Shown piece after piece: positions 1 through 64,000 of a stretch of DNA of 64,000 bases. Under the pieces are notes generated by a model, which saw only the letters and a program-made list of their open reading frames with translations, was not told where the DNA came from and made no database searches. The DNA comes from Lachnospiraceae bacterium V9D3004. GTDB lineage: Bacteria > Bacillota > Clostridia > Lachnospirales > Lachnospiraceae. The stretch covers positions 220,706 through 284,705 of the forward strand of contig KK211381.1 of the NCBI GenBank assembly GCA_000621985.1. The letters run 5' to 3'. Within the stretch, counting starts at the first letter, position 1, and each line of letters starts with the position of its first letter. The position numbers were made by a program, and so were the translations under genes.

Positions 1-239
1 CTGAAAAGACAGCAACTGCCGAAAGTAAGATCAATTCCGAAAAAGAGAATGCGGGAGATTCTACCGATAATGAATCGGTTGATACGGATGATGCCGATAC
101 GTCTGATTCTGTTACAACAGATACGGATAACAGTAATGCAGATACGACAACAGATACCGATGATACGACAGTTACCGATGAAGCTCAGGATGAATCCGAT
201 GCTTCAGCAGTAAGTGACAGCGCGATCACTACCGAATAA
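1..239 (+). CDS. C-terminal tail of an unidentified protein (5' end outside window)
   Basis: The window opens inside an open frame (first full codon at position 3) that ends in TAA at 237-239. The visible ~78 residues are almost entirely Asp, Thr, Ser, Glu, Asn and Ala in an acidic, irregularly repetitive run with no domain. Such tails occur on ScpB-like or exported proteins of this group, and scpB often precedes an RsuA/RluB-type pseudouridine synthase in Firmicutes, but nothing visible identifies the gene. It lies 34 bp upstream of the pseudouridine synthase on the same strand, so the two may be co-transcribed. Confidence 0.7.
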   Translation, partial: EKTATAESKINSEKENAGDSTDNESVDTDDADTSDSVTTDTDNSNADTTTDTDDTTVTDEAQDESDASAVSDSAITTE

Positions 240-273
240 TATTTGACACGTTCCGAAAGGTTGATATGACTGT

Positions 274-978
274 ATGAGTGAAGGAATTAGAATCAACAGA
301 TTCCTGAGTGAAGCAGGATATTGCTCAAGAAGACAGGCCGACAGATATATTGAAGCCGGAATTGTGTGCATTAACGGCAATCCGGCTGTATGCGGCTCCA
401 AGGTTAATGATAATGATATTGTCAGTGTAAACGGTGAAATCATCAACAGGAATGAATTGCCTGTTGTTCTTGCATATAATAAACCTCTGGGAGTAGTCTG
501 CTCCACGAAAGAGAAGTTCAATATAATTGATCATATCGATTATCCCGTCAGAATATATCCGGTAGGTCGTCTTGACAAGAATTCAGAAGGACTAATTCTG
601 CTTACCAATCAGGGAGACATTACAGATTCTATATTAAGGGCATCCAATTATCATGAAAAAGAATATGTTGTCAGAGTCAATAAAGATATTGACGACAGAT
701 TTGTTAAAGGCATGGAAAGCGGAGTGCCGATCCTTGATACCGTCACAAGACCGTGTAAGATCGAGGTCAAAGACAAGAGAAGGTTTCACATTACGATCAC
801 ACAGGGACTCAACAGACAGATCAGAAGAATGTGTGAATATTTTGATTACAGAGTGATATCGCTAAAGAGAATAAGAATAATGAATATAAAGCTTGGTACC
901 CTTAAGACAGGAGAATACAGAGAATTAACCGGTGAAGAGATAGAAAAACTACGTAAGGATCTCGGACTGGGTATATAG
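274..978 (+). CDS. rluF: RNA pseudouridine synthase, RluF/RsuA family
   Basis: Predicted to convert uridine to pseudouridine in ribosomal RNA. The protein has 234 residues. Residues ~5-50 form an S4 RNA-binding domain with the usual 'INRFLSEAGYCSRRQAD' opening. The RsuA/RluB/E/F catalytic domain follows, with the signature 'GRLDKNSEGLILLTNQGD' around residue 98, whose Asp is the catalytic residue, and the C-terminal 'QGLNRQIRRMC' motif. The wording 'GVPILDTVTRPC' and 'KRIRIMNIKLG' fits RluF (23S rRNA) better than RsuA, but the exact target base cannot be read from sequence. An AAGG-type Shine-Dalgarno sequence (255-260) sits upstream. DNA ligase follows on the same strand after 32 bp. Confidence 0.88.
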   Translation: MSEGIRINRFLSEAGYCSRRQADRYIEAGIVCINGNPAVCGSKVNDNDIVSVNGEIINRNELPVVLAYNKPLGVVCSTKEKFNIIDHIDYPVRIYPVGRLDKNSEGLILLTNQGDITDSILRASNYHEKEYVVRVNKDIDDRFVKGMESGVPILDTVTRPCKIEVKDKRRFHITITQGLNRQIRRMCEYFDYRVISLKRIRIMNIKLGTLKTGEYRELTGEEIEKLRKDLGLGI

Positions 979-1010
979 AAAGATCAACATCGGAATTGTA
1001 AGAGGTGAAA

Positions 1011-2987
1011 ATGATGGGCGATAATGTTAAAGCGGATCGCATGGCACGAATGAAAGAACTTACTGATATACTTAATAAAGCAGCTTCCGTATATTATCAG
1101 GGTCATGATGAGATAATGAGCAATTTTGAATATGATAAATTGTATGATGAATTGCAGGAACTGGAACATACTACAGGAGTAGTATTGTCCGGCAGTCCTA
1201 CAGTAAGAGTAGGATATGAAGTGCTTAGTGAACTCCCTAAAGAAAATCACGGTTATCCCATATTGTCACTCGATAAGACAAAAGATGTTGAAGCCTTAAG
1301 AGCATGGCTTGGAGATCATAACGGTGTATTGTCATGGAAACTTGACGGACTGACTGTTGTTGTGACTTATGAAAACGGTCAGCTTGTTAAAGCGGTTACA
1401 AGAGGTAATGGAACAGTCGGTGAAGTAATAACCAATAATGCAAAAACATTTGTTAACATACCGGTTACGATCCCATATAAAGAAAGGATCGTGCTTCGAG
1501 GTGAGGCATTGATCAGATACAGTGATTTTGAGAGGATCAATGCCATGATAAGCAATCCGGATGACAGATACAAGAATCCGAGAAACTTATGCAGCGGAAG
1601 CGTAAGACAGCTGAATAATAAGATCACGGCCGAAAGAAGTGTGTATTTTCTTGTATACAGCATAATTGACGGCGGGATCTCATTTGAACTTCAAAGCGAG
1701 CAGCTTGACTGGATAAAGGAGCAGGGATTCGGTGTTGTCGGTCATGATATAGTAAGCGGCGATAATATCTCAGACATTGTAAGCGAGTATTCTGAAAGAA
1801 TTCAGACCAATGATTTCCCGTCTGACGGACTTGTATTAACTTATGACAATATAGAATACGGACGTTCACTTGGAAGAACAGCCAAATTCCCAAGACACTC
1901 CATTGCATTTAAATGGTCCGATGATCTTGCAGAGACTACTTTGAAAGAGATCGAGTGGAGTGCATCAAGAACCGGACTTATTAATCCGGTAGCAATATTT
2001 GAACCGGTTGAGCTTGAAGGAACTACAGTATCAAGAGCAAGTGTTCACAATGTGAGTATTGTTGAAGAATTAAAACTCGGTATCGGTGACAGAATACAGG
2101 TATACAAGGCAAATATGATAATCCCTCAGATCGCGAAGAATATGACCTGCAGCAATAATATTGATATTCCAAAGATATGTCCCGTATGCGGAAGCGATAC
2201 GATCATTAAGCAGGAAAATGGTGTTCGAACTCTCGTATGCCCGAATCCGGAGTGTCTTGCCAAGCAGATCAAGTATTTTACTCATTTTGTATCAAGAGAT
2301 GCCATTAATATTGACGGATTGTCAGAATCAACCATTGAGAAATTCATAGCAGCCAAGATTATTAATGAACCTGCTGATTTTTATCATCTTGACAGACATT
2401 ATGAAGAGATAGTCACAATGGAAGGAATGGGTGAAAAGTCTTATAACAACTTGATCAGATCTGTTGAAGCGTCAAGAGAGACTGAAGCAGCGAATTATCT
2501 GTACAGTCTTGGAATAACAGGGATAGGTCTGTCCAATGCCAAAGCGATATGCAGGCATTACGATAATGACCCTTATAAGATATTTGATTCGACTTTTGAT
2601 GAACTGACTGCCATTGACGGTATAGGTGATGTTCTTGCAGGTGAGGTTGTAAAATACATGGCTGATCCCGAAAAACGAAGGATCGCCACAGACATTCTTA
2701 AGGAGCTTGAAATAATAAAACCGGTTTCTGTATCCGAAGAACAGTCACTTGAAGGAATAACGGTTGTAATTACCGGAAGCCTTGAATTATATGGTAGCAG
2801 AAGCGATTTGAAGAAGATCATAGAGGATATGGGAGGAAAGGTTACGGGAAGCGTAACGCGCAATACCACATATCTGATCAATAACGATATAACGTCAACT
2901 TCATCAAAGAATAAGAAAGCAAAAGAACTTGGAATACCGATCATAACCGAGAAGGAATTTGTTGACAGATTCAAGGTAATACAATAA
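1011..2987 (+). CDS. ligA: NAD-dependent DNA ligase
   Basis: Seals nicks in duplex DNA using NAD+ during replication and repair. About 658 residues, normal for LigA. Order: N-terminal Ia domain (paired Tyr, 'SPTVRVG'), adenylation domain with lysine motif 'WKLDG' (Lys ~110) and 'IAFKW', OB fold with 'EGTTVSRASVHN', four-Cys zinc finger ('CPVC' and 'CPNPEC'), helix-hairpin-helix repeats, and a C-terminal BRCT domain. Motifs differ from textbook LigA: 'RGNG..GEVIT' replaces RGDG..GEDVT. An in-frame GTG at 1005 overlaps the AGAGG ribosome binding site (1001-1005), so ATG 1011, or ATG 1014, is the likelier start. metA follows after 26 bp. Confidence 0.92.
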   Translation: MMGDNVKADRMARMKELTDILNKAASVYYQGHDEIMSNFEYDKLYDELQELEHTTGVVLSGSPTVRVGYEVLSELPKENHGYPILSLDKTKDVEALRAWLGDHNGVLSWKLDGLTVVVTYENGQLVKAVTRGNGTVGEVITNNAKTFVNIPVTIPYKERIVLRGEALIRYSDFERINAMISNPDDRYKNPRNLCSGSVRQLNNKITAERSVYFLVYSIIDGGISFELQSEQLDWIKEQGFGVVGHDIVSGDNISDIVSEYSERIQTNDFPSDGLVLTYDNIEYGRSLGRTAKFPRHSIAFKWSDDLAETTLKEIEWSASRTGLINPVAIFEPVELEGTTVSRASVHNVSIVEELKLGIGDRIQVYKANMIIPQIAKNMTCSNNIDIPKICPVCGSDTIIKQENGVRTLVCPNPECLAKQIKYFTHFVSRDAINIDGLSESTIEKFIAAKIINEPADFYHLDRHYEEIVTMEGMGEKSYNNLIRSVEASRETEAANYLYSLGITGIGLSNAKAICRHYDNDPYKIFDSTFDELTAIDGIGDVLAGEVVKYMADPEKRRIATDILKELEIIKPVSVSEEQSLEGITVVITGSLELYGSRSDLKKIIEDMGGKVTGSVTRNTTYLINNDITSTSSKNKKAKELGIPIITEKEFVDRFKVIQ

Positions 2988-3013
2988 AATTATTATGAAA
3001 AGAGGTAATATTC

Positions 3014-3919
3014 ATGCCTATTAATGTACAATCCGAACTGCCGGCAAGACAGATACTTATTGAAGAGAATATATTTGTTATGGACGAGACGAGGGCTGTA
3101 ACTCAGGATATACGTCCCTTAAAGATCGCCCTGCTTAATCTTATGCCTTTAAAAGAGGAGACCGAAGTACAGATCTTACGTTGTCTGTCCAATACGCCTC
3201 TTCAGGTTGAAGTGACATTTTTATGTACTGCCAGTTATATAGGTTCCAATACTCCCAAGAGTCATCTGGAAAAGTTCTATCTTACATTTGATGATATAAA
3301 AGACAACAAATATGACGGACTTATCATTACCGGAGCACCTGTCGAGCTGCAGGAATGGGAGGATGTTCTGTACTGGGATGAACTTAAGAATATAATGGAA
3401 TGGTCTAAGACCAATGTTACTTCAACATTCCATATATGCTGGGGTGCCCAGGCAGGAATCTATTATCATTACGGTATTGATAAATATGAACTTGATTCCA
3501 AATTGTCCGGTATATATTCACATAAGGTATATAACCGTAAGATACCGCTTCTTCGCGGGTTTGATGACGTTTTCCTTGCACCTCATTCCAGATATACAAG
3601 CATAAAAAGAAGTGAAGTTGAAAAACATCCGGAACTTACCATACTTGCCGACTCGGAAGATGCGGGATTGTTAATTGTTATGGCTGAAGAAGGAAAACAG
3701 ATATTCGTATTCGGACACCTTGAATATGACAGACTTACTCTTGATTCAGAATATCACAGAGATTTAAAAAAGGGTATCAATCCTTCGATACCGGTAAATT
3801 ATTACAAGGATGATGATCCGTCTAACAAGCCTTTGCTTACATGGCGTGCTCATTCAAACGCATTGTATTCCAACTGGCTGAATTACTATGTATATCAGCA
3901 GACACCATATATTCTGTGA
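3014..3919 (+). CDS. metA: Homoserine O-acyltransferase MetA, predicted acetyl-CoA type
   Basis: First committed step of methionine synthesis: acylation of homoserine on the side-chain hydroxyl. The 301 residues match the MetA (not MetX) family. Catalytic Cys142 lies in 'FHICWGAQAG', and His235 and Glu237 in 'FGHLE'. Family knowledge: residue 111 sets acyl donor choice, Gly favouring succinyl-CoA and Glu favouring acetyl-CoA. Here 'TGAPVELQEW' puts Glu at 111, so the product is probably O-acetyl-homoserine despite the usual name. It follows ligA by 26 bp with AAAGAGG in between. There is no room for a SAM or T-box leader directly upstream. Confidence 0.93.
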   Translation: MPINVQSELPARQILIEENIFVMDETRAVTQDIRPLKIALLNLMPLKEETEVQILRCLSNTPLQVEVTFLCTASYIGSNTPKSHLEKFYLTFDDIKDNKYDGLIITGAPVELQEWEDVLYWDELKNIMEWSKTNVTSTFHICWGAQAGIYYHYGIDKYELDSKLSGIYSHKVYNRKIPLLRGFDDVFLAPHSRYTSIKRSEVEKHPELTILADSEDAGLLIVMAEEGKQIFVFGHLEYDRLTLDSEYHRDLKKGINPSIPVNYYKDDDPSNKPLLTWRAHSNALYSNWLNYYVYQQTPYIL

Positions 3920-3931
3920 TATGTAATAAGT

Positions 3932-3960
3932 TTGCATTTTATAGGTATTGTAGTTATAAT
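3932..3960 (+). promoter_or_regulatory. Sigma-A-like promoter for uppP
   Basis: TTGCAT at 3932-3937 and a consensus TATAAT at 3955-3960 are separated by exactly 17 bp. This gives uppP its own transcript starting near 3967, with a leader of about 90 nt that contains the hairpin at 3976-4003. Confidence 0.6.
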
Positions 3961-3975
3961 GAGATATGAGTTTGG

Positions 3976-4003
3976 CACCCCATAGCGGCAATGAACCGGG
4001 GTG
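3976..4003 (+). promoter_or_regulatory. Leader hairpin upstream of uppP
   Basis: CACCCC (3976-3981) pairs with GGGGTG (3998-4003) around a 16-nt loop. An overlapping short palindrome GTGTTTAACAC (4001-4011) could form an alternative stem. No T-run follows, so it is not a standard terminator. Lying in the predicted uppP leader it could be a regulatory structure, or simply the decayed end of the metA transcript. Confidence 0.35.
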
Positions 4004-4056
4004 TTTAACACTGTGAATGATCGGTGTATGATAATACTTGAGAGGGGGAAAGCAAG

Positions 4057-4944
4057 ATGACTTTATTGAATTCTATATTTCTTGGAATTATTCAGGGGTT
4101 GGCTGAATTTCTGCCGATAAGCAGTTCGGGACATCTGGCGATCTTTCAGGAGATATTTGGTATAAATAATAATATTGATTCTAACCTTTTGATGATATTC
4201 GATGTAATGCTTCATTTCGGTACATTGATCGCTATATTCGTTGCTTTATGGCGGGATATCCGTAAACTGTTCATTGAAGGGTGTCTTATAATAAGAGATT
4301 CTTTTGTTGATCTGGGATTATTATTTTACAATCTTTTTCATGGTAATAATAAAAAGCCATATAAGAAGATCGTTAATTCACCATACAGAAAATTCGTTAT
4401 GCTTGTTATCGTATCTACGATACCTACAGGAATAATAGGTATATTACTTGATGATATTGTTGAATCGGCTGCCACATCTCTTATTATTACAGGAATATGT
4501 CTTGTTATAACGGGAATTCTGCTCATGATCGCTGATATGACTCCTGCCGGAAGAAAGCGTCCAAAGCAGGTTACGTATAGGGAGGCCGGTGCCATAGGTG
4601 TTGTTCAGGGACTGGCAACATTACCGGGAATATCAAGATCGGGTTCTACGATAACAGCATGTCTGTTGTGCGGATTCGATAAGAGTTTTGCCGTAAAATA
4701 TTCATTTATAATGTCCGTGCCGGCAGTGCTCGGTGCTGTTGTACTTAAGGTTAAAGATCTGTTCGGTTTAAGTGTATCTGCGTCGGATATGACCAATATG
4801 GGAATAGGTACTGTAATATCTGCTATTGTCGGATATGTATGTATTAAGACAATGCTTATTGTCGTAAGAGGTAAAAAGTTCAAATATTTCGCATACTATT
4901 GTTTTATAGCCGGAACATTTTCAATAATATGGTATCTGGTTTAA
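4057..4944 (+). CDS. uppP: Undecaprenyl-diphosphatase UppP/BacA
   Basis: Integral membrane phosphatase that converts undecaprenyl pyrophosphate to the monophosphate lipid carrier used for wall and surface polysaccharide synthesis; it also confers basal bacitracin tolerance. It has 295 residues, normal length. Both family signatures are present: 'GLAEFLPISSSGHL' near the N terminus and 'LATLPGISRSGSTI' near residue 190, plus about eight hydrophobic segments. Ribosome binding site GAGAGGGGG precedes ATG 4057. It has its own promoter and is followed after 34 bp by ftsK. Confidence 0.95.
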   Translation: MTLLNSIFLGIIQGLAEFLPISSSGHLAIFQEIFGINNNIDSNLLMIFDVMLHFGTLIAIFVALWRDIRKLFIEGCLIIRDSFVDLGLLFYNLFHGNNKKPYKKIVNSPYRKFVMLVIVSTIPTGIIGILLDDIVESAATSLIITGICLVITGILLMIADMTPAGRKRPKQVTYREAGAIGVVQGLATLPGISRSGSTITACLLCGFDKSFAVKYSFIMSVPAVLGAVVLKVKDLFGLSVSASDMTNMGIGTVISAIVGYVCIKTMLIVVRGKKFKYFAYYCFIAGTFSIIWYLV

Positions 4945-4978
4945 TGTGCAATTGTAACTATGAGAGGATGATTAATAA

Positions 4979-7900
4979 ATGAGTCGAAGAGACGATAAGA
5001 GATCTAAAGAGACTGAGATCAATGACAAAGACAGAAGCGACATGAAAACAGAGATCAGTCTCTGGATATTGCTCTTTGTAAGTATAATATTATTGTTATG
5101 TGTATTTAATCTTTGCGGCCCGTTAAGCGGTGTACTCGGATCATTTTTATTCGGTATGGTCGGATCACTGGCATATATATTCCCGATAGCAATGTTTCTT
5201 GTTATCTGTATGATACATCTGAATATCAAGAATAAACCCGTGATTAGAAAGATAATATATGCAATTGCTTTATTCGTTATTATAATTGCCATCTTCGAAC
5301 TCCTTGCAGGTGATTCGGAAGGAAGTATATGGAATTGCTATGTAAACGGTTATAAGACCCATCTTGGCGGCGGTATTATCGGCGGCTGTATCAGCATGGG
5401 ACTTTCCGCTATTATGGGCAGACTTGCAACAGGTATATTGTTATTTGTTGCAGCTATAATATTACTTGTACTTATCACAGGCAAGATGATTGCATCAATT
5501 GCCCTTAATAACAGTTCAGAAAAGTATAATGAATACATGAAGAACAGAAATGAAAAGAAGAAAAGACAGGAAGAAGACGATTTAATAGATTATGACAGTA
5601 TCACCGAAGGTTTTCCCGATGAACTGCCCGAAAACAACAGGAAAAGATCAAAACGACAGGTTTCCTATACATTTCCAAAAGAAGAATCCGTAGTTGATAC
5701 CACAACTGTAGAAGAAACAAAAAATGATGTGATTGTCAAAGAGCCTGTCGAAGAATTGTCTTTTGAAGAAGAAAGCAAAAAAAAAAGCAGCGAACTGATC
5801 GATCAGGGAACTGAAAACAGTAGTGATATAACTACCGGTAAAAATACAGCTTCAGGTAAAGAAACCGCTTCCGCTGATGAAACAGAAGCCGGTGAAGATA
5901 CAGGCGATATGCCTATATACGAAAAAGAGATAGTCGAAAAATTCGGCACGGATCATCCCGTGACAGACAATTCACTTGCAATGCTTGTGGCCAGGGCTCT
6001 TGAAAATGACAGAGTGCAGTATACCGAGTATACGCCTTATGTTGATGATGAACCCGAAGATAAGCTGTATGATAACAATTCGTACAATTTACATACACAG
6101 GAATCTTCAAAATCACAGGATTCTTATATGGAAACCGGTGCGTCAGATTCATACGGTTCTTTAGATTCAAACAATGCATCTGATCCTTATGGTTCGTCCG
6201 GTTCTTACAATGAGTCTAACGCTTATGATGGATCCGACTCATTCAATGAATCCGATTCTTATGATGAGTCTGACTCATTCAACGGGTCCAATTCATATAG
6301 TGGATCCGATTCATACGATAATTCCGATTCATATAATGAGACGGAATCATATGCCGAAACTGTACATGATAAGAAGACATCAGGAATCACATCTAATGAA
6401 TCCCGGGATCCCGGCTCGCTTATACAACGTTCAACTTCTTCCGGCAGTACATTTAATACACCAAAACCGGCAGTGAATGACAACAATACGGATGAAGTTA
6501 CACCTGATCTTTCGGCAGAACCTATACCGTATGTATTCCCGTCAATGGATCTTCTTGAGAAATCACCTGCTTCAGCCAACAAAATGTCAAGAGATACACT
6601 GGAAAAAACTGCCAAAAAACTGCAGGATTGTCTAAAGAGCTTCAAAGTTGAGGTTGAAATGACCGATATTATATGCGGACCGACGGTTACCAGATATGAA
6701 TTAAAACCGGCACTTGGTACAAAGGTTAAGAAGATTACGGAGCTTGAAAATGATATCAAATTGTATCTTGCCGCGACTGATATAAGGATCGAAGCACCGA
6801 TCCCCGGCAAACATGCAGTAGGAATTGAAGTTCCCAATAAAGGAAGTACAATGATCACTCTGCGTGAGATGCTTGAAACAAAGGAATTCAATTCACATTC
6901 ATCCAATGTCGCTTTCGCGGTCGGTAAAGATATCGGTGGTAATAATGTGATTGCCGATATTGCAAAGATGCCTCATATGCTTATTGCTGGAGCTACGGGA
7001 TCCGGTAAGTCCGTATGTATCAATACAATAATTATGAGTATTCTCTACAAGGCTGATCCCAATGATGTCAAGCTGATCATGATCGACCCCAAAGTAGTCG
7101 AGTTAAGTGTATATAACGGAATTCCTCATCTGTGCATTCCGGTCGTTACCGATCCAAAGAAAGCAGCGGCGGCTCTTAACTGGGCTGTTGCAGAGATGAA
7201 TGACAGATATAAGAAATTTGCTGAATTCGGTGTCCGTGACATGAAAGGATTCAATCAGAAAGTCGCTCAGTTAAGAGAGAATCCTCATATGTACACAAAG
7301 ATGCCACAGATAGTTATTATCGTGGATGAGCTTGCCGATCTTATGATGGTTGCTTCACATGATGTTGAAGCTGCAATATGCCGACTTGCCCAGATGGCCC
7401 GTGCAGCCGGACTTCACCTCATCATAGCTACGCAGCGTCCGTCTGTCGACGTTATTACCGGTCTTATAAAAGCAAATGTTCCGTCAAGAATTGCATTTGC
7501 GGTTTCATCTGCCATTGATTCAAGGACGATACTTGATGGCGCCGGTGCCGAAAAGCTTCTCGGTAAAGGTGATATGTTATTCAAACCTCAGGATAAGTCA
7601 AAAGCTGTTCGTGTACAGGGAGCATTTGTATCTGATTCGGAAGTTGCGAGGGTAACCGATTTTGTTAAAGGTCAATACAGTGCACCGGTATATGACATGT
7701 CTATAAGTGAACAGATATCAAATGCCGAGATGAAAGGCAGTAATGCTGAGGTAGTGTCGGAATCTGACGACTCCAATCCTAACGGTTGGGACGAAAAGTT
7801 CGAAGAGGCAGGACGTTTCATCATTGAAAAACAAAAAGCTTCGATCGGAACATTGCAGAGAGTGTTCAAGATCGGATTCAACCGTGGCGCAAGAATTATG

Positions 7901-8008
7901 GATCAGCTCTGTGAAGCCGGTGTTGTCAGTGAAGAAGACGGCAAGAAACCGCGTAATATATTGATGACGATGGAAGAATTTGAGCAGTTCATGGAAGATA
8001 ACAGGTAG
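4979..8008 (+). CDS. ftsK: FtsK/SpoIIIE-family DNA translocase
   Basis: Membrane-anchored ATPase that pumps chromosomal DNA through the closing septum. The 1009 residues comprise four or five transmembrane helices (~20-175), a long charged linker (~185-520), and the motor with Walker A 'GATGSGKS' (~670) and Walker B 'VIIVDELADLM' (~780). A C-terminal winged-helix gamma domain (from ~930, 'KASIGTLQRVFKIGFNRGARI') recognises orienting sequences. The linker is unusually long and contains a Ser/Asp/Tyr/Asn repeat block (see separate entry). Whether it serves vegetative division or sporulation cannot be told from sequence. The stop codon lies inside the left arm of a long palindrome. Confidence 0.93.
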   Translation: MSRRDDKRSKETEINDKDRSDMKTEISLWILLFVSIILLLCVFNLCGPLSGVLGSFLFGMVGSLAYIFPIAMFLVICMIHLNIKNKPVIRKIIYAIALFVIIIAIFELLAGDSEGSIWNCYVNGYKTHLGGGIIGGCISMGLSAIMGRLATGILLFVAAIILLVLITGKMIASIALNNSSEKYNEYMKNRNEKKKRQEEDDLIDYDSITEGFPDELPENNRKRSKRQVSYTFPKEESVVDTTTVEETKNDVIVKEPVEELSFEEESKKKSSELIDQGTENSSDITTGKNTASGKETASADETEAGEDTGDMPIYEKEIVEKFGTDHPVTDNSLAMLVARALENDRVQYTEYTPYVDDEPEDKLYDNNSYNLHTQESSKSQDSYMETGASDSYGSLDSNNASDPYGSSGSYNESNAYDGSDSFNESDSYDESDSFNGSNSYSGSDSYDNSDSYNETESYAETVHDKKTSGITSNESRDPGSLIQRSTSSGSTFNTPKPAVNDNNTDEVTPDLSAEPIPYVFPSMDLLEKSPASANKMSRDTLEKTAKKLQDCLKSFKVEVEMTDIICGPTVTRYELKPALGTKVKKITELENDIKLYLAATDIRIEAPIPGKHAVGIEVPNKGSTMITLREMLETKEFNSHSSNVAFAVGKDIGGNNVIADIAKMPHMLIAGATGSGKSVCINTIIMSILYKADPNDVKLIMIDPKVVELSVYNGIPHLCIPVVTDPKKAAAALNWAVAEMNDRYKKFAEFGVRDMKGFNQKVAQLRENPHMYTKMPQIVIIVDELADLMMVASHDVEAAICRLAQMARAAGLHLIIATQRPSVDVITGLIKANVPSRIAFAVSSAIDSRTILDGAGAEKLLGKGDMLFKPQDKSKAVRVQGAFVSDSEVARVTDFVKGQYSAPVYDMSISEQISNAEMKGSNAEVVSESDDSNPNGWDEKFEEAGRFIIEKQKASIGTLQRVFKIGFNRGARIMDQLCEAGVVSEEDGKKPRNILMTMEEFEQFMEDNR
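6145..6345 (+). repeat. Short in-frame repeats in the FtsK linker
   Basis: About eleven degenerate 18-bp units encode a six-residue theme of the form S-D-S-Y/F-N/D-E/G. The repeats keep the reading frame and add a low-complexity acidic, Tyr- and Ser-rich stretch between the membrane domain and motor. Expansion and contraction by slippage is expected, so linker length may vary between strains. Confidence 0.75.
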
Positions 8009-8146
8009 GTGAAACACATCTGCATTCGTGGGGACGCTCTCGCTTGGTTTCAGACGTAACGGTACTAAATTCATACTGCGCCTTCGGCTTGCATGCATTA
8101 AGTACCGACGTCTTCAAACACCCCACTCATTCAGAGTGTTTCACCT
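8007..8146. repeat. Long nested palindromic intergenic element A
   Basis: A perfect 11-bp inverted repeat (AGGTGAAACAC at 8007-8017, GTGTTTCACCT at 8136-8146) continues inward after a one-base bulge with TCTG (8019-8022)/CAGA (8132-8135) and GTGGGG (8028-8033)/CCCCAC (8121-8126). An inner stem follows: GACGT (8053-8057) and CGGTACT (8060-8066) with AGTACCG (8101-8107) and ACGTC (8108-8112). The tip carries a GCC-TTC-GGC hairpin (8080-8088). The left arm includes the ftsK stop codon. There is no long T-run, so it is more than a simple terminator. It could be a MITE-like element, a structured 3' UTR or a small RNA. Confidence 0.7.
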
Positions 8147-8185
8147 ATATTAGATTATTAATTATGAAGGATATAATGATATGTC

Positions 8186-9064
8186 ATGAAATTATGGATT
8201 GTTGTTAATGAATTCCTTAGGACTAATAAATTCAGGGAATTGGAATATAAGTTTGCGTCTGCTGCGGACAGGCTTGATATTGAGTATGAGATAGTGACCA
8301 ATTCCGATTGTATGGTGTGTTTTGGATCGAATGAGATCACAACCGGGGTTATTCCCTGTAATAATGATCCTGTTTTGTTCTGGGATAAGGATATAATTCT
8401 TGCAAAAGCTCTGGAAAAAAGCGGACACAGATTATATAATTCATCAAATGCGATAGCAGTATGTGATGACAAATCGCTTACTTCATATATGCTTGCCGAT
8501 TCAGGCATAAGAATGCCTGTCACTTTTGTTTCCCCCATGACTTATTCGAATATAGGATATACGGATACGGAATTTATCACTATATCTGTAGAAAGACTTG
8601 GGCTTCCGTTAATAGTAAAAGAAGTATTCGGATCTTTTGGTGCAGGCGTTTATCTGTGCGAATCTGTTGATGAGATAACAGAGATTATCAAAAGTAAAAA
8701 AGGAACAGGTTTTATCTTTCAGGAATATATTAATACAAGTAACGGCAAAGATATAAGACTGCAGGTTGCTGGCGACAGAGTTGTTACCGCAATGTATCGC
8801 TATTCCGTTAATGGTGATTTTCGTGCCAATGTTACAAACGGCGGTCTGATGAAACCATATGACCCCACAGAAGAAGAGATCGCTATGGCTTTGGATGTGA
8901 CGAAAAAACTCGGACTTGATTTTGCGGGGGTTGATATATTGTTCGGTGAAAAAGAACCGGTGTTATGTGAAGTTAATTCCAATGCGCATTTTAAGAATAT
9001 TGATGACTGCACAGGTTCTGATGTGGCTTATGATATACTTAGTTATATCGTGACTCAAGATTAA
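8186..9064 (+). CDS. RimK-like ATP-grasp ligase (first of a pair)
   Basis: Predicted ATP-dependent carboxylate-amine/thiol ligase of the RimK branch; 292 residues, cytosolic. Visible features: the ATP-grasp lysine segment 'GLPLIVKEVFGSFGAGV' (~150), 'KDIRLQVAGDRVVTAMYR' (~190), and the metal-binding C-terminal motif 'GVDILFG' followed by 'LCEVNSNAHF' (~250-270), close to the E-V-N-S/N signature of RimK. No fused substrate domain identifies its target. ATG 8186 is the only plausible start, but the nearest Shine-Dalgarno (GAAGGA) is ~15 nt away, so translation may be weak. The next gene, 14 bp downstream, is a second ATP-grasp protein, so the two probably act together. Confidence 0.8.
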   Translation: MKLWIVVNEFLRTNKFRELEYKFASAADRLDIEYEIVTNSDCMVCFGSNEITTGVIPCNNDPVLFWDKDIILAKALEKSGHRLYNSSNAIAVCDDKSLTSYMLADSGIRMPVTFVSPMTYSNIGYTDTEFITISVERLGLPLIVKEVFGSFGAGVYLCESVDEITEIIKSKKGTGFIFQEYINTSNGKDIRLQVAGDRVVTAMYRYSVNGDFRANVTNGGLMKPYDPTEEEIAMALDVTKKLGLDFAGVDILFGEKEPVLCEVNSNAHFKNIDDCTGSDVAYDILSYIVTQD

Positions 9065-9078
9065 TATAGGACATTAAC

Positions 9079-10071
9079 ATGAAAAGATTAAATGTATGGT
9101 TAGTATATTATAAAGACAGAGCAGAGCTTAACCGGGGATTTATAGCCGGTATGACAGACACTGCAAGTAAAAAGAATATCAATATGGAGCTTGTGTATGT
9201 TGAAGATATACATGAGCGACTTCTTAACAGTTCTCCGGATGCGGTAATATCAAGATATATTAATCCCGCTTTATCAAAGTTACTTGAATCAAAAGGAATA
9301 AAGGTGATCAATAACAGTAGAATTGCACGTATATGCAATAATAAGGCTTTAACTGTTGAGGCCGTTTGTGATATCAATTCCCGGACAGAGGAAAATATTA
9401 TATTCATACCAACTGCTGTGGTATCAAAAACCGACAAGGGGTATGAACACAGATTCATATATAATTCAAATAAATATATCGATAAGATTCATGACAGTGA
9501 AATATATAAAACAGATATATATAATAATAAGCTTAAATATCTGGAGCAATATATCAATTCTTATCACAAATATCCCGATTCGGATGATTATGTTGTCAAG
9601 TCTGTCACCGGTCATGGCGGAAAAGAAGTATATTTATTGTCCGATTATGTAAAGAACATGCCTGCTCTTGGAAACCAGGAATATGATGCCACATGTTATT
9701 ATTCCGAAAGATTCATTATCCAGCCAAAGATTGACTGCGGCAACAGAGATCTTCGAGTGTATGTGATAGGTCATGAGATAATTGGCGCAGTATTAAGAAC
9801 TTCTGATTCAGGTTTCAAATCCAATTATTCTCTGGGAGGTTCGGTATCACTATACGAATTGTCAGAATCTCAGATAAAGATTGTCAATTGTATAACTGAT
9901 CAATTTGATTTTGATTATGTGGGAATCGATTTTCTTCTCGGTAAAAATGATGAATTGATCTTTAATGAGATAGAAGATGTAGTAGGAGCAAGAATGCTCT
10001 CGGAATGCAGTGATATAGATTATATAAGTTTATTTATTGATCGTATAATTCTTGCAATATCTTCACTATAA
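9079..10071 (+). CDS. RimK-like ATP-grasp ligase (second of a pair)
   Basis: A second ATP-grasp protein, 330 residues, starting 14 bp after the first. Motifs: 'DYVVKSVTGHGGKEVYLL' (~175; lysine and Gly-rich loop over ATP), 'GNRDLRVYVIGHEIIGAVLR' (~225), 'GIDFLLG' and the metal-ligand segment 'IFNEIEDVVGARML' (~300). Its closing motif differs from that of its neighbour, so the two are distant paralogues rather than a recent duplication and may carry out successive or different ligations. No small precursor peptide gene is visible between them or before the large protease downstream. The substrate is unknown. Confidence 0.78.
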   Translation: MKRLNVWLVYYKDRAELNRGFIAGMTDTASKKNINMELVYVEDIHERLLNSSPDAVISRYINPALSKLLESKGIKVINNSRIARICNNKALTVEAVCDINSRTEENIIFIPTAVVSKTDKGYEHRFIYNSNKYIDKIHDSEIYKTDIYNNKLKYLEQYINSYHKYPDSDDYVVKSVTGHGGKEVYLLSDYVKNMPALGNQEYDATCYYSERFIIQPKIDCGNRDLRVYVIGHEIIGAVLRTSDSGFKSNYSLGGSVSLYELSESQIKIVNCITDQFDFDYVGIDFLLGKNDELIFNEIEDVVGARMLSECSDIDYISLFIDRIILAISSL

Positions 10072-10231
10072 TGTGTATAATATAACAGTGGTTATGCAAT
10101 TTCAAAAACTACAGGCGGGCAGAATATTGATCTTATAAGACCCAATAATATCATAGGGTTCTGAACATTTATAAGAAAATAAATATCTATGTGAGATCAT
10201 TGCGTCACACAAAATATCGGGAGGAGATAGT

Positions 10232-13200
10232 ATGAGGTCAAGAAAAAACAGAATCACAGCATATATGATGTCGGCTGTAATGCTTATGTGTTCTGCAGTT
10301 GACAACGGACAAGTATATGCCAAAAATACGGAAGAAACTGTTGGCATTTCTGATAATTCAATTAATACCGAATATACATCATCTGAAAACTCCGATGATA
10401 TCTCTGCAGAATATTCAAATGATCTGATCGACGGTTATGAAGAGAAATCATGGGATAATACCGCATCTGTTGCGAATGATGATCTTAGCATCGGGCAGAT
10501 CGATTCAATGATAGAAGGCGAATCGCCTGACAGTAAAAGTACAGGAACAACAACCCAAAAGTCTTCATATGTTCCGAATACAGAGCCGGGTTCGGCATTT
10601 CCTGCAGTATACAGTGATGAAACTGCCATAAAGAATTATTTGAAAGAACATGTGCCCCCAACCAGAAATCAAGGGACTTTCGGCTCCTGTTGGGCTCATT
10701 CCGTTGCTGCGGCTGCAGAGTTATATATGATCAATCAGAAGAATGCAGACAGAGACAGTGTCAATATCAGTGAGAGACATATTGCACGTTATACGTACGG
10801 TGACGGTGAACCTCATATGATATCCGATGAATTATCAGGAGATAAAGTAGTTGTTAAATCAACAGGACATTCTACATCAGGATCATATACTTATGCTGAT
10901 GAGATAGCACTTCTTAACAGTGGCGGTAATATGGGACATGCTGCATCCGCTCTGGCAAGATGGAACGGATATACCGATGAAAGTGATGCTCCATATCCGA
11001 CTACCCAGAGTACAGACAATAAGATACTCCCGGAGATCTCATGGAATAAGTATATGCAGTATAATGATACCGAGCGTCTTGAGGATTGTTATATTATTAA
11101 TATAAAAAATAACCCTGAACTTGCCAAAAAATACATAATGTCATACGGAGGCATAGCTGAAACATTTAAGGCGGATGATGCAAACAACCCATCTGCCGGT
11201 GCATTTTATGATCAGTCTTATAATTCATTTTATAACAACAGAGATACCGATACCAATCACACGATAGTCATTGTTGGCTGGGATGATAATTATCCAAAAT
11301 CAAGATTCAAATATACTCCGCCCGAAAACGGTGCATGGCTTGTAAGAAACAGCTGGATGGCTGAAGGCAGTTCACCGGAATTCGGTTATTCATCATATTT
11401 CTGGATCTCATATTGTGATAAGAGTCTTAATGATTCCGCATATGTATACAAACTTCAGGATGACAGCGAATGGAAGGACAATAATTATTATTATTGTACA
11501 AAGGTTGGTGATTACGGAAAGTTTGGCGCGGACAATTGCAAGTCTGCAAATGTATACACTGCATCAAGCGCTTTGGGAAAAGAACTTCTTGAATCGGTAT
11601 CTATCCAGTCATTTGCAACTACTATAGGCAGTGAAGGAATGCCTTATAAGATCGAGATATACACAGGATTAAAGAAAGGTGATAATCCCGATGCGGGAAC
11701 GCTTGCCACAACACAGGAAGGAATACTGCCGTTTAACGGTTTGTTCACTATAGATCTTGATAATCCTGTTGAACTGAAAAACGGCGACAGATTCTCTATA
11801 GTTGTAACACTTAACAATGGTAAAGATAGTGTGGATTATGAATTCAGCAATTCCGTTACAGCCGTTTCGTACGAGGCAACATGCGGTGAGGCCGGACAAA
11901 GTTTGTTCCTTATTGGCACATGGAAGAATGTTTCGGAATATAATAAGGGAAACTTCTTTATAGGAGCTCAGACTGTCGATGTTCCCACATTCAATGCGGA
12001 AGTGGCCAATGATCATAACAGCGTATTATTGTCGTGGAATCCCGGCAACTCATATACCGGATACGAGATAAGAAGAAGTAATTCCATTGACGGTTTATTC
12101 AGTACTGTCGGAAGAGTTAATGCTGGCACTTCGACATATACTGATAATACAGTATCTAAAGATAACATATATTTTTATAAATTATTCCCGGTAAAGGGCA
12201 ATGTGACTGATATTAATGCAAGTTCCGATCCTGTATATGTTAATACGTGTGATTCACAGGCAGTACAGTATCTTACGACCTCTGATCTCACACTTAACAC
12301 TGATAAACTTGATAAAGATCAGTTATTTACCGGTAAAGAACAGTATGTGACAGTGAACGGACCGGAAGATTATTACGGTATGATCGAAGTATGGTATCAA
12401 AGGATAAAGAACGGTTCAGGTGAAGAGGTTACCGAAGATGCATCCACACATAAACCTGTAAATGCCGGCACTTATAAAGTGATAATCAAAGCAAAAGAAT
12501 ATGGAAAATACAAAGAATCCGAAGTTACAAGTGACGAATGGAATATTGTGATAAAAAGGATCACGATCAAAGACGGAACCTGTATAGTAAAAGAGAATCC
12601 GGTGTATGACGGAACCGATCATCGTAACAGGGTAGTTGTGTACTATAATGATTATAAAATGCTTAAGAATACGGACTTTGAGCTTACAACAAGTATCTAT
12701 TCTGATCTTTACGGTGATTATGGAAACAACATTGTGAAATACACAGGAGACATATCAATAGGAATAAAAGGCATAGGAGAGAATTTTGAGGGAGATGGTT
12801 ATATTGATTATTGCACGATGCCTGCACGAATACTGGTTAAGCCATCGGAAGGGCAGTCAAAAAATAAGGGCGATAACGATCCCGACACTTATACCTATAC
12901 ACTTGACACCGGTAATGTTGTAAGCGGACAAACTCCTTCCATTACAGGAAAGCTTGGCAGAGAACAGGGTGAAAAGATCGGCGAATATAATTATACTCTT
13001 GGTACGCTTGAGCTTGAAGATAACGGTGAATTCAAAAAATGCAACTATGAGCTCGTACTGGATACGGGTAACAAATTCAAGATAAACGGCGAACTTACAG
13101 AATTACAAAGCAGTGATGTCACTTTCAGCAAAACGCTTACTTACAACGGAGCATATCAGGATCCCGGCGTTGTTGTAAAATATAACGGCAATACACTGGT

Positions 13201-16132
13201 GGAGAATGAAGATTATACGTTGGAGCTTATTAAAGCCCGTAACGTAAAAGATACGGGAAAGGTAACCGTTACAGGTATCGGTGATTATACAGGTACTGTT
13301 GAAAAAACATATAATATAAAAAAATGTTGTATATCAGTTCTTGCTAGTGCTTTAGAGTATTACAAGGAAGTCGGAGAAGATGATCCGGAATTCACATGTA
13401 CGTACAGTGGTTGTGCAACTAATGAAACGCCGGTATTTTCAGGCTTCCCAAGGGAGCCCGGTGAAAAAATCGGTGAATACATGATCAGTTTCACTGATTT
13501 GGGTGATTTCAAACTGGTAAAGAGTGATGATGAGAACAGCTGTGATCCGGACAATTATTATATATATTTAGTTAATAACAGCAAATTGATCATTTCGGGC
13601 TGCAAAGTTACTTTTCATGACGGAACCGGCGTCGAGAAAAAAGTAGAAGTAAAACATAATGGCACTTTAGAAAAGCCTGATGATCCAAAGAGGACTAATG
13701 AAATATTTACCGGCTGGTATACCGATGAGGAACGCAAGGACTTATATGACTTCACTTCAAAGGTAAATGATGATTTTACACTTTATGCAGGATGGTTTTC
13801 ATGGAGTGATTGCGATATCAAAGCAGAAGATGTTGAGCTTGAGTATGATGGAAAGAAACATGGTATTGAAGTTACAGGTGTGCCTGATAATGCTGTAATA
13901 AAATACAGTACTTATAAAATCGGCAATATATATAATTTTATATATGATGAAAGCCCTGTATTCAAAAGTGTTGGTGAACATATTATATATTACCGGGTAT
14001 CAATTGAAGGACTTAACGATTATATTGGAAGCGCAAAGGTTATTATTAAACCCAATACATTAAACTTTACTTCGGAAAATTCATTTAATAATGGTGACAA
14101 AAAAACAATTACGAAAGATGATGATACTTTATATTACGTTCATGAAGAGGAAGATCATGCGAGAATGCTTGAATTCAACAGTGATGACCTTGAATCTGCG
14201 ATGAAGGTTAATATGAAGGTATATCGTCTGGTAACGGAAGATGACGAATTCTTTGATGAATATGAAGATATATGGTATCAGATTGATGAAGTTGATATAA
14301 ACTCCGTTCCCGGTGATGAAGAAGGTGATTATAAGCTTGATCACATATACAATTTTTATGCCGAAAAAGAAAGAACATATAAGTTTGTTCTCACGAAAGA
14401 TTATTCGGATGAACCTTATGAAATTACAATGGCGGATAGTAACGGGGCAGGAAAAACCGATGACGGATTCACATACAGGCTCATATCAGATGATGAAGGA
14501 AATGATGTGGCTTATATTGTAGCTTACAACGGAAAAGATACTGATGTGACCGTGCCGGCAACTATTACGGAAGATAATTATAATGTCAAAGGATTAAGCA
14601 GCTGGTTATTCTACAATAAGCCTGTAGAGAATGTAACGATTGAAGAAGGAATCGAAGAGATCGGAAAAGGTGTGTTCTACAACTGTAGTGAATTAGTAAG
14701 CCTGACACTTCCTTCCACATTAAAACTTAATGATAATATTTTCCTTGGATGTAAAAAACTTGAGCAGATCAATGTTGCTAAAGGTGGAGACCTGAAAGTA
14801 AAAGATAGTATTCTGTACAGTTTGGATAAATTGTTATATTCATACTCAGATATAAAGGAAATCAAGGTGGAAGAAGATACTTCATATATTGCTGATAACG
14901 CTTTTGATGACAACGAAGTGGAGATATTGTATCTCCCTTACAGTATTAAGGTAGTAAGTGAGCTTCCAATATCTTTGAAAGAGATTCATTTCAGGAATAA
15001 GAATACTACGATAAAAGAATATGGCATTCCATGGACAGGCTACGATGAAGAGCAGGATAAAAAGATATATTCCGTTAAAGTATATGCACCTGCAGGTGGA
15101 ACAATTGAATCATATTGCAGTGAAAACGGTATAGAATTTACAAAAGAGATATATGAAAAAAATATTATCGTATTCAGTGAAGGCCCTGATACAAAGGAAA
15201 TGTATTACTTTACCAATAAAGGTGCAAATGTAGGGGTTGTATACTATCCTGAAGTTCTTGTTGATCACTATGCTGCCATGGATTATATATTCAAAGGTTG
15301 GAAATTGGATGGGGACGATAGAATATATTCACCTGAAGAAGTATATAATTATGTTCCTAAGGATGATGTAGTATTCAGGGCAGTGTGGGTAGATAAGAAT
15401 GAGCCGGAGCCGACAGCAAGTCCAACTGCAGCACCAACAGGCAATCCTACGGCAAGTCCGACGGCAGCACCAACAGGTAACCCGACGGCAAGCCCTACGG
15501 CTAAACCAACAGGCAATCCTACGGCAAGTCCGACGGCAGCACCAACAGGTAACACAACAGCAAGCCCAACGGTAGCACCAACAAGCAATCCGACTGCAGA
15601 ACCGACAGCTAAACCTACAAGTAATCCAACAGCAGAGCCGACAGCAAGTCCGACGACAGAACCAACAACCGAACCAACGACACCAACGGATAAGCCAACT
15701 GCAGAGCCTACGGCACCTGCAGATAAGCCAACCACAGAACCCACTTCACCGGCTGATAAGCCAACGGCCGGACCGAGTGCTCCGGCAAGCAATCCGACAA
15801 CCATGCCTACGACACCGACAGGTCAGACTGCTAACCCGTCTACGGGTTCAAATGATGATAAGGATTCCGATACTGGCAAACAGGATACTTCAAAGAAGAT
15901 CATTCTTATTAAGAAGGTTATGAAGAAGAATGCTAAGAAGATAACAGGAAGCGTTTCGGTATCGGGAGCGGTAGTTAAGATTAAAGTCGGTAATAGAAAA
16001 ACGGTTAAAGCAAAAGTTAAAGGAAAGAATTTTACTATAAAATTATCATACAGACTTAAGAAGAAAACCAAAGTAAAATTCATTATAACAAAGAAAAACT
16101 ACATAGGATTCACAAAGACATACACGGTTTGA
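10232..16132 (+). CDS. Giant secreted papain-family (C1) cysteine protease with surface modules
   Basis: A 1966-residue exported protein. Residues 1-30 are a signal peptide. The C1 protease domain (~140-390) shows Gln147 and Cys153 in '[11 protein letters not shown]', His343 in '[10 protein letters not shown]' and Asn373 in 'VRNSW', a complete catalytic set. Then come a fibronectin III-like segment (~595-675), repeated MBG/Ig-like modules, a Flg_new repeat ('[13 protein letters not shown]', ~1130), a BspA-type leucine-rich segment (~1450-1530), a second Flg_new repeat (~1650-1720), a Pro/Thr-rich repetitive stalk (~1725-1870) and a basic C-terminal Ig-like domain. There is no LPXTG motif. A GGGAGGAG site precedes ATG 10232. 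It is likely a cell-surface or secreted protease for dietary or host protein. Confidence 0.88.
15403..15830 (+). repeat. Pro/Thr-rich coding repeats in the protease stalk
   Basis: The DNA repeats a 12-bp theme encoding P-T-A-S / P-T-A-A / P-T-G-N, often as a 36-bp higher-order unit, then shifts to P-T-E-P and P-A-D-K-P-T variants. The frame is kept throughout. It resembles spacer stalks that hold catalytic domains away from the wall and is a likely site of O-glycosylation (inference). The antisense strand is also open for 151 codons because of the repeat composition. Confidence 0.85.
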
Positions 16133-16173
16133 TGACTTGTAGACTTAAAAAAACATATGAGAGGTATAAACTT

Positions 16174-17841
16174 ATGAAAACTGATATTCAGATCGCACAG
16201 GAAGCTTCAATGCTTCCAATCACAGAAGTAGCAGAAAAACTTGGGATCAAAGCAGATGAACTTGATCTGTACGGCAGGTATAAGGCCAAGCTTACCGATG
16301 AGTATATGGACAGCATCAAAGATAACGACAATGGTAAGCTGATACTTGTTACCGCGATCAATCCGACTCCCGCAGGTGAAGGTAAAACGACAACAACTGT
16401 AGGTCTCGGACAAGCGATGGGAAAAATTGGTAAAAAAGCCGTAATAGCTCTTCGTGAGCCATCACTCGGTCCGTGTTTTGGAATTAAGGGCGGTGCAGCC
16501 GGCGGAGGATATGCACAGGTAGTTCCGATGGAAGATCTTAATCTTCATTTTACGGGTGATTTTCATGCTATCACTTCTGCGAACAACCTTCTTGCAGCAA
16601 TGATGGATAATCATATTCAGCATGGTAATGCGCTTAATATCGATCCGAACCAGATAGTGTGGAAGAGATGTCTTGATATGAATGACAGAGTACTTCGTAA
16701 CATCGTTGTCGGTCTTGGACGTAAAGCGGACGGTGTTGTAAGAGAGGATCATTTTATAATTACCGTTGCATCGGAGATCATGGCTATATTATGTCTTGCA
16801 GATGATATGGATGATCTTAAGAAAAGATTATCGGCTATTATAGTAGCTTACACATATGACGGCAAGCCTGTTACTGCTGGAGAGCTTAATGCAGTTGGTT
16901 CAATGGCTGCCTTGTTAAAGGATGCGATCCGTCCAAATCTCATTCAGACACTTGAAAATACGCCTGCTATCGTACATGGTGGACCATTTGCCAATATTGC
17001 GCATGGCTGCAACAGTGTCCGTGCAACAAAGACAGCCCTTAAGATGGCTGATTATGTAATAACTGAAGCAGGTTTTGGTGCAGATCTCGGGGCTGAGAAG
17101 TTCTTTGATATCAAGTGTCGTATGGCCGGACTTAAGCCTGACGCTGTAGTTCTTGTTGCTACCGTGCGTGCTCTTAAGTATAACGGAGGGATTCCGAAAG
17201 ATGAACTTTCAAAAGAGAATCTGGATGCGCTTAAGGCCGGTATTGCAAACCTTGAAAAGCATATTGAAAATGTTTCTAAATATAACGTTCCATGCGTTGT
17301 TACTCTTAACAGATTCGTAAGTGATACCGATGCAGAACTCCAATTTGTCAAGGAATTCTGTGAATCAAAAGGATGTACATTTGCATTGTCGGAAGTATGG
17401 GAACATGGCGGTGAAGGAGGCGTTGAACTCGCAAATACCGTTCTTAAGACTATGGAAGAAAAGAAGAGTGAATTCAAAGTATTATATCCAGAAGATATGC
17501 CTCTTGCCGATAAGATGGAGACTATCGCAAAAGAGATATACGGAGCTGACGGAATAACTTTCGAACCGGGAGCACTTAATTCGCTGAAGCGTCTTGAAGA
17601 ACTTGGTTTTGGTAAGATGCCTGTCTGCATGGCAAAGAACCAGTATTCACTGTCGGATGATCCAAAGAAGCTCGGAAGACCTAAAGACTTCACTGTTAAT
17701 ATAAGAGATGTGTATGTATCGGCAGGAGCAGGATTTGTTGTTGCGATAACCGGAACGATAATGACTATGCCCGGACTGCCGCTTCATCCTGCAGCAGAAA
17801 AGATTGATGTGATAGACGGTAATATCACCGGATTGTTCTGA
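16174..17841 (+). CDS. fhs: Formate-tetrahydrofolate ligase
   Basis: ATP-dependent formation of 10-formyl-tetrahydrofolate from formate, feeding one-carbon metabolism and, in acetogens, the methyl branch of the Wood-Ljungdahl pathway. About 555 residues, the normal family length. The N terminus matches the family ('[13 protein letters not shown]'), and the P-loop-like '[15 protein letters not shown]' is at ~66. An in-frame ATG at 16129 would overlap the protease stop and lacks a ribosome binding site; ATG 16174 has GAGAGG at 16159-16164. The gene ends at a strong bidirectional terminator facing pyrI. Confidence 0.96.
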
Positions 17842-17956
17842 TAATTTTACATGTATTGTTTTTACTTATATTACAGAACAAAAGACATTCCGAACATTCG
17901 TGTTATGTTCACTATTCCGATAAATGTATGTTTGCATTTGTCAAAGTGACACAAAA

Positions 17957-17990
17957 AATCAGTAGGGTATAATTTTCTGCCCTACTGATT
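17957..17990. terminator. Bidirectional terminator between fhs and pyrI
   Basis: AATCAGTAGGG (17957-17967) pairs perfectly with CCCTACTGATT (17980-17990). On the minus strand the stem is followed by six T residues; on the plus strand by ATTATTATTATAT. It therefore can end both convergent transcripts. Confidence 0.85.
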
Positions 17991-18038
17991 ATTATTATAT
18001 ATTTGTAAAGGTTCAGCGTTCATGGCTCAATAAACCAA

Positions 18039-18464
18039 TTATTTAAACTTCTGTTCGCAATATATGCATCTGTAAATCCTGTTATGTGCATCGGTTAATT
18101 TGAATGTATGAGGGAGACCTCGTTCGGTTGGAGAAGAAGTAACGCATCTTGGATTCTTGCATTTGATAACATTGGTTACCTTTGCCGGAAGGATCGGATG
18201 TCCCTTTTTAACTATCTTGTCATTTTCAATAAAATTCAAAGTGATATTGGAATCAAGCACCGCAAGAATGTCAAGATCAACAGTGATCGGACCTTCAATC
18301 TTGATTATATCTTTCTTGCCCATTTTATTGCTTTTTGCATTTTTAATAATGGCAACACTGGAGTCGATTTTTTCGAGATTAAGATATCTGTATATCTCCA
18401 TTGCGCCGCCGGCTTTTATATGATCGATTACAACACCTTCGTGTAATCCGCCTATATTCAACAT
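18039..18464 (-). CDS. pyrI: Aspartate carbamoyltransferase regulatory chain
   Basis: Nucleotide-binding regulatory subunit that assembles with PyrB and conveys allosteric control by pyrimidine and purine nucleotides. About 141 residues. An N-terminal allosteric domain ('GGLHEGVVIDHI') is followed by a C-terminal zinc domain with two Cys pairs ('CKNPRC' and 'CIYC'). The upstream in-frame ATG (18503) lacks a ribosome binding site, while ATG 18464 is preceded by CAGGAGG at proper spacing. It lies downstream of pyrB on the same strand, 136 bp apart, consistent with a pyrBI operon. Confidence 0.93.
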   Translation of the reverse strand: MLNIGGLHEGVVIDHIKAGGAMEIYRYLNLEKIDSSVAIIKNAKSNKMGKKDIIKIEGPITVDLDILAVLDSNITLNFIENDKIVKKGHPILPAKVTNVIKCKNPRCVTSSPTERGLPHTFKLTDAHNRIYRCIYCEQKFK

Positions 18465-18600
18465 ATGATCAACCTCCTGGTATTTTATATATTGCTGTAA
18501 CAATTCAGTCTTCTGATTCGCAGGCTTGAATCGCCAACGAATATTTGCGGGATGAACGTTTAGCGTATTATCCGCTTAATAAAACTAACATGTTACCGAT

Positions 18601-19524
18601 TCATTCCGGTTCCGGAAGTTCAAGCAACGTCATAATGAGTGCCATTCTTAAAAATACTCCGTAATGTGCCTGCTTAAAATATACGGCTCTCGGATCGCTG
18701 TCGACTTCGGTGGCGATCTCATTCACTCTTGGAAGAGGATGAAGAATGAGCATGTCTTTGTTAGCATAAGTCATTTTGTTGTTATCAAGAATGAAACTGT
18801 CTTTTAATCTGATATAATCTTCCTCATTAAAGAAACGTTCACGTTGTACTCTGGTCATATATAACACATCAAGTTCCGGAAGAACATCTTCAAGAACATT
18901 GGTTTCGGTATAAGGAATATTATTAGCATCAAGAGTCTCATTCCGAAGGTATTCCGGAATCTTTAATTCATCAGGAGATATCATAATAAAACGAATACCG
19001 GAATATCTTACCATTGCATTGATCAGTGAGTGGACGGTACGTCCGAACTTAAGATCGCCGCAAACACCGATCGTAAGATTATTGAGATCACCTTTTAATT
19101 CTTTTATCGTAAGAAGATCAGTAAGAGTCTGTGTCGGATGGTTGTGTCCGCCGTCACCGGCATTGATCACCGGTATGCCTGAGAATTGTGACGCAACAAG
19201 AGGAGCACCTTCTTTTGGATGTCTCATGGCGCATATATCAGCATAATATGATATGACCCTGATGGTATCGGCTATGCTTTCGCCTTTTGCAACAGAACTT
19301 GAATCAGCAGAAGAAAAACCGAGTACATTACCTCCCAGATTCATCATTGCTGATTCAAAACTAAGACGTGTTCTTGTACTCGGTTCATAAAATAAAGTAG
19401 CTAATTTCTTACCATTACATACCTGACTGTATCTCTCGGGATGTCGGTATATCCTCCCCGCAAGAGATAACAGATCATCAAGTTCATTACATGTAAGATC
19501 TAATGGACTAATTATGTGTTTCAT
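18601..19524 (-). CDS. pyrB: Aspartate carbamoyltransferase catalytic subunit
   Basis: Condenses carbamoyl phosphate with aspartate, the committed step of pyrimidine synthesis. It has 307 residues, full length. The carbamoyl-phosphate motif '[13 protein letters not shown]' (~50), '[12 protein letters not shown]' (~130) and '[10 protein letters not shown]' (~265) are all intact. First gene of the pyrBI pair; a minus-strand promoter with a 17-bp spacer is visible at 19598-19570. I see no PyrR-type attenuator or leader peptide in the short leader. Confidence 0.96.
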
Positions 19525-19569
19525 GGGATTGTCTCCTTATATAATATTGTCTCATGCTTCTGATAAAAT

Positions 19570-19598
19570 ATGATACAGCATATGGATGTAATAATCAA
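19570..19598 (-). promoter_or_regulatory. Candidate promoter for pyrBI
   Basis: On the minus strand, TTGATT (19598-19593) and TATCAT (19575-19570) are 17 bp apart, placing the start near 19563 and leaving a leader of about 40 nt before pyrB. The match is moderate and not tested. Confidence 0.45.
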
Positions 19599-19645
19599 TA
19601 CTTGTATTAGATATTTTATGATATTATAATAATAAACAGTATAGC

Positions 19646-19738
19646 TGGGCGGGGTATGATATAAGTTTTCAGGCTTTTCAAAACTCGCTTCGCTCAGACA
19701 GTTGAAAAGCCTTCAAACCCACATCATACCTCCGCCCA
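19646..19738. repeat. Nested hairpin intergenic element B
   Basis: The outer stem TGGGCGG-GGTATGAT (19646-19660) pairs with ATCATACC-T-CCGCCCA (19723-19738) with one bulge. The inner stem AGGCTTTTCAA (19671-19681) pairs perfectly with TTGAAAAGCCT (19702-19712). The tip contains CGCTTCGC. It lies in the 396-bp region between divergent pyrB and the GH30 gene (19525-19920), which otherwise holds the pyrB promoter and, at 19791-19810, a short near-palindrome TTGCGTC-N6-GACGTAA. No gene is visible there. Layout resembles elements A and C, although arm sequences differ. Confidence 0.65.
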
Positions 19739-19920
19739 TCTGAGTTATGTTGATGAAATATATCATAGAAAGATAGAGCAACCGGAAAAATTGCGTCTTG
19801 TACGACGTAAGGATGTGTTTTATTTAATAAAAGAAGTAAATTTTCGAATAAAATGGTTATAAGTTTATAGGAAATTTTGCGGTAACATTATATACAAATT
19901 TGTAGATGGGAGTTGAGAAG

Positions 19921-21480
19921 ATGAGGATCAGGAGATTATTTATTATAGGAATTACGATCATGGGTATTGCAATAACTTCAGCCTGTGGCGGATCGACAGG
20001 TAATAACGGAGGTTCAGATAACGGAAAAACCGATAATGGAAACACCGAACAGGGAGATAAAGATAAAGAAAGTACGGAACAGGGAATCACTGAAAATGGA
20101 GGCACCGAACAGTCGGGTGCTGATAAGGATGCAGATGGCGGACCGGTTGTTGTTGATATAAAAGCCGCTGACACGTACCAGACTATTGAAGGTTTTGGTG
20201 CGGGATATACTTATTACAGCAATTATGTTTATTTCACAAAATATAAAGAAGAAGTATATGACAAGCTTTTTAAGGATGCCAATCTGACCGTATTAAGATT
20301 CAAGAACGGATATAAATATGATGAAGAAAAAGAATTCGATCCGAAAGTTGAAAGAGAATTCTATGCCGAAGCAAAGGAAAGACTTGAGGCAGACGGGCTT
20401 GAACCCAAAGTTCTCATGAGTTCATGGTCGCCGGCAGCTTATCTTAAGGACAGCGAGAATATATACGGTGAAGGAACGATCGCTAAAGATAAGAAAGGTA
20501 ATTATAAATATGACGAATACGGCAAGTATTGGGCAGAGTTAGTAGATGCTTACCGTAAAGAAGGCGTGGCTGTTGATTATATCAGTATTCAGAATGAACC
20601 CGATTATGTTGCGGGTTATGAAAGCTGTACATTTGATTTTGATGAGACTGCCAAGGGTGCTTCTTATCCAAAAGCGTATCTTGCTGTATATGATGCAGTA
20701 AATAAACTTGATAATCCGCCAAAGATGCTTGGACCCGAGACTATGTCATGTAATATCGGTGATATAACATTAATGATGGATGAGATTCTTGATACAAGAC
20801 CTGAGACCGTTTACGGAATATGTCACCATCTGTATGTGGGCGGCGATGAGAATAAGCCAAGATCTTTTAATCCGAATTTTACGTCGCTTAATCTTGAATA
20901 TCCCGATCTGTCAAAATGGATGACGGAATATTACAGAGGAGATTTTATGACTACCGTTCAGGTGATTCAGGATTCGTTACTGTATGAGAACCTTAACTGT
21001 TACATATTCTGGGGAGGCGTGTGGATCGGTAATGAAGATCAGAACAAAGAGAATATGATCGGTATTGATTCGGCAACCGATGAGGAACAATTTGAATATT
21101 ATCACGGATACCATCTCAATCCAAAGTACTATGCAATGCGCCATTTTTCGGAATATATACTGCCTGACTATGTACGCATAGGAAGCAAAGTCAATTATGA
21201 TACCGGAGATTCTCTTGATACGGACAGCCTTTCGTGTTCGGCATATATATCACCTGATAAGAAGAAAGCCGTGCTAGTGGCAATAAATGATCTGGATGAG
21301 AATAAAGAGCTTAAGTTCAATTTTGAAGGGATAAAACCCGCATCAAGTAAAGTGATATTATCAAATTATCAGAAAAAAGAAGAAACAGAAAACTTCTATG
21401 AAGATGCAGGCAGTCTTGATGAGAATATGGGATATGAGATTCCGGCACACAGTATCATTACAGTTGCCATAGATATGTGA
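19921..21480 (+). CDS. GH30-family glycoside hydrolase lipoprotein (xylanase-like)
   Basis: Predicted cell-surface retaining glycosidase, most like GH30 glucuronoxylanase/endo-xylanases. 519 residues: lipoprotein signal with lipobox 'ITSAC' (Cys22), a Gly/Asn/Glu/Thr-rich linker to ~70, then a (beta/alpha)8 barrel starting 'TIEGFGAGYTY'. The likely acid/base is Glu226 in 'IQNEPD' and the nucleophile Glu336 in 'WMTEYY'. A C-terminal beta-sandwich is typical of the family. ATG 19921 is preferred because GGGAG lies 8 nt upstream. It stands alone, with no transporter or other carbohydrate gene next to it. The stop abuts the convergent small gene with no gap. Confidence 0.85.
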   Translation: MRIRRLFIIGITIMGIAITSACGGSTGNNGGSDNGKTDNGNTEQGDKDKESTEQGITENGGTEQSGADKDADGGPVVVDIKAADTYQTIEGFGAGYTYYSNYVYFTKYKEEVYDKLFKDANLTVLRFKNGYKYDEEKEFDPKVEREFYAEAKERLEADGLEPKVLMSSWSPAAYLKDSENIYGEGTIAKDKKGNYKYDEYGKYWAELVDAYRKEGVAVDYISIQNEPDYVAGYESCTFDFDETAKGASYPKAYLAVYDAVNKLDNPPKMLGPETMSCNIGDITLMMDEILDTRPETVYGICHHLYVGGDENKPRSFNPNFTSLNLEYPDLSKWMTEYYRGDFMTTVQVIQDSLLYENLNCYIFWGGVWIGNEDQNKENMIGIDSATDEEQFEYYHGYHLNPKYYAMRHFSEYILPDYVRIGSKVNYDTGDSLDTDSLSCSAYISPDKKKAVLVAINDLDENKELKFNFEGIKPASSKVILSNYQKKEETENFYEDAGSLDENMGYEIPAHSIITVAIDM

Positions 21481-21753
21481 TCATTCTTCAATAACGTGGA
21501 TCTCAAGATAATCAAAATCAATGGAGTCGATAAAGTTATCAGATCTGAATCTGGTCTTATCGACTCTTTTGAATTCATTAATATTGCTGTCAAACCACAT
21601 CGGGACTGACAGATCAAAATGTTTGCATATGTCGTCAAGACCGGCGTAAACTTTTTTCGTGCGTGACATGTCAGTTTCTTCTGCCGGACATTCGTATACA
21701 TGATCGTCGATCATTCGGTTGTTTTTGAATACTTTACCCCATAATCTGAACAT
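21481..21753 (-). CDS. Small conserved hypothetical protein (90 aa)
   Basis: A 90-residue soluble protein with no signal peptide or membrane segment. It is acidic at the C terminus ('DFDYLEIHVIEE') and has aromatic/basic patches ('MFRLWGKVFKNNRM', 'FKRVDKTRF'). I recognise the general type as an uncharacterised small protein common in Clostridia but cannot assign a function. It is likely real: an excellent CGGAGG site precedes ATG 21753, the codon use is normal, and the frame exactly fills the space to the GH30 stop. Its 5' leader holds a hairpin that ends immediately before the Shine-Dalgarno sequence. Confidence 0.75.
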   Translation of the reverse strand: MFRLWGKVFKNNRMIDDHVYECPAEETDMSRTKKVYAGLDDICKHFDLSVPMWFDSNINEFKRVDKTRFRSDNFIDSIDFDYLEIHVIEE

Positions 21754-21768
21754 TTGATCAAACCTCCG

Positions 21769-21819
21769 CTTGTAAATTAGAAAACAACCACCATTTCAGG
21801 GGGTGGGCACATTTACAAG
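21769..21819 (-). promoter_or_regulatory. Leader hairpin abutting the ribosome binding site of the 90-aa protein
   Basis: A perfect 9-bp inverted repeat CTTGTAAAT (21769-21777) / ATTTACAAG (21811-21819) encloses a second stem CCACC (21788-21792) / GGTGG (21802-21806). In the minus-strand transcript the structure stops directly before the CGGAGG ribosome binding site (21768-21763). This suggests translational control; it might instead be a divergent-promoter element for the FKBP lipoprotein on the other side. Confidence 0.5.
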
Positions 21820-21912
21820 TATAGAATATATATCACAATAAAAAAACACTTTAAATTTTCATGTCTCTGTGATACTATGTATAGATAGTGTGTTTATTGG
21901 AGGACAATTATT

Positions 21913-23238
21913 ATGAAACTATTAAATTGGAAAATAATTACAATAATAGGTTGCGTTTCTTTGCTTTCTCTTGCAGGATGTGTTAATGCCGATCCGAATA
22001 AGCCTTCCGGCACTGAAGATAAGAAAGAAGCAGAAAGTAACACAGATTCCGATTCGGGCGATGCAGAGCTTGAAGCGGCACTTGCAGCCGTTGAGGACTA
22101 TAATCCGGAAGATTATGTTGAACTTACCGATTACAAAGGTCTTGAGGTAAATGTATATGTAAGTGATGATGATGTCGACAGCGCCATAATGACGCTTCTC
22201 AGTCAGAATACAACTGTAGAACAGATTAAAGAAGGAACCGTAAAAGAAGGAGACACGGTTAATATCAAGTTCGTCGGTAAGATGAACGGCGTGGAATTTG
22301 ACGGCGGTACAGCCGACTCATATGATCTTGAGATAGGTTCACATTCATTTATTGACGGATTCGAGGATGGCCTTATCGGCATGTCAGTAGGTGATACGAA
22401 GACACTTAATCTTAAGTTCCCGGATCCGTATCAGACTAACCCCGACTATTCCGGTAAGCCTGTTGATTTTGATGTTACGATCAATTATATAAACGGTAAG
22501 ACGATCGTTCCGGAGTACAATGATGAATTCGTTAAAACATATACAAACGGTGAGTATACTTCAGCCGAAGAGTACAAAAAAGTAATCAAAGAACAGCTTA
22601 TTGAGGATAAGCGTACATCCGGACAGGAAGCGGCTTTTAATACTGTGCTCAGTACAACTAAAGTAAATGATGCTCCTGAATTCCTGGTTAATATCATGAA
22701 ACTTCGACTTGATGCAAGCTACAGACAGATGGCTGCGTCAAACGGTTTTTCTGATTTTAATGAATTCCTTTCTTCAAAATGGGAGATAACCGAAGAACAG
22801 TATAATGAGGAACTGGTAAATAAGGCCAACATTTACGTACAACAAAAACTAGTGACCGAAGCTATTGCTAAAAAAGAGAATATTGAAGTGACTGATGAAG
22901 AATATAAAGAAAGTCTTGATCAGTACATGAAGAATCTGAATTTAAGTACAGAAGAAGAATTCAATGACTATATTGTCAAGAACTTCAGGTCAGAACCAAA
23001 ATCTATAATAAGGGATGCACTCATTACCGAAAAAGTAATGCAGTTCGTTAAAGATAATACTGTCGAAATTGATACACCGCCTACTCCGGCACCTTCGGAA
23101 TCTGCAGATAGTGATACGGATGACGGAACATCAGATGATGCATTAAAAGGCGGTAAAGCAACGGTTGATGATAAGTCTTCGGAATCTGACAATGAAGAAG
23201 TAACGGCTGATAAAGATCAGCCTGATAAAGGTGACTGA
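21913..23238 (+). CDS. FKBP/trigger-factor-like peptidyl-prolyl isomerase lipoprotein
   Basis: Predicted extracytoplasmic folding factor of 441 residues. The N-terminal signal ends in lipobox 'LSLAGC'. The FKBP-type isomerase domain (~105-195) reads '[20 protein letters not shown]' and '[17 protein letters not shown]'. A trigger-factor C-terminal chaperone region follows (~200-390), then an acidic tail. Unlike cytosolic trigger factor there is no ribosome-binding N-terminal domain. It plays a role like PrsA, helping exported proteins fold at the membrane surface (inference). Ribosome binding site GGAGG precedes ATG 21913; der starts 19 bp after its stop. Confidence 0.88.
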
Positions 23239-23257
23239 TTATTGGAGGAATATTGGA

Positions 23258-24586
23258 ATGGGCAAACCTATAGTTGCCATCGTTGGCAGACCTAATGTTG
23301 GCAAATCAACACTATTTAATGTGCTTGCCGGTGAAAAGATCGCTATCGTTAAAGATACGCCTGGTGTTACAAGAGACAGAATATATGCCGAAGTAACATG
23401 GCTTAACCACCAGTTTGCGCTTATTGATACAGGTGGAATCGAACCTGATTCAAAAGATGTTATATTGTCTCATATGCGCGAACAGGCACTCATTGCAATC
23501 GATATGGCAGATCTGATCATATTCATTACTGATGTGAGACAGGGTGTTACGGATGCCGATTATAATGTTGCAGACATGCTCAGAAAGTCCGGTAAACCTG
23601 TACTTCTTGTAGTTAATAAAGTGGATAATTTTGAAAAATTAAACGCTGATGTATATGAATTCTATAATCTTGGTATAGGCGATCCCGTACCTATAGCTGC
23701 TGCATCAAAGCTTGGAATAGGCGATATGCTTGATCTGGTCCTTGAACAGCTTAATGAAGTGTATGATGAAGATGAAGAAGCCGATGAGAAACCGAAGATC
23801 GCCATAATCGGAAAACCTAACGTTGGTAAATCTTCACTGATCAATCGTATTACAGGTGAGGAGCGTGTGATCGTATCGGATATTGCCGGTACGACAAGAG
23901 ATGCGATCGACACTGACGTAATATGGAATGGAAGAGAATATATTTTTATTGACACAGCAGGTCTCAGGCGTAAGAATAAGATTAAAGAAGAACTTGAGAG
24001 ATACAGTATAATAAGAACAGTCGCTGCCGTTGAACGTGCAGATGTTGTTATAATGATGATCGATGCTACCGAAGGCGTTACCGAGCAGGATGCCAAGATT
24101 GCCGGAATCGCTCATGAACGCGGCAAGGGCATGATCATTGCGGTCAATAAATGGGATGCGATCGAAAAGGATACTCATACTGCCAATAAGTTTACCGAAA
24201 AAATAAGAGAAATATTATCATTTGTTCCATATGCTTCGGTAATATATATATCCGCAAAATCAGGTCAGAGAGTGAATAAGTTATTTGATCTGCTTGATAC
24301 CGTAATAATGAACCATCAGTTAAGAGTGGCAACAGGAGTTCTTAACGAGATCATGACCGAGGCCGTTGCAATGCAGCAGCCTCCGACAGACAAAGGCAAA
24401 CGTCTGAAGCTGTTCTATATAACCCAGGTGAGTGTTAAACCGCCGACTTTCATTATATTTGTAAATGATAAAAAACTTATGCATTTTTCATATCAAAGAT
24501 ACATTGAGAATAAGATACGTGAGGCATTCGGATTTGCCGGAACACCTATCAGGATATTCACAAGAGAAAGGAAGGGACAGGACTGA
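23258..24586 (+). CDS. der: Ribosome-assembly GTPase Der (EngA)
   Basis: Essential double-domain GTPase for 50S ribosome maturation. 442 residues. Two P-loops are visible: 'GRPNVGKST' (~10) and 'GKPNVGKSS' (~185), each with switch motif D-T-x-G and an N-K-x-D motif ('NKVD', 'NKWD'), then a KH-like C-terminal domain. ATG 23258 has GGAGGA 8 nt upstream; the in-frame extension to 23231 would overlap the preceding gene. Its stop overlaps the plsY start (TGATG). Confidence 0.96.
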
Positions 24587-25266
24587 TGAATGACTTGTTC
24601 ATTGTCGAAATTGTGATATGGGCTGTTGCATCATACCTTATCGGTTCGGTTTCGTTCGGTTATATTGTCGGTAAAGAATCGGGTGTAGATATAAGAAGTA
24701 CCGGAAGCGGCAATATAGGCACAACCAACGCACTCAGAACTTTGGGTATAAAAGCAGGACTTGTGACTTTTGTGGGTGATTTTTTCAAGGCCCTTATTCC
24801 TTGTATTGCAGCCAGACTTATATCTGTGAATCTCCTTGGTGAGACTGCGGACGTCGCATACGTTGTCGGATTGATTGCAGGTCTTTTTGCTACACTCGGA
24901 CATAATTTTCCTTTCTGGATGCATTTCAAAGGCGGAAAAGGAATTGCCGTTACAGCCGGAGTTACTGTGGCTATGTCATATGAACACTGGTTATTTCCGC
25001 TGATCGCGGTTATAATATTTGTGATCATTGTGATCTTAACAAAATATGTATCGGTCGGTTCGCTATGTGTACCTGCGTTTGCACTTCCGGTATATGCGCT
25101 CATTTTTCAGCGTGAGAATGAATATTTTGTTACAATAATGATCATAAGCGTGTTATTTACCGTGCTGGCATTCATTAAACACGCAGCGAATATCAAGAGA
25201 CTTCTTAACGGCACGGAGAATAAGTTGTTCGGTAATAAAGACAAATCCAAAGATCAGAATAAATAA
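24586..25266 (+). CDS. plsY: Acyl-phosphate:glycerol-3-phosphate acyltransferase PlsY
   Basis: Membrane enzyme that transfers an acyl group from acyl phosphate to glycerol 3-phosphate, the first step of phospholipid synthesis. It has 226 residues and five or six membrane segments. Family motifs: 'GSGNIGTTNALR' (~40), 'GHNFPFWMHFKGGKG' (~105). Translationally coupled to der and followed after 34 bp by gpsA, which supplies its substrate; this pairing is functionally consistent. Confidence 0.95.
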   Translation: MNDLFIVEIVIWAVASYLIGSVSFGYIVGKESGVDIRSTGSGNIGTTNALRTLGIKAGLVTFVGDFFKALIPCIAARLISVNLLGETADVAYVVGLIAGLFATLGHNFPFWMHFKGGKGIAVTAGVTVAMSYEHWLFPLIAVIIFVIIVILTKYVSVGSLCVPAFALPVYALIFQRENEYFVTIMIISVLFTVLAFIKHAANIKRLLNGTENKLFGNKDKSKDQNK

Positions 25267-25300
25267 GAAAACATATATAATTGTTGGGAGGTATAAGTTT

Positions 25301-26305
25301 ATGAGGATTAGTTTTCTTGGAGCAGGAAGTTGGGGAACGGCACTGTCGGTTACGGTTGCCAAGAACGGACACGAGGTATATCTGTGGTCGGCAATTGAAA
25401 GTGAACTTGATATACTCAGAACCAAAAGAGAACATGTTGACAGACTGCCGGGGGTAAAACTGCCCGATAATATAACAATTGAAGGCGATCTTAAAAAAGC
25501 CTGCAAAGATATGGATCTTATCGTATTCTCGGTTGCTTCACCATATGTAAGAAGTGTTGCCGTGGATGCGGCACCGTACATCCCTGAAAAGCAGGTCATT
25601 GTAAATGTGGCAAAAGGGATTGAAGACAAGACATATTATACATTGTCGGAGATACTTAATGAAGTTCTTCCCGGACGTGATATAGCAGTGCTGTCAGGGC
25701 CAAGCCATGCAGAAGAAGTAGTAAAGGGCATTCCTACTACAGTTGTAGTGGGAGCCAAAACAAAAGAAACCGCAACGTATATTCAGGATATATTCATGAG
25801 TGAGTTATTCAGAGTATATACAAGTCCGGACATCGTTGGTATTGAACTTGGCGGAGCCATCAAGAATGTAATTGCTCTTGCTGCAGGAATGGCTGACGGT
25901 CTCGGACTCGGAGATAATACTAAAGCCGCTCTTATGACCAGAGGAATTGCGGAGATCAGCAGGCTCGGTGTTGCAATGGGTGGTAAGATTGAGACATTTT
26001 CCGGATTGTCCGGTATCGGCGATCTTATAGTAACATGTACAAGTACACACAGCCGTAATCATACAGCCGGTTATCTGATGGGTCAGGGCAAGACTCCTGA
26101 TGAGGCAATGAAGGAAGTCAAGCAGGTTGTTGAAGGCGTGTATTCAGCTAAGGCGGCCATGGGACTTGCCCGGAAATATAACGTCGATATGCCTATCGTT
26201 GAAGAGATCAACGGAATATTATTCGATAATAAGTCCGTTAAGGAATCGGTCAAGAATCTGTTCGTAAGAGCACGCAAGGAAGAATATTCGGGACTTGAGT
26301 GGTAG
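25301..26305 (+). CDS. gpsA: NAD(P)H-dependent glycerol-3-phosphate dehydrogenase
   Basis: Makes sn-glycerol 3-phosphate from dihydroxyacetone phosphate for phospholipid synthesis. 334 residues. The Rossmann motif 'GAGSWGTAL' is at the N terminus and the catalytic Lys lies in 'LGGAIKNVIALAAG' (~190). Last gene of the lipid-related run der-plsY-gpsA. Ribosome binding site GGGAGG precedes ATG 25301. Confidence 0.96.
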   Translation: MRISFLGAGSWGTALSVTVAKNGHEVYLWSAIESELDILRTKREHVDRLPGVKLPDNITIEGDLKKACKDMDLIVFSVASPYVRSVAVDAAPYIPEKQVIVNVAKGIEDKTYYTLSEILNEVLPGRDIAVLSGPSHAEEVVKGIPTTVVVGAKTKETATYIQDIFMSELFRVYTSPDIVGIELGGAIKNVIALAAGMADGLGLGDNTKAALMTRGIAEISRLGVAMGGKIETFSGLSGIGDLIVTCTSTHSRNHTAGYLMGQGKTPDEAMKEVKQVVEGVYSAKAAMGLARKYNVDMPIVEEINGILFDNKSVKESVKNLFVRARKEEYSGLEW

Positions 26306-26318
26306 GGAAAATTTCCTC

Positions 26319-26347
26319 TTTACAACAGAATGAATATATGTTATGAT
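26319..26347 (+). promoter_or_regulatory. Promoter for rpsO
   Basis: TTTACA (26319-26324) and TATGAT (26342-26347) are separated by 17 bp. The predicted start near 26354 leaves a leader of roughly 78 nt before rpsO. Confidence 0.5.
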
Positions 26348-26353
26348 GACGTG

Positions 26354-26425
26354 CGTACCCTTACTGGGAATCAGGCTGCTCCAACCGGTTCTTGGTAATG
26401 GCGAATATATAGTAATAAGGAGGAT
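26354..26425 (+). promoter_or_regulatory. Candidate S15 autoregulatory leader
   Basis: The rpsO leader contains ACCC/GGG and CCAA-N7-TTGG complementary segments around 26358-26396 and is unusually GC-rich compared with the surrounding spacer. S15 proteins in several bacterial groups repress their own mRNA by binding such leaders, so this is a reasonable position for that element. I cannot assign it to a named leader class by eye. Confidence 0.35.
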
Positions 26426-26431
26426 AAGAAC

Positions 26432-26698
26432 ATGACAAGCAAAGAAAGAAAAGCTGAGATCATCAAGGAATTCGGAAGATCTGAAGGAGATACAGGTTCA
26501 CCTGAGGTTCAGGTAGCTCTTCTTACAGAGAGGATCCGTGATCTTACAGAGCATCTTAAGGTTAACAAAAAGGATCATCATTCAAGACGTGGACTTCTTA
26601 TGATGGTTGGTCAGAGAAGAAATCTTCTTGAGTACCTTAAGAGAAAAGATATTGAAAGATATCGTGCACTTATTGAGAAGCTCGGACTTCGTAAATAA
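26432..26698 (+). CDS. rpsO: 30S ribosomal protein S15
   Basis: Primary-binding 30S protein (88 residues) that organises the central domain of 16S rRNA. Family motifs '[17 protein letters not shown]' and '[20 protein letters not shown]' are intact. GGAGG precedes ATG 26432. A strong terminator follows, so it is a single-gene transcript. pnp, its usual neighbour, is 8 kb downstream here. Confidence 0.97.
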
Positions 26699-26720
26699 TC
26701 CGGAAATGATTGATTATTTA

Positions 26721-26754
26721 AAGGCTGTTACATTGCGGTGTAACAGCCTTTTTG
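26721..26754 (+). terminator. rpsO terminator
   Basis: AAGGCTGTTAC (26721-26731) pairs perfectly with GTAACAGCCTT (26740-26750), followed by TTT. A classic intrinsic terminator. Confidence 0.88.
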
Positions 26755-26814
26755 GTACACAAATCCGAAAAGATACTACAGTGATTGCACAAGCAGGCAT
26801 TTCCCATGTGCGAA

Positions 26815-26850
26815 AATCGAGTAGGTCGATTATGCCAGCTCTACTCGATT
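26815..26850 (-). terminator. Candidate terminator hairpin downstream of nadA
   Basis: AATCGAGTAG (26815-26824) pairs perfectly with CTACTCGATT (26841-26850). On the minus strand the stem is followed only by TTTTCG, so termination may be weak. Confidence 0.5.
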
Positions 26851-26865
26851 AGTCTAATAATGTAT

Positions 26866-27792
26866 TCACCCCAGTTCAAGCATAGTGTTGATACAACGCA
26901 ATGCTTTTTCCCTGACATCATCTTCAAGTATAATTTCTTCTCCACCGGTACCGTTACAGCAGTTAAGTACATCAACAAGTGAAGTGAGTTTCATGTTGTG
27001 ACAAACGCAGTCTTTTGATAACGGATAGAAATATTTATCGGGACACTCATACTGAAGATGTTCGGTAATACTGTTTTCAGTTCCTATGATATATTCCTTA
27101 TGATCATGTTCTTTTGCATAGTTCATGATTCCCGTGGTGCTTCCGACATAATCTGCAAGAGCGGAAACTTCGGGAAGACATTCGGGATGAATAAGAAGCT
27201 TTGCATCAGGATGTGCTTCCTTTGCTTTGAGTACCATGTTTTTGGTCATTCTAAGATGAGTTGGACAGCCGCCCTGTACGAAAGCGAATTCTTTTTCGGG
27301 GATCTGTTCCTTGACCCATGCTCCAAGATTACAGTCTGGAATGAATAATATCTTATCATTTTCAATATTCTTAATGATCTTAACAGCGGATGCCGAAGTA
27401 ACGCATACGTCACAAAGGGTCTTTAACTCGGAAGTTGTATTAATGTAACATACAACTGTGTGATCGGGGTATCTTTTCTTTAATCCTGCAAGCAGTGAAG
27501 TGTCAATCTGCTCAGCCATGGGACAGCCGGCATCGGGACTTGAGAGAATTACTTTCTTGTCAGGTGACAATATCTTAACTGTCTCAGCCATGAAACGGAC
27601 ACCGCACATTATAACGGTAGAAGCTTCAGACTTTGCAGCCTGAACGCTTAAACCGTAAGAATCTCCGGTATAATCAGCAATCTCAAGTATGTCATGGCTC
27701 TGGTAAACATGAGCAAGAATACATATATCTTTTTCTTTCTTTAATCTTATTATCTCATCCTGAACATCTCTTAATGATCTGATATTATCCAT
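26866..27792 (-). CDS. nadA: Quinolinate synthase NadA
   Basis: 4Fe-4S enzyme that condenses iminoaspartate with dihydroxyacetone phosphate to quinolinate in NAD synthesis. 308 residues. Conserved elements: 'ILAHVYQSHDILEIAD' (~25), 'CGVRFMAETVKIL' (~82), 'LLIHPECLPEV' (~195) and a C-terminal Cys group 'DCVCHNMK' (~265); the three usual cluster ligands fall in these segments. It is transcribed away from nadB-nadC-niaR, with a shared operator-like palindrome in the intergenic region. Confidence 0.95.
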   Translation of the reverse strand: MDNIRSLRDVQDEIIRLKKEKDICILAHVYQSHDILEIADYTGDSYGLSVQAAKSEASTVIMCGVRFMAETVKILSPDKKVILSSPDAGCPMAEQIDTSLLAGLKKRYPDHTVVCYINTTSELKTLCDVCVTSASAVKIIKNIENDKILFIPDCNLGAWVKEQIPEKEFAFVQGGCPTHLRMTKNMVLKAKEAHPDAKLLIHPECLPEVSALADYVGSTTGIMNYAKEHDHKEYIIGTENSITEHLQYECPDKYFYPLSKDCVCHNMKLTSLVDVLNCCNGTGGEEIILEDDVREKALRCINTMLELG

Positions 27793-27873
27793 AATATTAC
27801 CAGCCTTTCATACGAATATCTGTATATTTTTATAACTTTCATATCATATTAACACAGAGGTATATTATATTCA

Positions 27874-27903
27874 AGTAAAAAGTAATTACATTTGTCTTGT
27901 CAG
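27874..27903 (-). promoter_or_regulatory. Divergent promoter for nadA
   Basis: On the minus strand CTGACA (27903-27898) and a consensus TATAAT (27879-27874) are 18 bp apart. The -35 lies inside the palindrome at 27888-27907. Confidence 0.5.
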
Positions 27904-27907
27904 ATGT
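27888..27907. promoter_or_regulatory. Candidate NiaR operator
   Basis: A 20-bp imperfect palindrome (half-sites ACATTTGTC and GTCAGATGT, 7 of 10 positions paired) lies between divergent nadA and nadB. It covers the -35 of both predicted promoters, the position expected for a repressor site. The NiaR gene is the last nad gene of the operon it would control. The assignment rests on position and symmetry, not on a matched consensus. Confidence 0.6.
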
Positions 27908-27925
27908 CAATTCAGGTGCTATACT
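27897..27925 (+). promoter_or_regulatory. Promoter for nadB-nadC-niaR
   Basis: TTGTCA (27897-27902) and TATACT (27920-27925) are 17 bp apart; the -35 is embedded in the candidate NiaR operator. A start near 27932 gives a short leader before ATG 27952. Confidence 0.6.
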
Positions 27926-27951
27926 GTATGTACTGTTATGGAGGCGAATAC

Positions 27952-29250
27952 ATGAATACAGATATATTAATAGCCGGAAGCGGATGTTCGGGGTTATACT
28001 GCGCTTTGCAGCTGCCTGAAGATGTTAATATTACAATTATATCCAAATCCGAATTCAAATACAGCGATTCATACCTTGCCCAGGGCGGTATGTGTGTACT
28101 GAGATCAGAGGATGATTATCAAAGCTATTTTGATGACACCATGAAAGCAGGTCATTATGAAAATGATGAGAAGTCAGTTGAGATAATGATCCGTTCATCA
28201 GTTGATGTCCTTAAAGATCTCTTAGGTTACGGCGCTGTATTTTCAAGGGATGAAGAAGGTAATATTGCTTATACAAGGGAAGGCGGTCATTCCACCAACC
28301 GTATTGTATATTATGAAGATACAACAGGTAAGGAGATAACCGCTACACTTCTTATGCAGGCAAAGAACAGAACCAATATTAAGATGATGGACCATACTAC
28401 ACTTGTAGACATTCTGTGCGAAGATAATAAGTGTTATGGAGCTGTCATAAGAAATGAAGACGGCAAGTTAGAGACTGTGGAAGCAGCCTATGTTGTTCTT
28501 GCAACAGGCGGTATCGGAGGGCTGTACAAGCATTCAACCAATTACAGTCATTTAACCGGAGATTCGGTTGCAATAGCACTTAAGCACGGGATTGAAGTTA
28601 AGAATCTTGATTATGTCCAGATACATCCGACAACATTTTATACGGAACAGGAAAATGAACGTTGTTTCCTCATGTCTGAATCACTGAGAGGTGAAGGAGC
28701 ACTGCTGTATGACAAGAATATGAACCGTTTTGTTGATGAGCTTCTTCCGAGAGATATACTGACAGAGAAGATATTTGAGCAGATGAAGGCAGACGGTACC
28801 GAACATGTATGGGAAGACTTAAGAACCATCCCATCTGAAGAACTTGACAATCATTTTAATAACATAGTCGAACACTGCAGATATAATGGATATAATGTAA
28901 GGGAAGAATGTATTCCCGTTGTGCCGTCGCAGCATTATTTTATGGGTGGTATCAAGGTTGATTATGAGAGCAAGACAAGCATGGATAATCTCTATGCGAT
29001 CGGTGAGACAGCATGTAACGGCGTTCACGGCAAGAACAGACTTGCAAGTAATTCATTGCTTGAAAGCCTTGTGTTTGCAAAGAGAGCTGCCCATGACATG
29101 ACAGAACAAGGTTTTGAAACTGACAGCGGGACATATGCTAAATTAGCCAAAGCAACTGACATGTCAGAATATGAAGACATCGATGCACTTCAAAGATATT
29201 ACGGCGAACTTGTACTTAAGGAAGTTAATCATGAGGGTAATAACAATTAG
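27952..29250 (+). CDS. nadB: L-aspartate oxidase NadB (short form)
   Basis: FAD enzyme that oxidises L-aspartate to iminoaspartate, the substrate of NadA. The FAD-binding motif 'IAGSGCSGLYCAL' is at the N terminus; 'REGGHSTNRIVYYEDTTG', 'QIHPTTFY', 'SLRGEGALL' and 'GKNRLASNSLLESLVF' are present. At 432 residues it is about 100 shorter than classical NadB and lacks the C-terminal helical domain; the reading frame ends cleanly, so this looks like a natural short form. ATG 27952 is chosen because GGAGGCG lies 7 nt upstream; the earlier frame start would overlap promoter and operator. Confidence 0.92.
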   Translation: MNTDILIAGSGCSGLYCALQLPEDVNITIISKSEFKYSDSYLAQGGMCVLRSEDDYQSYFDDTMKAGHYENDEKSVEIMIRSSVDVLKDLLGYGAVFSRDEEGNIAYTREGGHSTNRIVYYEDTTGKEITATLLMQAKNRTNIKMMDHTTLVDILCEDNKCYGAVIRNEDGKLETVEAAYVVLATGGIGGLYKHSTNYSHLTGDSVAIALKHGIEVKNLDYVQIHPTTFYTEQENERCFLMSESLRGEGALLYDKNMNRFVDELLPRDILTEKIFEQMKADGTEHVWEDLRTIPSEELDNHFNNIVEHCRYNGYNVREECIPVVPSQHYFMGGIKVDYESKTSMDNLYAIGETACNGVHGKNRLASNSLLESLVFAKRAAHDMTEQGFETDSGTYAKLAKATDMSEYEDIDALQRYYGELVLKEVNHEGNNN

Positions 29251-29374
29251 GCTGAATTTCATTGGCGTACAGGATGTGTGAATATCTCAGTCTTAACAAT
29301 AATATTTTGCCGGAAACCTAAAGTGAACCGGGACAGTCAGCATTTATAAAATAATAAGAAAAGAGGAAAAATAT

Positions 29375-30229
29375 ATGTATGATCAGGTAACACTCGGGCT
29401 CAATGTTGACCCGTTTATTCTAAGTGCTTTGAAAGAAGACATAACAAGTGAGGACGTATCTACAAACAGCGTTATGCCCGAACCGACCAAAGGAGAGGTT
29501 GACCTCATATGCAAACAGGACGGGATCATATGCGGTCTTCAGGTATTTGAAAGGGTATTTACTTTATTAGACAATACAACTGTTGTTGATATGTATGTTA
29601 AGGACGGTGATCATGTAAAGAACGGTGATCTGCTCGCAAAAGTGACCGGCGACATCAGAGTTTTGTTATGTGGTGAAAGGACGGCTCTTAATTATCTGCA
29701 GAGAATGAGCGGTATTGCAACATATACCAGGGAAGTGAGCTCACTTCTTGAAGGCACCGGAATAAAATTACTGGATACAAGAAAGACCACTCCAAACAAC
29801 AGAATATTCGAAAAATATTCCGTAAGGATCGGAGGAGGCAACAATCACAGATATAATCTGTCTGACGGTGTACTTCTTAAAGATAATCATATAGGCGCAG
29901 CCGGAGGCGTAAAGAAAGCGATTGAAATGGCAAAAGAATATGCGCCATTTGTGCGAAAGATTGAAGTCGAAGTCGAGAATATCGACATGGTAAAGGAAGC
30001 TGTTGAAGCCGGAGCAGATATAATCATGCTTGATAATATGACTACCGAACAATTAAAAGAAGCAATAGATCATATTGCGGGCAGGGCTGAGATTGAAGTG
30101 TCCGGCAACGTTACAAAAGAGAATATCGAACGTATAAAAGGACTTGGAGTCGATTATGTATCAAGCGGTGCACTTACACATTCCGCACCGATCATGGACA
30201 TATCTTTAAAGAATCTTCATGCTGTATAG
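29375..30229 (+). CDS. nadC: Quinolinate phosphoribosyltransferase (decarboxylating)
   Basis: Converts quinolinate and PRPP to nicotinate mononucleotide. 284 residues. Conserved 'LLCGERTALNYLQRMSGIAT' core, 'LDTRKTTP' (~130), 'GGGNNHRYNLSDGVLLKDNH' and 'EVEVEN' are visible. Third step of the de novo NAD route encoded here. A 124-bp spacer separates it from nadB; GAGG precedes ATG 29375. Confidence 0.96.
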   Translation: MYDQVTLGLNVDPFILSALKEDITSEDVSTNSVMPEPTKGEVDLICKQDGIICGLQVFERVFTLLDNTTVVDMYVKDGDHVKNGDLLAKVTGDIRVLLCGERTALNYLQRMSGIATYTREVSSLLEGTGIKLLDTRKTTPNNRIFEKYSVRIGGGNNHRYNLSDGVLLKDNHIGAAGGVKKAIEMAKEYAPFVRKIEVEVENIDMVKEAVEAGADIIMLDNMTTEQLKEAIDHIAGRAEIEVSGNVTKENIERIKGLGVDYVSSGALTHSAPIMDISLKNLHAV

Positions 30230-30254
30230 CAAATATAAATAAGGAGTTACATGT

Positions 30255-30803
30255 ATGAGCGGTGAAAGCAGACGCAATAAAATAATGCAGGTAATATCAT
30301 CTGCAAGCGAACCTGTTTCGGGTCTGTCACTTGCCGAAACATTTGATGTGAGCAGACAGGTGATAGTTCAGGATATTGCCATATTAAGGGCAAACGGGCA
30401 TTCCATTATCTCTACACATAAAGGGTATATGATCGGTGTCGATAACAGTTATGCGAGAGTATGCAAGACTTATCATACCGATGACGGTGTCGAAAAGGAA
30501 TTGTCCATAGTTGTCGACCTCGGCGGACAGGTAAAGGATGTGTTCGTATATCATAAGGCATATGGCGTACTGCGGGCTGATATTAATATCAAATCAAGAA
30601 GAGATATTAAGAAATACATGGAAGATATTGCATCTGGCAACTCCAGTTATCTGAATAATATTACTTCCGGTTATCATTATCATACAATAGTTGCAGAATC
30701 GGAAGAAATACTTGAACTTATTAAAGAAGAACTTGAAAAAGAAGGATTCCTCGCAAAACTTCGTGACTATGAACCTGTTAATTTCTGGGAAGATAATATA
30801 TGA
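30255..30803 (+). CDS. niaR: Niacin-responsive transcriptional repressor NiaR
   Basis: 182 residues: an N-terminal winged helix (HTH_11, ~5-60, 'GLSLAETFDVSRQVIVQDIAILR') and a C-terminal 3H domain named for conserved histidines ('VYHKAYGVLRADI' and 'SGYHYHTIVAES'). Family members repress NAD synthesis and niacin uptake genes when nicotinic acid is available. It is co-transcribed with nadB and nadC, so it likely regulates itself through the palindrome at 27888-27907. Confidence 0.92.
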   Translation: MSGESRRNKIMQVISSASEPVSGLSLAETFDVSRQVIVQDIAILRANGHSIISTHKGYMIGVDNSYARVCKTYHTDDGVEKELSIVVDLGGQVKDVFVYHKAYGVLRADINIKSRRDIKKYMEDIASGNSSYLNNITSGYHYHTIVAESEEILELIKEELEKEGFLAKLRDYEPVNFWEDNI

Positions 30804-30897
30804 GAAATCCCAAGCGTATATAATAATACAGACATCTCACTGTGTTAAAAAATATGTGATTTATTGAATTAACTGATCTTGTAAATTGGAGATTCAT

Positions 30898-31995
30898 ATG
30901 AATAATACAGATATAAAACCCGAATATATGCAGCGCGCAATAAAACTTGCAATAAAAGCTGTCGGTCATACTGCACCGAATCCTTATGTCGGTGCAGTTA
31001 TAGTTAAAGAAGGTCGTATAATCGGTGAAGGTTATCACAGAAAATACGGTGAGCTTCATGCAGAAAGAGATGCACTGTCTCGGTGCACGGAATCACCTGA
31101 AGGCGCTGATATATATGTCACATTGGAACCATGTTGTCATCATGGAAAACAGCCGCCATGTACCGAAGCAATAATTGAAGCAGGCATCAAAAGAGTCATA
31201 ATCGGATCAAGAGATCCAAACCCACTTGTGTCAGGGAAGGGTACAGGACGTCTCAAAGAGAATGGTATTGATGTGATTGAAGATTATATGAGAAATGAAT
31301 GTGATCAGATCAATTACGTATTCTTTCACTACATTACAACCAAAAACCCTTATGTGGTAATGAAATATGCGATGACTCTTGACGGTAAGATCGCCACACC
31401 AAAAGGCGATTCCAAATGGATAACTTCAGAAGCGGCAAGGCTTAAAGTCCATGAAGACCGTAACAGATATTCTGCGATCATGGCGGGTATCGGTACGGTA
31501 CTTGCCGATGATCCTGCACTGACATGCAGGATTGAAGGAGGAGTTGATCCAATAAGGATTATATGTGATACCAATCTTCGGACACCGATTAAGTCTACAA
31601 TCGTAGAATCAGCAGACACGGTTAGAACAATAATTGCTACGGGAGTAACGGATATATCGAGATATTTACCGTATATCGATAAAGGATGCGAGATAAAATG
31701 CGTATCGACGAAAGATGGCCACATAGATCTGATAGAACTTATGAAGAGACTCGGAAGTCTTGAGATAGACAGCATTCTCCTTGAAGGCGGCGGTACATTG
31801 AACTGGGCAGCGCTCAATGCGGGAATTGTTAACAGAGTCCAGGCTTATATAGCGCCCAAGATCATCGGTGGCGAGAATGCCCCGACTCCGGTAAGAGGTG
31901 TCGGAATAAGGATGATGGAAAATGCCATACGGCTTAAAGACAGTCACATAATAAAAGTTGGCGATGATTATATGATCGAAGGTGAGATAAAATAA
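30898..31995 (+). CDS. ribD: Bifunctional riboflavin deaminase/reductase RibD
   Basis: Second and third steps of riboflavin synthesis: deamination of the pyrimidine product of RibA, then side-chain reduction. 365 residues. The N-terminal deaminase carries zinc ligands in 'LHAERDAL' and 'EPCCHHGKQPPC' (~50-85), the C-terminal reductase starts near 'PYVVMKYAMTLDGKIAT' (~150). ATG 30898 has TTGGAG upstream. First gene of ribD-ribE-ribBA-ribH. No FMN riboswitch motif is visible in the 94 bp upstream. Confidence 0.95.
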   Translation: MNNTDIKPEYMQRAIKLAIKAVGHTAPNPYVGAVIVKEGRIIGEGYHRKYGELHAERDALSRCTESPEGADIYVTLEPCCHHGKQPPCTEAIIEAGIKRVIIGSRDPNPLVSGKGTGRLKENGIDVIEDYMRNECDQINYVFFHYITTKNPYVVMKYAMTLDGKIATPKGDSKWITSEAARLKVHEDRNRYSAIMAGIGTVLADDPALTCRIEGGVDPIRIICDTNLRTPIKSTIVESADTVRTIIATGVTDISRYLPYIDKGCEIKCVSTKDGHIDLIELMKRLGSLEIDSILLEGGGTLNWAALNAGIVNRVQAYIAPKIIGGENAPTPVRGVGIRMMENAIRLKDSHIIKVGDDYMIEGEIK

Positions 31996-31996
31996 T

Positions 31997-32659
31997 ATGT
32001 TCACGGGAATTATTGAAGAGACAGGAAAGATAGAATCAATCAAAAAAGGTACTGATTCTGCTGTAATAAAAATATCCGCATCAAAAGTGCTGGAAGATAT
32101 TCATATTGGCGACAGCATTGCCGTTAACGGGGTATGTCTTACGGTCATATCATATAACGGTACATCATTTGAAGCGGATGTGATGCATGAGACATTCAAC
32201 CGTTCTTCACTTGCGACGATCAGCAAAGGGAGCCCGGTTAATCTTGAACGGGCCATGGCAGCTAACGGAAGATTCGGAGGTCATATTGTTGCAGGACATG
32301 TTGACGGAACAGGAATTATCACCGGTATTAAGGAAGATGATAATGCAGTATGGTATAAGATCAAAGCCGACGACCGCATATTAAGATATATCGTCGAAAA
32401 AGGTTCTGTTGCACTTGACGGAATAAGTCTTACCGTAGCTAAAGTAACAGACACTGATTTTTCGGTATCAGTTATACCGCATACGGCGAAGGTTACGATA
32501 CTTGGCAGGAAGAAAACCGGTGATATTATTAATATTGAGAATGATATAATCGGAAAATATGTTGAAAAATTAATGGATTTCAACGATAATACTGATAAGG
32601 GAAGGCAGAAGGGAAATAAGATTACAGCGAATTTTCTGGCAGAAAACGGTTTTATGTGA
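31997..32659 (+). CDS. ribE: Riboflavin synthase alpha chain
   Basis: Dismutates two lumazine molecules to riboflavin. 220 residues built from two homologous lumazine-binding barrels: 'MFTGIIEETGKI' and 'GVCLTVISYNG' in the first, 'AGHVDGTGII' and 'DGISLTVAKV' in the second. It starts 1 bp after the ribD stop, so the pair is translationally coupled. Confidence 0.95.
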   Translation: MFTGIIEETGKIESIKKGTDSAVIKISASKVLEDIHIGDSIAVNGVCLTVISYNGTSFEADVMHETFNRSSLATISKGSPVNLERAMAANGRFGGHIVAGHVDGTGIITGIKEDDNAVWYKIKADDRILRYIVEKGSVALDGISLTVAKVTDTDFSVSVIPHTAKVTILGRKKTGDIINIENDIIGKYVEKLMDFNDNTDKGRQKGNKITANFLAENGFM

Positions 32660-32728
32660 TATTATACCTTTTGATCACAATAACCGTAAAACACTTCAGT
32701 AACCCGGAATACAGGAGGATTATCTCAT

Positions 32729-33925
32729 ATGGATTCATATAATACAATTGAAGAAGCTCTTGACGAGCTCCGTAAAGGAAGGATCATAATCGTTACGGAC
32801 GATCAGGGCAGGGAAAATGAAGGCGATTTTATATGTGCCGCACAATATGCTACTCCTGAGAATATCAACTTCATGGCAAAGTATGCAAAAGGACTTATAT
32901 GCATGCCCATGTCAGAAGAATATGTCGTAAAATTATCGCTTCCTCAGATGGTCACACACAATACGGATAATCATGAGACAGCATTCACGGTATCTATCGA
33001 TCATGTTGATACGACCACCGGAATATCGGCAGCCGAGCGTTCTTTGACGGCAATGAAATGTGCCGATGATGAATCGAGACCGCTTGACTTCAGAAGACCC
33101 GGTCATATGTTCCCGCTTCTGGCAAAGAAGAACGGTGTGCTTGACAGACCGGGGCATACCGAAGCAACAGTTGATCTTTTAAGACTTGCAGGGCTCAAAA
33201 CATGTGGAATATGCTGTGAGATAATGCGTGAGGACGGCACAATGATGCGTACTCCCGAACTTATGGAGCTTGCTGATAAGATGAATCTGAAGTTCATCAC
33301 GATAGAAGCTCTTAAGAATTACCGCAAACGTAATGAGGTGTTCATCGAACAGGTCACATGTACAAAACTCCCTACAAAATACGGTGAATTCAAAGCATAC
33401 GGATATATTAATAAGTTAAACGGCGAACATCATGTGGCTCTTGTAAAAGGAGACATAGGTGATGGAAATGATGTGCTGTGCCGTGTACATTCGGAATGCC
33501 TCACCGGTGACGCCTTCGGTTCTTTAAAATGTGACTGCGGAGAACAGCTTGCTGCCGCAATGACACAGATCAATAAGGAAGGCAGGGGAATACTTCTGTA
33601 TATGCGTCAGGAAGGCCGTGGTATCGGTCTTATCAATAAGCTAAAGGCTTATGAGTTGCAGGATAAAGGAATGGATACGCTTGATGCCAATATTGCGCTT
33701 GGATTCCCTGGTGATATGCGAGAGTATTACATCGGAGCTCAGATATTAAGAGATCTTGGCGTAAAATCCCTGAGACTCCTTACAAATAATCCGGACAAGG
33801 TATATCAGTTGTCGGATTACGGTATGTCGATATCAGAGAGGATTCCAATTCAGATAGATGCCACAAGTTATGATGAAGGTTATCTTAAAACGAAAAAGAT
33901 CCGCATGGGACATCTGTTAGACTAA
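32729..33925 (+). CDS. ribBA: Bifunctional DHBP synthase / GTP cyclohydrolase II
   Basis: Supplies both inputs of the riboflavin pathway. 398 residues. The N-terminal RibB domain (~1-200) has '[15 protein letters not shown]' and 'RPGHTEA'. The C-terminal RibA domain (~205-398) has zinc cysteines in '[18 protein letters not shown]' and 'RQEGRGIGL'. Ribosome binding site AGGAGG precedes ATG 32729. Confidence 0.96.
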
Positions 33926-34055
33926 ACTATTGGCATTACACAAATTAATATAAGCCAATTAATTAATCATAAAATTTTATTATGAATTAAAATATATGTA
34001 AAAATATATTGTATAAATATAGACATTAATTAAAAAAAACGGAGGATATATTATT

Positions 34056-34517
34056 ATGAACACAATAGAAGGAAAAGTAGTAGCATCCGGTATTAAGATT
34101 GGAATCGTTGCAGCAAGATTTAACGAATTCATTACAAACAAACTTGTAGGCGGCGCTGTGGACGGTCTTGTAAGACACAATGTAAATGAAGATGATATCG
34201 ACATTGCATGGGTGCCCGGTGCATTCGAGATACCGCTTATAGCTTCAAAGATGGCTTCTTCAGGCAAATACGACGCAGTTATATGTGTTGGTGCCGTAAT
34301 AAGAGGAAGCACAAGTCATTATGATTATGTATGCAATGAAGTATCAAAAGGAATTGCAAGCGTATCATTATCGACAGGTATTCCTGTAATGTTCGGAGTT
34401 CTTACAACTGATACGATCGAACAGGCAATTGAACGTGCCGGAACCAAGGCAGGCAACAAAGGTTATGACTGCGCGCTGGGTGCGATTGAAATGATCAATC
34501 TTATCAAACAGATCTAA
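34056..34517 (+). CDS. ribH: 6,7-dimethyl-8-ribityllumazine synthase
   Basis: Penultimate step of riboflavin synthesis; forms a hollow 60-mer shell in many bacteria. 153 residues. Motifs '[10 protein letters not shown]', '[13 protein letters not shown]' and '[14 protein letters not shown]' are intact. The 130-bp spacer before it is very AT-rich and shows no clear structure, so the gene may be co-transcribed with ribBA or have its own weak promoter. GGAGG precedes ATG 34056. Confidence 0.96.
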
Positions 34518-34539
34518 TATAACATAAAATCAGTTTGAC

Positions 34540-34568
34540 TTGCCTCACTTGACAAGTTATGTTATAAT
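34540..34568 (+). promoter_or_regulatory. Promoter for pnp
   Basis: TTGCCT (34540-34545) and consensus TATAAT (34563-34568) are separated by 17 bp. The start near 34575 gives a leader of about 130 nt, most of it structured. Confidence 0.6.
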
Positions 34569-34590
34569 TTAATTTGTGTGTTAATTTAAG

Positions 34591-34690
34591 CAGGAGAATG
34601 TATCCGGGACTACTTCAAAGCAGATTATGTTTTTTGACAGACCATAGTAGGTTTTGAAGTTGTTTCGGCATCTCCTGTGAATATTTTTTT
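34591..34690 (+). promoter_or_regulatory. Structured terminator-like leader of pnp
   Basis: CAGGAGA (34591-34597) pairs with TCTCCTG (34671-34677), extended by TG/CA across a bulge. An inner stem ACTTCAAA (34612-34619) pairs with TTTGAAGT (34653-34660). The outer stem is followed by a run of seven T residues (34684-34690), 18 bp before the pnp start codon, with the ribosome binding site just beyond. The fold could stop transcription before pnp or be a processing site; PNPase is known to control its own mRNA leader in Escherichia coli. Confidence 0.55.
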
Positions 34691-34707
34691 AGAAAAGGAG
34701 ATATATT

Positions 34708-36795
34708 ATGTACAAGTCATTTACAATGGAACTTGCCGGCAGAACGCTTACGGTTGACGTTGGAAGAGTTGCCGCACAGGCTAACGGTGCCGCACTTATG
34801 CATTACGGCGACACAGTTGTATTATCAACAGCTACTGCATCAGAGAAGCCAAGGGACGGAATTGATTTCTTCCCGCTCAGCGTTGAATATGAAGAGAAAT
34901 TATATGCAGTAGGAAAGATCCCCGGCGGATTCATTAAGAGAGAAGGTAAAGCTTCAGAGAATGCTGTCCTTACATCACGTGTTATCGACAGACCTATGAG
35001 ACCTTTATTCCCGAAGGATTATCGTAATGATGTAACACTTAACAACCTTGTTCTGTGTGTTGATCAGGATTGCAGCCCGGAACTTACAGCAATGCTTGGT
35101 TCTGCTATAGCTACTGCAATATCCGACATTCCTTTTGACGGACCTACAGCATCAACTCAGGTTGGTATGGTTGACGGAGAACTTGTATTCAACCCGACAA
35201 GCGCACAGCGTGAAGTATCGGATCTTGCACTTACTGTTGCATCAACCCGCGAAAAAGTCATCATGATCGAAGCCGGAGCCAACGAGATACCTGAAGATAA
35301 GATGATTGAGGCAATATTTGCCGCACATGAAGTAAACCGTAAGATCATCGAATTCATTGATACGATCGTTGCCGAATGCGGTAAGGAAAAACATGAGTAT
35401 ATCCATATCGATACACCTGAAGATATGTATGAAGATATGGTTAATTTCATTACTCCAGAAGCAATGGAAGAAGCTGTATTCACTGATGTTAAGCAGGTTC
35501 GTGAAGAGAATATCCGTCAGATCAAGGATAAGCTTGCAGCACGTTATGAAGAGGAGCATCCTGACTGGATCGAACTCATTGACGATGCTGTATACAAATT
35601 CCAGAAAAAGACTGTTCGTAAGATGATCTTAAAGGATCACAAGCGTCCTGACGGAAGAGAGATCACAGAGATCCGTCCTCTTTCGGCAGAAATTGATGTT
35701 CTTCCGAGAACTCACGGTTCAGGTATGTTCAAGCGCGGACAGACACAGGTACTTACAATAACAACACTCGGACCTCTTGCTGAGATACAGAAGCTTGACG
35801 GTCTTGATGTTAATGAAACCACAAAGAGATATATGCATCATTATAATTTCCCGTCTTATTCGGTTGGTGAGACCAAGCCTTCGAGAGGACCGGGAAGAAG
35901 AGAGATCGGTCACGGAGCACTTGCTGAGAGAGCTCTTGTTCCGGTACTTCCGGATGAGCAGGAGTTCCCATATGCTATCCGTACTGTATCTGAAGTACTT
36001 GAGTCAAACGGCTCAACTTCACAGGGTAGTATATGTGCTTCAACATTATCACTTATGGCTGCCGGTGTCCCGATTAAGGCTCCTGTTGCAGGTATATCTG
36101 TTGGTCTTGTTACCGGCGATACCGATGATGACTATATTATCCTTACCGACATCCAGGGCCTTGAAGACTTCTTCGGAGATATGGACTTTAAGGTTGCAGG
36201 TACTCATAAAGGTATCACGGCTATTCAGATGGATATCAAGATCCACGGTCTTACACGTGAGATCATCGAGAAAGCAATTGCCCGTACAAAAGAGGCAAGA
36301 ACATACATCATTGATGAAGTACTCACAAAAACTATCGACAAGCCGAGAGCTGAGGTTGGACCTTATTCACCGAAGATCGTTCAGATCAAGATCGATCCTG
36401 CACAGATCGGTGAAGTTGTCGGACAGCGTGGTAAGACGATCAATGCGATCATCGACAGAACAGGTGTCAAGATTGATATCGATGAGGAAGGTTTTGTATC
36501 CGTATGCGGTACGGACAAAGCCGGTATAGAAGAAGCAGTTCGTCTTATCAATATCATTACAACAGAATTCGAAGAAGGCCAGATCTATGAAGGAACCGTT
36601 GTAAGCATTAAAGACTTCGGTGCATTTATCGAATTTGCTCCGGGCAAAGAAGGTATGGTTCATATCTCAAAGATCGCCAACCACAGAGTAAACCATGTAG
36701 AGGACGAGCTTACACTCGGCGATAAAGTTAAAGTTGTATGCCTCGGACAGGACAGAATGGGAAGGATCAGTTTCAGTATCAAAGACGTAAAATGA
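34708..36795 (+). CDS. pnp: Polyribonucleotide nucleotidyltransferase (PNPase)
   Basis: Phosphorolytic 3'-5' exoribonuclease and polymerase in RNA turnover. 695 residues: two RNase PH domains (~10-215 and ~310-535), a KH domain ('IGEVVGQRGKTINAI', ~560) and an S1 RNA-binding domain (~620-690, 'VSIKDFGAFIEFAPGKEGMVH'). AAGGAG precedes ATG 34708. It stands as a single gene behind a structured leader and ends before a hairpin at 36858-36887. Confidence 0.97.
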   Translation: MYKSFTMELAGRTLTVDVGRVAAQANGAALMHYGDTVVLSTATASEKPRDGIDFFPLSVEYEEKLYAVGKIPGGFIKREGKASENAVLTSRVIDRPMRPLFPKDYRNDVTLNNLVLCVDQDCSPELTAMLGSAIATAISDIPFDGPTASTQVGMVDGELVFNPTSAQREVSDLALTVASTREKVIMIEAGANEIPEDKMIEAIFAAHEVNRKIIEFIDTIVAECGKEKHEYIHIDTPEDMYEDMVNFITPEAMEEAVFTDVKQVREENIRQIKDKLAARYEEEHPDWIELIDDAVYKFQKKTVRKMILKDHKRPDGREITEIRPLSAEIDVLPRTHGSGMFKRGQTQVLTITTLGPLAEIQKLDGLDVNETTKRYMHHYNFPSYSVGETKPSRGPGRREIGHGALAERALVPVLPDEQEFPYAIRTVSEVLESNGSTSQGSICASTLSLMAAGVPIKAPVAGISVGLVTGDTDDDYIILTDIQGLEDFFGDMDFKVAGTHKGITAIQMDIKIHGLTREIIEKAIARTKEARTYIIDEVLTKTIDKPRAEVGPYSPKIVQIKIDPAQIGEVVGQRGKTINAIIDRTGVKIDIDEEGFVSVCGTDKAGIEEAVRLINIITTEFEEGQIYEGTVVSIKDFGAFIEFAPGKEGMVHISKIANHRVNHVEDELTLGDKVKVVCLGQDRMGRISFSIKDVK

Positions 36796-36857
36796 TCGGA
36801 AACTGTTGAACGCATATAATTGTTTATAGTTTAATACTAATAGTATGATCATTGTAA

Positions 36858-36897
36858 GGGCATCACATTGTTAACGGTGTGGTGCTCATTATCATAT
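36858..36897 (+). terminator. Candidate pnp terminator
   Basis: GGGCATCACA (36858-36867) pairs with TGTGGTGCTC (36878-36887), ten pairs with two G-U, followed by an AT-rich but not pure T tract. Confidence 0.55.
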
Positions 36898-36993
36898 TTC
36901 GCAGGAAAACGCGTTACATTTTCGGAATAAGACTTTATTTATATTTTAAAATATGATAAAATATATCATAATGTTTAAAAGAAGGTATATAAA

Positions 36994-39462
36994 ATGATCG
37001 GTAAGAAAAATGTTCTGTCATATATTATATGTATTTTATATATACTGACTATGGGGTTTGTAGTTTATTTTCGTATTATATCATATGATTTTGAATCTTT
37101 TGATGATCTTAGTATGCTTGGGATCGCTTTATGTTTTCCGTTATTTTTGATACTCGTCATGTTTCTTATCGGAAACATTATCAAAAGTATAAAAAATAAA
37201 TCAAAAGAAGGATCTGATTCAACAACGGTTGCTTCCAAAGGAATTATATATATAATTCTTTTTGTAATTCTTGGTATTGCACTTCGTGTGTTATCTGTAA
37301 TGTATGCTCCCGAAAGTGCGCATCTTGTTACGGAAGAAGCTTTCAACAGTGATGTGTTCAACATATATTCAGACACTGTAAATATCATATATATGAATAT
37401 TGTTGGCAATGCTTACGCAGTCATATCCGTCAATTTTGTATTCTCTGTATTATTGATGGTATTTTCATATTTGTTTGTAAGATTCGCGGCAGGAAGAACA
37501 GCCGGATTTATTACATTGATCATTATGGCTGTTTCGCCGTACGAACTTATAAGGATCAACGGTTATTCGCCTGAGATAATGAGCAATGCTTTATTAATGA
37601 TCGTTCTTGCATTGTTTGCGATCTTCTACAAAAGATACTTTGAAAATGATTCAAAGAAACTCAATACATATGCAGCAATTATAATTGTTGCACTTATAAA
37701 CGGATTATTCTTTGTTGTATCGCCGGCTGCTGTTATATTGGCTGTTGCCGTATTCATATTCTGGCAATTCAAAGGATTCTTAAAAGCATTCATATATCTT
37801 GCTGCAGTCATACTGGTTATAGCCGGATTCGTATATGCAAGTTCTGAATTGTATAATAATACTTCAGTTAATAATCATCTTGACAGAATGTATTCATCAT
37901 ATATCAATATTGATTCTTTGGATGTGAATGATGTGGAAGAACATTTTGAAGTCCTTCAGAGAAAGCCTGCGTTCGATTCGGATATTATGCCGGAACTGAT
38001 AAATGACAGCATGGTTATTAATATAGTTGATGATGCGTTCATCCTGTTTTTATGCCTGCTTTCGATCGTCGGTACTGTATTCATGTTCAAACGTGAACGA
38101 ACGATAATTCATTTATATATGCTTTATGCAATTATCGCCGTGCCGTTGTCTGTTATTCCTGTAATTAATGTACCATTATGGTTTACTGTATATCCATGTA
38201 TGATATGTGTTGGCGGATTTGCAATATTCAACATGTTCAGCACCGGAAAAGCAGAAGCGGAATCATATTCGGATTATGTAATCACTACGGATATTGTACC
38301 GTTGATATTTGAAGATAAGTCTGCTGAAAGCATTCCCGAGAATTCAGAGAATACTGATAATTTCGGTAATCCTGATAATCTACCTGAAACTATGACTTCC
38401 GAAGGTATGGCACCTGAAGAAAACGTATCCGAAGATTTTGCGACTGAAGCAACAGCAGTTGAGCAAACAGCAGTTGAGGGAACTGCTACTGCAATAGGGG
38501 AATCTGACGGATTGTCTTCCGGAGGTGATCAGCCAACCGGTGATCAGCCTCTTGAAAATGCCACACCGGACAGTACTTATGGCTTAGAATCGAACTATGT
38601 TACAACGGACAGTACTTATGGTACAGAACCCACATACGGCACAACGGACAATTCCTACAGTACCGAACCAACATATGGTAAGCAGGATGAGCCTTACGAT
38701 AACAATACAACGTACGGCACACCGGATGATACTTATGGTACAGAACCCACATACGGTACACCTGATAATTCCTACAGAACCGAACCAACATATGGTACAC
38801 AGGATGATCCTTACGATAACAATACAACGTACGGCACACCGGATGATACTTACGGTACAGAACCGGCGTACGGTTCGCCTGATAATTCCTACGGAACCGA
38901 ACCAACATATGGTACGCAGGATGATCCTTACGATAACAATACAACGTACGGCACACCGGATGATACTTACGGTACAGAACCCGCATATGGTACACCTGAC
39001 AGTTTCTACAGTACCGAATCGACAAACGACCCACTGAATAACGATTCTGATAATATTACCGATACTAACGAAAAGCCTGTACCTGATTATATGTCTGATG
39101 ATTATAATATTGAGAGTGATTATAAGTATTACGAGGAATCGTATGAATCGACCGATAACTTATATTCCGATTCGGATCATGATGAGCCGGAAGTCAATGA
39201 CCAATATACAGTTTATTCGAATGACTACAATGACGAATATAATACAACTTCGGAAGATCCGGTGGCTGAAGATTCTCTTCCGGTAACGGAAGAACCCGAA
39301 CCGTTAACTAACGAGCCTTTAGAGTACGACAATGATGATTATGAGATATATAATGTGCTTCCAACGCCAAAGCCGATTCTTCCGGATGGTATGGATGAGA
39401 ATTCATTTGTAATAAAAGATTATCAGGATTATTCAAAATTAACCAGGAAAAAACATAGATAA
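36994..39462 (+). CDS. Polytopic membrane protein, GT-C glycosyltransferase-like, with long acidic repeat tail
   Basis: 822 residues. The first ~425 hold about ten membrane helices with an extracytoplasmic loop after the first few, resembling GT-C (PMT/ArnT-like) glycosyltransferases, although no diagnostic acidic motif is clear enough to be sure. The rest (~430-822) is a cytosolic or surface tail: acidic, rich in Tyr, Asp, Thr and Pro, with an in-frame 117-bp repeat. The next gene encodes a polyprenyl-phosphate glycosyltransferase, which commonly makes the donor for GT-C enzymes, so surface glycosylation is the best guess. GAAGG precedes ATG 36994. Confidence 0.65.
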   Translation: MIGKKNVLSYIICILYILTMGFVVYFRIISYDFESFDDLSMLGIALCFPLFLILVMFLIGNIIKSIKNKSKEGSDSTTVASKGIIYIILFVILGIALRVLSVMYAPESAHLVTEEAFNSDVFNIYSDTVNIIYMNIVGNAYAVISVNFVFSVLLMVFSYLFVRFAAGRTAGFITLIIMAVSPYELIRINGYSPEIMSNALLMIVLALFAIFYKRYFENDSKKLNTYAAIIIVALINGLFFVVSPAAVILAVAVFIFWQFKGFLKAFIYLAAVILVIAGFVYASSELYNNTSVNNHLDRMYSSYINIDSLDVNDVEEHFEVLQRKPAFDSDIMPELINDSMVINIVDDAFILFLCLLSIVGTVFMFKRERTIIHLYMLYAIIAVPLSVIPVINVPLWFTVYPCMICVGGFAIFNMFSTGKAEAESYSDYVITTDIVPLIFEDKSAESIPENSENTDNFGNPDNLPETMTSEGMAPEENVSEDFATEATAVEQTAVEGTATAIGESDGLSSGGDQPTGDQPLENATPDSTYGLESNYVTTDSTYGTEPTYGTTDNSYSTEPTYGKQDEPYDNNTTYGTPDDTYGTEPTYGTPDNSYRTEPTYGTQDDPYDNNTTYGTPDDTYGTEPAYGSPDNSYGTEPTYGTQDDPYDNNTTYGTPDDTYGTEPAYGTPDSFYSTESTNDPLNNDSDNITDTNEKPVPDYMSDDYNIESDYKYYEESYESTDNLYSDSDHDEPEVNDQYTVYSNDYNDEYNTTSEDPVAEDSLPVTEEPEPLTNEPLEYDNDDYEIYNVLPTPKPILPDGMDENSFVIKDYQDYSKLTRKKHR
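38594..39020 (+). repeat. 117-bp (39-residue) in-frame tandem repeat
   Basis: Near-identical copies begin at 38711, 38828 and 38945, exactly 117 bp apart, with a degenerate copy from 38594. Each unit encodes about 39 residues on the themes T-Y-G-T-E-P-T-Y-G and D-D-P-Y-D-N-N-T. The third copy decays after ~50 bp. The frame is preserved, and all other frames are also open because of composition, which creates spurious overlapping reading frames. Confidence 0.85.
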
Positions 39463-39515
39463 TCAATACAGTTTAGTAACTGCCAATAATATATCAGAAT
39501 GGAGGACAATTAAAG

Positions 39516-40472
39516 ATGTCTGGCATATTGTATATGGTTGTTCCGTGCTATAATGAGGAACCCGTTCTTGAGGAAACTACACGAAGACTCAGGGAAAAAT
39601 ACGCAAAATTAATAAATGAAGGAAAGATATCCCCCAAAAGTAAGGTTGTATACGTTAATGATGGTTCAAAGGATAAAACGTGGGATATTATAACAAAAAT
39701 CCATAATGAAGATAAGATGTTCAGAGGAATATGTCTATCAAGAAACAGAGGACATCAGAATGCGGTTCTGGCAGGACTTATGACTGCCAAGGAAGATGCT
39801 GATATGGTAATATCCATGGATGCCGATCTTCAGGATGATATAGATGCGATAGATGAGATGATCGATCAATATGATAATGGATTCGATATTGTATACGGTG
39901 TCAGAAATAAAAGAACAACCGATTCATTTTTCAAGAGATTCACTGCTCAGACATATTATAAGATGCTACTGAAACTTGGCGTTGATATTGTATATAATCA
40001 TGCTGATTTCAGACTCATGAGTAAACGTGCTTTAAATGAAATGGAAAATTTCAAGGAAGTTAATCTCTTCCTTAGAGGAATTGTTCCTATGGTTGGTTTT
40101 CCGTCAACATATGTCTATTATGAAAGACATGAGCGTTTTGCGGGTGAATCAAAGTATCCGTTGAAGAAAATGCTTCATTTTGCTTTTGACGGAGTAACAT
40201 CTCTCAGCATAAAACCGATTCGCTTTATTACAAGCCTTGGTTTGATCATATTTGTCTTAAGCCTTGCTATGCTTGTATATACGATAGTGGTTCATTTCAC
40301 AGGCGGATCACAGCTTGGCTGGAGCAGTATTATGACTTCGGTATGGGCTCTCGGCGGACTGCAATTGTTCTCAATCGGTATAATCGGTGAATATATCGGC
40401 AAGATATACCTTGAAACAAAGGCAAGACCACGATTCATTATTCAGGAATATCTTAAAGATGAAGATAAGTAA
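39516..40472 (+). CDS. Polyprenyl-phosphate glycosyltransferase, GT2 (GtrB/ArnC-like)
   Basis: 318 residues. A GT-A domain opens with 'YMVVPCYNEEPVLEE', has 'YVNDGSKDKTWDII' and the metal-binding 'ISMDADLQDD' (~105), and 'FRLMSKRALNEM' (~170). Two C-terminal membrane helices (~230-285) match enzymes that load a sugar from a nucleotide donor onto undecaprenyl phosphate on the cytosolic face. The neighbouring GT-C-like protein is the probable user of that lipid-linked sugar. Sugar identity is unknown. GGAGG precedes ATG 39516. Confidence 0.88.
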   Translation: MSGILYMVVPCYNEEPVLEETTRRLREKYAKLINEGKISPKSKVVYVNDGSKDKTWDIITKIHNEDKMFRGICLSRNRGHQNAVLAGLMTAKEDADMVISMDADLQDDIDAIDEMIDQYDNGFDIVYGVRNKRTTDSFFKRFTAQTYYKMLLKLGVDIVYNHADFRLMSKRALNEMENFKEVNLFLRGIVPMVGFPSTYVYYERHERFAGESKYPLKKMLHFAFDGVTSLSIKPIRFITSLGLIIFVLSLAMLVYTIVVHFTGGSQLGWSSIMTSVWALGGLQLFSIGIIGEYIGKIYLETKARPRFIIQEYLKDEDK

Positions 40473-40585
40473 CAGACATATTTTACTAATATATGTAATA
40501 TTCTACTGATCAACATTAATACTTATTGGTGAAATAATGTGACGAACAATATTATAAATGATCTAAAATTTAATGGTGGTAATCT

Positions 40586-41743
40586 ATGATATATCTTGAC
40601 AATGCTGCTACAACAAAGATGTATAAGGAAGTTGTCGATTCCATGATCCCTTATTGTATGGATTATTACGGCAATCCATCTGAGTTGTATGATTATGCTT
40701 CTTCTTCCAGAGCGGCTGTTAATAAAGCCAGAAGAGAACTTGCTAAGCTGATCAATGCAGACATTGACGAGATATATTTTACTTCCGGGGGAACAGAAGC
40801 CGACAATTGGGCTCTTATTGGAATCGCAGAACAGCATATAACCAAAGGAAAGCATATTATAACAAGCAGGATCGAACATCATGCCATATTAAACACATGC
40901 CGTTATCTCGAAAGCAGAGGATATGAGATAACTTATATTGATGTTGATAGTGATGGTCTTATTGATATGGAAATGTTGAAAAAATCCATTAGAAAAGATA
41001 CTGTTCTTGTATCTGTTATGCTTGCCAATAATGAGATAGGAACTATACAGGATATAGATTCGATATCAGAGATCGCACATTCATATGGTGCATTATTTCA
41101 CACGGATGCCGTTCAGGCATTTGCACATATCCCTATAGATGTTAAAAGATCGGGAATAGATCTTCTGAGCGCAAGTGCCCATAAGTGTCACGGGCCAAAA
41201 GGATCCGGTTTTCTATATATTAAAAATGGTGTGAAGATCGCATCATTCCAACATGGAGGAAAGCAGGAGAAGAATAAACGTGCCGGAACAGAAAATGTCC
41301 CTGCAATAGTCGGCTTTGGAGAAGCTGCTCGTATCACATTCGAAAAAGAGAATAATAATATCAAACGAATAAAAGAATTACAAAATATATTCATTCAAAG
41401 AATATCAAATGAAATAGACTTGGTAAGATTCAACGGTTCACTGAATGAGAGAATACCCGGTAATATCAGTGTATCTTTTGCATATCTTGACGGGGAAGCG
41501 ATACAGATTCAATTAGACCTGCATGGGATATGCTGTTCAACTGGTTCGGCATGTAATGCCGGAGAAAAGAAAAGATCACATGTGATAGAAGCAATTAATG
41601 TGCCTGAAGAATATGCTTACGGAACCCTCCGGTTTACATTTAACGATGATAATACAACGGATGAGATCGATCAGACGGTTAATATACTTGTAGAAGTAGT
41701 CAATAAATTAAGGAAAATGTCAAGAACATTTACTTTATCATAG
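40586..41743 (+). CDS. Cysteine desulfurase, NifS/IscS type
   Basis: PLP enzyme that removes sulfur from cysteine for Fe-S cluster assembly or tRNA thiolation. 385 residues. 'MIYLDNAATTKM' at the start, PLP-binding Lys in 'SASAHKCHGPKGSGF' (~K202), and the persulfide Cys in 'CCSTGSACNAGE' (~316). No scaffold (iscU/nifU) or thiI is adjacent, so the acceptor is unknown. The stop overlaps the convergent PHP gene by 6 bp. Confidence 0.92.
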   Translation: MIYLDNAATTKMYKEVVDSMIPYCMDYYGNPSELYDYASSSRAAVNKARRELAKLINADIDEIYFTSGGTEADNWALIGIAEQHITKGKHIITSRIEHHAILNTCRYLESRGYEITYIDVDSDGLIDMEMLKKSIRKDTVLVSVMLANNEIGTIQDIDSISEIAHSYGALFHTDAVQAFAHIPIDVKRSGIDLLSASAHKCHGPKGSGFLYIKNGVKIASFQHGGKQEKNKRAGTENVPAIVGFGEAARITFEKENNNIKRIKELQNIFIQRISNEIDLVRFNGSLNERIPGNISVSFAYLDGEAIQIQLDLHGICCSTGSACNAGEKKRSHVIEAINVPEEYAYGTLRFTFNDDNTTDEIDQTVNILVEVVNKLRKMSRTFTLS

Positions 41744-42562
41744 TTTTACTTGAATGGGCTTGCGGTTTTTATATAAAGAATATTCTGTGATCCCCAGGTT
41801 TTTAAGCATATTTTCTGCTTTGTCATAGAAGCCCGAAACATACTCGGGAACATGTGCATCAGAACCGATAGTAAATAATGTTCCGCCAAGTTCAGTATAT
41901 CGTCGGATAATGTCAGGTCCGGGATTGCTCTGATCAAGGCCGGATTTGAATCCCGCACTGTTGATCTCGAGCGCAATATTATTATCTATAATGAATTTTA
42001 ATGTTTCATCTATTATATCTTGATATAATTTATAATCATAATGTGATTTCTGGCCGGGAGCATATCTTAATATATAATCAAGATGCCCGAGACTGTCTAT
42101 TTTAACATCGTTAGTTAATTCATAGAATAATGTTATATTATGATATAACGAATCGAAATATCTTTTAAAGCCTTCTGATACGTCGTATTTCTCCCAGTAT
42201 TCAGGATAGTATGGATCAAGTTCATCAATTATATGAACTGAACCGATAATAAAATCCCATGGATAATCATTTAATAATTTTTCGTATTTTTTTTCGGTAC
42301 CGGGCTTTAAGCCGATCTCAATTCCGCGAAGAATAGTAATGTCAGAAGAATATATACTGGTGAGTCTGTCCAATTCTTCGTTATATGCGTCCGGATCGAA
42401 TACAAAGTCATATTTGTATGTTTTTGGGAAATCATAATCCATATGTTCGGTAAAACATATTGTGTTAAGCTTCTTTGCGATAGAAGCCTGAACCATCACT
42501 TCGGTCGGGGTCTCTGAATCAGAAGAAAAGTATGAATGCATATGACAGTCTGTTAATATCAT
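41738..42562 (-). CDS. PHP-domain phosphatase, HisJ (histidinol-phosphatase) family
   Basis: 274 residues of the PHP metal-dependent hydrolase fold: 'DCHMHSYFSSDSETP' (first metal-ligand His pair), 'ICFTEHMDYDFP', 'GIEIG', 'IGSVHII', and C-terminal 'TIGSDAHVPE'. HisJ-type histidinol phosphatase is the closest family, but no his genes are near and PHP proteins vary in substrate. Its ATG overlaps the rqcH stop (TGATG), so the two are translationally coupled. Confidence 0.85.
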   Translation of the reverse strand: MILTDCHMHSYFSSDSETPTEVMVQASIAKKLNTICFTEHMDYDFPKTYKYDFVFDPDAYNEELDRLTSIYSSDITILRGIEIGLKPGTEKKYEKLLNDYPWDFIIGSVHIIDELDPYYPEYWEKYDVSEGFKRYFDSLYHNITLFYELTNDVKIDSLGHLDYILRYAPGQKSHYDYKLYQDIIDETLKFIIDNNIALEINSAGFKSGLDQSNPGPDIIRRYTELGGTLFTIGSDAHVPEYVSGFYDKAENMLKNLGITEYSLYKNRKPIQVKL

Positions 42563-44322
42563 CAGTCATTTACCTCCTTTAAAGATGAGATATCAGCATC
42601 GGCCACCATAGAATAATTGGTATAATATACTACAAATCCGGGCTTGCTGCCTTTTGGTTTCTTGACATTTTTAAGCTCTGTATAATCGATCTCAACCTTG
42701 CCGGATGCTTTGCCTTTTGAGTAATAGGCGGCTGCCTTTGCCGCTTCTTCGAAAGCTCTGTCAGGGATTTCCGTACCCTTGGACCTTAAGATAACGTGGG
42801 AACCGGCTATTTCTTTTGAGTGAAACCACCAATCGCCGGCACCCTGATAACCAAAAGTAAGTTCGTCATTCTGATAATTGTTTTTGCCGACGTATATGTC
42901 ATAACCGTCACTTGATATATAATGAAGAGGTTTATTAACAGGCTCTTTGCGCTGTTTCTTGCCGGTCTGACGATGAGCCCTGATGTAACCTGCTTCGGTA
43001 AGCTCACGCTTGATAGAAGCAAGATCAGCTTCATTGACAGCAATATCAAGCGAATTACTGATCGATTCAAGATGTTCGAGTTCTGCATGTGTTTCTTCAA
43101 GTTGTACGGTAAGAGCTTCATAGGTTCGCTTCAATTTGGAATATCTGTCAAAATATTTCTTTGCGTTGTCAATAGGAGATAGATCGGGATCAAGAGGAAT
43201 TGTGATCATTTCATTCGTATAATAATTATTGCAGGTTATCTCTTTATCACCCTTTTCGGCAGAATAACCGAATGCTGTGAGTAGTTCACCGTATACACGG
43301 TATTTTTCACGCTTTTCGGTATCTTTGAATTGCTTTTCCTGAATATCGGCTTTTCTGCTTACCCTGCTTAAAGCTGTATTGATAATATGCCTTAGATCGA
43401 CAGATTTTTGTCTGATCCTTGAATAACTGTTCTTATCGGCATAGAATTGTTCAAGCATGGAACTGACATCATCAAATTGTACGCAATTCATTTCTTTATA
43501 ACTGTTAAGATCGAATACTGCGAATTCTACAGGAGTTTTATCATTATATATGATGTTTGGATTGAATCTGCAGGTCTTGATATTATTGACAAAATTAACA
43601 ATCTCGTTATATAAGGCAAGTTTATCACTGTTATTTAATTCTACCGCTGTGGAATCACTGTCGATCCCGGCCCTTTCGCACAATTCAATTGCAGCTGTGG
43701 GACTGAATCCCGTAAGAGTAGTATATATTGATTTGAATATCGGAAGAGGTTTTCCAAGTATTATATTCATAATCTCATTATCAAAAGTCAAAGGATCATA
43801 TTTTTCCATTGTATTCGGAATAAAATATTCTCTTCCGGGCAGCACTTCCCTGACGGAACTGACAAGACTGCTTACCCTTTTGATGCTGTCGATAATAATA
43901 TATTTATCATCTGTATCTTTCTCACAGAATATAATGTTACTGTGCTTGCCCATAAGTTCGACAATAAGATATTTGATGCACATGTCGCCCATCTCGTCGA
44001 GATGCTCGATCTCGAAGCGTATGACTCTTTCAAGGCCGAATTGACTTACGGAAACGATCCGCCCGACGTTAATATATTTTCTTAACAGCATACAAAAATT
44101 AGGCGCGGTAAGCGGAGACTGTTTGGTGTCTTCGGTAAGATAAATGAGCGGAAGACTGGCATTGGCGGATATCATAACTTTTTTCTGAATCCTGCCGGTG
44201 CATTTTACGGTCAAAAAAAGTTCATCCTTTTCAGGCTGTGCGATCTTGGAGATTCTTCCGTCAGTAAGTACTTTATTCAATTCCCATACGATTCCTGCAA
44301 CAGTAATACCATCAAAAGCCAT
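42562..44322 (-). CDS. rqcH: Ribosome quality control factor RqcH (NFACT/FbpA family)
   Basis: Binds the 50S subunit carrying a stalled nascent chain and recruits tRNA-Ala for C-terminal alanine tailing, marking it for degradation; formerly annotated as fibronectin-binding protein. 586 residues. NFACT-N domain at the start ('MAFDGITVAGIVWELN'), coiled-coil middle (~390-440), and NFACT-R domain with 'GAGDWWFHSKEIAGSHVIL' (~490). Coupled to the PHP gene downstream. A weak minus-strand promoter (TTGTGC 44389-44384, TATAGT 44367-44362, 16-bp spacer) lies upstream. Confidence 0.94.
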   Translation of the reverse strand: MAFDGITVAGIVWELNKVLTDGRISKIAQPEKDELFLTVKCTGRIQKKVMISANASLPLIYLTEDTKQSPLTAPNFCMLLRKYINVGRIVSVSQFGLERVIRFEIEHLDEMGDMCIKYLIVELMGKHSNIIFCEKDTDDKYIIIDSIKRVSSLVSSVREVLPGREYFIPNTMEKYDPLTFDNEIMNIILGKPLPIFKSIYTTLTGFSPTAAIELCERAGIDSDSTAVELNNSDKLALYNEIVNFVNNIKTCRFNPNIIYNDKTPVEFAVFDLNSYKEMNCVQFDDVSSMLEQFYADKNSYSRIRQKSVDLRHIINTALSRVSRKADIQEKQFKDTEKREKYRVYGELLTAFGYSAEKGDKEITCNNYYTNEMITIPLDPDLSPIDNAKKYFDRYSKLKRTYEALTVQLEETHAELEHLESISNSLDIAVNEADLASIKRELTEAGYIRAHRQTGKKQRKEPVNKPLHYISSDGYDIYVGKNNYQNDELTFGYQGAGDWWFHSKEIAGSHVILRSKGTEIPDRAFEEAAKAAAYYSKGKASGKVEIDYTELKNVKKPKGSKPGFVVYYTNYSMVADADISSLKEVND

Positions 44323-44400
44323 TATTAAAGTTCCTTTCAGACTAACTTAAGTTTTTATCACACTATATGTTCATTGTCTCTTTGCACAAATGAACCCAAG

Positions 44401-44414
44401 GACTTGATCAAGTC
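44401..44414. promoter_or_regulatory. Perfect 14-bp palindrome between rqcH and yicC
   Basis: GACTTGATCAAGTC is fully self-complementary and lies in the 291-bp divergent region, just upstream of the candidate rqcH promoter. Such a short even palindrome fits a dimeric repressor site, but no regulator can be named. Confidence 0.35.
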
Positions 44415-44541
44415 ATAATTATATCAAATAATCATGAAATATACAAATAAATAGTTACCATTCATGACGTATAAGCCTTGATTATCCGAAATGCTGTGAA
44501 TAGACAATTATATCAAACTAAAAAAACCTTCTTATTAACGG

Positions 44542-44570
44542 TTGACTAACCAACATTATTATCTTATAAT
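44542..44570 (+). promoter_or_regulatory. Promoter for yicC-remA-gmk-rpoZ
   Basis: TTGACT (44542-44547) and consensus TATAAT (44565-44570) are separated by exactly 17 bp, about 37 bp before the yicC ribosome binding site. Confidence 0.7.
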
Positions 44571-44613
44571 AAATTGATATGCTTGTATGCAAGAAAACGG
44601 AGGTTCCCCTGTT

Positions 44614-45492
44614 ATGATAAAAAGTATGACCGGCTACGGCCGATACGAAAAAGTAACTGATCAGTACAAAATCATCGCGGAGATCAAATCGGTAAATCAC
44701 AGATATTGTGATATCACCATCAAAATGCCAAAAAGACTTTATATGTTTGAATCAGCGATACGTTCATTATTAAAGGAATACATCGGCAGAGGAAAAGTTG
44801 ATCTGTATATCACATATGAGGATTATACGGCAGCCAGTATGGCAGTAAAATATAATCATGACATAGCGAAGGAATATTATGATATCATCCGTAAGATAGG
44901 TGAAGAATTCGGAATATCCTCCGATATTAATGCTCCGCTTTTATCAAGATATCCGGATGTTGTCATGTTAGAGGAACAGGCTCTTGATAATGATCTGATA
45001 TATGAGAGAGTCGAAGAGGCAATAAGGAACTCATGTGTTGATTTCGTACAGTCAAGAGTAGTTGAAGGAGCCAATCTTGTTAAAGATATCAATGAGAAGC
45101 TTGATAATATTTCAGAATGTGTTGATTTTATTGTTGCACGTTCACCGGAGATCGTTGCCGAATACAGAGAAAAGATATATAACAAAGTCAAAGAACTTCT
45201 TGGAAACACCGCTATTGATGAATCAATAATCGCTACAGAGATAACATTATATGCCGACAAAATATGTGTTGATGAGGAAATGGTTAGGCTTAAGAGTCAT
45301 ATTAGCAATATGCGTCAGGTTCTTGAATCTGAAGAAAGTGTCGGACGAAAGCTTGATTTTATAGCACAGGAACTTAACAGGGAAGCCAATACAACATTAT
45401 CAAAATCAAATGACGTTGCAGTATCCAATAAGGCGATCGATCTCAAGACAGAGATTGAAAAGATAAGAGAACAGATTCAGAATATTGAGTAG
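44614..45492 (+). CDS. yicC: YicC-family endoribonuclease
   Basis: 292 residues. It opens with 'MIKSMTGYGRYEK' and has 'EIKSVNHRYCDITIKMP', both diagnostic of the YicC/YloC family; the C-terminal DUF1732 block carries 'EEMVRLKSHISNM' and 'KLDFIAQELNREANTT'. Family members are reported to be RNases acting on RNA or small RNAs. ATG 44614 has ACGGAGG at 44597-44603; an in-frame ATG 44587 has no such site. First gene of a conserved Firmicute cluster. Confidence 0.93.
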   Translation: MIKSMTGYGRYEKVTDQYKIIAEIKSVNHRYCDITIKMPKRLYMFESAIRSLLKEYIGRGKVDLYITYEDYTAASMAVKYNHDIAKEYYDIIRKIGEEFGISSDINAPLLSRYPDVVMLEEQALDNDLIYERVEEAIRNSCVDFVQSRVVEGANLVKDINEKLDNISECVDFIVARSPEIVAEYREKIYNKVKELLGNTAIDESIIATEITLYADKICVDEEMVRLKSHISNMRQVLESEESVGRKLDFIAQELNREANTTLSKSNDVAVSNKAIDLKTEIEKIREQIQNIE

Positions 45493-45506
45493 GAGAATTG
45501 ATCGGT

Positions 45507-45770
45507 TTGAGTAAGGTGATTAATATAGGTTATGGTAATATGGTTAATTCCGATAAGGTTGTTGCTCTTTTAAAACCGGAGGCGGCACCTGTCAAAAGAA
45601 TGATGCAGAATGCAAAAGACAACGGCACTGCATTTGATGCAACGTGCGGTCGTAAAACCAAATCAGTAATTATAATTGAAAATGGTTTTTTGATCTTATC
45701 AGCGCTATTACCTGAAACTATATCTTCAAGGATCAATTCCGAGATGGTTAGGAGTGATATAATTGAGTAA
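45507..45770 (+). CDS. remA: RemA-family regulatory protein (DUF370)
   Basis: A small DNA-binding-type protein (87 residues) whose Bacillus homologue activates biofilm matrix genes. The core 'KVINIGYGNMV' and 'GRKTKSVIIIENGFLILS' fit the family. The start is probably TTG 45507: the AGGAG site at 45491-45495 is too close to the in-frame TTG 45498. Located between yicC and gmk as in many Firmicutes; it overlaps the gmk start by 8 bp. Confidence 0.88.
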   Translation: MSKVINIGYGNMVNSDKVVALLKPEAAPVKRMMQNAKDNGTAFDATCGRKTKSVIIIENGFLILSALLPETISSRINSEMVRSDIIE

Positions 45771-46380
45771 AAGAGGACTTCTTACTGTAATATCAGGTTT
45801 TTCCGGTTCGGGAAAAGGAACTGTCGTTAATGAACTCGTCAAAAGATACGGCTACTCACTTTCAATATCTGCGACCACAAGAAAAGCTCGTGAAGGCGAG
45901 ATTGACGGTGTGCATTATTTTTTTAAGACTGAAAAAGAATTCATGGATATGATCGATGATCACGGTCTTATCGAATGGGTAAAATATATAGATAATTATT
46001 ACGGTACTCCGCGTAATTATGTTAATGAAATGCTGGATCAGGGTAAAGACATCATACTCGAGATCGAGATGCAGGGAGGTCTTAAGGTAAAAGCAAATTA
46101 TAAGGACGCGCTTCTGATATTTATGACACCTCCTTCTGCAAGTGTTCTTAAAGAAAGACTCATTGGTCGCGGAACAGAAGATATGACTACGATCAACAAG
46201 AGGCTTCACAGAGCGTCCGAAGAGACGGTATATATTGATTCTTACGATTATCTTATTGTTAATGATAATCTTGATGATTGTGTTAATACGATCAATAGAA
46301 TTATTAATGTGGAGAAGCAGCGTATTGTGCGTAACAATGACCTGCTTAACTATATAAAAAATGATTTTAGTAACATCTGA
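45763..46380 (+). CDS. gmk: Guanylate kinase
   Basis: Phosphorylates GMP to GDP. 205 residues. P-loop 'ISGFSGSGKGTV' (~11), GMP-binding 'SISATTRKAREGEIDGVHYFF' region (~35), and 'EIEMQGG' (~100). Starts with TTG at 45763, preceded by AGGAG, inside the end of remA (8-bp overlap), implying translational coupling. Confidence 0.95.
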   Translation: MSKRGLLTVISGFSGSGKGTVVNELVKRYGYSLSISATTRKAREGEIDGVHYFFKTEKEFMDMIDDHGLIEWVKYIDNYYGTPRNYVNEMLDQGKDIILEIEMQGGLKVKANYKDALLIFMTPPSASVLKERLIGRGTEDMTTINKRLHRASEETVYIDSYDYLIVNDNLDDCVNTINRIINVEKQRIVRNNDLLNYIKNDFSNI

Positions 46381-46395
46381 AAGGAGATATATATT

Positions 46396-46647
46396 ATGTT
46401 ACATCCATCTTATAATGATCTTATGTCAGTGGTTAACAGCGAAGTTGAACCGGGAGAGGCTCCGGTAGTTAACAGCAGATATTCAATTGTGCTTGCCACA
46501 GCTAAAAGAGCCCGCCAGATAATCGATGCGTCAAAGACTTCCAAGAGAGACTTGTCAATCTACGATAAACCTTTGTCAATTGCAATCGAGGAATTATATG
46601 ACTCAAAGATCAAGATTTTATCTGAAGATTCCGAAGAGTTGCAGTAA
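46396..46647 (+). CDS. rpoZ: RNA polymerase omega subunit
   Basis: Small RNA polymerase subunit (83 residues) that assists beta-prime folding. 'NSRYSIVLATAKRARQI' and 'KPLSIAIEELYDSKI' match the omega signature. AAGGAG precedes ATG 46396, 15 bp after gmk, the usual order. Confidence 0.92.
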   Translation: MLHPSYNDLMSVVNSEVEPGEAPVVNSRYSIVLATAKRARQIIDASKTSKRDLSIYDKPLSIAIEELYDSKIKILSEDSEELQ

Positions 46648-46680
46648 TTATATATGTGAATTACAACAGGTGATATTTTT

Positions 46681-47304
46681 ATGGTTGATAATCAGGAATA
46701 TAAAGATATTGAAATGAATGAAAATGATGCTGAAATTCCGGTATCGGAGGATCAGCATGTTAATGATCGCAGAGCATCGATCAGAAAACATGTGATTGAA
46801 GCTCTTATCTATGTAGTTGTAATATTCTGTTGTATATTTATTGTACCTGAATATGTTGTACAGCGTACTATAGTTGACGGTAAATCAATGACTGATACGC
46901 TTCAGAACAAAGACAATCTGATAGTTAATAAATTCGCTTATCTGATCGGTGATCCTGACAGATTTGATATTGTAGTTTTATATCCTTACGGTCGTGAGAA
47001 TAAGAACAAATATTACGTCAAAAGAGTCATCGGTTTGCCGGGAGAGACTATCCAGATAAAAGATTCCGACATTCTTATCAATGGCAATGTGTTGGAAGAT
47101 CCGTATCGAAGAGAACCGTATATTAATGATCCGGGCATGTTGAGAGAACCGCTTACTCTTGGGGAAGACGAATATTTTGTTATGGGAGACAACAGAAACG
47201 GAAGCTCTGACAGCAGGGATTTCGGCCCGGTAAATAAGAAAAATCTGGATGGACACGTAGTATTTCGAATATATCCGTTCAACTCATTCGGATTTGTTGA
47301 TTGA
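46681..47304 (+). CDS. lepB: Signal peptidase I (first of tandem pair)
   Basis: Membrane serine protease that removes Sec/Tat signal peptides. 207 residues: cytosolic acidic N terminus, one membrane helix (~38-58), then the catalytic domain with Ser69 in 'DGKSMTDTL', Lys114 in 'YYVKRVIGLPGE' and the 'MGDNRNGSSDSRDFG' box. Intact type-I (P-type) dyad. A second, clearly related gene follows after 41 bp. Confidence 0.94.
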   Translation: MVDNQEYKDIEMNENDAEIPVSEDQHVNDRRASIRKHVIEALIYVVVIFCCIFIVPEYVVQRTIVDGKSMTDTLQNKDNLIVNKFAYLIGDPDRFDIVVLYPYGRENKNKYYVKRVIGLPGETIQIKDSDILINGNVLEDPYRREPYINDPGMLREPLTLGEDEYFVMGDNRNGSSDSRDFGPVNKKNLDGHVVFRIYPFNSFGFVD

Positions 47305-47345
47305 ATTGTATCTGATCAGATTATGGCTAAGGAGGATAAGTCAAA

Positions 47346-47969
47346 TTGGATAATCCGAATAACATAAGCATTAATAACACTGAAGATAATAATGTCGAGA
47401 ACAAACAAGATAATAATCAAGATAAAAAGAGAAATATAAAAAGCATTATTATTGAATTCGCTATATATATTGTTTTGATCATTATATGTGTATTTGTTGT
47501 GCCGAGATATGTTGTGCAAAGGACCGTGGTGGATGGAGAATCTATGATGGATACTTTATTTGACGGTGACAGTGTTATTGTAAATAAATTCTCGTACAAC
47601 ATATTTAAACCGGAAAGATTTGAGATAATCGTTTTTTACCCATACGGACGTGATGATCCGGATGATTATTATGTAAAGAGGATTATCGGACTTCCCGGTG
47701 AAAAAGTCCAGATAAAAGGTTCGGACATATATATAAATGATGAGATACTTGAAGAAAACTACGGCAAGGATCCGATAACAGATCCCGGAATTGCTGAGGA
47801 ACCTGTAATTCTTGCTGAAGATGAATATTTTGTTATGGGAGACAACAGAGAGATCAGTGAAGACAGTCGTTACTTCGGTCCCGTAAAAAAAGAAAACATA
47901 TCAGGACATGTTTTGATGCGAATATATCCATTTAATAAGATAACATTACTGGCTTCGCATGTTGATTAA
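47346..47969 (+). CDS. lepB: Signal peptidase I (second of tandem pair)
   Basis: Paralogue of the preceding gene, the same length (207 residues). Asn/Asp-rich N terminus, one membrane helix (~33-53), Ser66 in 'DGESMMDTL', Lys111 in 'YYVKRIIGLPGE', and 'MGDNREISEDSRYFG'. Start is TTG 47346, preceded by AAGGAGG. Divergence through the N terminus and mid-region suggests an old duplication with possible division of substrates. A terminator follows. Confidence 0.93.
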   Translation: MDNPNNISINNTEDNNVENKQDNNQDKKRNIKSIIIEFAIYIVLIIICVFVVPRYVVQRTVVDGESMMDTLFDGDSVIVNKFSYNIFKPERFEIIVFYPYGRDDPDDYYVKRIIGLPGEKVQIKGSDIYINDEILEENYGKDPITDPGIAEEPVILAEDEYFVMGDNREISEDSRYFGPVKKENISGHVLMRIYPFNKITLLASHVD

Positions 47970-48022
47970 ATAATTGTAAGGCCAAAAGTGGGCCGTTACG
48001 AATAATTACCAATTTGCTATAC

Positions 48023-48059
48023 ACAGCTGTGTGCTTAATTGTACGCAGCTGTTTTTTTA
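48023..48059 (+). terminator. Terminator after the lepB pair
   Basis: ACAGCTGTGTGC (48023-48034) pairs with GTACGCAGCTGT (48041-48052), one G-U and one mismatch, followed by seven T residues. A smaller GTAAGGCC/GGCCGTTAC hairpin (47976-47999) precedes it. It closes the long yicC-to-lepB gene run. Confidence 0.85.
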
Positions 48060-48118
48060 TTTCATAGAAATTGCGTTGCATTTCCTATGAAATTCGCAAA
48101 GCAAAACTCTTTTTTCTA

Positions 48119-48178
48119 TTGACAAACACATGTTCGCATGTTATCATAAACAAAACAAGTGTTCGGAACAAATATTCG
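48119..48178 (+). promoter_or_regulatory. SOS-type promoter with three LexA-box-like sites
   Basis: A strong promoter (TTGACA 48119-48124, 17-bp spacer, TATCAT 48142-48147) carries a LexA-like box on the minus strand at 48123-48136 (CGAACATGTGTTTG), lying between -35 and -10. A second (48152-48165, CGAACACTTGTTTT, minus) falls at the predicted start, and a third (48165-48178, GGAACAAATATTCG) just downstream. The Gram-positive LexA/DinR consensus is CGAAC-N4-GTTYC: box 1 has one mismatch, boxes 2 and 3 have two. Three clustered sites imply tight repression. Confidence 0.75.
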
Positions 48179-48209
48179 AACGCATATAAACACAAGGAGG
48201 ATGAATGAT

Positions 48210-48527
48210 ATGTTATATAAGAGTGATTATAATTACAGAGCGAGAAGAGTGTTGTTAATATGTGCAAGTGTAATGTTTGCATCGGTATTATTATTTTGTA
48301 TTGTTAAGAACGTTAAGGCATCCCCTAACGAAACATCCTTAAGAACATTTCATTGTGATTCGGTTCTGATCGAGGCCAATGATTCGTTATGGACGATTGC
48401 CTCAAGATATTTTACCGATGAATATGAAGATATGAATAACTATATCAAGATATTAAAAGAAGCTAACGGACTTAAAAGTGATACGATTCATGAAGGATGT
48501 TATCTGACAGTTCCGTTTTACAGATGA
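48210..48527 (+). CDS. YneA-like LysM membrane protein, probable SOS division inhibitor
   Basis: 105 residues: short basic N terminus, one membrane helix (~13-33), and a LysM-like domain (~50-102, 'DSLWTIASRYF' and 'GCYLTVPF'). This is the architecture of YneA, the SOS-induced cell-division suppressor of Bacillus subtilis, normally next to lexA; lexA is not nearby here. ATG 48210 has AAGGAGG at 48194-48200 with a 9-nt spacer; the in-frame ATG 48201 directly abuts that site, and the upstream GTG 48159 lies inside the LexA-like sites. The link to YneA rests on domain layout plus operator sites, not on close sequence identity. Confidence 0.75.
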   Translation: MLYKSDYNYRARRVLLICASVMFASVLLFCIVKNVKASPNETSLRTFHCDSVLIEANDSLWTIASRYFTDEYEDMNNYIKILKEANGLKSDTIHEGCYLTVPFYR

Positions 48528-48613
48528 TTTTTTGATAACAAGACACATTATATATGGATTTCACTTGAAAAAAATCAATAATTTGTGGTTAAATGACACA
48601 ATATGACACATTT

Positions 48614-48641
48614 TTAACAATATAACAGAATAGCATATAAT
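48614..48641 (+). promoter_or_regulatory. Candidate promoter for the amidase gene
   Basis: TTAACA (48614-48619) and TATAAT (48636-48641) are 16 bp apart. Two direct copies of ATGACACA (48593-48600 and 48603-48610), one helical turn apart, lie just upstream of the -35, a layout suited to an activator. Confidence 0.45.
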
Positions 48642-48722
48642 TATATTGGTATTTGCGATCTGATATCATACCATGTTTACGAACAGTAATATGTTATATA
48701 TGTTGAAATGAGGTCATTTTGA

Positions 48723-50891
48723 ATGAATAAATATACAAAATACTTTAAATATCTTTTGTTATGCTTTTTGCTGTTGGTAATCATCTTTCCGGCAAGTGCA
48801 AAGGCAGCATCGTTAAAAATCAAATACAATAATAAAACTGTATTCTATAAAGGTAAACAAGTCACATGTAATCTTGACGGCAAAAAGATCAAGATGAATT
48901 CTACAAAAGGCATAATTCTTAACGGTACAATAATGATGTCATATAAAGATATCATTAAGACAGGTCTGGGTATTTCATGCAGTTATGATTCCGATAGCGG
49001 TGAACTTACGGTTTCCGGTAACGGCAAGACGATTGTTCTTACGCTTGGAAGCAAGAATATGTATGTTAACGATGTAAAGAAAAAATTAAAGCAGGCTCCG
49101 GTCAATGTCAGATATGTTAAAAAGAAGAAGACAAAGCTTCTGGTTCCTGTAAAAGATGTTGTAAAGGCTCTTGGTTATACATATTCATATAACAAGAATA
49201 CCGCAACAGTTTCACTAACTTCACCATATGTAATTAAATATTCGGATGAATGGCATATATATAAGAAATATAAAGGTACCGCAACCTATAACGGACTTGG
49301 GATAAATCTGGATGATATGCCGCTTTTATCCATTAACGGCTGTACTATGGGCCCGGTAAAACTGATCTTTCAGGATAATATGGGTTTGACGTACGATTAT
49401 AATCAGGATACCGGTGTTATAACACTTCAGTCTACACAACATAAGTTAGTGATGTATATTAATAATAATACGGCTATTCTTGATGATAATATTGGTATTT
49501 CACTCAAATCAGCACCTTTAGCCGTACAGAGAAAAGATACAGGATATTCATGTATTATGGCGCCCTTGGCTACAATTGCAAGTGTTTTCGAATTCGGATA
49601 TAAATGGAATTCATCCAAACATACCGCAACAATAACCAGAGTAAATTATCTTGATATCAATGCAGAACAGGGCTTTTATGATAATTCGGTTTATTCTAAC
49701 GGATTAACAGGTATTAATGCGGTTTATGACCTTACAATAAAAAATCTTGTATTTACATTTAAATTTACCAATCCAATAGACAGTAATAACGTTATAGTGA
49801 CTCAGGATGATGCTTCAAAGCTGTTGGCTATTAATATGCCATCCACAAAAAATATGCTTGGTAACGGTACTTCGATCATCAATAATTATAAATTGAATAC
49901 AATTGATTATATGGATGGAACAGATAAGAATACTGTGATTTTTTTCCATTATAATAACAGTATAAATTATTATTTTTCCATATCAGGCAACGAATTAAAG
50001 ATGATATTTGCAAAGCAGCCGGATAATAACAATTATGCTGTTAACATACCGCTTCCCGAAGGTGTATTATTTAACAGTATAATGACTGAAGATCACTATT
50101 ACAATAATGAATTTGTTGTTAATCTACCAGGTGATCAGACTGCGTTTTATGCAGCAAAGAATAACATTACCATTGCATCAAGTCTCATTACCTCGTATAA
50201 CGCAGTATATAATCCGACAACTGAATATACCGATATTACATTTTCAACCAACAGTGCCGGTATATTAGGTTTCAGACTGTATGAATCAGGTAATTCTGTA
50301 GGGATCAGAGTCGGTAATCCACAGGATGTATATGATAATATAGTTATTCTCGATCCGGGCCATGGCGGAAAAGATCCGGGAGCCGTAAGTAATAATAAGA
50401 ATGAAAGTGATGTAAATCTTTCGATATTATACAGTAAAGCCAGAAAGTATTTTGATTCTGCAGATTCCAAGATAAAAGCATATTGGACAAGAACCGATGA
50501 TACATTTATCACACTGGCTGACAGGGCAGCATTTGCTTCGAAAATGAATGCAGATCTTTTTGTAAGTCTTCATATGAATTCAAGTAATAATTCGGCTAAA
50601 GGTACAGAGATATATTATTGCAGTACCAATAATGAAGCTAATGAATTCGGATTGACAAGTAAAGAGCTTGCCACGAAACTTCTGAATAATATTGTGCCGG
50701 CTATTGGTACAAGTAAACGTGAAGTAAAATCTGCGAACTATTATGTATTAAAACACAATACGGTTCCGGCAGTACTAATTGAACTGGGATTCATGACAAA
50801 CATGGTCGATCTTAATATAATCACCAATGCCGCAAAACAGGATGCAGCTGCAAAAGCTATATATGACACGTTATTATCAATATTTTATTAG
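48723..50891 (+). CDS. N-acetylmuramoyl-L-alanine amidase (Amidase_3) with copper-amine-oxidase-like N domains
   Basis: Exported peptidoglycan hydrolase of 722 residues that cuts the bond between muramic acid and the stem peptide. Signal peptide to ~28 ('FPASAKA'). Then two or three copper-amine-oxidase-N-like beta domains (~35-310), an AMIN-like stretch (~330-530), and the zinc amidase domain from ~540: 'ILDPGHGGKDPGAV' (first zinc His), 'ESDVNLS', 'SLHMNSSNNS' (second His) and 'AVLIELGFMTN' (catalytic Glu). Complete active site. Its end is 8 bp from the convergent recombinase gene. Confidence 0.92.
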   Translation: MNKYTKYFKYLLLCFLLLVIIFPASAKAASLKIKYNNKTVFYKGKQVTCNLDGKKIKMNSTKGIILNGTIMMSYKDIIKTGLGISCSYDSDSGELTVSGNGKTIVLTLGSKNMYVNDVKKKLKQAPVNVRYVKKKKTKLLVPVKDVVKALGYTYSYNKNTATVSLTSPYVIKYSDEWHIYKKYKGTATYNGLGINLDDMPLLSINGCTMGPVKLIFQDNMGLTYDYNQDTGVITLQSTQHKLVMYINNNTAILDDNIGISLKSAPLAVQRKDTGYSCIMAPLATIASVFEFGYKWNSSKHTATITRVNYLDINAEQGFYDNSVYSNGLTGINAVYDLTIKNLVFTFKFTNPIDSNNVIVTQDDASKLLAINMPSTKNMLGNGTSIINNYKLNTIDYMDGTDKNTVIFFHYNNSINYYFSISGNELKMIFAKQPDNNNYAVNIPLPEGVLFNSIMTEDHYYNNEFVVNLPGDQTAFYAAKNNITIASSLITSYNAVYNPTTEYTDITFSTNSAGILGFRLYESGNSVGIRVGNPQDVYDNIVILDPGHGGKDPGAVSNNKNESDVNLSILYSKARKYFDSADSKIKAYWTRTDDTFITLADRAAFASKMNADLFVSLHMNSSNNSAKGTEIYYCSTNNEANEFGLTSKELATKLLNNIVPAIGTSKREVKSANYYVLKHNTVPAVLIELGFMTNMVDLNIITNAAKQDAAAKAIYDTLLSIFY

Positions 50892-50899
50892 ATTGTTCA

Positions 50900-51958
50900 T
50901 CATTTCCTCAATGAAACTGCACTTGCTGCCATTCGTTTTCTGTCTTCATCAATGGCAGCATAGTGTTTTTTCGTTGTATTGACATCATTATGGCCAAGAA
51001 CTTCGGCAACAAGATATATATCCCCGGTTTCTCTGTATAGGTTGGTGCCATACGTACTGCGAAGCTTATGTGGTGTAATATGCTTGAAAGTTGTTACTTT
51101 GCTTGCGTATTCATTTACAAGATTTTCAATGCCCTGGACACTGATGCGTTTTCTCTGTATTGATAAGAAAAATGCATTCTCATGGCCTTCGCAGGCAGTA
51201 ATATTTTCCCTTACGTCAAGATAATCAGACAGTGCCTTTTCAACTTCCTCACCAAAATATACATAATCCTCTTTTTGACCTTTTCGCATGATCTTAATAC
51301 GGTCATTCTTAAAATCTATATCATCAATATCAAGACCAACACATTCACTTACACGAATACCGGTGCCAAGCAGAAGAGTAAATATTGCGAGATTGCGGAC
51401 TTTGTTCTTATCGTAATATACTTTTTTCATTCCTGTAAGATTATCGCCACCATGCTCAACCATATCGAGTAATTCAGCAACCTCATCATAATCAAGTCTT
51501 ACAATTTCTTTTTTCCTTAATTTGGGCATATCGATGAGTAATGTTGGATTTGTTTTTATAAATTGTTTACGATAATAATACCCGTAAAAACTTCTTAAAG
51601 CAGACATTTTTCTGTGAATGCCACGATTATCATTCTTATTATAATTACCGTCATTGGATTCATATACTTTAAGATATTCCATATATTCCTCAAGATCAAC
51701 AGCCGTTATATCATCAAGGACAGATATTGGAAAATCTTTTGTGGAATAATTCTTATACAAAGGATTACTGTCAATCAGATATTTGAAGAATAATCTGATG
51801 TCATATACATAAGATATTCTGGTTTTGGTCGTAGTTGTAGTTTCCAATGCACGAAAATAATCGCGCACAAAGTCCGGAAGCGTCTTTAACACTTCACGCA
51901 GTTTTAAAGTGTTGGCTACATCAAGTTCTTCATGATAAGATAATTTCTTCGGTGGCAT
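50900..51958 (-). CDS. Tyrosine recombinase, XerS-like
   Basis: 352 residues with an N-terminal SAM-like DNA-binding domain (~25-135) and a complete catalytic domain: Arg202 ('GTGIRVSE'), Lys226, His297 and Arg300 ('PHKLRSTYG'), His323 ('LGH') and Tyr333 ('KHYAAI'). At 352 residues it is longer than XerC/XerD (~300) and close to single-recombinase systems such as streptococcal XerS. No excisionase, phage or integron gene adjoins it, so a chromosome-dimer resolution role is likelier than mobility. A dif-like palindrome lies ~110 bp upstream. Confidence 0.85.
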   Translation of the reverse strand: MPPKKLSYHEELDVANTLKLREVLKTLPDFVRDYFRALETTTTTKTRISYVYDIRLFFKYLIDSNPLYKNYSTKDFPISVLDDITAVDLEEYMEYLKVYESNDGNYNKNDNRGIHRKMSALRSFYGYYYRKQFIKTNPTLLIDMPKLRKKEIVRLDYDEVAELLDMVEHGGDNLTGMKKVYYDKNKVRNLAIFTLLLGTGIRVSECVGLDIDDIDFKNDRIKIMRKGQKEDYVYFGEEVEKALSDYLDVRENITACEGHENAFFLSIQRKRISVQGIENLVNEYASKVTTFKHITPHKLRSTYGTNLYRETGDIYLVAEVLGHNDVNTTKKHYAAIDEDRKRMAASAVSLRK

Positions 51959-52070
51959 ATGAATCAGACTCCTTAATCAACATGTTTATTTAATGAATTA
52001 AATATAGAGAAATCCTATTAATAATTGGATCATATAAATATAATAACATATATCCGTTATTCCTGTAAAG

Positions 52071-52104
52071 CTCTTTTTGAAAAACTGGAGTTTGTCCAAG
52101 AGAG
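52071..52104. other. Candidate dif-like recombination site
   Basis: A 34-bp imperfect palindrome (arms CTCTTTTTGAAAAACT and AGTTTGTCCAAGAGAG, 13 of 16 positions complementary, 2-bp centre) lies upstream of the recombinase gene, beyond the blaI terminator. Two ~11-bp arms around a ~6-bp centre can be drawn within it. In single-recombinase systems the dif site often lies just upstream of its recombinase gene. It could instead be an unrelated protein site. Confidence 0.45.
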
Positions 52105-52119
52105 TAAACGGTTCGGTGC

Positions 52120-52173
52120 AAAAAAATCCATGAACCAGATATAATCAATTGATCAATAACTGATTCATGGATT
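52120..52173 (-). terminator. Terminator of the blaI-like gene
   Basis: AATCCATGAACCAG (52125-52138) pairs with CTGATTCATGGATT (52160-52173), 13 of 14 pairs plus a G-U. On the minus strand a run of seven T residues follows. Confidence 0.8.
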
Positions 52174-52205
52174 AATAAAAATCAAAAAACATTCATGTTT
52201 GTACA

Positions 52206-52583
52206 TCAATTGGTCTGTTCACTGATGATCCTTTCCAATTCGTATATCTCAGAATTGGTCAGAGTTTTGTTACGAAGGTAATCAACAAAAAAATTACTCA
52301 ATGAAGCATTATATAACTTATTTAATAATGCATCTGTTTCAATCTGCTGGACTTTATTCTTACTGATGATCGCACGACATACAAATCCCGGATCTGAACG
52401 TTCAATTGCACCTTTATCAATTAAACGTTTGATTACAGTGTAAGTTGTATTCTTTTCCCAACCGATATATTCCTTAATGATCTTGGATATATCTTTGGCT
52501 GCAAGTTCTTTATTGGACCATAACAACTCCATAACATTTAATTCACCCTCATGAAGTCTGATATCTTTCTTCTGTGAATCCAT
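52206..52583 (-). CDS. BlaI/MecI-family transcriptional repressor (orphan)
   Basis: 125 residues: winged-helix domain ('LHEGELNVMELLWSNKELAAKDI' region, ~8-75, with 'WEKNTTYTVIKRL') and a C-terminal dimerisation helix region. In beta-lactam systems BlaI pairs with a BlaR1 sensor protease, but none is adjacent. ATG 52583 has GGGGAGG upstream. The regulatory region has a strong promoter and TACA/TGTA inverted sites, consistent with autoregulation. Target genes unknown. Confidence 0.88.
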   Translation of the reverse strand: MDSQKKDIRLHEGELNVMELLWSNKELAAKDISKIIKEYIGWEKNTTYTVIKRLIDKGAIERSDPGFVCRAIISKNKVQQIETDALLNKLYNASLSNFFVDYLRNKTLTNSEIYELERIISEQTN

Positions 52584-52633
52584 AAAAAAACCTCCCCGGT
52601 ACATGATACTAAATAATAATATGCATACAACAT

Positions 52634-52643
52634 TACAGCTGTA
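52634..52643. promoter_or_regulatory. BlaI-type operator candidate (proximal)
   Basis: TACAGCTGTA is a perfect palindrome with the TACA/TGTA ends typical of BlaI/MecI sites, lying in the predicted blaI leader. Confidence 0.45.
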
Positions 52644-52666
52644 GAAAGTGCGTCCAAACCCTTCGT

Positions 52667-52675
52667 TACACTGTA
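52667..52675. promoter_or_regulatory. BlaI-type operator candidate (distal)
   Basis: TACA-C-TGTA, about 32 bp (three helical turns) from the proximal site and just downstream of the promoter start, so repression by blocking early elongation is possible. Confidence 0.4.
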
Positions 52676-52697
52676 GTAGAATGAAGCGTGCAAGATT

Positions 52698-52726
52698 ATT
52701 CTACATAATTAGAATTGTTTTGTCAA
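52698..52726 (-). promoter_or_regulatory. Promoter of the blaI-like gene
   Basis: On the minus strand, consensus TTGACA (52726-52721) and TAGAAT (52703-52698) are 17 bp apart. Start expected near 52691, giving a leader of about 110 nt. Confidence 0.65.
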
Positions 52727-52827
52727 TATGCAATTTCAATAAAATTAGATTTCACTCACTTAATAGTTACAATTCTCAGTTGCCCCACGCACTTAACCCA
52801 TAGCCCGGCTGCTTCGCATTCGCCACA

Positions 52828-53973
52828 TCATTGAATAGTAGCACTTAGTATGTTAAGGATCCTCTCAAAGTAATCGGGAAGTTTGGAATCGAATTCAATA
52901 TATTTATTTGTGGAAGGATGAATGAAACCGATAGTTTTTGCATGAAGCATCTGGCCTTCGGTCACAAAAGGCTGTCTGTTGGAATTATATCCGTATATGG
53001 TATCTCCTACCAGTGGATGGTTAATCGAAGACATATGTACTCTGATCTGGTGAGTTCTACCGGTTTCGAGGTTGCATTTTATATAAGTGTAACTTTTATT
53101 CTTATAGGAATATCTCTCCAATACACTGTAATGTGTAACTGCTTCTTTTCCGGCAGGATTAACTGCCATCTTTTTCCTGTCAACAGTTCCCCTGGCTATA
53201 GGTTTATTTACAGTGCCGGCATTATCGATAATGTTATTATGTACAAGTGCATTATATGTTCTTGTGATCGAATGATCTTTTAATTGTAATGCAATATTAT
53301 TGTGGGATCTGTCATTTTTGCAGACAATGAGAAGTCCGGTTGTATCCTTGTCAATACGATGGACTATTCCCGGACGGCATATTCCGTTAATTCCGGACAA
53401 TTCATCTTTACAATGATACATCAGTGCATTCACCATAGTTCCGGAATAATGTCCGGGAGCCGGATGTACTACCATCCCTTTAGGTTTATTTATAATAAGC
53501 AGATCGCTATCTTCATATACGATGTTTAAAGGAATGTTTTCAGGCTTAATATCGATTGCTTTAGGCTTTGGGAATATAATTGATACGTTTTCTAAGTTGT
53601 TGATCTTATAGTTTGATTTTACCGGAGCCTTATTGATAAGGACATATTGATCTTTAATCAGTTTTTGTATATAACTTCTTGAAAGGTCAGGAATTCTGTC
53701 TGATATGAATTTGTCAATTCTGGTTCCTGACTGATTGGCATTGGAATGAATAATATACTCTTTTTCGTATTCGATATTTTCGTAATCGATAATGTCTATA
53801 AGATCATAAGTAGTATCAACAATATTATCAGTATCATTAATATCTATAGCATCATCAATATTATCTGAATCAGAATGCTCACTATAATTTGTGTCATCAT
53901 TATATGCGTTGGCATTATATGCATTGTCATAATATTCATTATTATTATTTTCATTAATATTATCTGAACTCAT
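52828..53973 (-). CDS. rluD: Large-subunit pseudouridine synthase RluD-like, with long acidic N-terminal extension
   Basis: 381 residues. Residues ~1-75 are an Asn/Asp/Tyr/Ile-rich low-complexity extension absent from typical RluD. An S4 domain (~80-145) and the RluA-type catalytic domain follow, with 'HRIDKDTTGLLIV' (catalytic Asp, ~208) and 'LETGRTHQIRVHM' (~310). The extension is probably translated: ATG 53973 has an AGGTGG site at good spacing and no alternative site is visible inside. Follows lspA after 17 bp, the usual Firmicute order lspA-rluD. Confidence 0.92.
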   Translation of the reverse strand: MSSDNINENNNNEYYDNAYNANAYNDDTNYSEHSDSDNIDDAIDINDTDNIVDTTYDLIDIIDYENIEYEKEYIIHSNANQSGTRIDKFISDRIPDLSRSYIQKLIKDQYVLINKAPVKSNYKINNLENVSIIFPKPKAIDIKPENIPLNIVYEDSDLLIINKPKGMVVHPAPGHYSGTMVNALMYHCKDELSGINGICRPGIVHRIDKDTTGLLIVCKNDRSHNNIALQLKDHSITRTYNALVHNNIIDNAGTVNKPIARGTVDRKKMAVNPAGKEAVTHYSVLERYSYKNKSYTYIKCNLETGRTHQIRVHMSSINHPLVGDTIYGYNSNRQPFVTEGQMLHAKTIGFIHPSTNKYIEFDSKLPDYFERILNILSATIQ

Positions 53974-53990
53974 ATATAACCACCTGCATA

Positions 53991-54566
53991 TTATACATTA
54001 TTGTCATCGTTAATACTTTCCTTATCCATATCATCATCAGATTCTTTTTTTGATGATCTTATATTCAATAACATAGACAGATCCTTTTCCTTATAATGAA
54101 ATATAACAAGGTAAAATAACAGGATTCCGGATACTGTTACATATATATCAGCCACATTAAATGTCGGAAAATAATATGATCCGAATTTGAATGATATAAA
54201 ATCTGTTACTACCCCACTTGTTATCCTGTCTATAAAATTACCGATCGCTCCCGATACCAATACTATGAAATCTATCTTTATGATATTGAATCTTTTTTCG
54301 TCAGGTGATCTGAAATATAATAATGTAATAAATGAAACAAGGATTATTGTTATGATACAGAATAATATCCGGGAATCTTTTAACATTCCAAAGGCAGCAC
54401 CGCTGTTATATAACAGATCAAGTTTTAAAAAATCCGGTATGATAACAAAAACTCCTTCGGATAAGCTGTTAACAGCAATTATTTTTGTTATCTGGTCGGA
54501 TAATACAAGAATAATTACTGATATTAAGAAAATTAAACATTTTTTTAAATTTGATTTCTGAGACAT
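53991..54566 (-). CDS. lspA: Lipoprotein signal peptidase II
   Basis: Aspartic membrane protease that cleaves prolipoproteins after lipidation. 191 residues, four membrane helices, with catalytic Asp residues in 'GNFIDRITSGVVTDFI' and 'FNVADIYVT'. The C-terminal ~30 residues are an extra charged tail. It would process the three lipoproteins seen in this window (GH30, FKBP-like, carboxypeptidase). Confidence 0.94.
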   Translation of the reverse strand: MSQKSNLKKCLIFLISVIILVLSDQITKIIAVNSLSEGVFVIIPDFLKLDLLYNSGAAFGMLKDSRILFCIITIILVSFITLLYFRSPDEKRFNIIKIDFIVLVSGAIGNFIDRITSGVVTDFISFKFGSYYFPTFNVADIYVTVSGILLFYLVIFHYKEKDLSMLLNIRSSKKESDDDMDKESINDDNNV

Positions 54567-54576
54567 TACTAACCTC

Positions 54577-55671
54577 TTATTTTAATATATTCAAAGCATC
54601 ATTCATTTCATCGGTTGTAACTGTTCTGTCTATGTAAGCTTCACCGATATTTTTTAATAATATGAATTTTATAACATTACCGTCCGCTTTTTTGTCACTT
54701 TTTGTAATGCTTATAATGGTATCATTATCAATATTATATTCATCGCTTAATCTTACGGGAAGATTGTATTTTTTGAATAATAAAGTGGCATTTTCATATT
54801 CTTCACCGGTGATGAGTCCACGTTTAAATGATATATACAATGAAGCAACACAGCCAAGAGCTACGCATTCTCCGTGTAATAAACGGAAATCCATATATTT
54901 TTCGATGGCATGCCCTATAGTGTGTCCAAAGTTCAGATATGCCCTGATCCCTTTCTCCGTAGGATCCTCTTCTACGACCGATTGCTTGATCTGACAACTT
55001 CTGTATATAATCTGTGTTATAACGTCTCTATCGCGCTTTAAAGCGGCTTCAGCGTTATTGTACAGATAGTCATAGTATTCCTTGTCTGCAATAAGTCCAT
55101 GCTTGATTATCTCGGCAAATCCCGAATAGAATTCTCTGTCGGGAAGAGTATTTAATGTCAGAGTGTTGGTAATGACTGCAGAAGGCATATGAAAGGCTCC
55201 GACCATATTTTTATAACCTTTATGATCAACACCGGTTTTGCCTCCGATACTGCTGTCAACCATAGCAAGTAATGAAGTCGGCAATTGTATGAATTTGATT
55301 CCCCGTAAATAAGTGGCAGCGCAGAACCCGGACATATCTCCGGTCACACCACCACCAAGTGCAAGAATAATATCATTCCTGTCAAAATGATCAACAATAA
55401 GATGTTCGTACATTTTTCCGACAGTATCGGTATTCTTATTATTTTCACCGGCTTCAAAGACATAAGTTGTATATGTAACACCTTTGTCGGTTAAAATCGA
55501 AGCCAATGAATCAATATAATGCTTAGCCACGTTGGAATCGGCAACTATGCATACTTTTCTGTTAATACAGCCGATATCAGATAATACATCTGTAATAATA
55601 TTATATGATTCGGTAAAGTGAATTTTGTAGATTGGTTTATTATCATAATGTATATCAATCGGGCTGAACAT
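54577..55671 (-). CDS. aroB: 3-dehydroquinate synthase
   Basis: Second step of the shikimate pathway, closing the carbocycle. 364 residues. NAD-binding 'ALGGGVTGDMSGFCAATY' (~105) and 'PTSLLAMVDSSIGGKTGVD' (~130) segments are intact, with metal-ligand Glu ('FAEIIKHG') and His ('FGHTIGHAIE'). The rest of the shikimate genes are not nearby; its place between divIVA and lspA is unrelated in function. Confidence 0.95.
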   Translation of the reverse strand: MFSPIDIHYDNKPIYKIHFTESYNIITDVLSDIGCINRKVCIVADSNVAKHYIDSLASILTDKGVTYTTYVFEAGENNKNTDTVGKMYEHLIVDHFDRNDIILALGGGVTGDMSGFCAATYLRGIKFIQLPTSLLAMVDSSIGGKTGVDHKGYKNMVGAFHMPSAVITNTLTLNTLPDREFYSGFAEIIKHGLIADKEYYDYLYNNAEAALKRDRDVITQIIYRSCQIKQSVVEEDPTEKGIRAYLNFGHTIGHAIEKYMDFRLLHGECVALGCVASLYISFKRGLITGEEYENATLLFKKYNLPVRLSDEYNIDNDTIISITKSDKKADGNVIKFILLKNIGEAYIDRTVTTDEMNDALNILK

Positions 55672-55714
55672 ATTATTTTACCTTTCAAACAATGTGTTAT
55701 AAAAAATAAACTGA

Positions 55715-56743
55715 TCACATATCATCAAGAAATTCAAATGCGGGTTTTTTATCGCCGTTATCGGAAACGTTTGATGATAATTCTTTTTTGAGGTCATTAA
55801 TAAGGGCCTCAAGCTCTTTGTCTTCTTTTGACATCTGTTCCTTTGATGAATGTGCATTATTATCTTTTGAATGCTCATCAATCTTGTTGTCGTATTCTTC
55901 TGCTACTGACTTTTCAGATTCTTCTGCTTTTGCTTTTTCTTTATTTAATAAAGCTTTAACTGCATCGGAATCCACTCTCTTGGTATCACCGAATCCTGAA
56001 GCACTATCTTCTGATAGAACAGGCTCACTTTCAATTTCCTTAAATAAACCGATATCAGGTGCCGGTTTATCAGCTACAGGTTTATCGGATGTCGGTTTAA
56101 CAGATGTCTCTTTGACAGATTCTGTTTTGTAAATATCTGATATATTAATGTCGGTTGTAGGAGTCTTTGTGCCGGAATGTGTTTCTTTATCAGAAGCATT
56201 ATCCTGTGAAACCGGTTTGCTCTCAGGAGTCGGAACAGTTTTTACAACAGGGTGCTTATCAATAGATTCATTGATCTTTGTAAGAAAATCATTGGTATAA
56301 ATCTCATAAAAATCGCTGTCAAAAAGCTCAATCTGCTTGATCGCAATCTGTTTGAACTGAAGCTTGAACTGATTATACTGCTGTACGATCGAAAGACACT
56401 GCTGTCTGATGTTTTCATATTGAAGATTACCTTCTTTAACAAGCTGTTCCGCCTTAAAACGGGCTTCTTTCTCGATCAGAGCAGCTTTCTCATTAGCCGC
56501 TTCGATAGTATCCTTTGAAGTCTTTTCGGCAAGCACAAGTGCCTTTTGCAATGTACCTTCCATAGATTTGTAATATTGAACACCATCACTTAACTTTTCG
56601 AGTTTGTCTTTGAGATCGCGATTCTCTTTGTATAATGTCTCGTAATCCTCTGATATCTGCTCAAGGAATTCATCCATTTCCTTCTTGCTGTAGCCTCTGC
56701 CGGGCTTATGGTTCATGTTATGTATATCAATTGGGGTAAGCAT
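55715..56743 (-). CDS. divIVA: DivIVA-family cell-division protein
   Basis: Coiled-coil protein that senses curved membrane at septum and poles and positions Min or other partners. 342 residues. The N-terminal membrane-binding motif 'MLTPIDIHNMNHKPGRGYS' is followed by a coiled coil (~25-130), then a long acidic, Lys/Ser/Asp-rich tail unlike the short Bacillus protein (~164 aa). ATG 56743 has TTAGGAGG upstream; the in-frame ATG 56764 overlaps the sepF stop. Together with sepF and yggS it forms the conserved ylm-type division cluster. Confidence 0.92.
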   Translation of the reverse strand: MLTPIDIHNMNHKPGRGYSKKEMDEFLEQISEDYETLYKENRDLKDKLEKLSDGVQYYKSMEGTLQKALVLAEKTSKDTIEAANEKAALIEKEARFKAEQLVKEGNLQYENIRQQCLSIVQQYNQFKLQFKQIAIKQIELFDSDFYEIYTNDFLTKINESIDKHPVVKTVPTPESKPVSQDNASDKETHSGTKTPTTDINISDIYKTESVKETSVKPTSDKPVADKPAPDIGLFKEIESEPVLSEDSASGFGDTKRVDSDAVKALLNKEKAKAEESEKSVAEEYDNKIDEHSKDNNAHSSKEQMSKEDKELEALINDLKKELSSNVSDNGDKKPAFEFLDDM

Positions 56744-56763
56744 TATATTTCCTCCTAAATGCA

Positions 56764-57312
56764 CTAAAATTCATTCTTAAAAGTAGGTACTCCGTTAACA
56801 TCAAATGTGAGGTCACCATCAACATCAACATTCTCAGGTGAAAAAATGAATATGTACTTGGAGATCTGGTTAAGCTTACCGCCTATGGCATATATACATC
56901 CATATAAAAGATCAATAATTCTCTGTGCGTCACCGGAATCAAAGCCCTCAAGATTAACGACTACTGCCTGACCTTTTAATAACATATCACAAAGCATCTC
57001 GGCATCTTCAAATGAAGTGGGTTTTTGAATAGTTACTTCAGAACCTTTTACTGAGGACTTCATAGGAACTACTTTGCTTGGAGCAGATTTGGCAGTACTG
57101 CCGTAATCTCTTCTCGGACGTGAACTATCATCGCTCTCGGAAGAATAACGGCTTCTCTTCCTCTCCGGTTCCTGGGATTCTTCCGAACTGTAAGAACGCT
57201 TTCTGCGCTTTGGTTCCTCTTCATCTTCTTCATATGAATCATCATCAAGATAATCGTCTTCTTCGTTTCCCAATTTCATAAAATCAAAAAATTTCTTCAA
57301 ACCTCCGGCCAT
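56764..57312 (-). CDS. sepF: Cell division protein SepF
   Basis: Membrane-binding protein that tethers and bundles FtsZ. 182 residues: N-terminal amphipathic helix ('KKFFDFMKLG'), a charged Arg/Ser/Glu-rich linker (~25-75) with alternating R-S and S-E patches, and the SepF core (~92-175, 'FEDAEMLCDMLLKGQAVVVNL' region, 'RIIDLLYGCIYAIGG'). Lies between yggS and divIVA, the usual order. Confidence 0.94.
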   Translation of the reverse strand: MAGGLKKFFDFMKLGNEEDDYLDDDSYEEDEEEPKRRKRSYSSEESQEPERKRSRYSSESDDSSRPRRDYGSTAKSAPSKVVPMKSSVKGSEVTIQKPTSFEDAEMLCDMLLKGQAVVVNLEGFDSGDAQRIIDLLYGCIYAIGGKLNQISKYIFIFSPENVDVDGDLTFDVNGVPTFKNEF

Positions 57313-57327
57313 GTGAACATATCTCCT

Positions 57328-58029
57328 TTATTCATCATAATTTCTGGCGCCAAATATACCGGTGCCGACTCTAACCATCGTAGCTCCTTCTTCAATGGCA
57401 ACCATATAATCTCCGGTCATACCCATCGATAAAACATTCATATCTACATTATCAATGTTTTTACTTCGTATGTCAATAAGTAATTTCCTTAAATTCACAA
57501 AATGTACCCTATTTTCTTCAGAATTATCAACATATGGTGCAATTGTCATCAAACCTTTGATTTTTACATTGGTTAATTTGCTGATTTCAAGTATCAAAGG
57601 AAGTACATTTTCTTTACTAACACCATATTTTGTATCCTCTTCGGCAATATTGACTTCGATCAAAATGTCAGACACGACATTTTTCTTGATCGATTCGTCA
57701 TTTATTGCTTCTGCAAGTCTTAATGAATCGACAGAATGTATAAGATCCACATTGCCGACAACGTATTTTACTTTATTTCTCTGTAAATGACCGATAAAGT
57801 TCCAATGAAGAGGCTCTTTGATCTCTTCATGCTTGTCTCTCAGTTCCTGGGCCCAGTTTTCACCGAATACAGTGATGCCGGCATCCATGCATTCTCTTAT
57901 CATTGAAACAGGTTTTGTTTTACTGACGGCCACAAGTGTGACTTCTTCCCTGTTTCTGCCGCTTCTTTCACAGGCTGCGGCAATGTTTGCTTCAACGAGT
58001 TTAAGGTTTTCTTTGATATTTACGTCCAT
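57328..58029 (-). CDS. yggS: PLP-homeostasis protein YggS/YlmE
   Basis: PLP-binding protein of the COG0325 family that keeps vitamin B6 and amino-acid pools balanced. 233 residues. PLP lysine in 'TLVAVSKTKPVSMI' (~36), 'FGENWAQELRDK', 'HWNFIGHLQRNK' and C-terminal 'SMGMTGDYMVAIEEGATMVRVGTGIFG' region. First gene of the yggS-sepF-divIVA run. Confidence 0.94.
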   Translation of the reverse strand: MDVNIKENLKLVEANIAAACERSGRNREEVTLVAVSKTKPVSMIRECMDAGITVFGENWAQELRDKHEEIKEPLHWNFIGHLQRNKVKYVVGNVDLIHSVDSLRLAEAINDESIKKNVVSDILIEVNIAEEDTKYGVSKENVLPLILEISKLTNVKIKGLMTIAPYVDNSEENRVHFVNLRKLLIDIRSKNIDNVDMNVLSMGMTGDYMVAIEEGATMVRVGTGIFGARNYDE

Positions 58030-58055
58030 TGTGGTATGTCCTTTCGATGTGTTTT

Positions 58056-58195
58056 CTATTCACAGGCTTCCAATAGGCCACAGCCCATATGCTTCGCATA
58101 TGTCACTGCTTCGCAGTTTATGACTGTGGCTATTGGGTATTTATTCGTGCAAGCACGACGAATCAGCATTGTATAGCTGCTAAGCCTGTGAATAG
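58056..58195. repeat. Cloverleaf-like palindromic intergenic element C
   Basis: A perfect 14-bp outer stem CTATTCACAGGCTT (58056-58069) / AAGCCTGTGAATAG (58182-58195). Inside: a long arm CCAATAG-G-CCACAG (58070-58083) / CTGTGGCTATTGG (58124-58136) capped by two perfect hairpins, CATATGC-TTC-GCATATG (58086-58102) and ACTGC-TTC-GCAGT (58105-58117); then TCGTG-CAAG-CACGA (58145-58158) and CAGC-N8-GCTG (58164-58179). Almost every base can pair, so the layout is multi-branched. It fills the space between the HlyD-like gene and yggS. It could be a MITE with terminal inverted repeats, a structured RNA, or both. Confidence 0.72.
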
Positions 58196-58202
58196 TGACA
58201 CT

Positions 58203-59579
58203 TTATTTATATATGATATCGTCTTCGTCGATCAGTTCGGGATTTACAACGATATGATCGTATACCTGCAAACCGTAATCGGTGTGATTTCTTACGATAC
58301 AGTATTCTTTGTTCTCATAGAGTATATCTACCTGCTTGAACTGGCAATAACCCTTATTGACATTGTAGACGCCTCTGAGAGTCTTCATCTCGGCAAGCTG
58401 GTAAGTTTCTTCGGTTCCGGGCTTTTGCATGGTCGTACCGGGTTGAAGCATGACTGCATCGATATAGACATAATCTTCATCAACCATGGCAAAAGTTGTG
58501 ATGTTTTTTGTAACGATCGTATTATTTTCACCGGCAACCTGATATGTCAATTCATCTACTCCGGTATCGCTGCCTTTTTCAAGGAATGATATCGGAACGA
58601 TATAGCAGCTCTTATCAACAAGTGATGATACGGGGATCTTCAATCCTTCGGCAGAATTGAGAAGAAGTTCAATATTGATAAAACGGTCATCTATATATCT
58701 TGACATATAATCTGTCAGGAATAATTCGGCGAAATTTTCGCCTCCCGCAGAAAACAATCTGAAAGGAAGTTTAAGTTTAAGACCGTCTTTACTGAATTTG
58801 ACCATAACGGTTTTATCATTTTCAAGTTTCGCATACTGATCATCGGACAATTTGATCACAATGCTCCAGTCTTCACTTGTTATGACTTTACATACAGGAT
58901 CGCCCTGGCTTACATTGTCTGAAGTTTTGAGGACGGTTTTCGAGTAATTATCCTCATCAAAAGACGATGAAGTGATCTTGTCAGCAGTGATCCCTTCCAT
59001 ACTGTCGGTCCAATATGCGATCACTCCGCTCTCATTTGTTTTTGTCAGTGTAAATGATGGATCATTGATATCATTAGTGAGCTGTGCATATGATATTGAC
59101 GATATGTATGATAATACATCATTTTCGACATTATATTTGAAATCATATACACTGCTGTAATCCGAAAAATCAAAAGAACTCTTAAAATTACTGATATCTG
59201 ACTGGATTGTTTTGACATCATAAGAAGTAATATCCGAATTATTCTCAAAATCGGCAAGATAATTGTTCATAGAGCCGTCAGGATCTATCGCAAACGCAAT
59301 AGCACCTTTTGCGACTTTAGTGCCTTTACTGTTATAGAAATTAACAAAACCCGATGCGGGTGCGTTATATATCTCTTCTGTTCTTACGGCAATACCAACC
59401 GTTGTGCTGTTATCTGAGATCTGCTTTTCATTCACTTCGTAAATGGTGATATGATCTTTGTTAAAAAATGATACAGAATAAAACAAAACATATAATAATA
59501 TTAAAGAAAATATGACTCCACCTATACTGAAACGGGGCTTTTTAAATTTTACAACATTTGACTCTGATCTTCTGGTCAA
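58203..59579 (-). CDS. HlyD-like membrane-anchored protein in the division cluster
   Basis: 458 residues: cytosolic basic N terminus, one membrane helix (~18-38), then a large extracytoplasmic region. 'NAPASGFVNFYNSKGTKVAKG' (~70) has the lipoyl/biotinyl-hairpin look of HlyD/RND adaptor proteins; a second half-motif appears near 215 ('KTSDNVSQGDPVCKV'). No exporter ATPase or permease gene adjoins it. Located between the carboxypeptidase gene and yggS-sepF-divIVA, a placement suggesting an envelope or division role (inference). Confidence 0.75.
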   Translation of the reverse strand: MTRRSESNVVKFKKPRFSIGGVIFSLILLYVLFYSVSFFNKDHITIYEVNEKQISDNSTTVGIAVRTEEIYNAPASGFVNFYNSKGTKVAKGAIAFAIDPDGSMNNYLADFENNSDITSYDVKTIQSDISNFKSSFDFSDYSSVYDFKYNVENDVLSYISSISYAQLTNDINDPSFTLTKTNESGVIAYWTDSMEGITADKITSSSFDEDNYSKTVLKTSDNVSQGDPVCKVITSEDWSIVIKLSDDQYAKLENDKTVMVKFSKDGLKLKLPFRLFSAGGENFAELFLTDYMSRYIDDRFINIELLLNSAEGLKIPVSSLVDKSCYIVPISFLEKGSDTGVDELTYQVAGENNTIVTKNITTFAMVDEDYVYIDAVMLQPGTTMQKPGTEETYQLAEMKTLRGVYNVNKGYCQFKQVDILYENKEYCIVRNHTDYGLQVYDHIVVNPELIDEDDIIYK

Positions 59580-59595
59580 AAAACAGCACCTTCTT

Positions 59596-60579
59596 TTATT
59601 TAATCTTTAATAATTTTGACATCTGTGAATACAAAGATTCGGATGAAGAAGCTTTCATCACAACAGATATATAACGATGACCGGTCTTGCGCTCTGATAA
59701 GACGGTAAGGCAATATCCGGCAGCACTCGTGGTTCCGGTTTTGCCGGCAAGAACCTTAACGCCTTTGGGGAGTTTCTGTTCACCGGTCAGATATTTGTCA
59801 GTACTCTCATATACCTTGGTTATCTCACGACCGTTTTTGTCTTTAAAATTCGCCGTATAAGATGCAAGTGATGTTATCTCAAGGAACTTCTCATTTTTTG
59901 ACAGTTCATTGAGCATAAGGTATATGTCATAAACAGTTGTATAATGATTTTCTGCCGGAAGTCCGTGCGGATTAACAAAATTGGTGTCTGCACATCCTAT
60001 CTTCTTTAATTCGGAATTCATTAATTCAACAAACTTCTCTTCACTTCCCGAAATGTGTTCTGCAAGCGCAACACCGGCATCATTTCCCGAATATACAAGA
60101 AATGATGTGAGTAAAGTTTCAAAATTGATAACGTCGCCTTCCTGAAGGAAACAAAGCTTTGCACCCGGAACATTAAGATTGGCAGCTTCGTGACTGATCG
60201 TAACCGTATCTGACATGTTACCGTACTTAAGACATACAATAGCTGTTGCAAGTTTTGTTAAACTCGCCGGTTCAAGTCTGTCATATATTCCATTGGCATA
60301 TAGCATCTTTCCGTCTGTTATATCAACATGCAAAGCTCCCGAAGCGGTAATGTTCTTGTCAACGTTTTGACCCACTTCCGATTCAGGTATGATGCATTTG
60401 TCCGTGCTGAAAGCACTTGCAGTATATAAAGTACTGTCGGCGGCAAATGAGCTGATATCACCTGCAGACGAACTGCCGGAATACAGTAACAACTCTTCTG
60501 TGCCGTTACAGCCTGATAACAACAATATCATTATCAGCACTACAGGTATATGATATATAATTCTCTTTTTACTATCCAA
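59596..60579 (-). CDS. D-alanyl-D-alanine carboxypeptidase lipoprotein (S11)
   Basis: Trims the terminal D-Ala from peptidoglycan stem peptides. 327 residues. Lipobox 'LLSGC' with Cys24, so it is membrane-anchored as a lipoprotein rather than through the usual C-terminal amphipathic helix. Catalytic motifs: S-x-x-K at Ser106-Lys109 ('ASLTK'), S-x-N at Ser164-Asn166 ('SGND') and K-T-G at 280-282 ('AGKTGTT'). The C-terminal PBP5-type beta domain is missing. DacA-like in activity. Confidence 0.9.
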   Translation of the reverse strand: MDSKKRIIYHIPVVLIMILLLSGCNGTEELLLYSGSSSAGDISSFAADSTLYTASAFSTDKCIIPESEVGQNVDKNITASGALHVDITDGKMLYANGIYDRLEPASLTKLATAIVCLKYGNMSDTVTISHEAANLNVPGAKLCFLQEGDVINFETLLTSFLVYSGNDAGVALAEHISGSEEKFVELMNSELKKIGCADTNFVNPHGLPAENHYTTVYDIYLMLNELSKNEKFLEITSLASYTANFKDKNGREITKVYESTDKYLTGEQKLPKGVKVLAGKTGTTSAAGYCLTVLSERKTGHRYISVVMKASSSESLYSQMSKLLKIK

Positions 60580-60606
60580 TATTATTACCTCATTTCAGTA
60601 ATACGG

Positions 60607-61011
60607 TTATTTGATTGTTGCTCTCCAGTCCATATCACCTTTTGCAAGTGCCTTGATAAGAAGTTCTGCCGAGGCAAGGTTGGTTGCAAGAGGAATATTA
60701 TATCTGTCACACAACTGAACAACATTATTGACATCAGGTTCATGAGGCTTTGGATTAAGCGGATCACGCAGAAATATAACAAGATCGATATCATTGTTTT
60801 CAATCTGCGAACCAAGCTGTTTTTCCCCACCCAGATGTCCGGCAAGATATTTATAAACAGGCAGATTTGTGGCCTCTTCTACCAGTCTGCCTGTAGTTCC
60901 CGTAGCATAGATTTCATTATTGACGAGTATCCCCCGATATGCAATACAAAAATTCTGCATAAGTACCTTTTTGGCATCATGCGCTACAAGTCCGATTTTC
61001 AATTGTACCAC
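60607..61011 (-). CDS. mgsA: Methylglyoxal synthase
   Basis: Converts dihydroxyacetone phosphate to methylglyoxal, bypassing lower glycolysis when phosphate is low. 134 residues, slightly shorter than the Escherichia coli enzyme. 'GLVAHDAKKVLM' at the start, 'ATGTTGRLV', 'HLGGEKQLG' and 'VIFLRDPLNPKPHEPDV' carry the family's active-site residues. Placed between rodA and the carboxypeptidase gene, on the same strand. Confidence 0.94.
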   Translation of the reverse strand: MVQLKIGLVAHDAKKVLMQNFCIAYRGILVNNEIYATGTTGRLVEEATNLPVYKYLAGHLGGEKQLGSQIENNDIDLVIFLRDPLNPKPHEPDVNNVVQLCDRYNIPLATNLASAELLIKALAKGDMDWRATIK

Positions 61012-61040
61012 CCCACATTATATTTTATAAAATACTTTCT

Positions 61041-62276
61041 TTATTCCGGCAACTCAGTCTTGAATTTGATCTCGGACAGATCATGCAGACTGTTCTTGAT
61101 CAAAAATCCTTTGCCAAGAGCCTTGGATGCAGGCTGTATACCGATATTTAACAGCACCCCTACCGCTAACATATAGGTAAACATCGCACTAAGTCCGGAG
61201 CTTATAAAAGGCAATGGCAGACCGGTGTTCGGAAGTATCATTGTTGCAACACCTATATTTGCAAAAACCTGGAACATAAACATGGACGCTATTCCGATTG
61301 CTATCATACGCCCCAGGTAATCGACGGCTTTTTTTGCCACAACAAGACATAGTATAATAAAGAGGAAAAGAACCGCAATTATGGCAACTGAGCCAATAAA
61401 CCCATATTCTTCTCCTATTGCCGACCATATAAAATCACTTTCGGTTACGTCAACCTTATTGTAATTACGTGAATCCGAGGCGCCGCCAAGCAGATATTTT
61501 CCGTAAAGTTTTCCTGAAGATATCGCATCAATGGACATATTCTGCTGATATGCGTCATCCGGATATTTTTCAGGCTCGAGGAATCCCATGATCCTTCCAA
61601 CCTGATACGGTTTGAAAAACATAGGTTCAGGCTGAAACAGATTCCATATTAGCCCACCTGCCAGTATAACGGCAATGGCAAGAACCGGAAGCAATACTCT
61701 GTATGCAGCACCCGATGAATATATCATCATTCCCAGAATAAACAATATTACAAGACTGGAAGACAGATCGGGCTGTTTGATGATGAAAAATACAGGAACA
61801 GACGTGACCAACACTGCCAGAAAAACAGGCAACAGTGTATGCAGTTTGTTCTGTAATTTGTTAAATAAAACAGCAAGTACGATTATTATCATCAGTTTGC
61901 ACAGCTCTGACGGCTGAAGGTCAAAGCCCGGAAATCTGATCCATCGATATGCTTCCTTGTTATTGTTCTTTCCGAGCGGAGTATATTTTGTTGCAGCAAC
62001 AAGAGCTGTGACAACCAGATAATATACGACTACAAATTTACATATAAAATGATAATCAATTATTGATACAACAGCCATTATTACCAGACCGATAGATATA
62101 CCTATCAGCTGTTTGCCATAATCCGCCACTTCATTTCCGGTACCGATGATCCAGATGGTGAATACACTGATCGCACATAATATTAAAACAACCAATACCA
62201 AGGGCAGATTATATTTTTTCCATTCATAATTCATTGCAAGGATAAAATCCTTTAATTTTATCCATGTACGCTGCAT
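61041..62276 (-). CDS. rodA: Peptidoglycan glycosyltransferase RodA (SEDS family)
   Basis: SEDS membrane polymerase that builds glycan strands during elongation. 411 residues with about ten membrane helices. Family landmarks: 'YRWIRFPGFDLQPSELCKLMI' region (~110-130), 'VTESDFIWSAIGEEYGFIG' (~275-293) and the C-terminal 'NTGLPLPFISSGLSAMF' (~360). Linked with minCDE as in many Clostridia; the partner class B PBP and mreBCD are probably beyond the right edge. Confidence 0.93.
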   Translation of the reverse strand: MQRTWIKLKDFILAMNYEWKKYNLPLVLVVLILCAISVFTIWIIGTGNEVADYGKQLIGISIGLVIMAVVSIIDYHFICKFVVVYYLVVTALVAATKYTPLGKNNNKEAYRWIRFPGFDLQPSELCKLMIIIVLAVLFNKLQNKLHTLLPVFLAVLVTSVPVFFIIKQPDLSSSLVILFILGMMIYSSGAAYRVLLPVLAIAVILAGGLIWNLFQPEPMFFKPYQVGRIMGFLEPEKYPDDAYQQNMSIDAISSGKLYGKYLLGGASDSRNYNKVDVTESDFIWSAIGEEYGFIGSVAIIAVLFLFIILCLVVAKKAVDYLGRMIAIGIASMFMFQVFANIGVATMILPNTGLPLPFISSGLSAMFTYMLAVGVLLNIGIQPASKALGKGFLIKNSLHDLSEIKFKTELPE

Positions 62277-62287
62277 ATCAAATCACC

Positions 62288-62560
62288 TTAACTATTCTTG
62301 ACTTTCATCTCACTGATCGGAATGTTGGCAATAAGAGCCGGAACGCTTCCGTTGCCCTCAGCTGATTCGGTCTGTGTGATCTTAATATCAAGACCTTTCG
62401 TATCTATCTCAACATATCTTGATATTACATTAATAATATCTGTCTTCATCTGTTCCATTAATTCCGGTGAGCAGTTGGCACGGTCCGATACAAGAACAAG
62501 CTTGAGTCGGTCTTTTGCAACACTTCCGGATGATTTTTTTCTGAAAAAATTCTCAAACAT
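62288..62560 (-). CDS. minE: Cell-division topological specificity factor MinE
   Basis: 90 residues. MinE stimulates MinD ATPase to set up pole-to-pole oscillation. 'MFENFFRKKSSGSVAKDRLKLVL' region includes the membrane-targeting and anti-MinCD helix; 'DIINVISRYVEID' follows. ATG 62560 has GGAGG 8 nt upstream; the in-frame ATG 62575 overlaps minD's end. A MinE here alongside DivIVA is noteworthy because Bacillus uses DivIVA-MinJ without MinE, while Clostridia often have both. Confidence 0.93.
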   Translation of the reverse strand: MFENFFRKKSSGSVAKDRLKLVLVSDRANCSPELMEQMKTDIINVISRYVEIDTKGLDIKITQTESAEGNGSVPALIANIPISEMKVKNS

Positions 62561-62575
62561 TATGTATTCCTCCAA

Positions 62576-63370
62576 TTAGTCTTTCTTCTTGAACTTAGAA
62601 AAAAACTTGGAGAAGAATCCGTTCTTCTCAAATAGATCAAGCCAAGGCACATCTTCACCGATTATTCTTCTGCTTATATTCATGAATGCTCTTCCGGACA
62701 TTGTATTGGAACCAACAAGCGGTTCACCCTTATTGGTAGAGATTACAATATTCTCGTCATCCGGAACAACACCGATGAGGTTAATATGCAATACTTCAAC
62801 AACATCTTCGCTTGAAAGCATCTCTTCCTTTTTGACCATATCAGGACGAATCCTGTTGACGATAAGATCAGTCTGAGGCATCTCCGCAGCTTCAAGAAGA
62901 CCGATTATACGATCGGCATCTCTGACAGCCGACATCTCAGGTGTTGTTACTATCAAAGCTCTTGTGGCACCTGCGATCGCATTCTTGAATCCCTGCTCGA
63001 TTCCGGCAGGACAATCCATAATAATATAATCAAAATCATCCTTAAGCTGTTCTGCAAGCTTTTTCATCTGTTCAGGTGAAACAGCATTCTTATCTTTTGT
63101 CTGCGCCGAAGGAAGCAGATAAAGATTCGGAGTTCTCTTGTCTTTTATAAGCGCCTGATTAATACGGCAATTACCTTCTATAACGTCTACAAGATTGTAT
63201 ACTATCCTGTTTTCAAGACCCATTACGACGTCAAGATTCCTAAGTCCTATATCGGTATCGATAAGAACAACAGACTTACCGAGCTTTGCAAGACCTGTTC
63301 CGATATTTGCAGTGGTAGTTGTCTTTCCAACACCACCTTTTCCAGATGTTACAACAATTACTTCTCCCAT
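62576..63370 (-). CDS. minD: Septum-site determining ATPase MinD
   Basis: 264 residues. Deviant Walker A 'TSGKGGVGKTTTTANIG' at the N terminus, 'DYIIMDCPAGIEQGF' (~120), 'VIVDTD'-type loop 'VVLIDTDIGLRNLD', and a C-terminal membrane-targeting amphipathic helix ('FEKNGFFSKFFSKFKKK'). Recruits MinC to the membrane and is recycled by MinE. Order minC-minD-minE on the minus strand. Confidence 0.96.
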   Translation of the reverse strand: MGEVIVVTSGKGGVGKTTTTANIGTGLAKLGKSVVLIDTDIGLRNLDVVMGLENRIVYNLVDVIEGNCRINQALIKDKRTPNLYLLPSAQTKDKNAVSPEQMKKLAEQLKDDFDYIIMDCPAGIEQGFKNAIAGATRALIVTTPEMSAVRDADRIIGLLEAAEMPQTDLIVNRIRPDMVKKEEMLSSEDVVEVLHINLIGVVPDDENIVISTNKGEPLVGSNTMSGRAFMNISRRIIGEDVPWLDLFEKNGFFSKFFSKFKKKD

Positions 63371-63388
63371 AATTTGATCTCCTCCAGT

Positions 63389-64000
63389 TTAATCTAATTG
63401 TATATCTCTTAATGATTCACGGTTTATGTTCTCAATATATATATTACCGTTTTCACAATAAGCGATTTGGGGTTGTGATGATTTTTTGTTTGCATGCTTG
63501 TTGTCGGGTGACCTGGCGATCGTATCACATATGCGGATCTGTGTTGGATTCATATTAAGCGCCGCAACAAATGCATGGCTGTTACCGCCGGCACCGGCAA
63601 ATACCTGACCATTCAGGTTGCCCAGTACGACAACGCTTCCTTTTGATACGACCTGTGCACCGCCGTTAACGTCACCAAGTACGATAACACTTGTGTCAAA
63701 ATCTATCATCTGGCCGTTTCTGAGCGTTCCTTTATAGAATCTTCCGGAATTGATCTTCTTTGCTTCGGCTTCGGCTTCAATCCTGTTAAGATTGTCACTA
63801 AGAGCCTGCGTCATCTTTTTCTCAACTTCCGGGTCATCTTCTGTCACACATACTATATTCAAATCCGTGCACTCCGATATTATTCCAACGATCTCGAATT
63901 TCTCTTCGTCAGTGAGATTCCTTCCGTGAAATGAAAGTGCAGCGGAAACATCACCAAAAAAATCAGATGATTTGGTAAATTTTTCCTTTATTTCTTCAAG
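63389..64000 (-). CDS. minC: Septum formation inhibitor MinC (5' end outside window)
   Basis: Division inhibitor that blocks FtsZ assembly away from mid-cell. The frame stays open to the right edge (first complete codon at 64000). The N-terminal domain is partly visible ('SSDFFGDVSAALSFHGRNLTD'). The C-terminal beta-helix (~103-160 of the visible part) has 'GTLRNGQMIDFDTSVIVLGD' and 'VVVLGNLNGQVFAGAGGN', typical of MinC. The start codon lies beyond 64000; an internal TTG at 63862 is not the start. Confidence 0.93.
   Translation of the reverse strand, partial: LEEIKEKFTKSSDFFGDVSAALSFHGRNLTDEEKFEIVGIISECTDLNIVCVTEDDPEVEKKMTQALSDNLNRIEAEAEAKKINSGRFYKGTLRNGQMIDFDTSVIVLGDVNGGAQVVSKGSVVVLGNLNGQVFAGAGGNSHAFVAALNMNPTQIRICDTIARSPDNKHANKKSSQPQIAYCENGNIYIENINRESLRDIQLD

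Follow-up and report, generated by a model that had tools for sequence, protein, structure and literature searches.

What is the small gene at positions 48210 to 48527 of this stretch, and why does it lie apart from lexA? Its host is a Lachnospiraceae genome available as a 3.42-Mb draft of 32 contigs (G000); the window, by which we mean the whole stretch of 64 000 nucleotides analysed, belongs to contig C3 (G000:C3:220706-284705). The original prediction, made from the letters alone, had described a gene with a membrane helix and a LysM domain, a strong promoter with LexA boxes, and particular neighbours, and this overall observation was confirmed. Starting from what is seen in the DNA, namely the sequence itself, the boxes, orthology, synteny, a skew turn and a dif-like site, we consider it very probable that the gene encodes a YneA-type SOS division inhibitor, located at the replication terminus together with a probable dimer-resolution module. 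The skew turn, the dif-like site and the XerS-like recombinase at the locus had been missed by the original prediction.

The gene and its translation signal are:

48210..48527, plus strand: YneA-type protein of 105 residues (transmembrane segment, residues 14–32; LysM domain, approximately residues 55–102)
48195..48200, plus strand: Shine-Dalgarno sequence AGGAGG, read in the sequence, upstream of the start codon at 48210

The domain architecture proved to be as predicted. A hydropathy scan of the 105 residues revealed a single transmembrane segment (residues 14–32), and Pfam recognized the LysM domain with an E-value of 4.6e-7. The same scan found a transmembrane helix in 63 of 64 orthologues; the charge balance favours a cytoplasmic amino terminus for 50 of the 64, which is not decisive for topology. 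The structure model (pLDDT 88.5, pTM 0.55) is predicted to consist of one long helix and a strand–helix–helix–strand fold. LysM proteins are the top-ranked PDB matches, with a best E-value of 3.8e-16 by sequence profile and of 8.1e-3 by fold, the fold search giving no match at E 0.001.

The NCBIfam YneA model scores the protein at 48.5 bits (E 6.1e-13), below its equivalog cut-off of 60 bits, which is a naming threshold and no functional definition. All 64 orthologues match this model at E 0.001 or better, and the next-best family is matched by 18 of them. Residue D58 is kept in at least 90% of the 64 orthologues, and S59 is next to it in the protein studied here. In Bacillus subtilis YneA, wall binding by the LysM domain needs D46, T47 and I81; from the D-[TS]-L-W motif we infer that D58 and S59 map to LysM residues of that protein. 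The kinship to YneA claimed in the original prediction is well supported in silico, by the match of the YneA model to every orthologue.

The region upstream of the gene contains:

48119..48147, plus strand: sigma-70-type promoter TTGACA-17-TATCAT, 11 of 12 consensus matches
48123..48136, plus strand: LexA-type box 1 in the −35/−10 spacer, CAAACACATGTTCG, no mismatch to CRAACN4GTTYG
48152..48165, plus strand: LexA-type box 2 over the expected start site, AAAACAAGTGTTCG, one mismatch
48165..48178, plus strand: LexA-type box 3, 13 bp after box 2, GGAACAAATATTCG, two mismatches (weak)

These agree with the predicted near-consensus promoter, its spacer box and two further boxes at the start site. 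The counterpart of box 1 in other genus members is a similar box. A perfect CGAACN4GTTYG occurs at only four places in the 3.42-Mb genome: one is the yneA promoter, and the other three precede recA, a gene for a Y-family polymerase and a gene for a small HTH protein (locus L004, G000:C6, box at 29442). The lexA gene of the same genome has a site with one mismatch. Over the whole window, the box pattern with up to two mismatches was found 83 times versus 68.3 expected, which is chance level, and plain box counting in the window is uninformative alone.

The cluster in front of yneA, by contrast, exceeds chance: we counted boxes in the 180 bp upstream of each orthologue, using 721 upstream regions of other ORFs from the same loci as controls. 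At least one site with no more than one mismatch is present in 9/9 orthologues of the genus and 53/55 others, as compared with 20/721 controls; at least two sites with no more than two mismatches are present in 9/9 and 52/55, as compared with 6/721. The upstream regions of G049 and G092, siteless as called, have three boxes each around a better start codon. Loss of the boxes from orthologues keeping the gene had been named beforehand as evidence against the prediction; the comparison was run, and all nine genus members keep them. So do G022, G049 and G052, in which yneA is likewise not beside lexA. SOS control of yneA is thus well supported in silico by predicted LexA boxes. Neighbouring boxes are most often spaced by exactly 13 bp (38/177 pairs; 0/209 shuffled pairs). 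Tandem boxes at exactly this distance, which is not a whole helical turn, occur in 28 of the 64 orthologue promoters and may allow two repressor dimers to bind next to each other.

Orthologues of yneA were identified in 64 of 98 relatives, as a single copy in 62; G054 entered with its second copy. The other 34 gave no orthologue match, and lexA is present in 17 of these. Of the 55 orthologues outside the genus, 51 are oriented divergently from a lexA gene no more than 1.5 kb away. The exceptions are G052, where the two are 4.2 kb apart with other genes in between, and G010, G022 and G049, where they are on different contigs; in G010 they may still be adjacent, because both lie at contig ends. 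The interval in G052 (L077:8339-12162) is occupied by what reads as a TRAP-type transporter pair and a gene resembling that of cytidylate kinase, and the yneA gene of this genome has retained three LexA-type boxes.

Inside the genus, yneA is adjacent to lexA in none of the eight genomes having both genes. They share a contig in three, in the same direction and 29.9, 30.0 and 30.2 kb apart, and are on different contigs in five. The detachment claimed in the original prediction therefore holds, lexA being 29.9 kb away on the same contig, and the rearrangement is genus-wide. Its course can be traced with mutS, which in G000 is located 26 kb downstream of yneA, with lexA beyond it and flipped. Fourteen relatives outside the genus have yneA and mutS on one contig. 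In five of these (G017, G018, G026, G028 and G035) mutS follows yneA at a distance of 24–32 kb, oriented relative to it as in G000, and lexA is on the other side of yneA from mutS. In four (G012, G024, G062 and G065) side and orientation of mutS agree at distances of 11–128 kb; in G011, G014, G078 and G082 mutS is on the lexA side, and in G080 some 2 Mb separate it from yneA. Inversion of the yneA–mutS segment would bring lexA beyond mutS in flipped orientation, and this gene order suggests that lexA was displaced by 30 kb through a rearrangement equivalent to such an inversion. The yicC gene, which alone among the present upstream neighbours was searched in the relatives, is not adjacent to mutS there (closest in G019, at 24 kb); therefore, further rearrangements must have occurred.

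The position of the locus on the chromosome became apparent from the GC skew:

50788, no strand: skew turn of the terminus type, where cumulative G minus C peaks within the window

On contig C3, all 27 ten-kb blocks up to 270 kb have a positive skew and all five beyond it a negative skew (895 bases are left out of the blocks). Wide sampling covered four genomes, represented by the own contig, G044, G055 and G095 (G080 was left out), and the turn falls at the yneA locus in all four. The sign change lies at 3.26–3.28 Mb in the single contig of G055 (6.93 Mb), with yneA at 3.274 Mb; at 380–414 kb in G095 (3.01 Mb), with yneA at 387.4 kb; and at 80–100 kb in G044 (2.77 Mb), with yneA at 92.7 kb and the opposite turn at 1.42–1.60 Mb. 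A local analysis was carried out outside the genus for the 38 loci, among 52 with both genes on one stretch, that extend at least 3.5 kb to each side. Across the lexA/yneA pair the skew turned from plus to minus in 18 of the 38 and from minus to plus in none, with no local turn in 20. Among 73 control pieces these numbers were 0, 1 and 72. Judged by skew, the yneA locus is at the predicted replication terminus. No such turn is seen in G007 and G009, whose skew is still positive for about 6 and 10 kb, respectively, downstream of yneA.

Two further features lie close to the skew turn:

50900..51958, minus strand: XerS-like tyrosine recombinase of 352 residues (NCBIfam XerS, E 8.8e-65)
52069..52104, minus strand: dif-like site, a 36-bp inverted repeat with two 14-bp arms and a 6-bp centre

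The recombinase scores 218.8 bits, below the curated XerS cut-off of 267. Of all proteins in the genome it also scores highest with the XerD model (158.7 bits; the next has 84.6); none exceeds the XerD cut-off of 329.6, which is passed in only four of 14 control genomes. When the yneA stretches of 63 relatives were searched by tblastn (1e-15), an XerS-like gene was detected on 38, in 35 of them within 4 kb of yneA, and was not found on 25, G007 and G009 among these.

The dif-like element was found by k-mer sharing and then by profile, a first palindrome scan having revealed no common dif site. It lies 110 bp upstream of the recombinase gene and 1.3 kb from the skew turn at 50788. Eleven of the 14 positions of one arm are complementary to the other, which in random sequence is expected about once in 10 000 cases. 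The core is identical in the seven genus loci carrying the recombinase and occurs once in the genome with up to three mismatches, the reversed pattern being absent. Recombinase and site neighbour yneA in seven of nine genus members, so that yneA has, as judged from these sequences, stayed at the dif-like site there while lexA has gone. The stretches of G007, G008 and G009 gave no convincing match at up to six mismatches. In L070 (G007) and L073 (G009), yneA and its LexA boxes are kept, apart from recombinase and site, neither of which occurs in the 6 kb (G007) and 10 kb (G009) that follow yneA. As yneA stands apart in these two genomes, its link to dif is not obligatory.

Counting two others in the relatives, the site has three sequence forms. 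The relatives' form AACTATTCG-NN-AAA-N6-TTT-NN-CGAATAGTT (type I, up to three mismatches) occurs in 46 of 98 genomes, 42 of which have a single copy; a reversed control pattern occurs in two of 98. For 29 of the 46 genomes a distance to yneA or lexA could be given (median 5.4 kb, maximum 33.5 kb), in 11 the site is on a different contig, and six have no lexA or yneA match. Four genomes with the site consist of one contig. In three of them the distance amounts to 7.1 kb in a genome of 6.93 Mb, 2.1 kb in one of 3.20 Mb and 10.7 kb in one of 3.01 Mb; in the fourth, of 4.7 Mb, the site is 7.9 kb from lexA, and a second, weaker site is also present. Type I sites coincide with the skew turns of G055 and G095. 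The element at 52069–52104 thus probably corresponds to the expected dif site, for which it is a candidate.

In G022, whose yneA and dif-like site are on another contig than lexA, a filamentous-phage-type replication gene (L088:4778-5743) overlaps the dif-like site at 5642–5677 next to yneA. It matches a PHROG family of rolling-circle initiation proteins (E 1e-20) and Pfam REP_ORF2-G2P (E 1.6e-14), which suggests that the phage integrates at dif. Mobile elements exploiting dif/Xer are noted in the accessible part of PMC5357621. SOS control of the xer gene itself was also considered. A LexA-type site with up to one mismatch is present in nine of 40 xer upstream regions, and in eight of these (the seven loci of the genus and L099) the match is the centre of the dif-like site; therefore only the xer gene of L126 could have a LexA box of its own, and SOS control of xer was rejected.

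The remaining neighbours are as claimed, two genes for signal peptidase I upstream (46681–47304 and 47346–47969, in tandem directly before yneA) and an amidase gene downstream:

48023..48052, plus strand: intrinsic terminator after the signal peptidase genes (12-pair stem, T run)
48614..48641, plus strand: promoter-like sequence for the amidase gene, TTAACA-16-TATAAT (11 of 12 consensus matches)
48723..50891, plus strand: gene for an N-acetylmuramoyl-L-alanine amidase (Amidase_3, E 2e-47)

At least one signal peptidase neighbour is kept in all nine genus members with yneA. As partners of yneA these genes were discarded in view of the terminator in between.

The coupling of DNA damage to the wall amidase is the part of the original interpretation that was not supported, whereas SOS control and YneA kinship were, in silico. 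It would make yneA and the amidase gene one damage-induced wall-remodelling unit. The amidase gene follows co-directionally in seven of nine genus members with the gene and also in G020, where lexA is still adjacent, and read-through may occur because a terminator scan found none between the two. Against this, the amidase gene has a promoter-like site of its own, with a block resembling it (by eye) in G001–G004, and the gap is free of boxes in six of eight loci (G001–G005 and G020). The gap of G000 holds one lone site with two mismatches and the 1.3-kb gap of G006 four such sites; in G007 and G009 no amidase gene was found within 4.5 kb after yneA. With only two-mismatch boxes in two of eight gaps, the coupling is unsupported and in our view very unlikely. 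Somewhat less remote, though still improbable, is a LysM wall protein of another role, such as a SpoIIIM-like sporulation factor, that is SOS-controlled incidentally. The topology of one membrane helix and LysM is common to non-inhibitors such as SpoIIIM, according to portions of PMC13396833, and the protein scores under the YneA cut-off; yet YneA is the sole family matched by all orthologues, and the lexA-adjacent ancestry and multi-box promoters also argue for an inhibitor.

A further explanation would treat 52069–52104 as a control element of the recombinase gene, either an operator or a signal in its transcript, and would grant no functional meaning to the position of yneA near the terminus. 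The short distance between element and gene would fit, recombination at the site being a prediction, and so would the separate location of yneA in G007 and G009. The equivalent site of the relatives, however, is often kilobases from xer, is usually single-copy, near lexA or yneA and at the skew turn where sampled, and in G022 is abutted by a phage-type replication gene, as with Xer-using elements. These observations speak against the operator half only; taken as a whole, we judge the explanation unlikely.

For the preferred reading, a YneA-type inhibitor at the terminus, the following sequence of events can be proposed. LexA, bound to the three boxes, would hold the strong yneA promoter off until RecA-driven cleavage of LexA frees it. 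The protein would enter the membrane, exposing its LysM domain on the outer face, and, if it acts like B. subtilis YneA, dock on FtsW and block septal wall synthesis; three genes of the FtsW/RodA family exceed the cut-off in the genome. The block would last until the protein is degraded, for which one Prc/CtpA-type protease gene above cut-off is available. Since yneA is at the terminus with an XerS-like recombinase and a dif-like site, the presumed division brake stands beside a probable dimer-resolution module.

The closeness of yneA and dif may be functional or merely inherited gene order, and a functional coupling strikes us as rather doubtful. Equally tentative is the more general idea that lexA, yneA, xerS-like gene and dif of the Lachnospirales form one functional terminus module, the brake being kept at dif because it works with dif. 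In such a module the brake may delay septum formation during the resolution of dimers that RecA has made, and a yneA gene in the dif region, replicated among the last, may tie the release of division to chromosome completion. The genus offers a natural experiment, with lexA gone and yneA at dif in seven of nine members versus two members in which yneA has gone too. If the linkage is functional, coordination of division arrest and dimer resolution after DNA damage is directly testable. Independently of this, the data extend predicted LexA-controlled YneA-type inhibitors, with their boxes tested, across the Lachnospiraceae and related bacteria, indicate that SOS control survives splitting of the promoter region shared with lexA, and provide a candidate dif site and a single recombinase for a common gut group.

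The kind of gene is already known; a yneA–xer–dif set at the terminus with a detachable lexA was not found described. Titles and abstract openings of the literature, covered incompletely, named neither a lexA–yneA–xer–dif linkage nor a Lachnospiraceae dif site, and the main text of a paper on Clostridioides difficile LexA (PMC4234289), in the part available, does not mention yneA, cell division or peptidoglycan. A survey of SOS sites in gut bacteria names, as a candidate for new membership, a group of XerD-type recombinases, COG4974 (PMC3998124); the sites concerned may have come from loci such as the yneA–xer–dif ones.

The XerS/difSL system of streptococci and lactococci, as portrayed in sections of PMC5357621 and PMC3025954, likewise has a single recombinase (356 residues versus 352 here) and a site directly beside its gene at the terminus, and xerS is near the skew turn in one Lactobacillus. 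In contrast, difSL has 31 bp with an 11-bp centre versus the 14-6-14 arrangement here, and the present recombinase is below the XerS cut-off and linked to lexA/yneA. Division inhibitors of Gram-positive bacteria are commonly encoded near lexA (PMC6851548, in part); SosA of Staphylococcus aureus, ChiZ of Mycobacterium tuberculosis and DivS of Corynebacterium glutamicum, described there, are SOS-controlled proteins with a single transmembrane segment, as is predicted here, SosA and DivS being set apart by the description of both as lacking LysM. According to excerpts of PMC13396833, B. subtilis YneA reaches the septum via its transmembrane helix, which binds transmembrane segment 7 of FtsW, and its block of septal wall synthesis needs binding of LysM to peptidoglycan. 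With this protein the present one shares the single transmembrane segment with LysM, the LexA boxes and a CtpA-type protease gene in the genome. In B. subtilis, too, lexA–yneA and dif lie within a few tens of kilobases of each other. The Lachnospiraceae gene differs from the YneA family, typically divergent from lexA, in that its lexA is 30 kb off, and from B. subtilis YneA in its score under the NCBIfam cut-off and in its place beside xer and a dif-like site.
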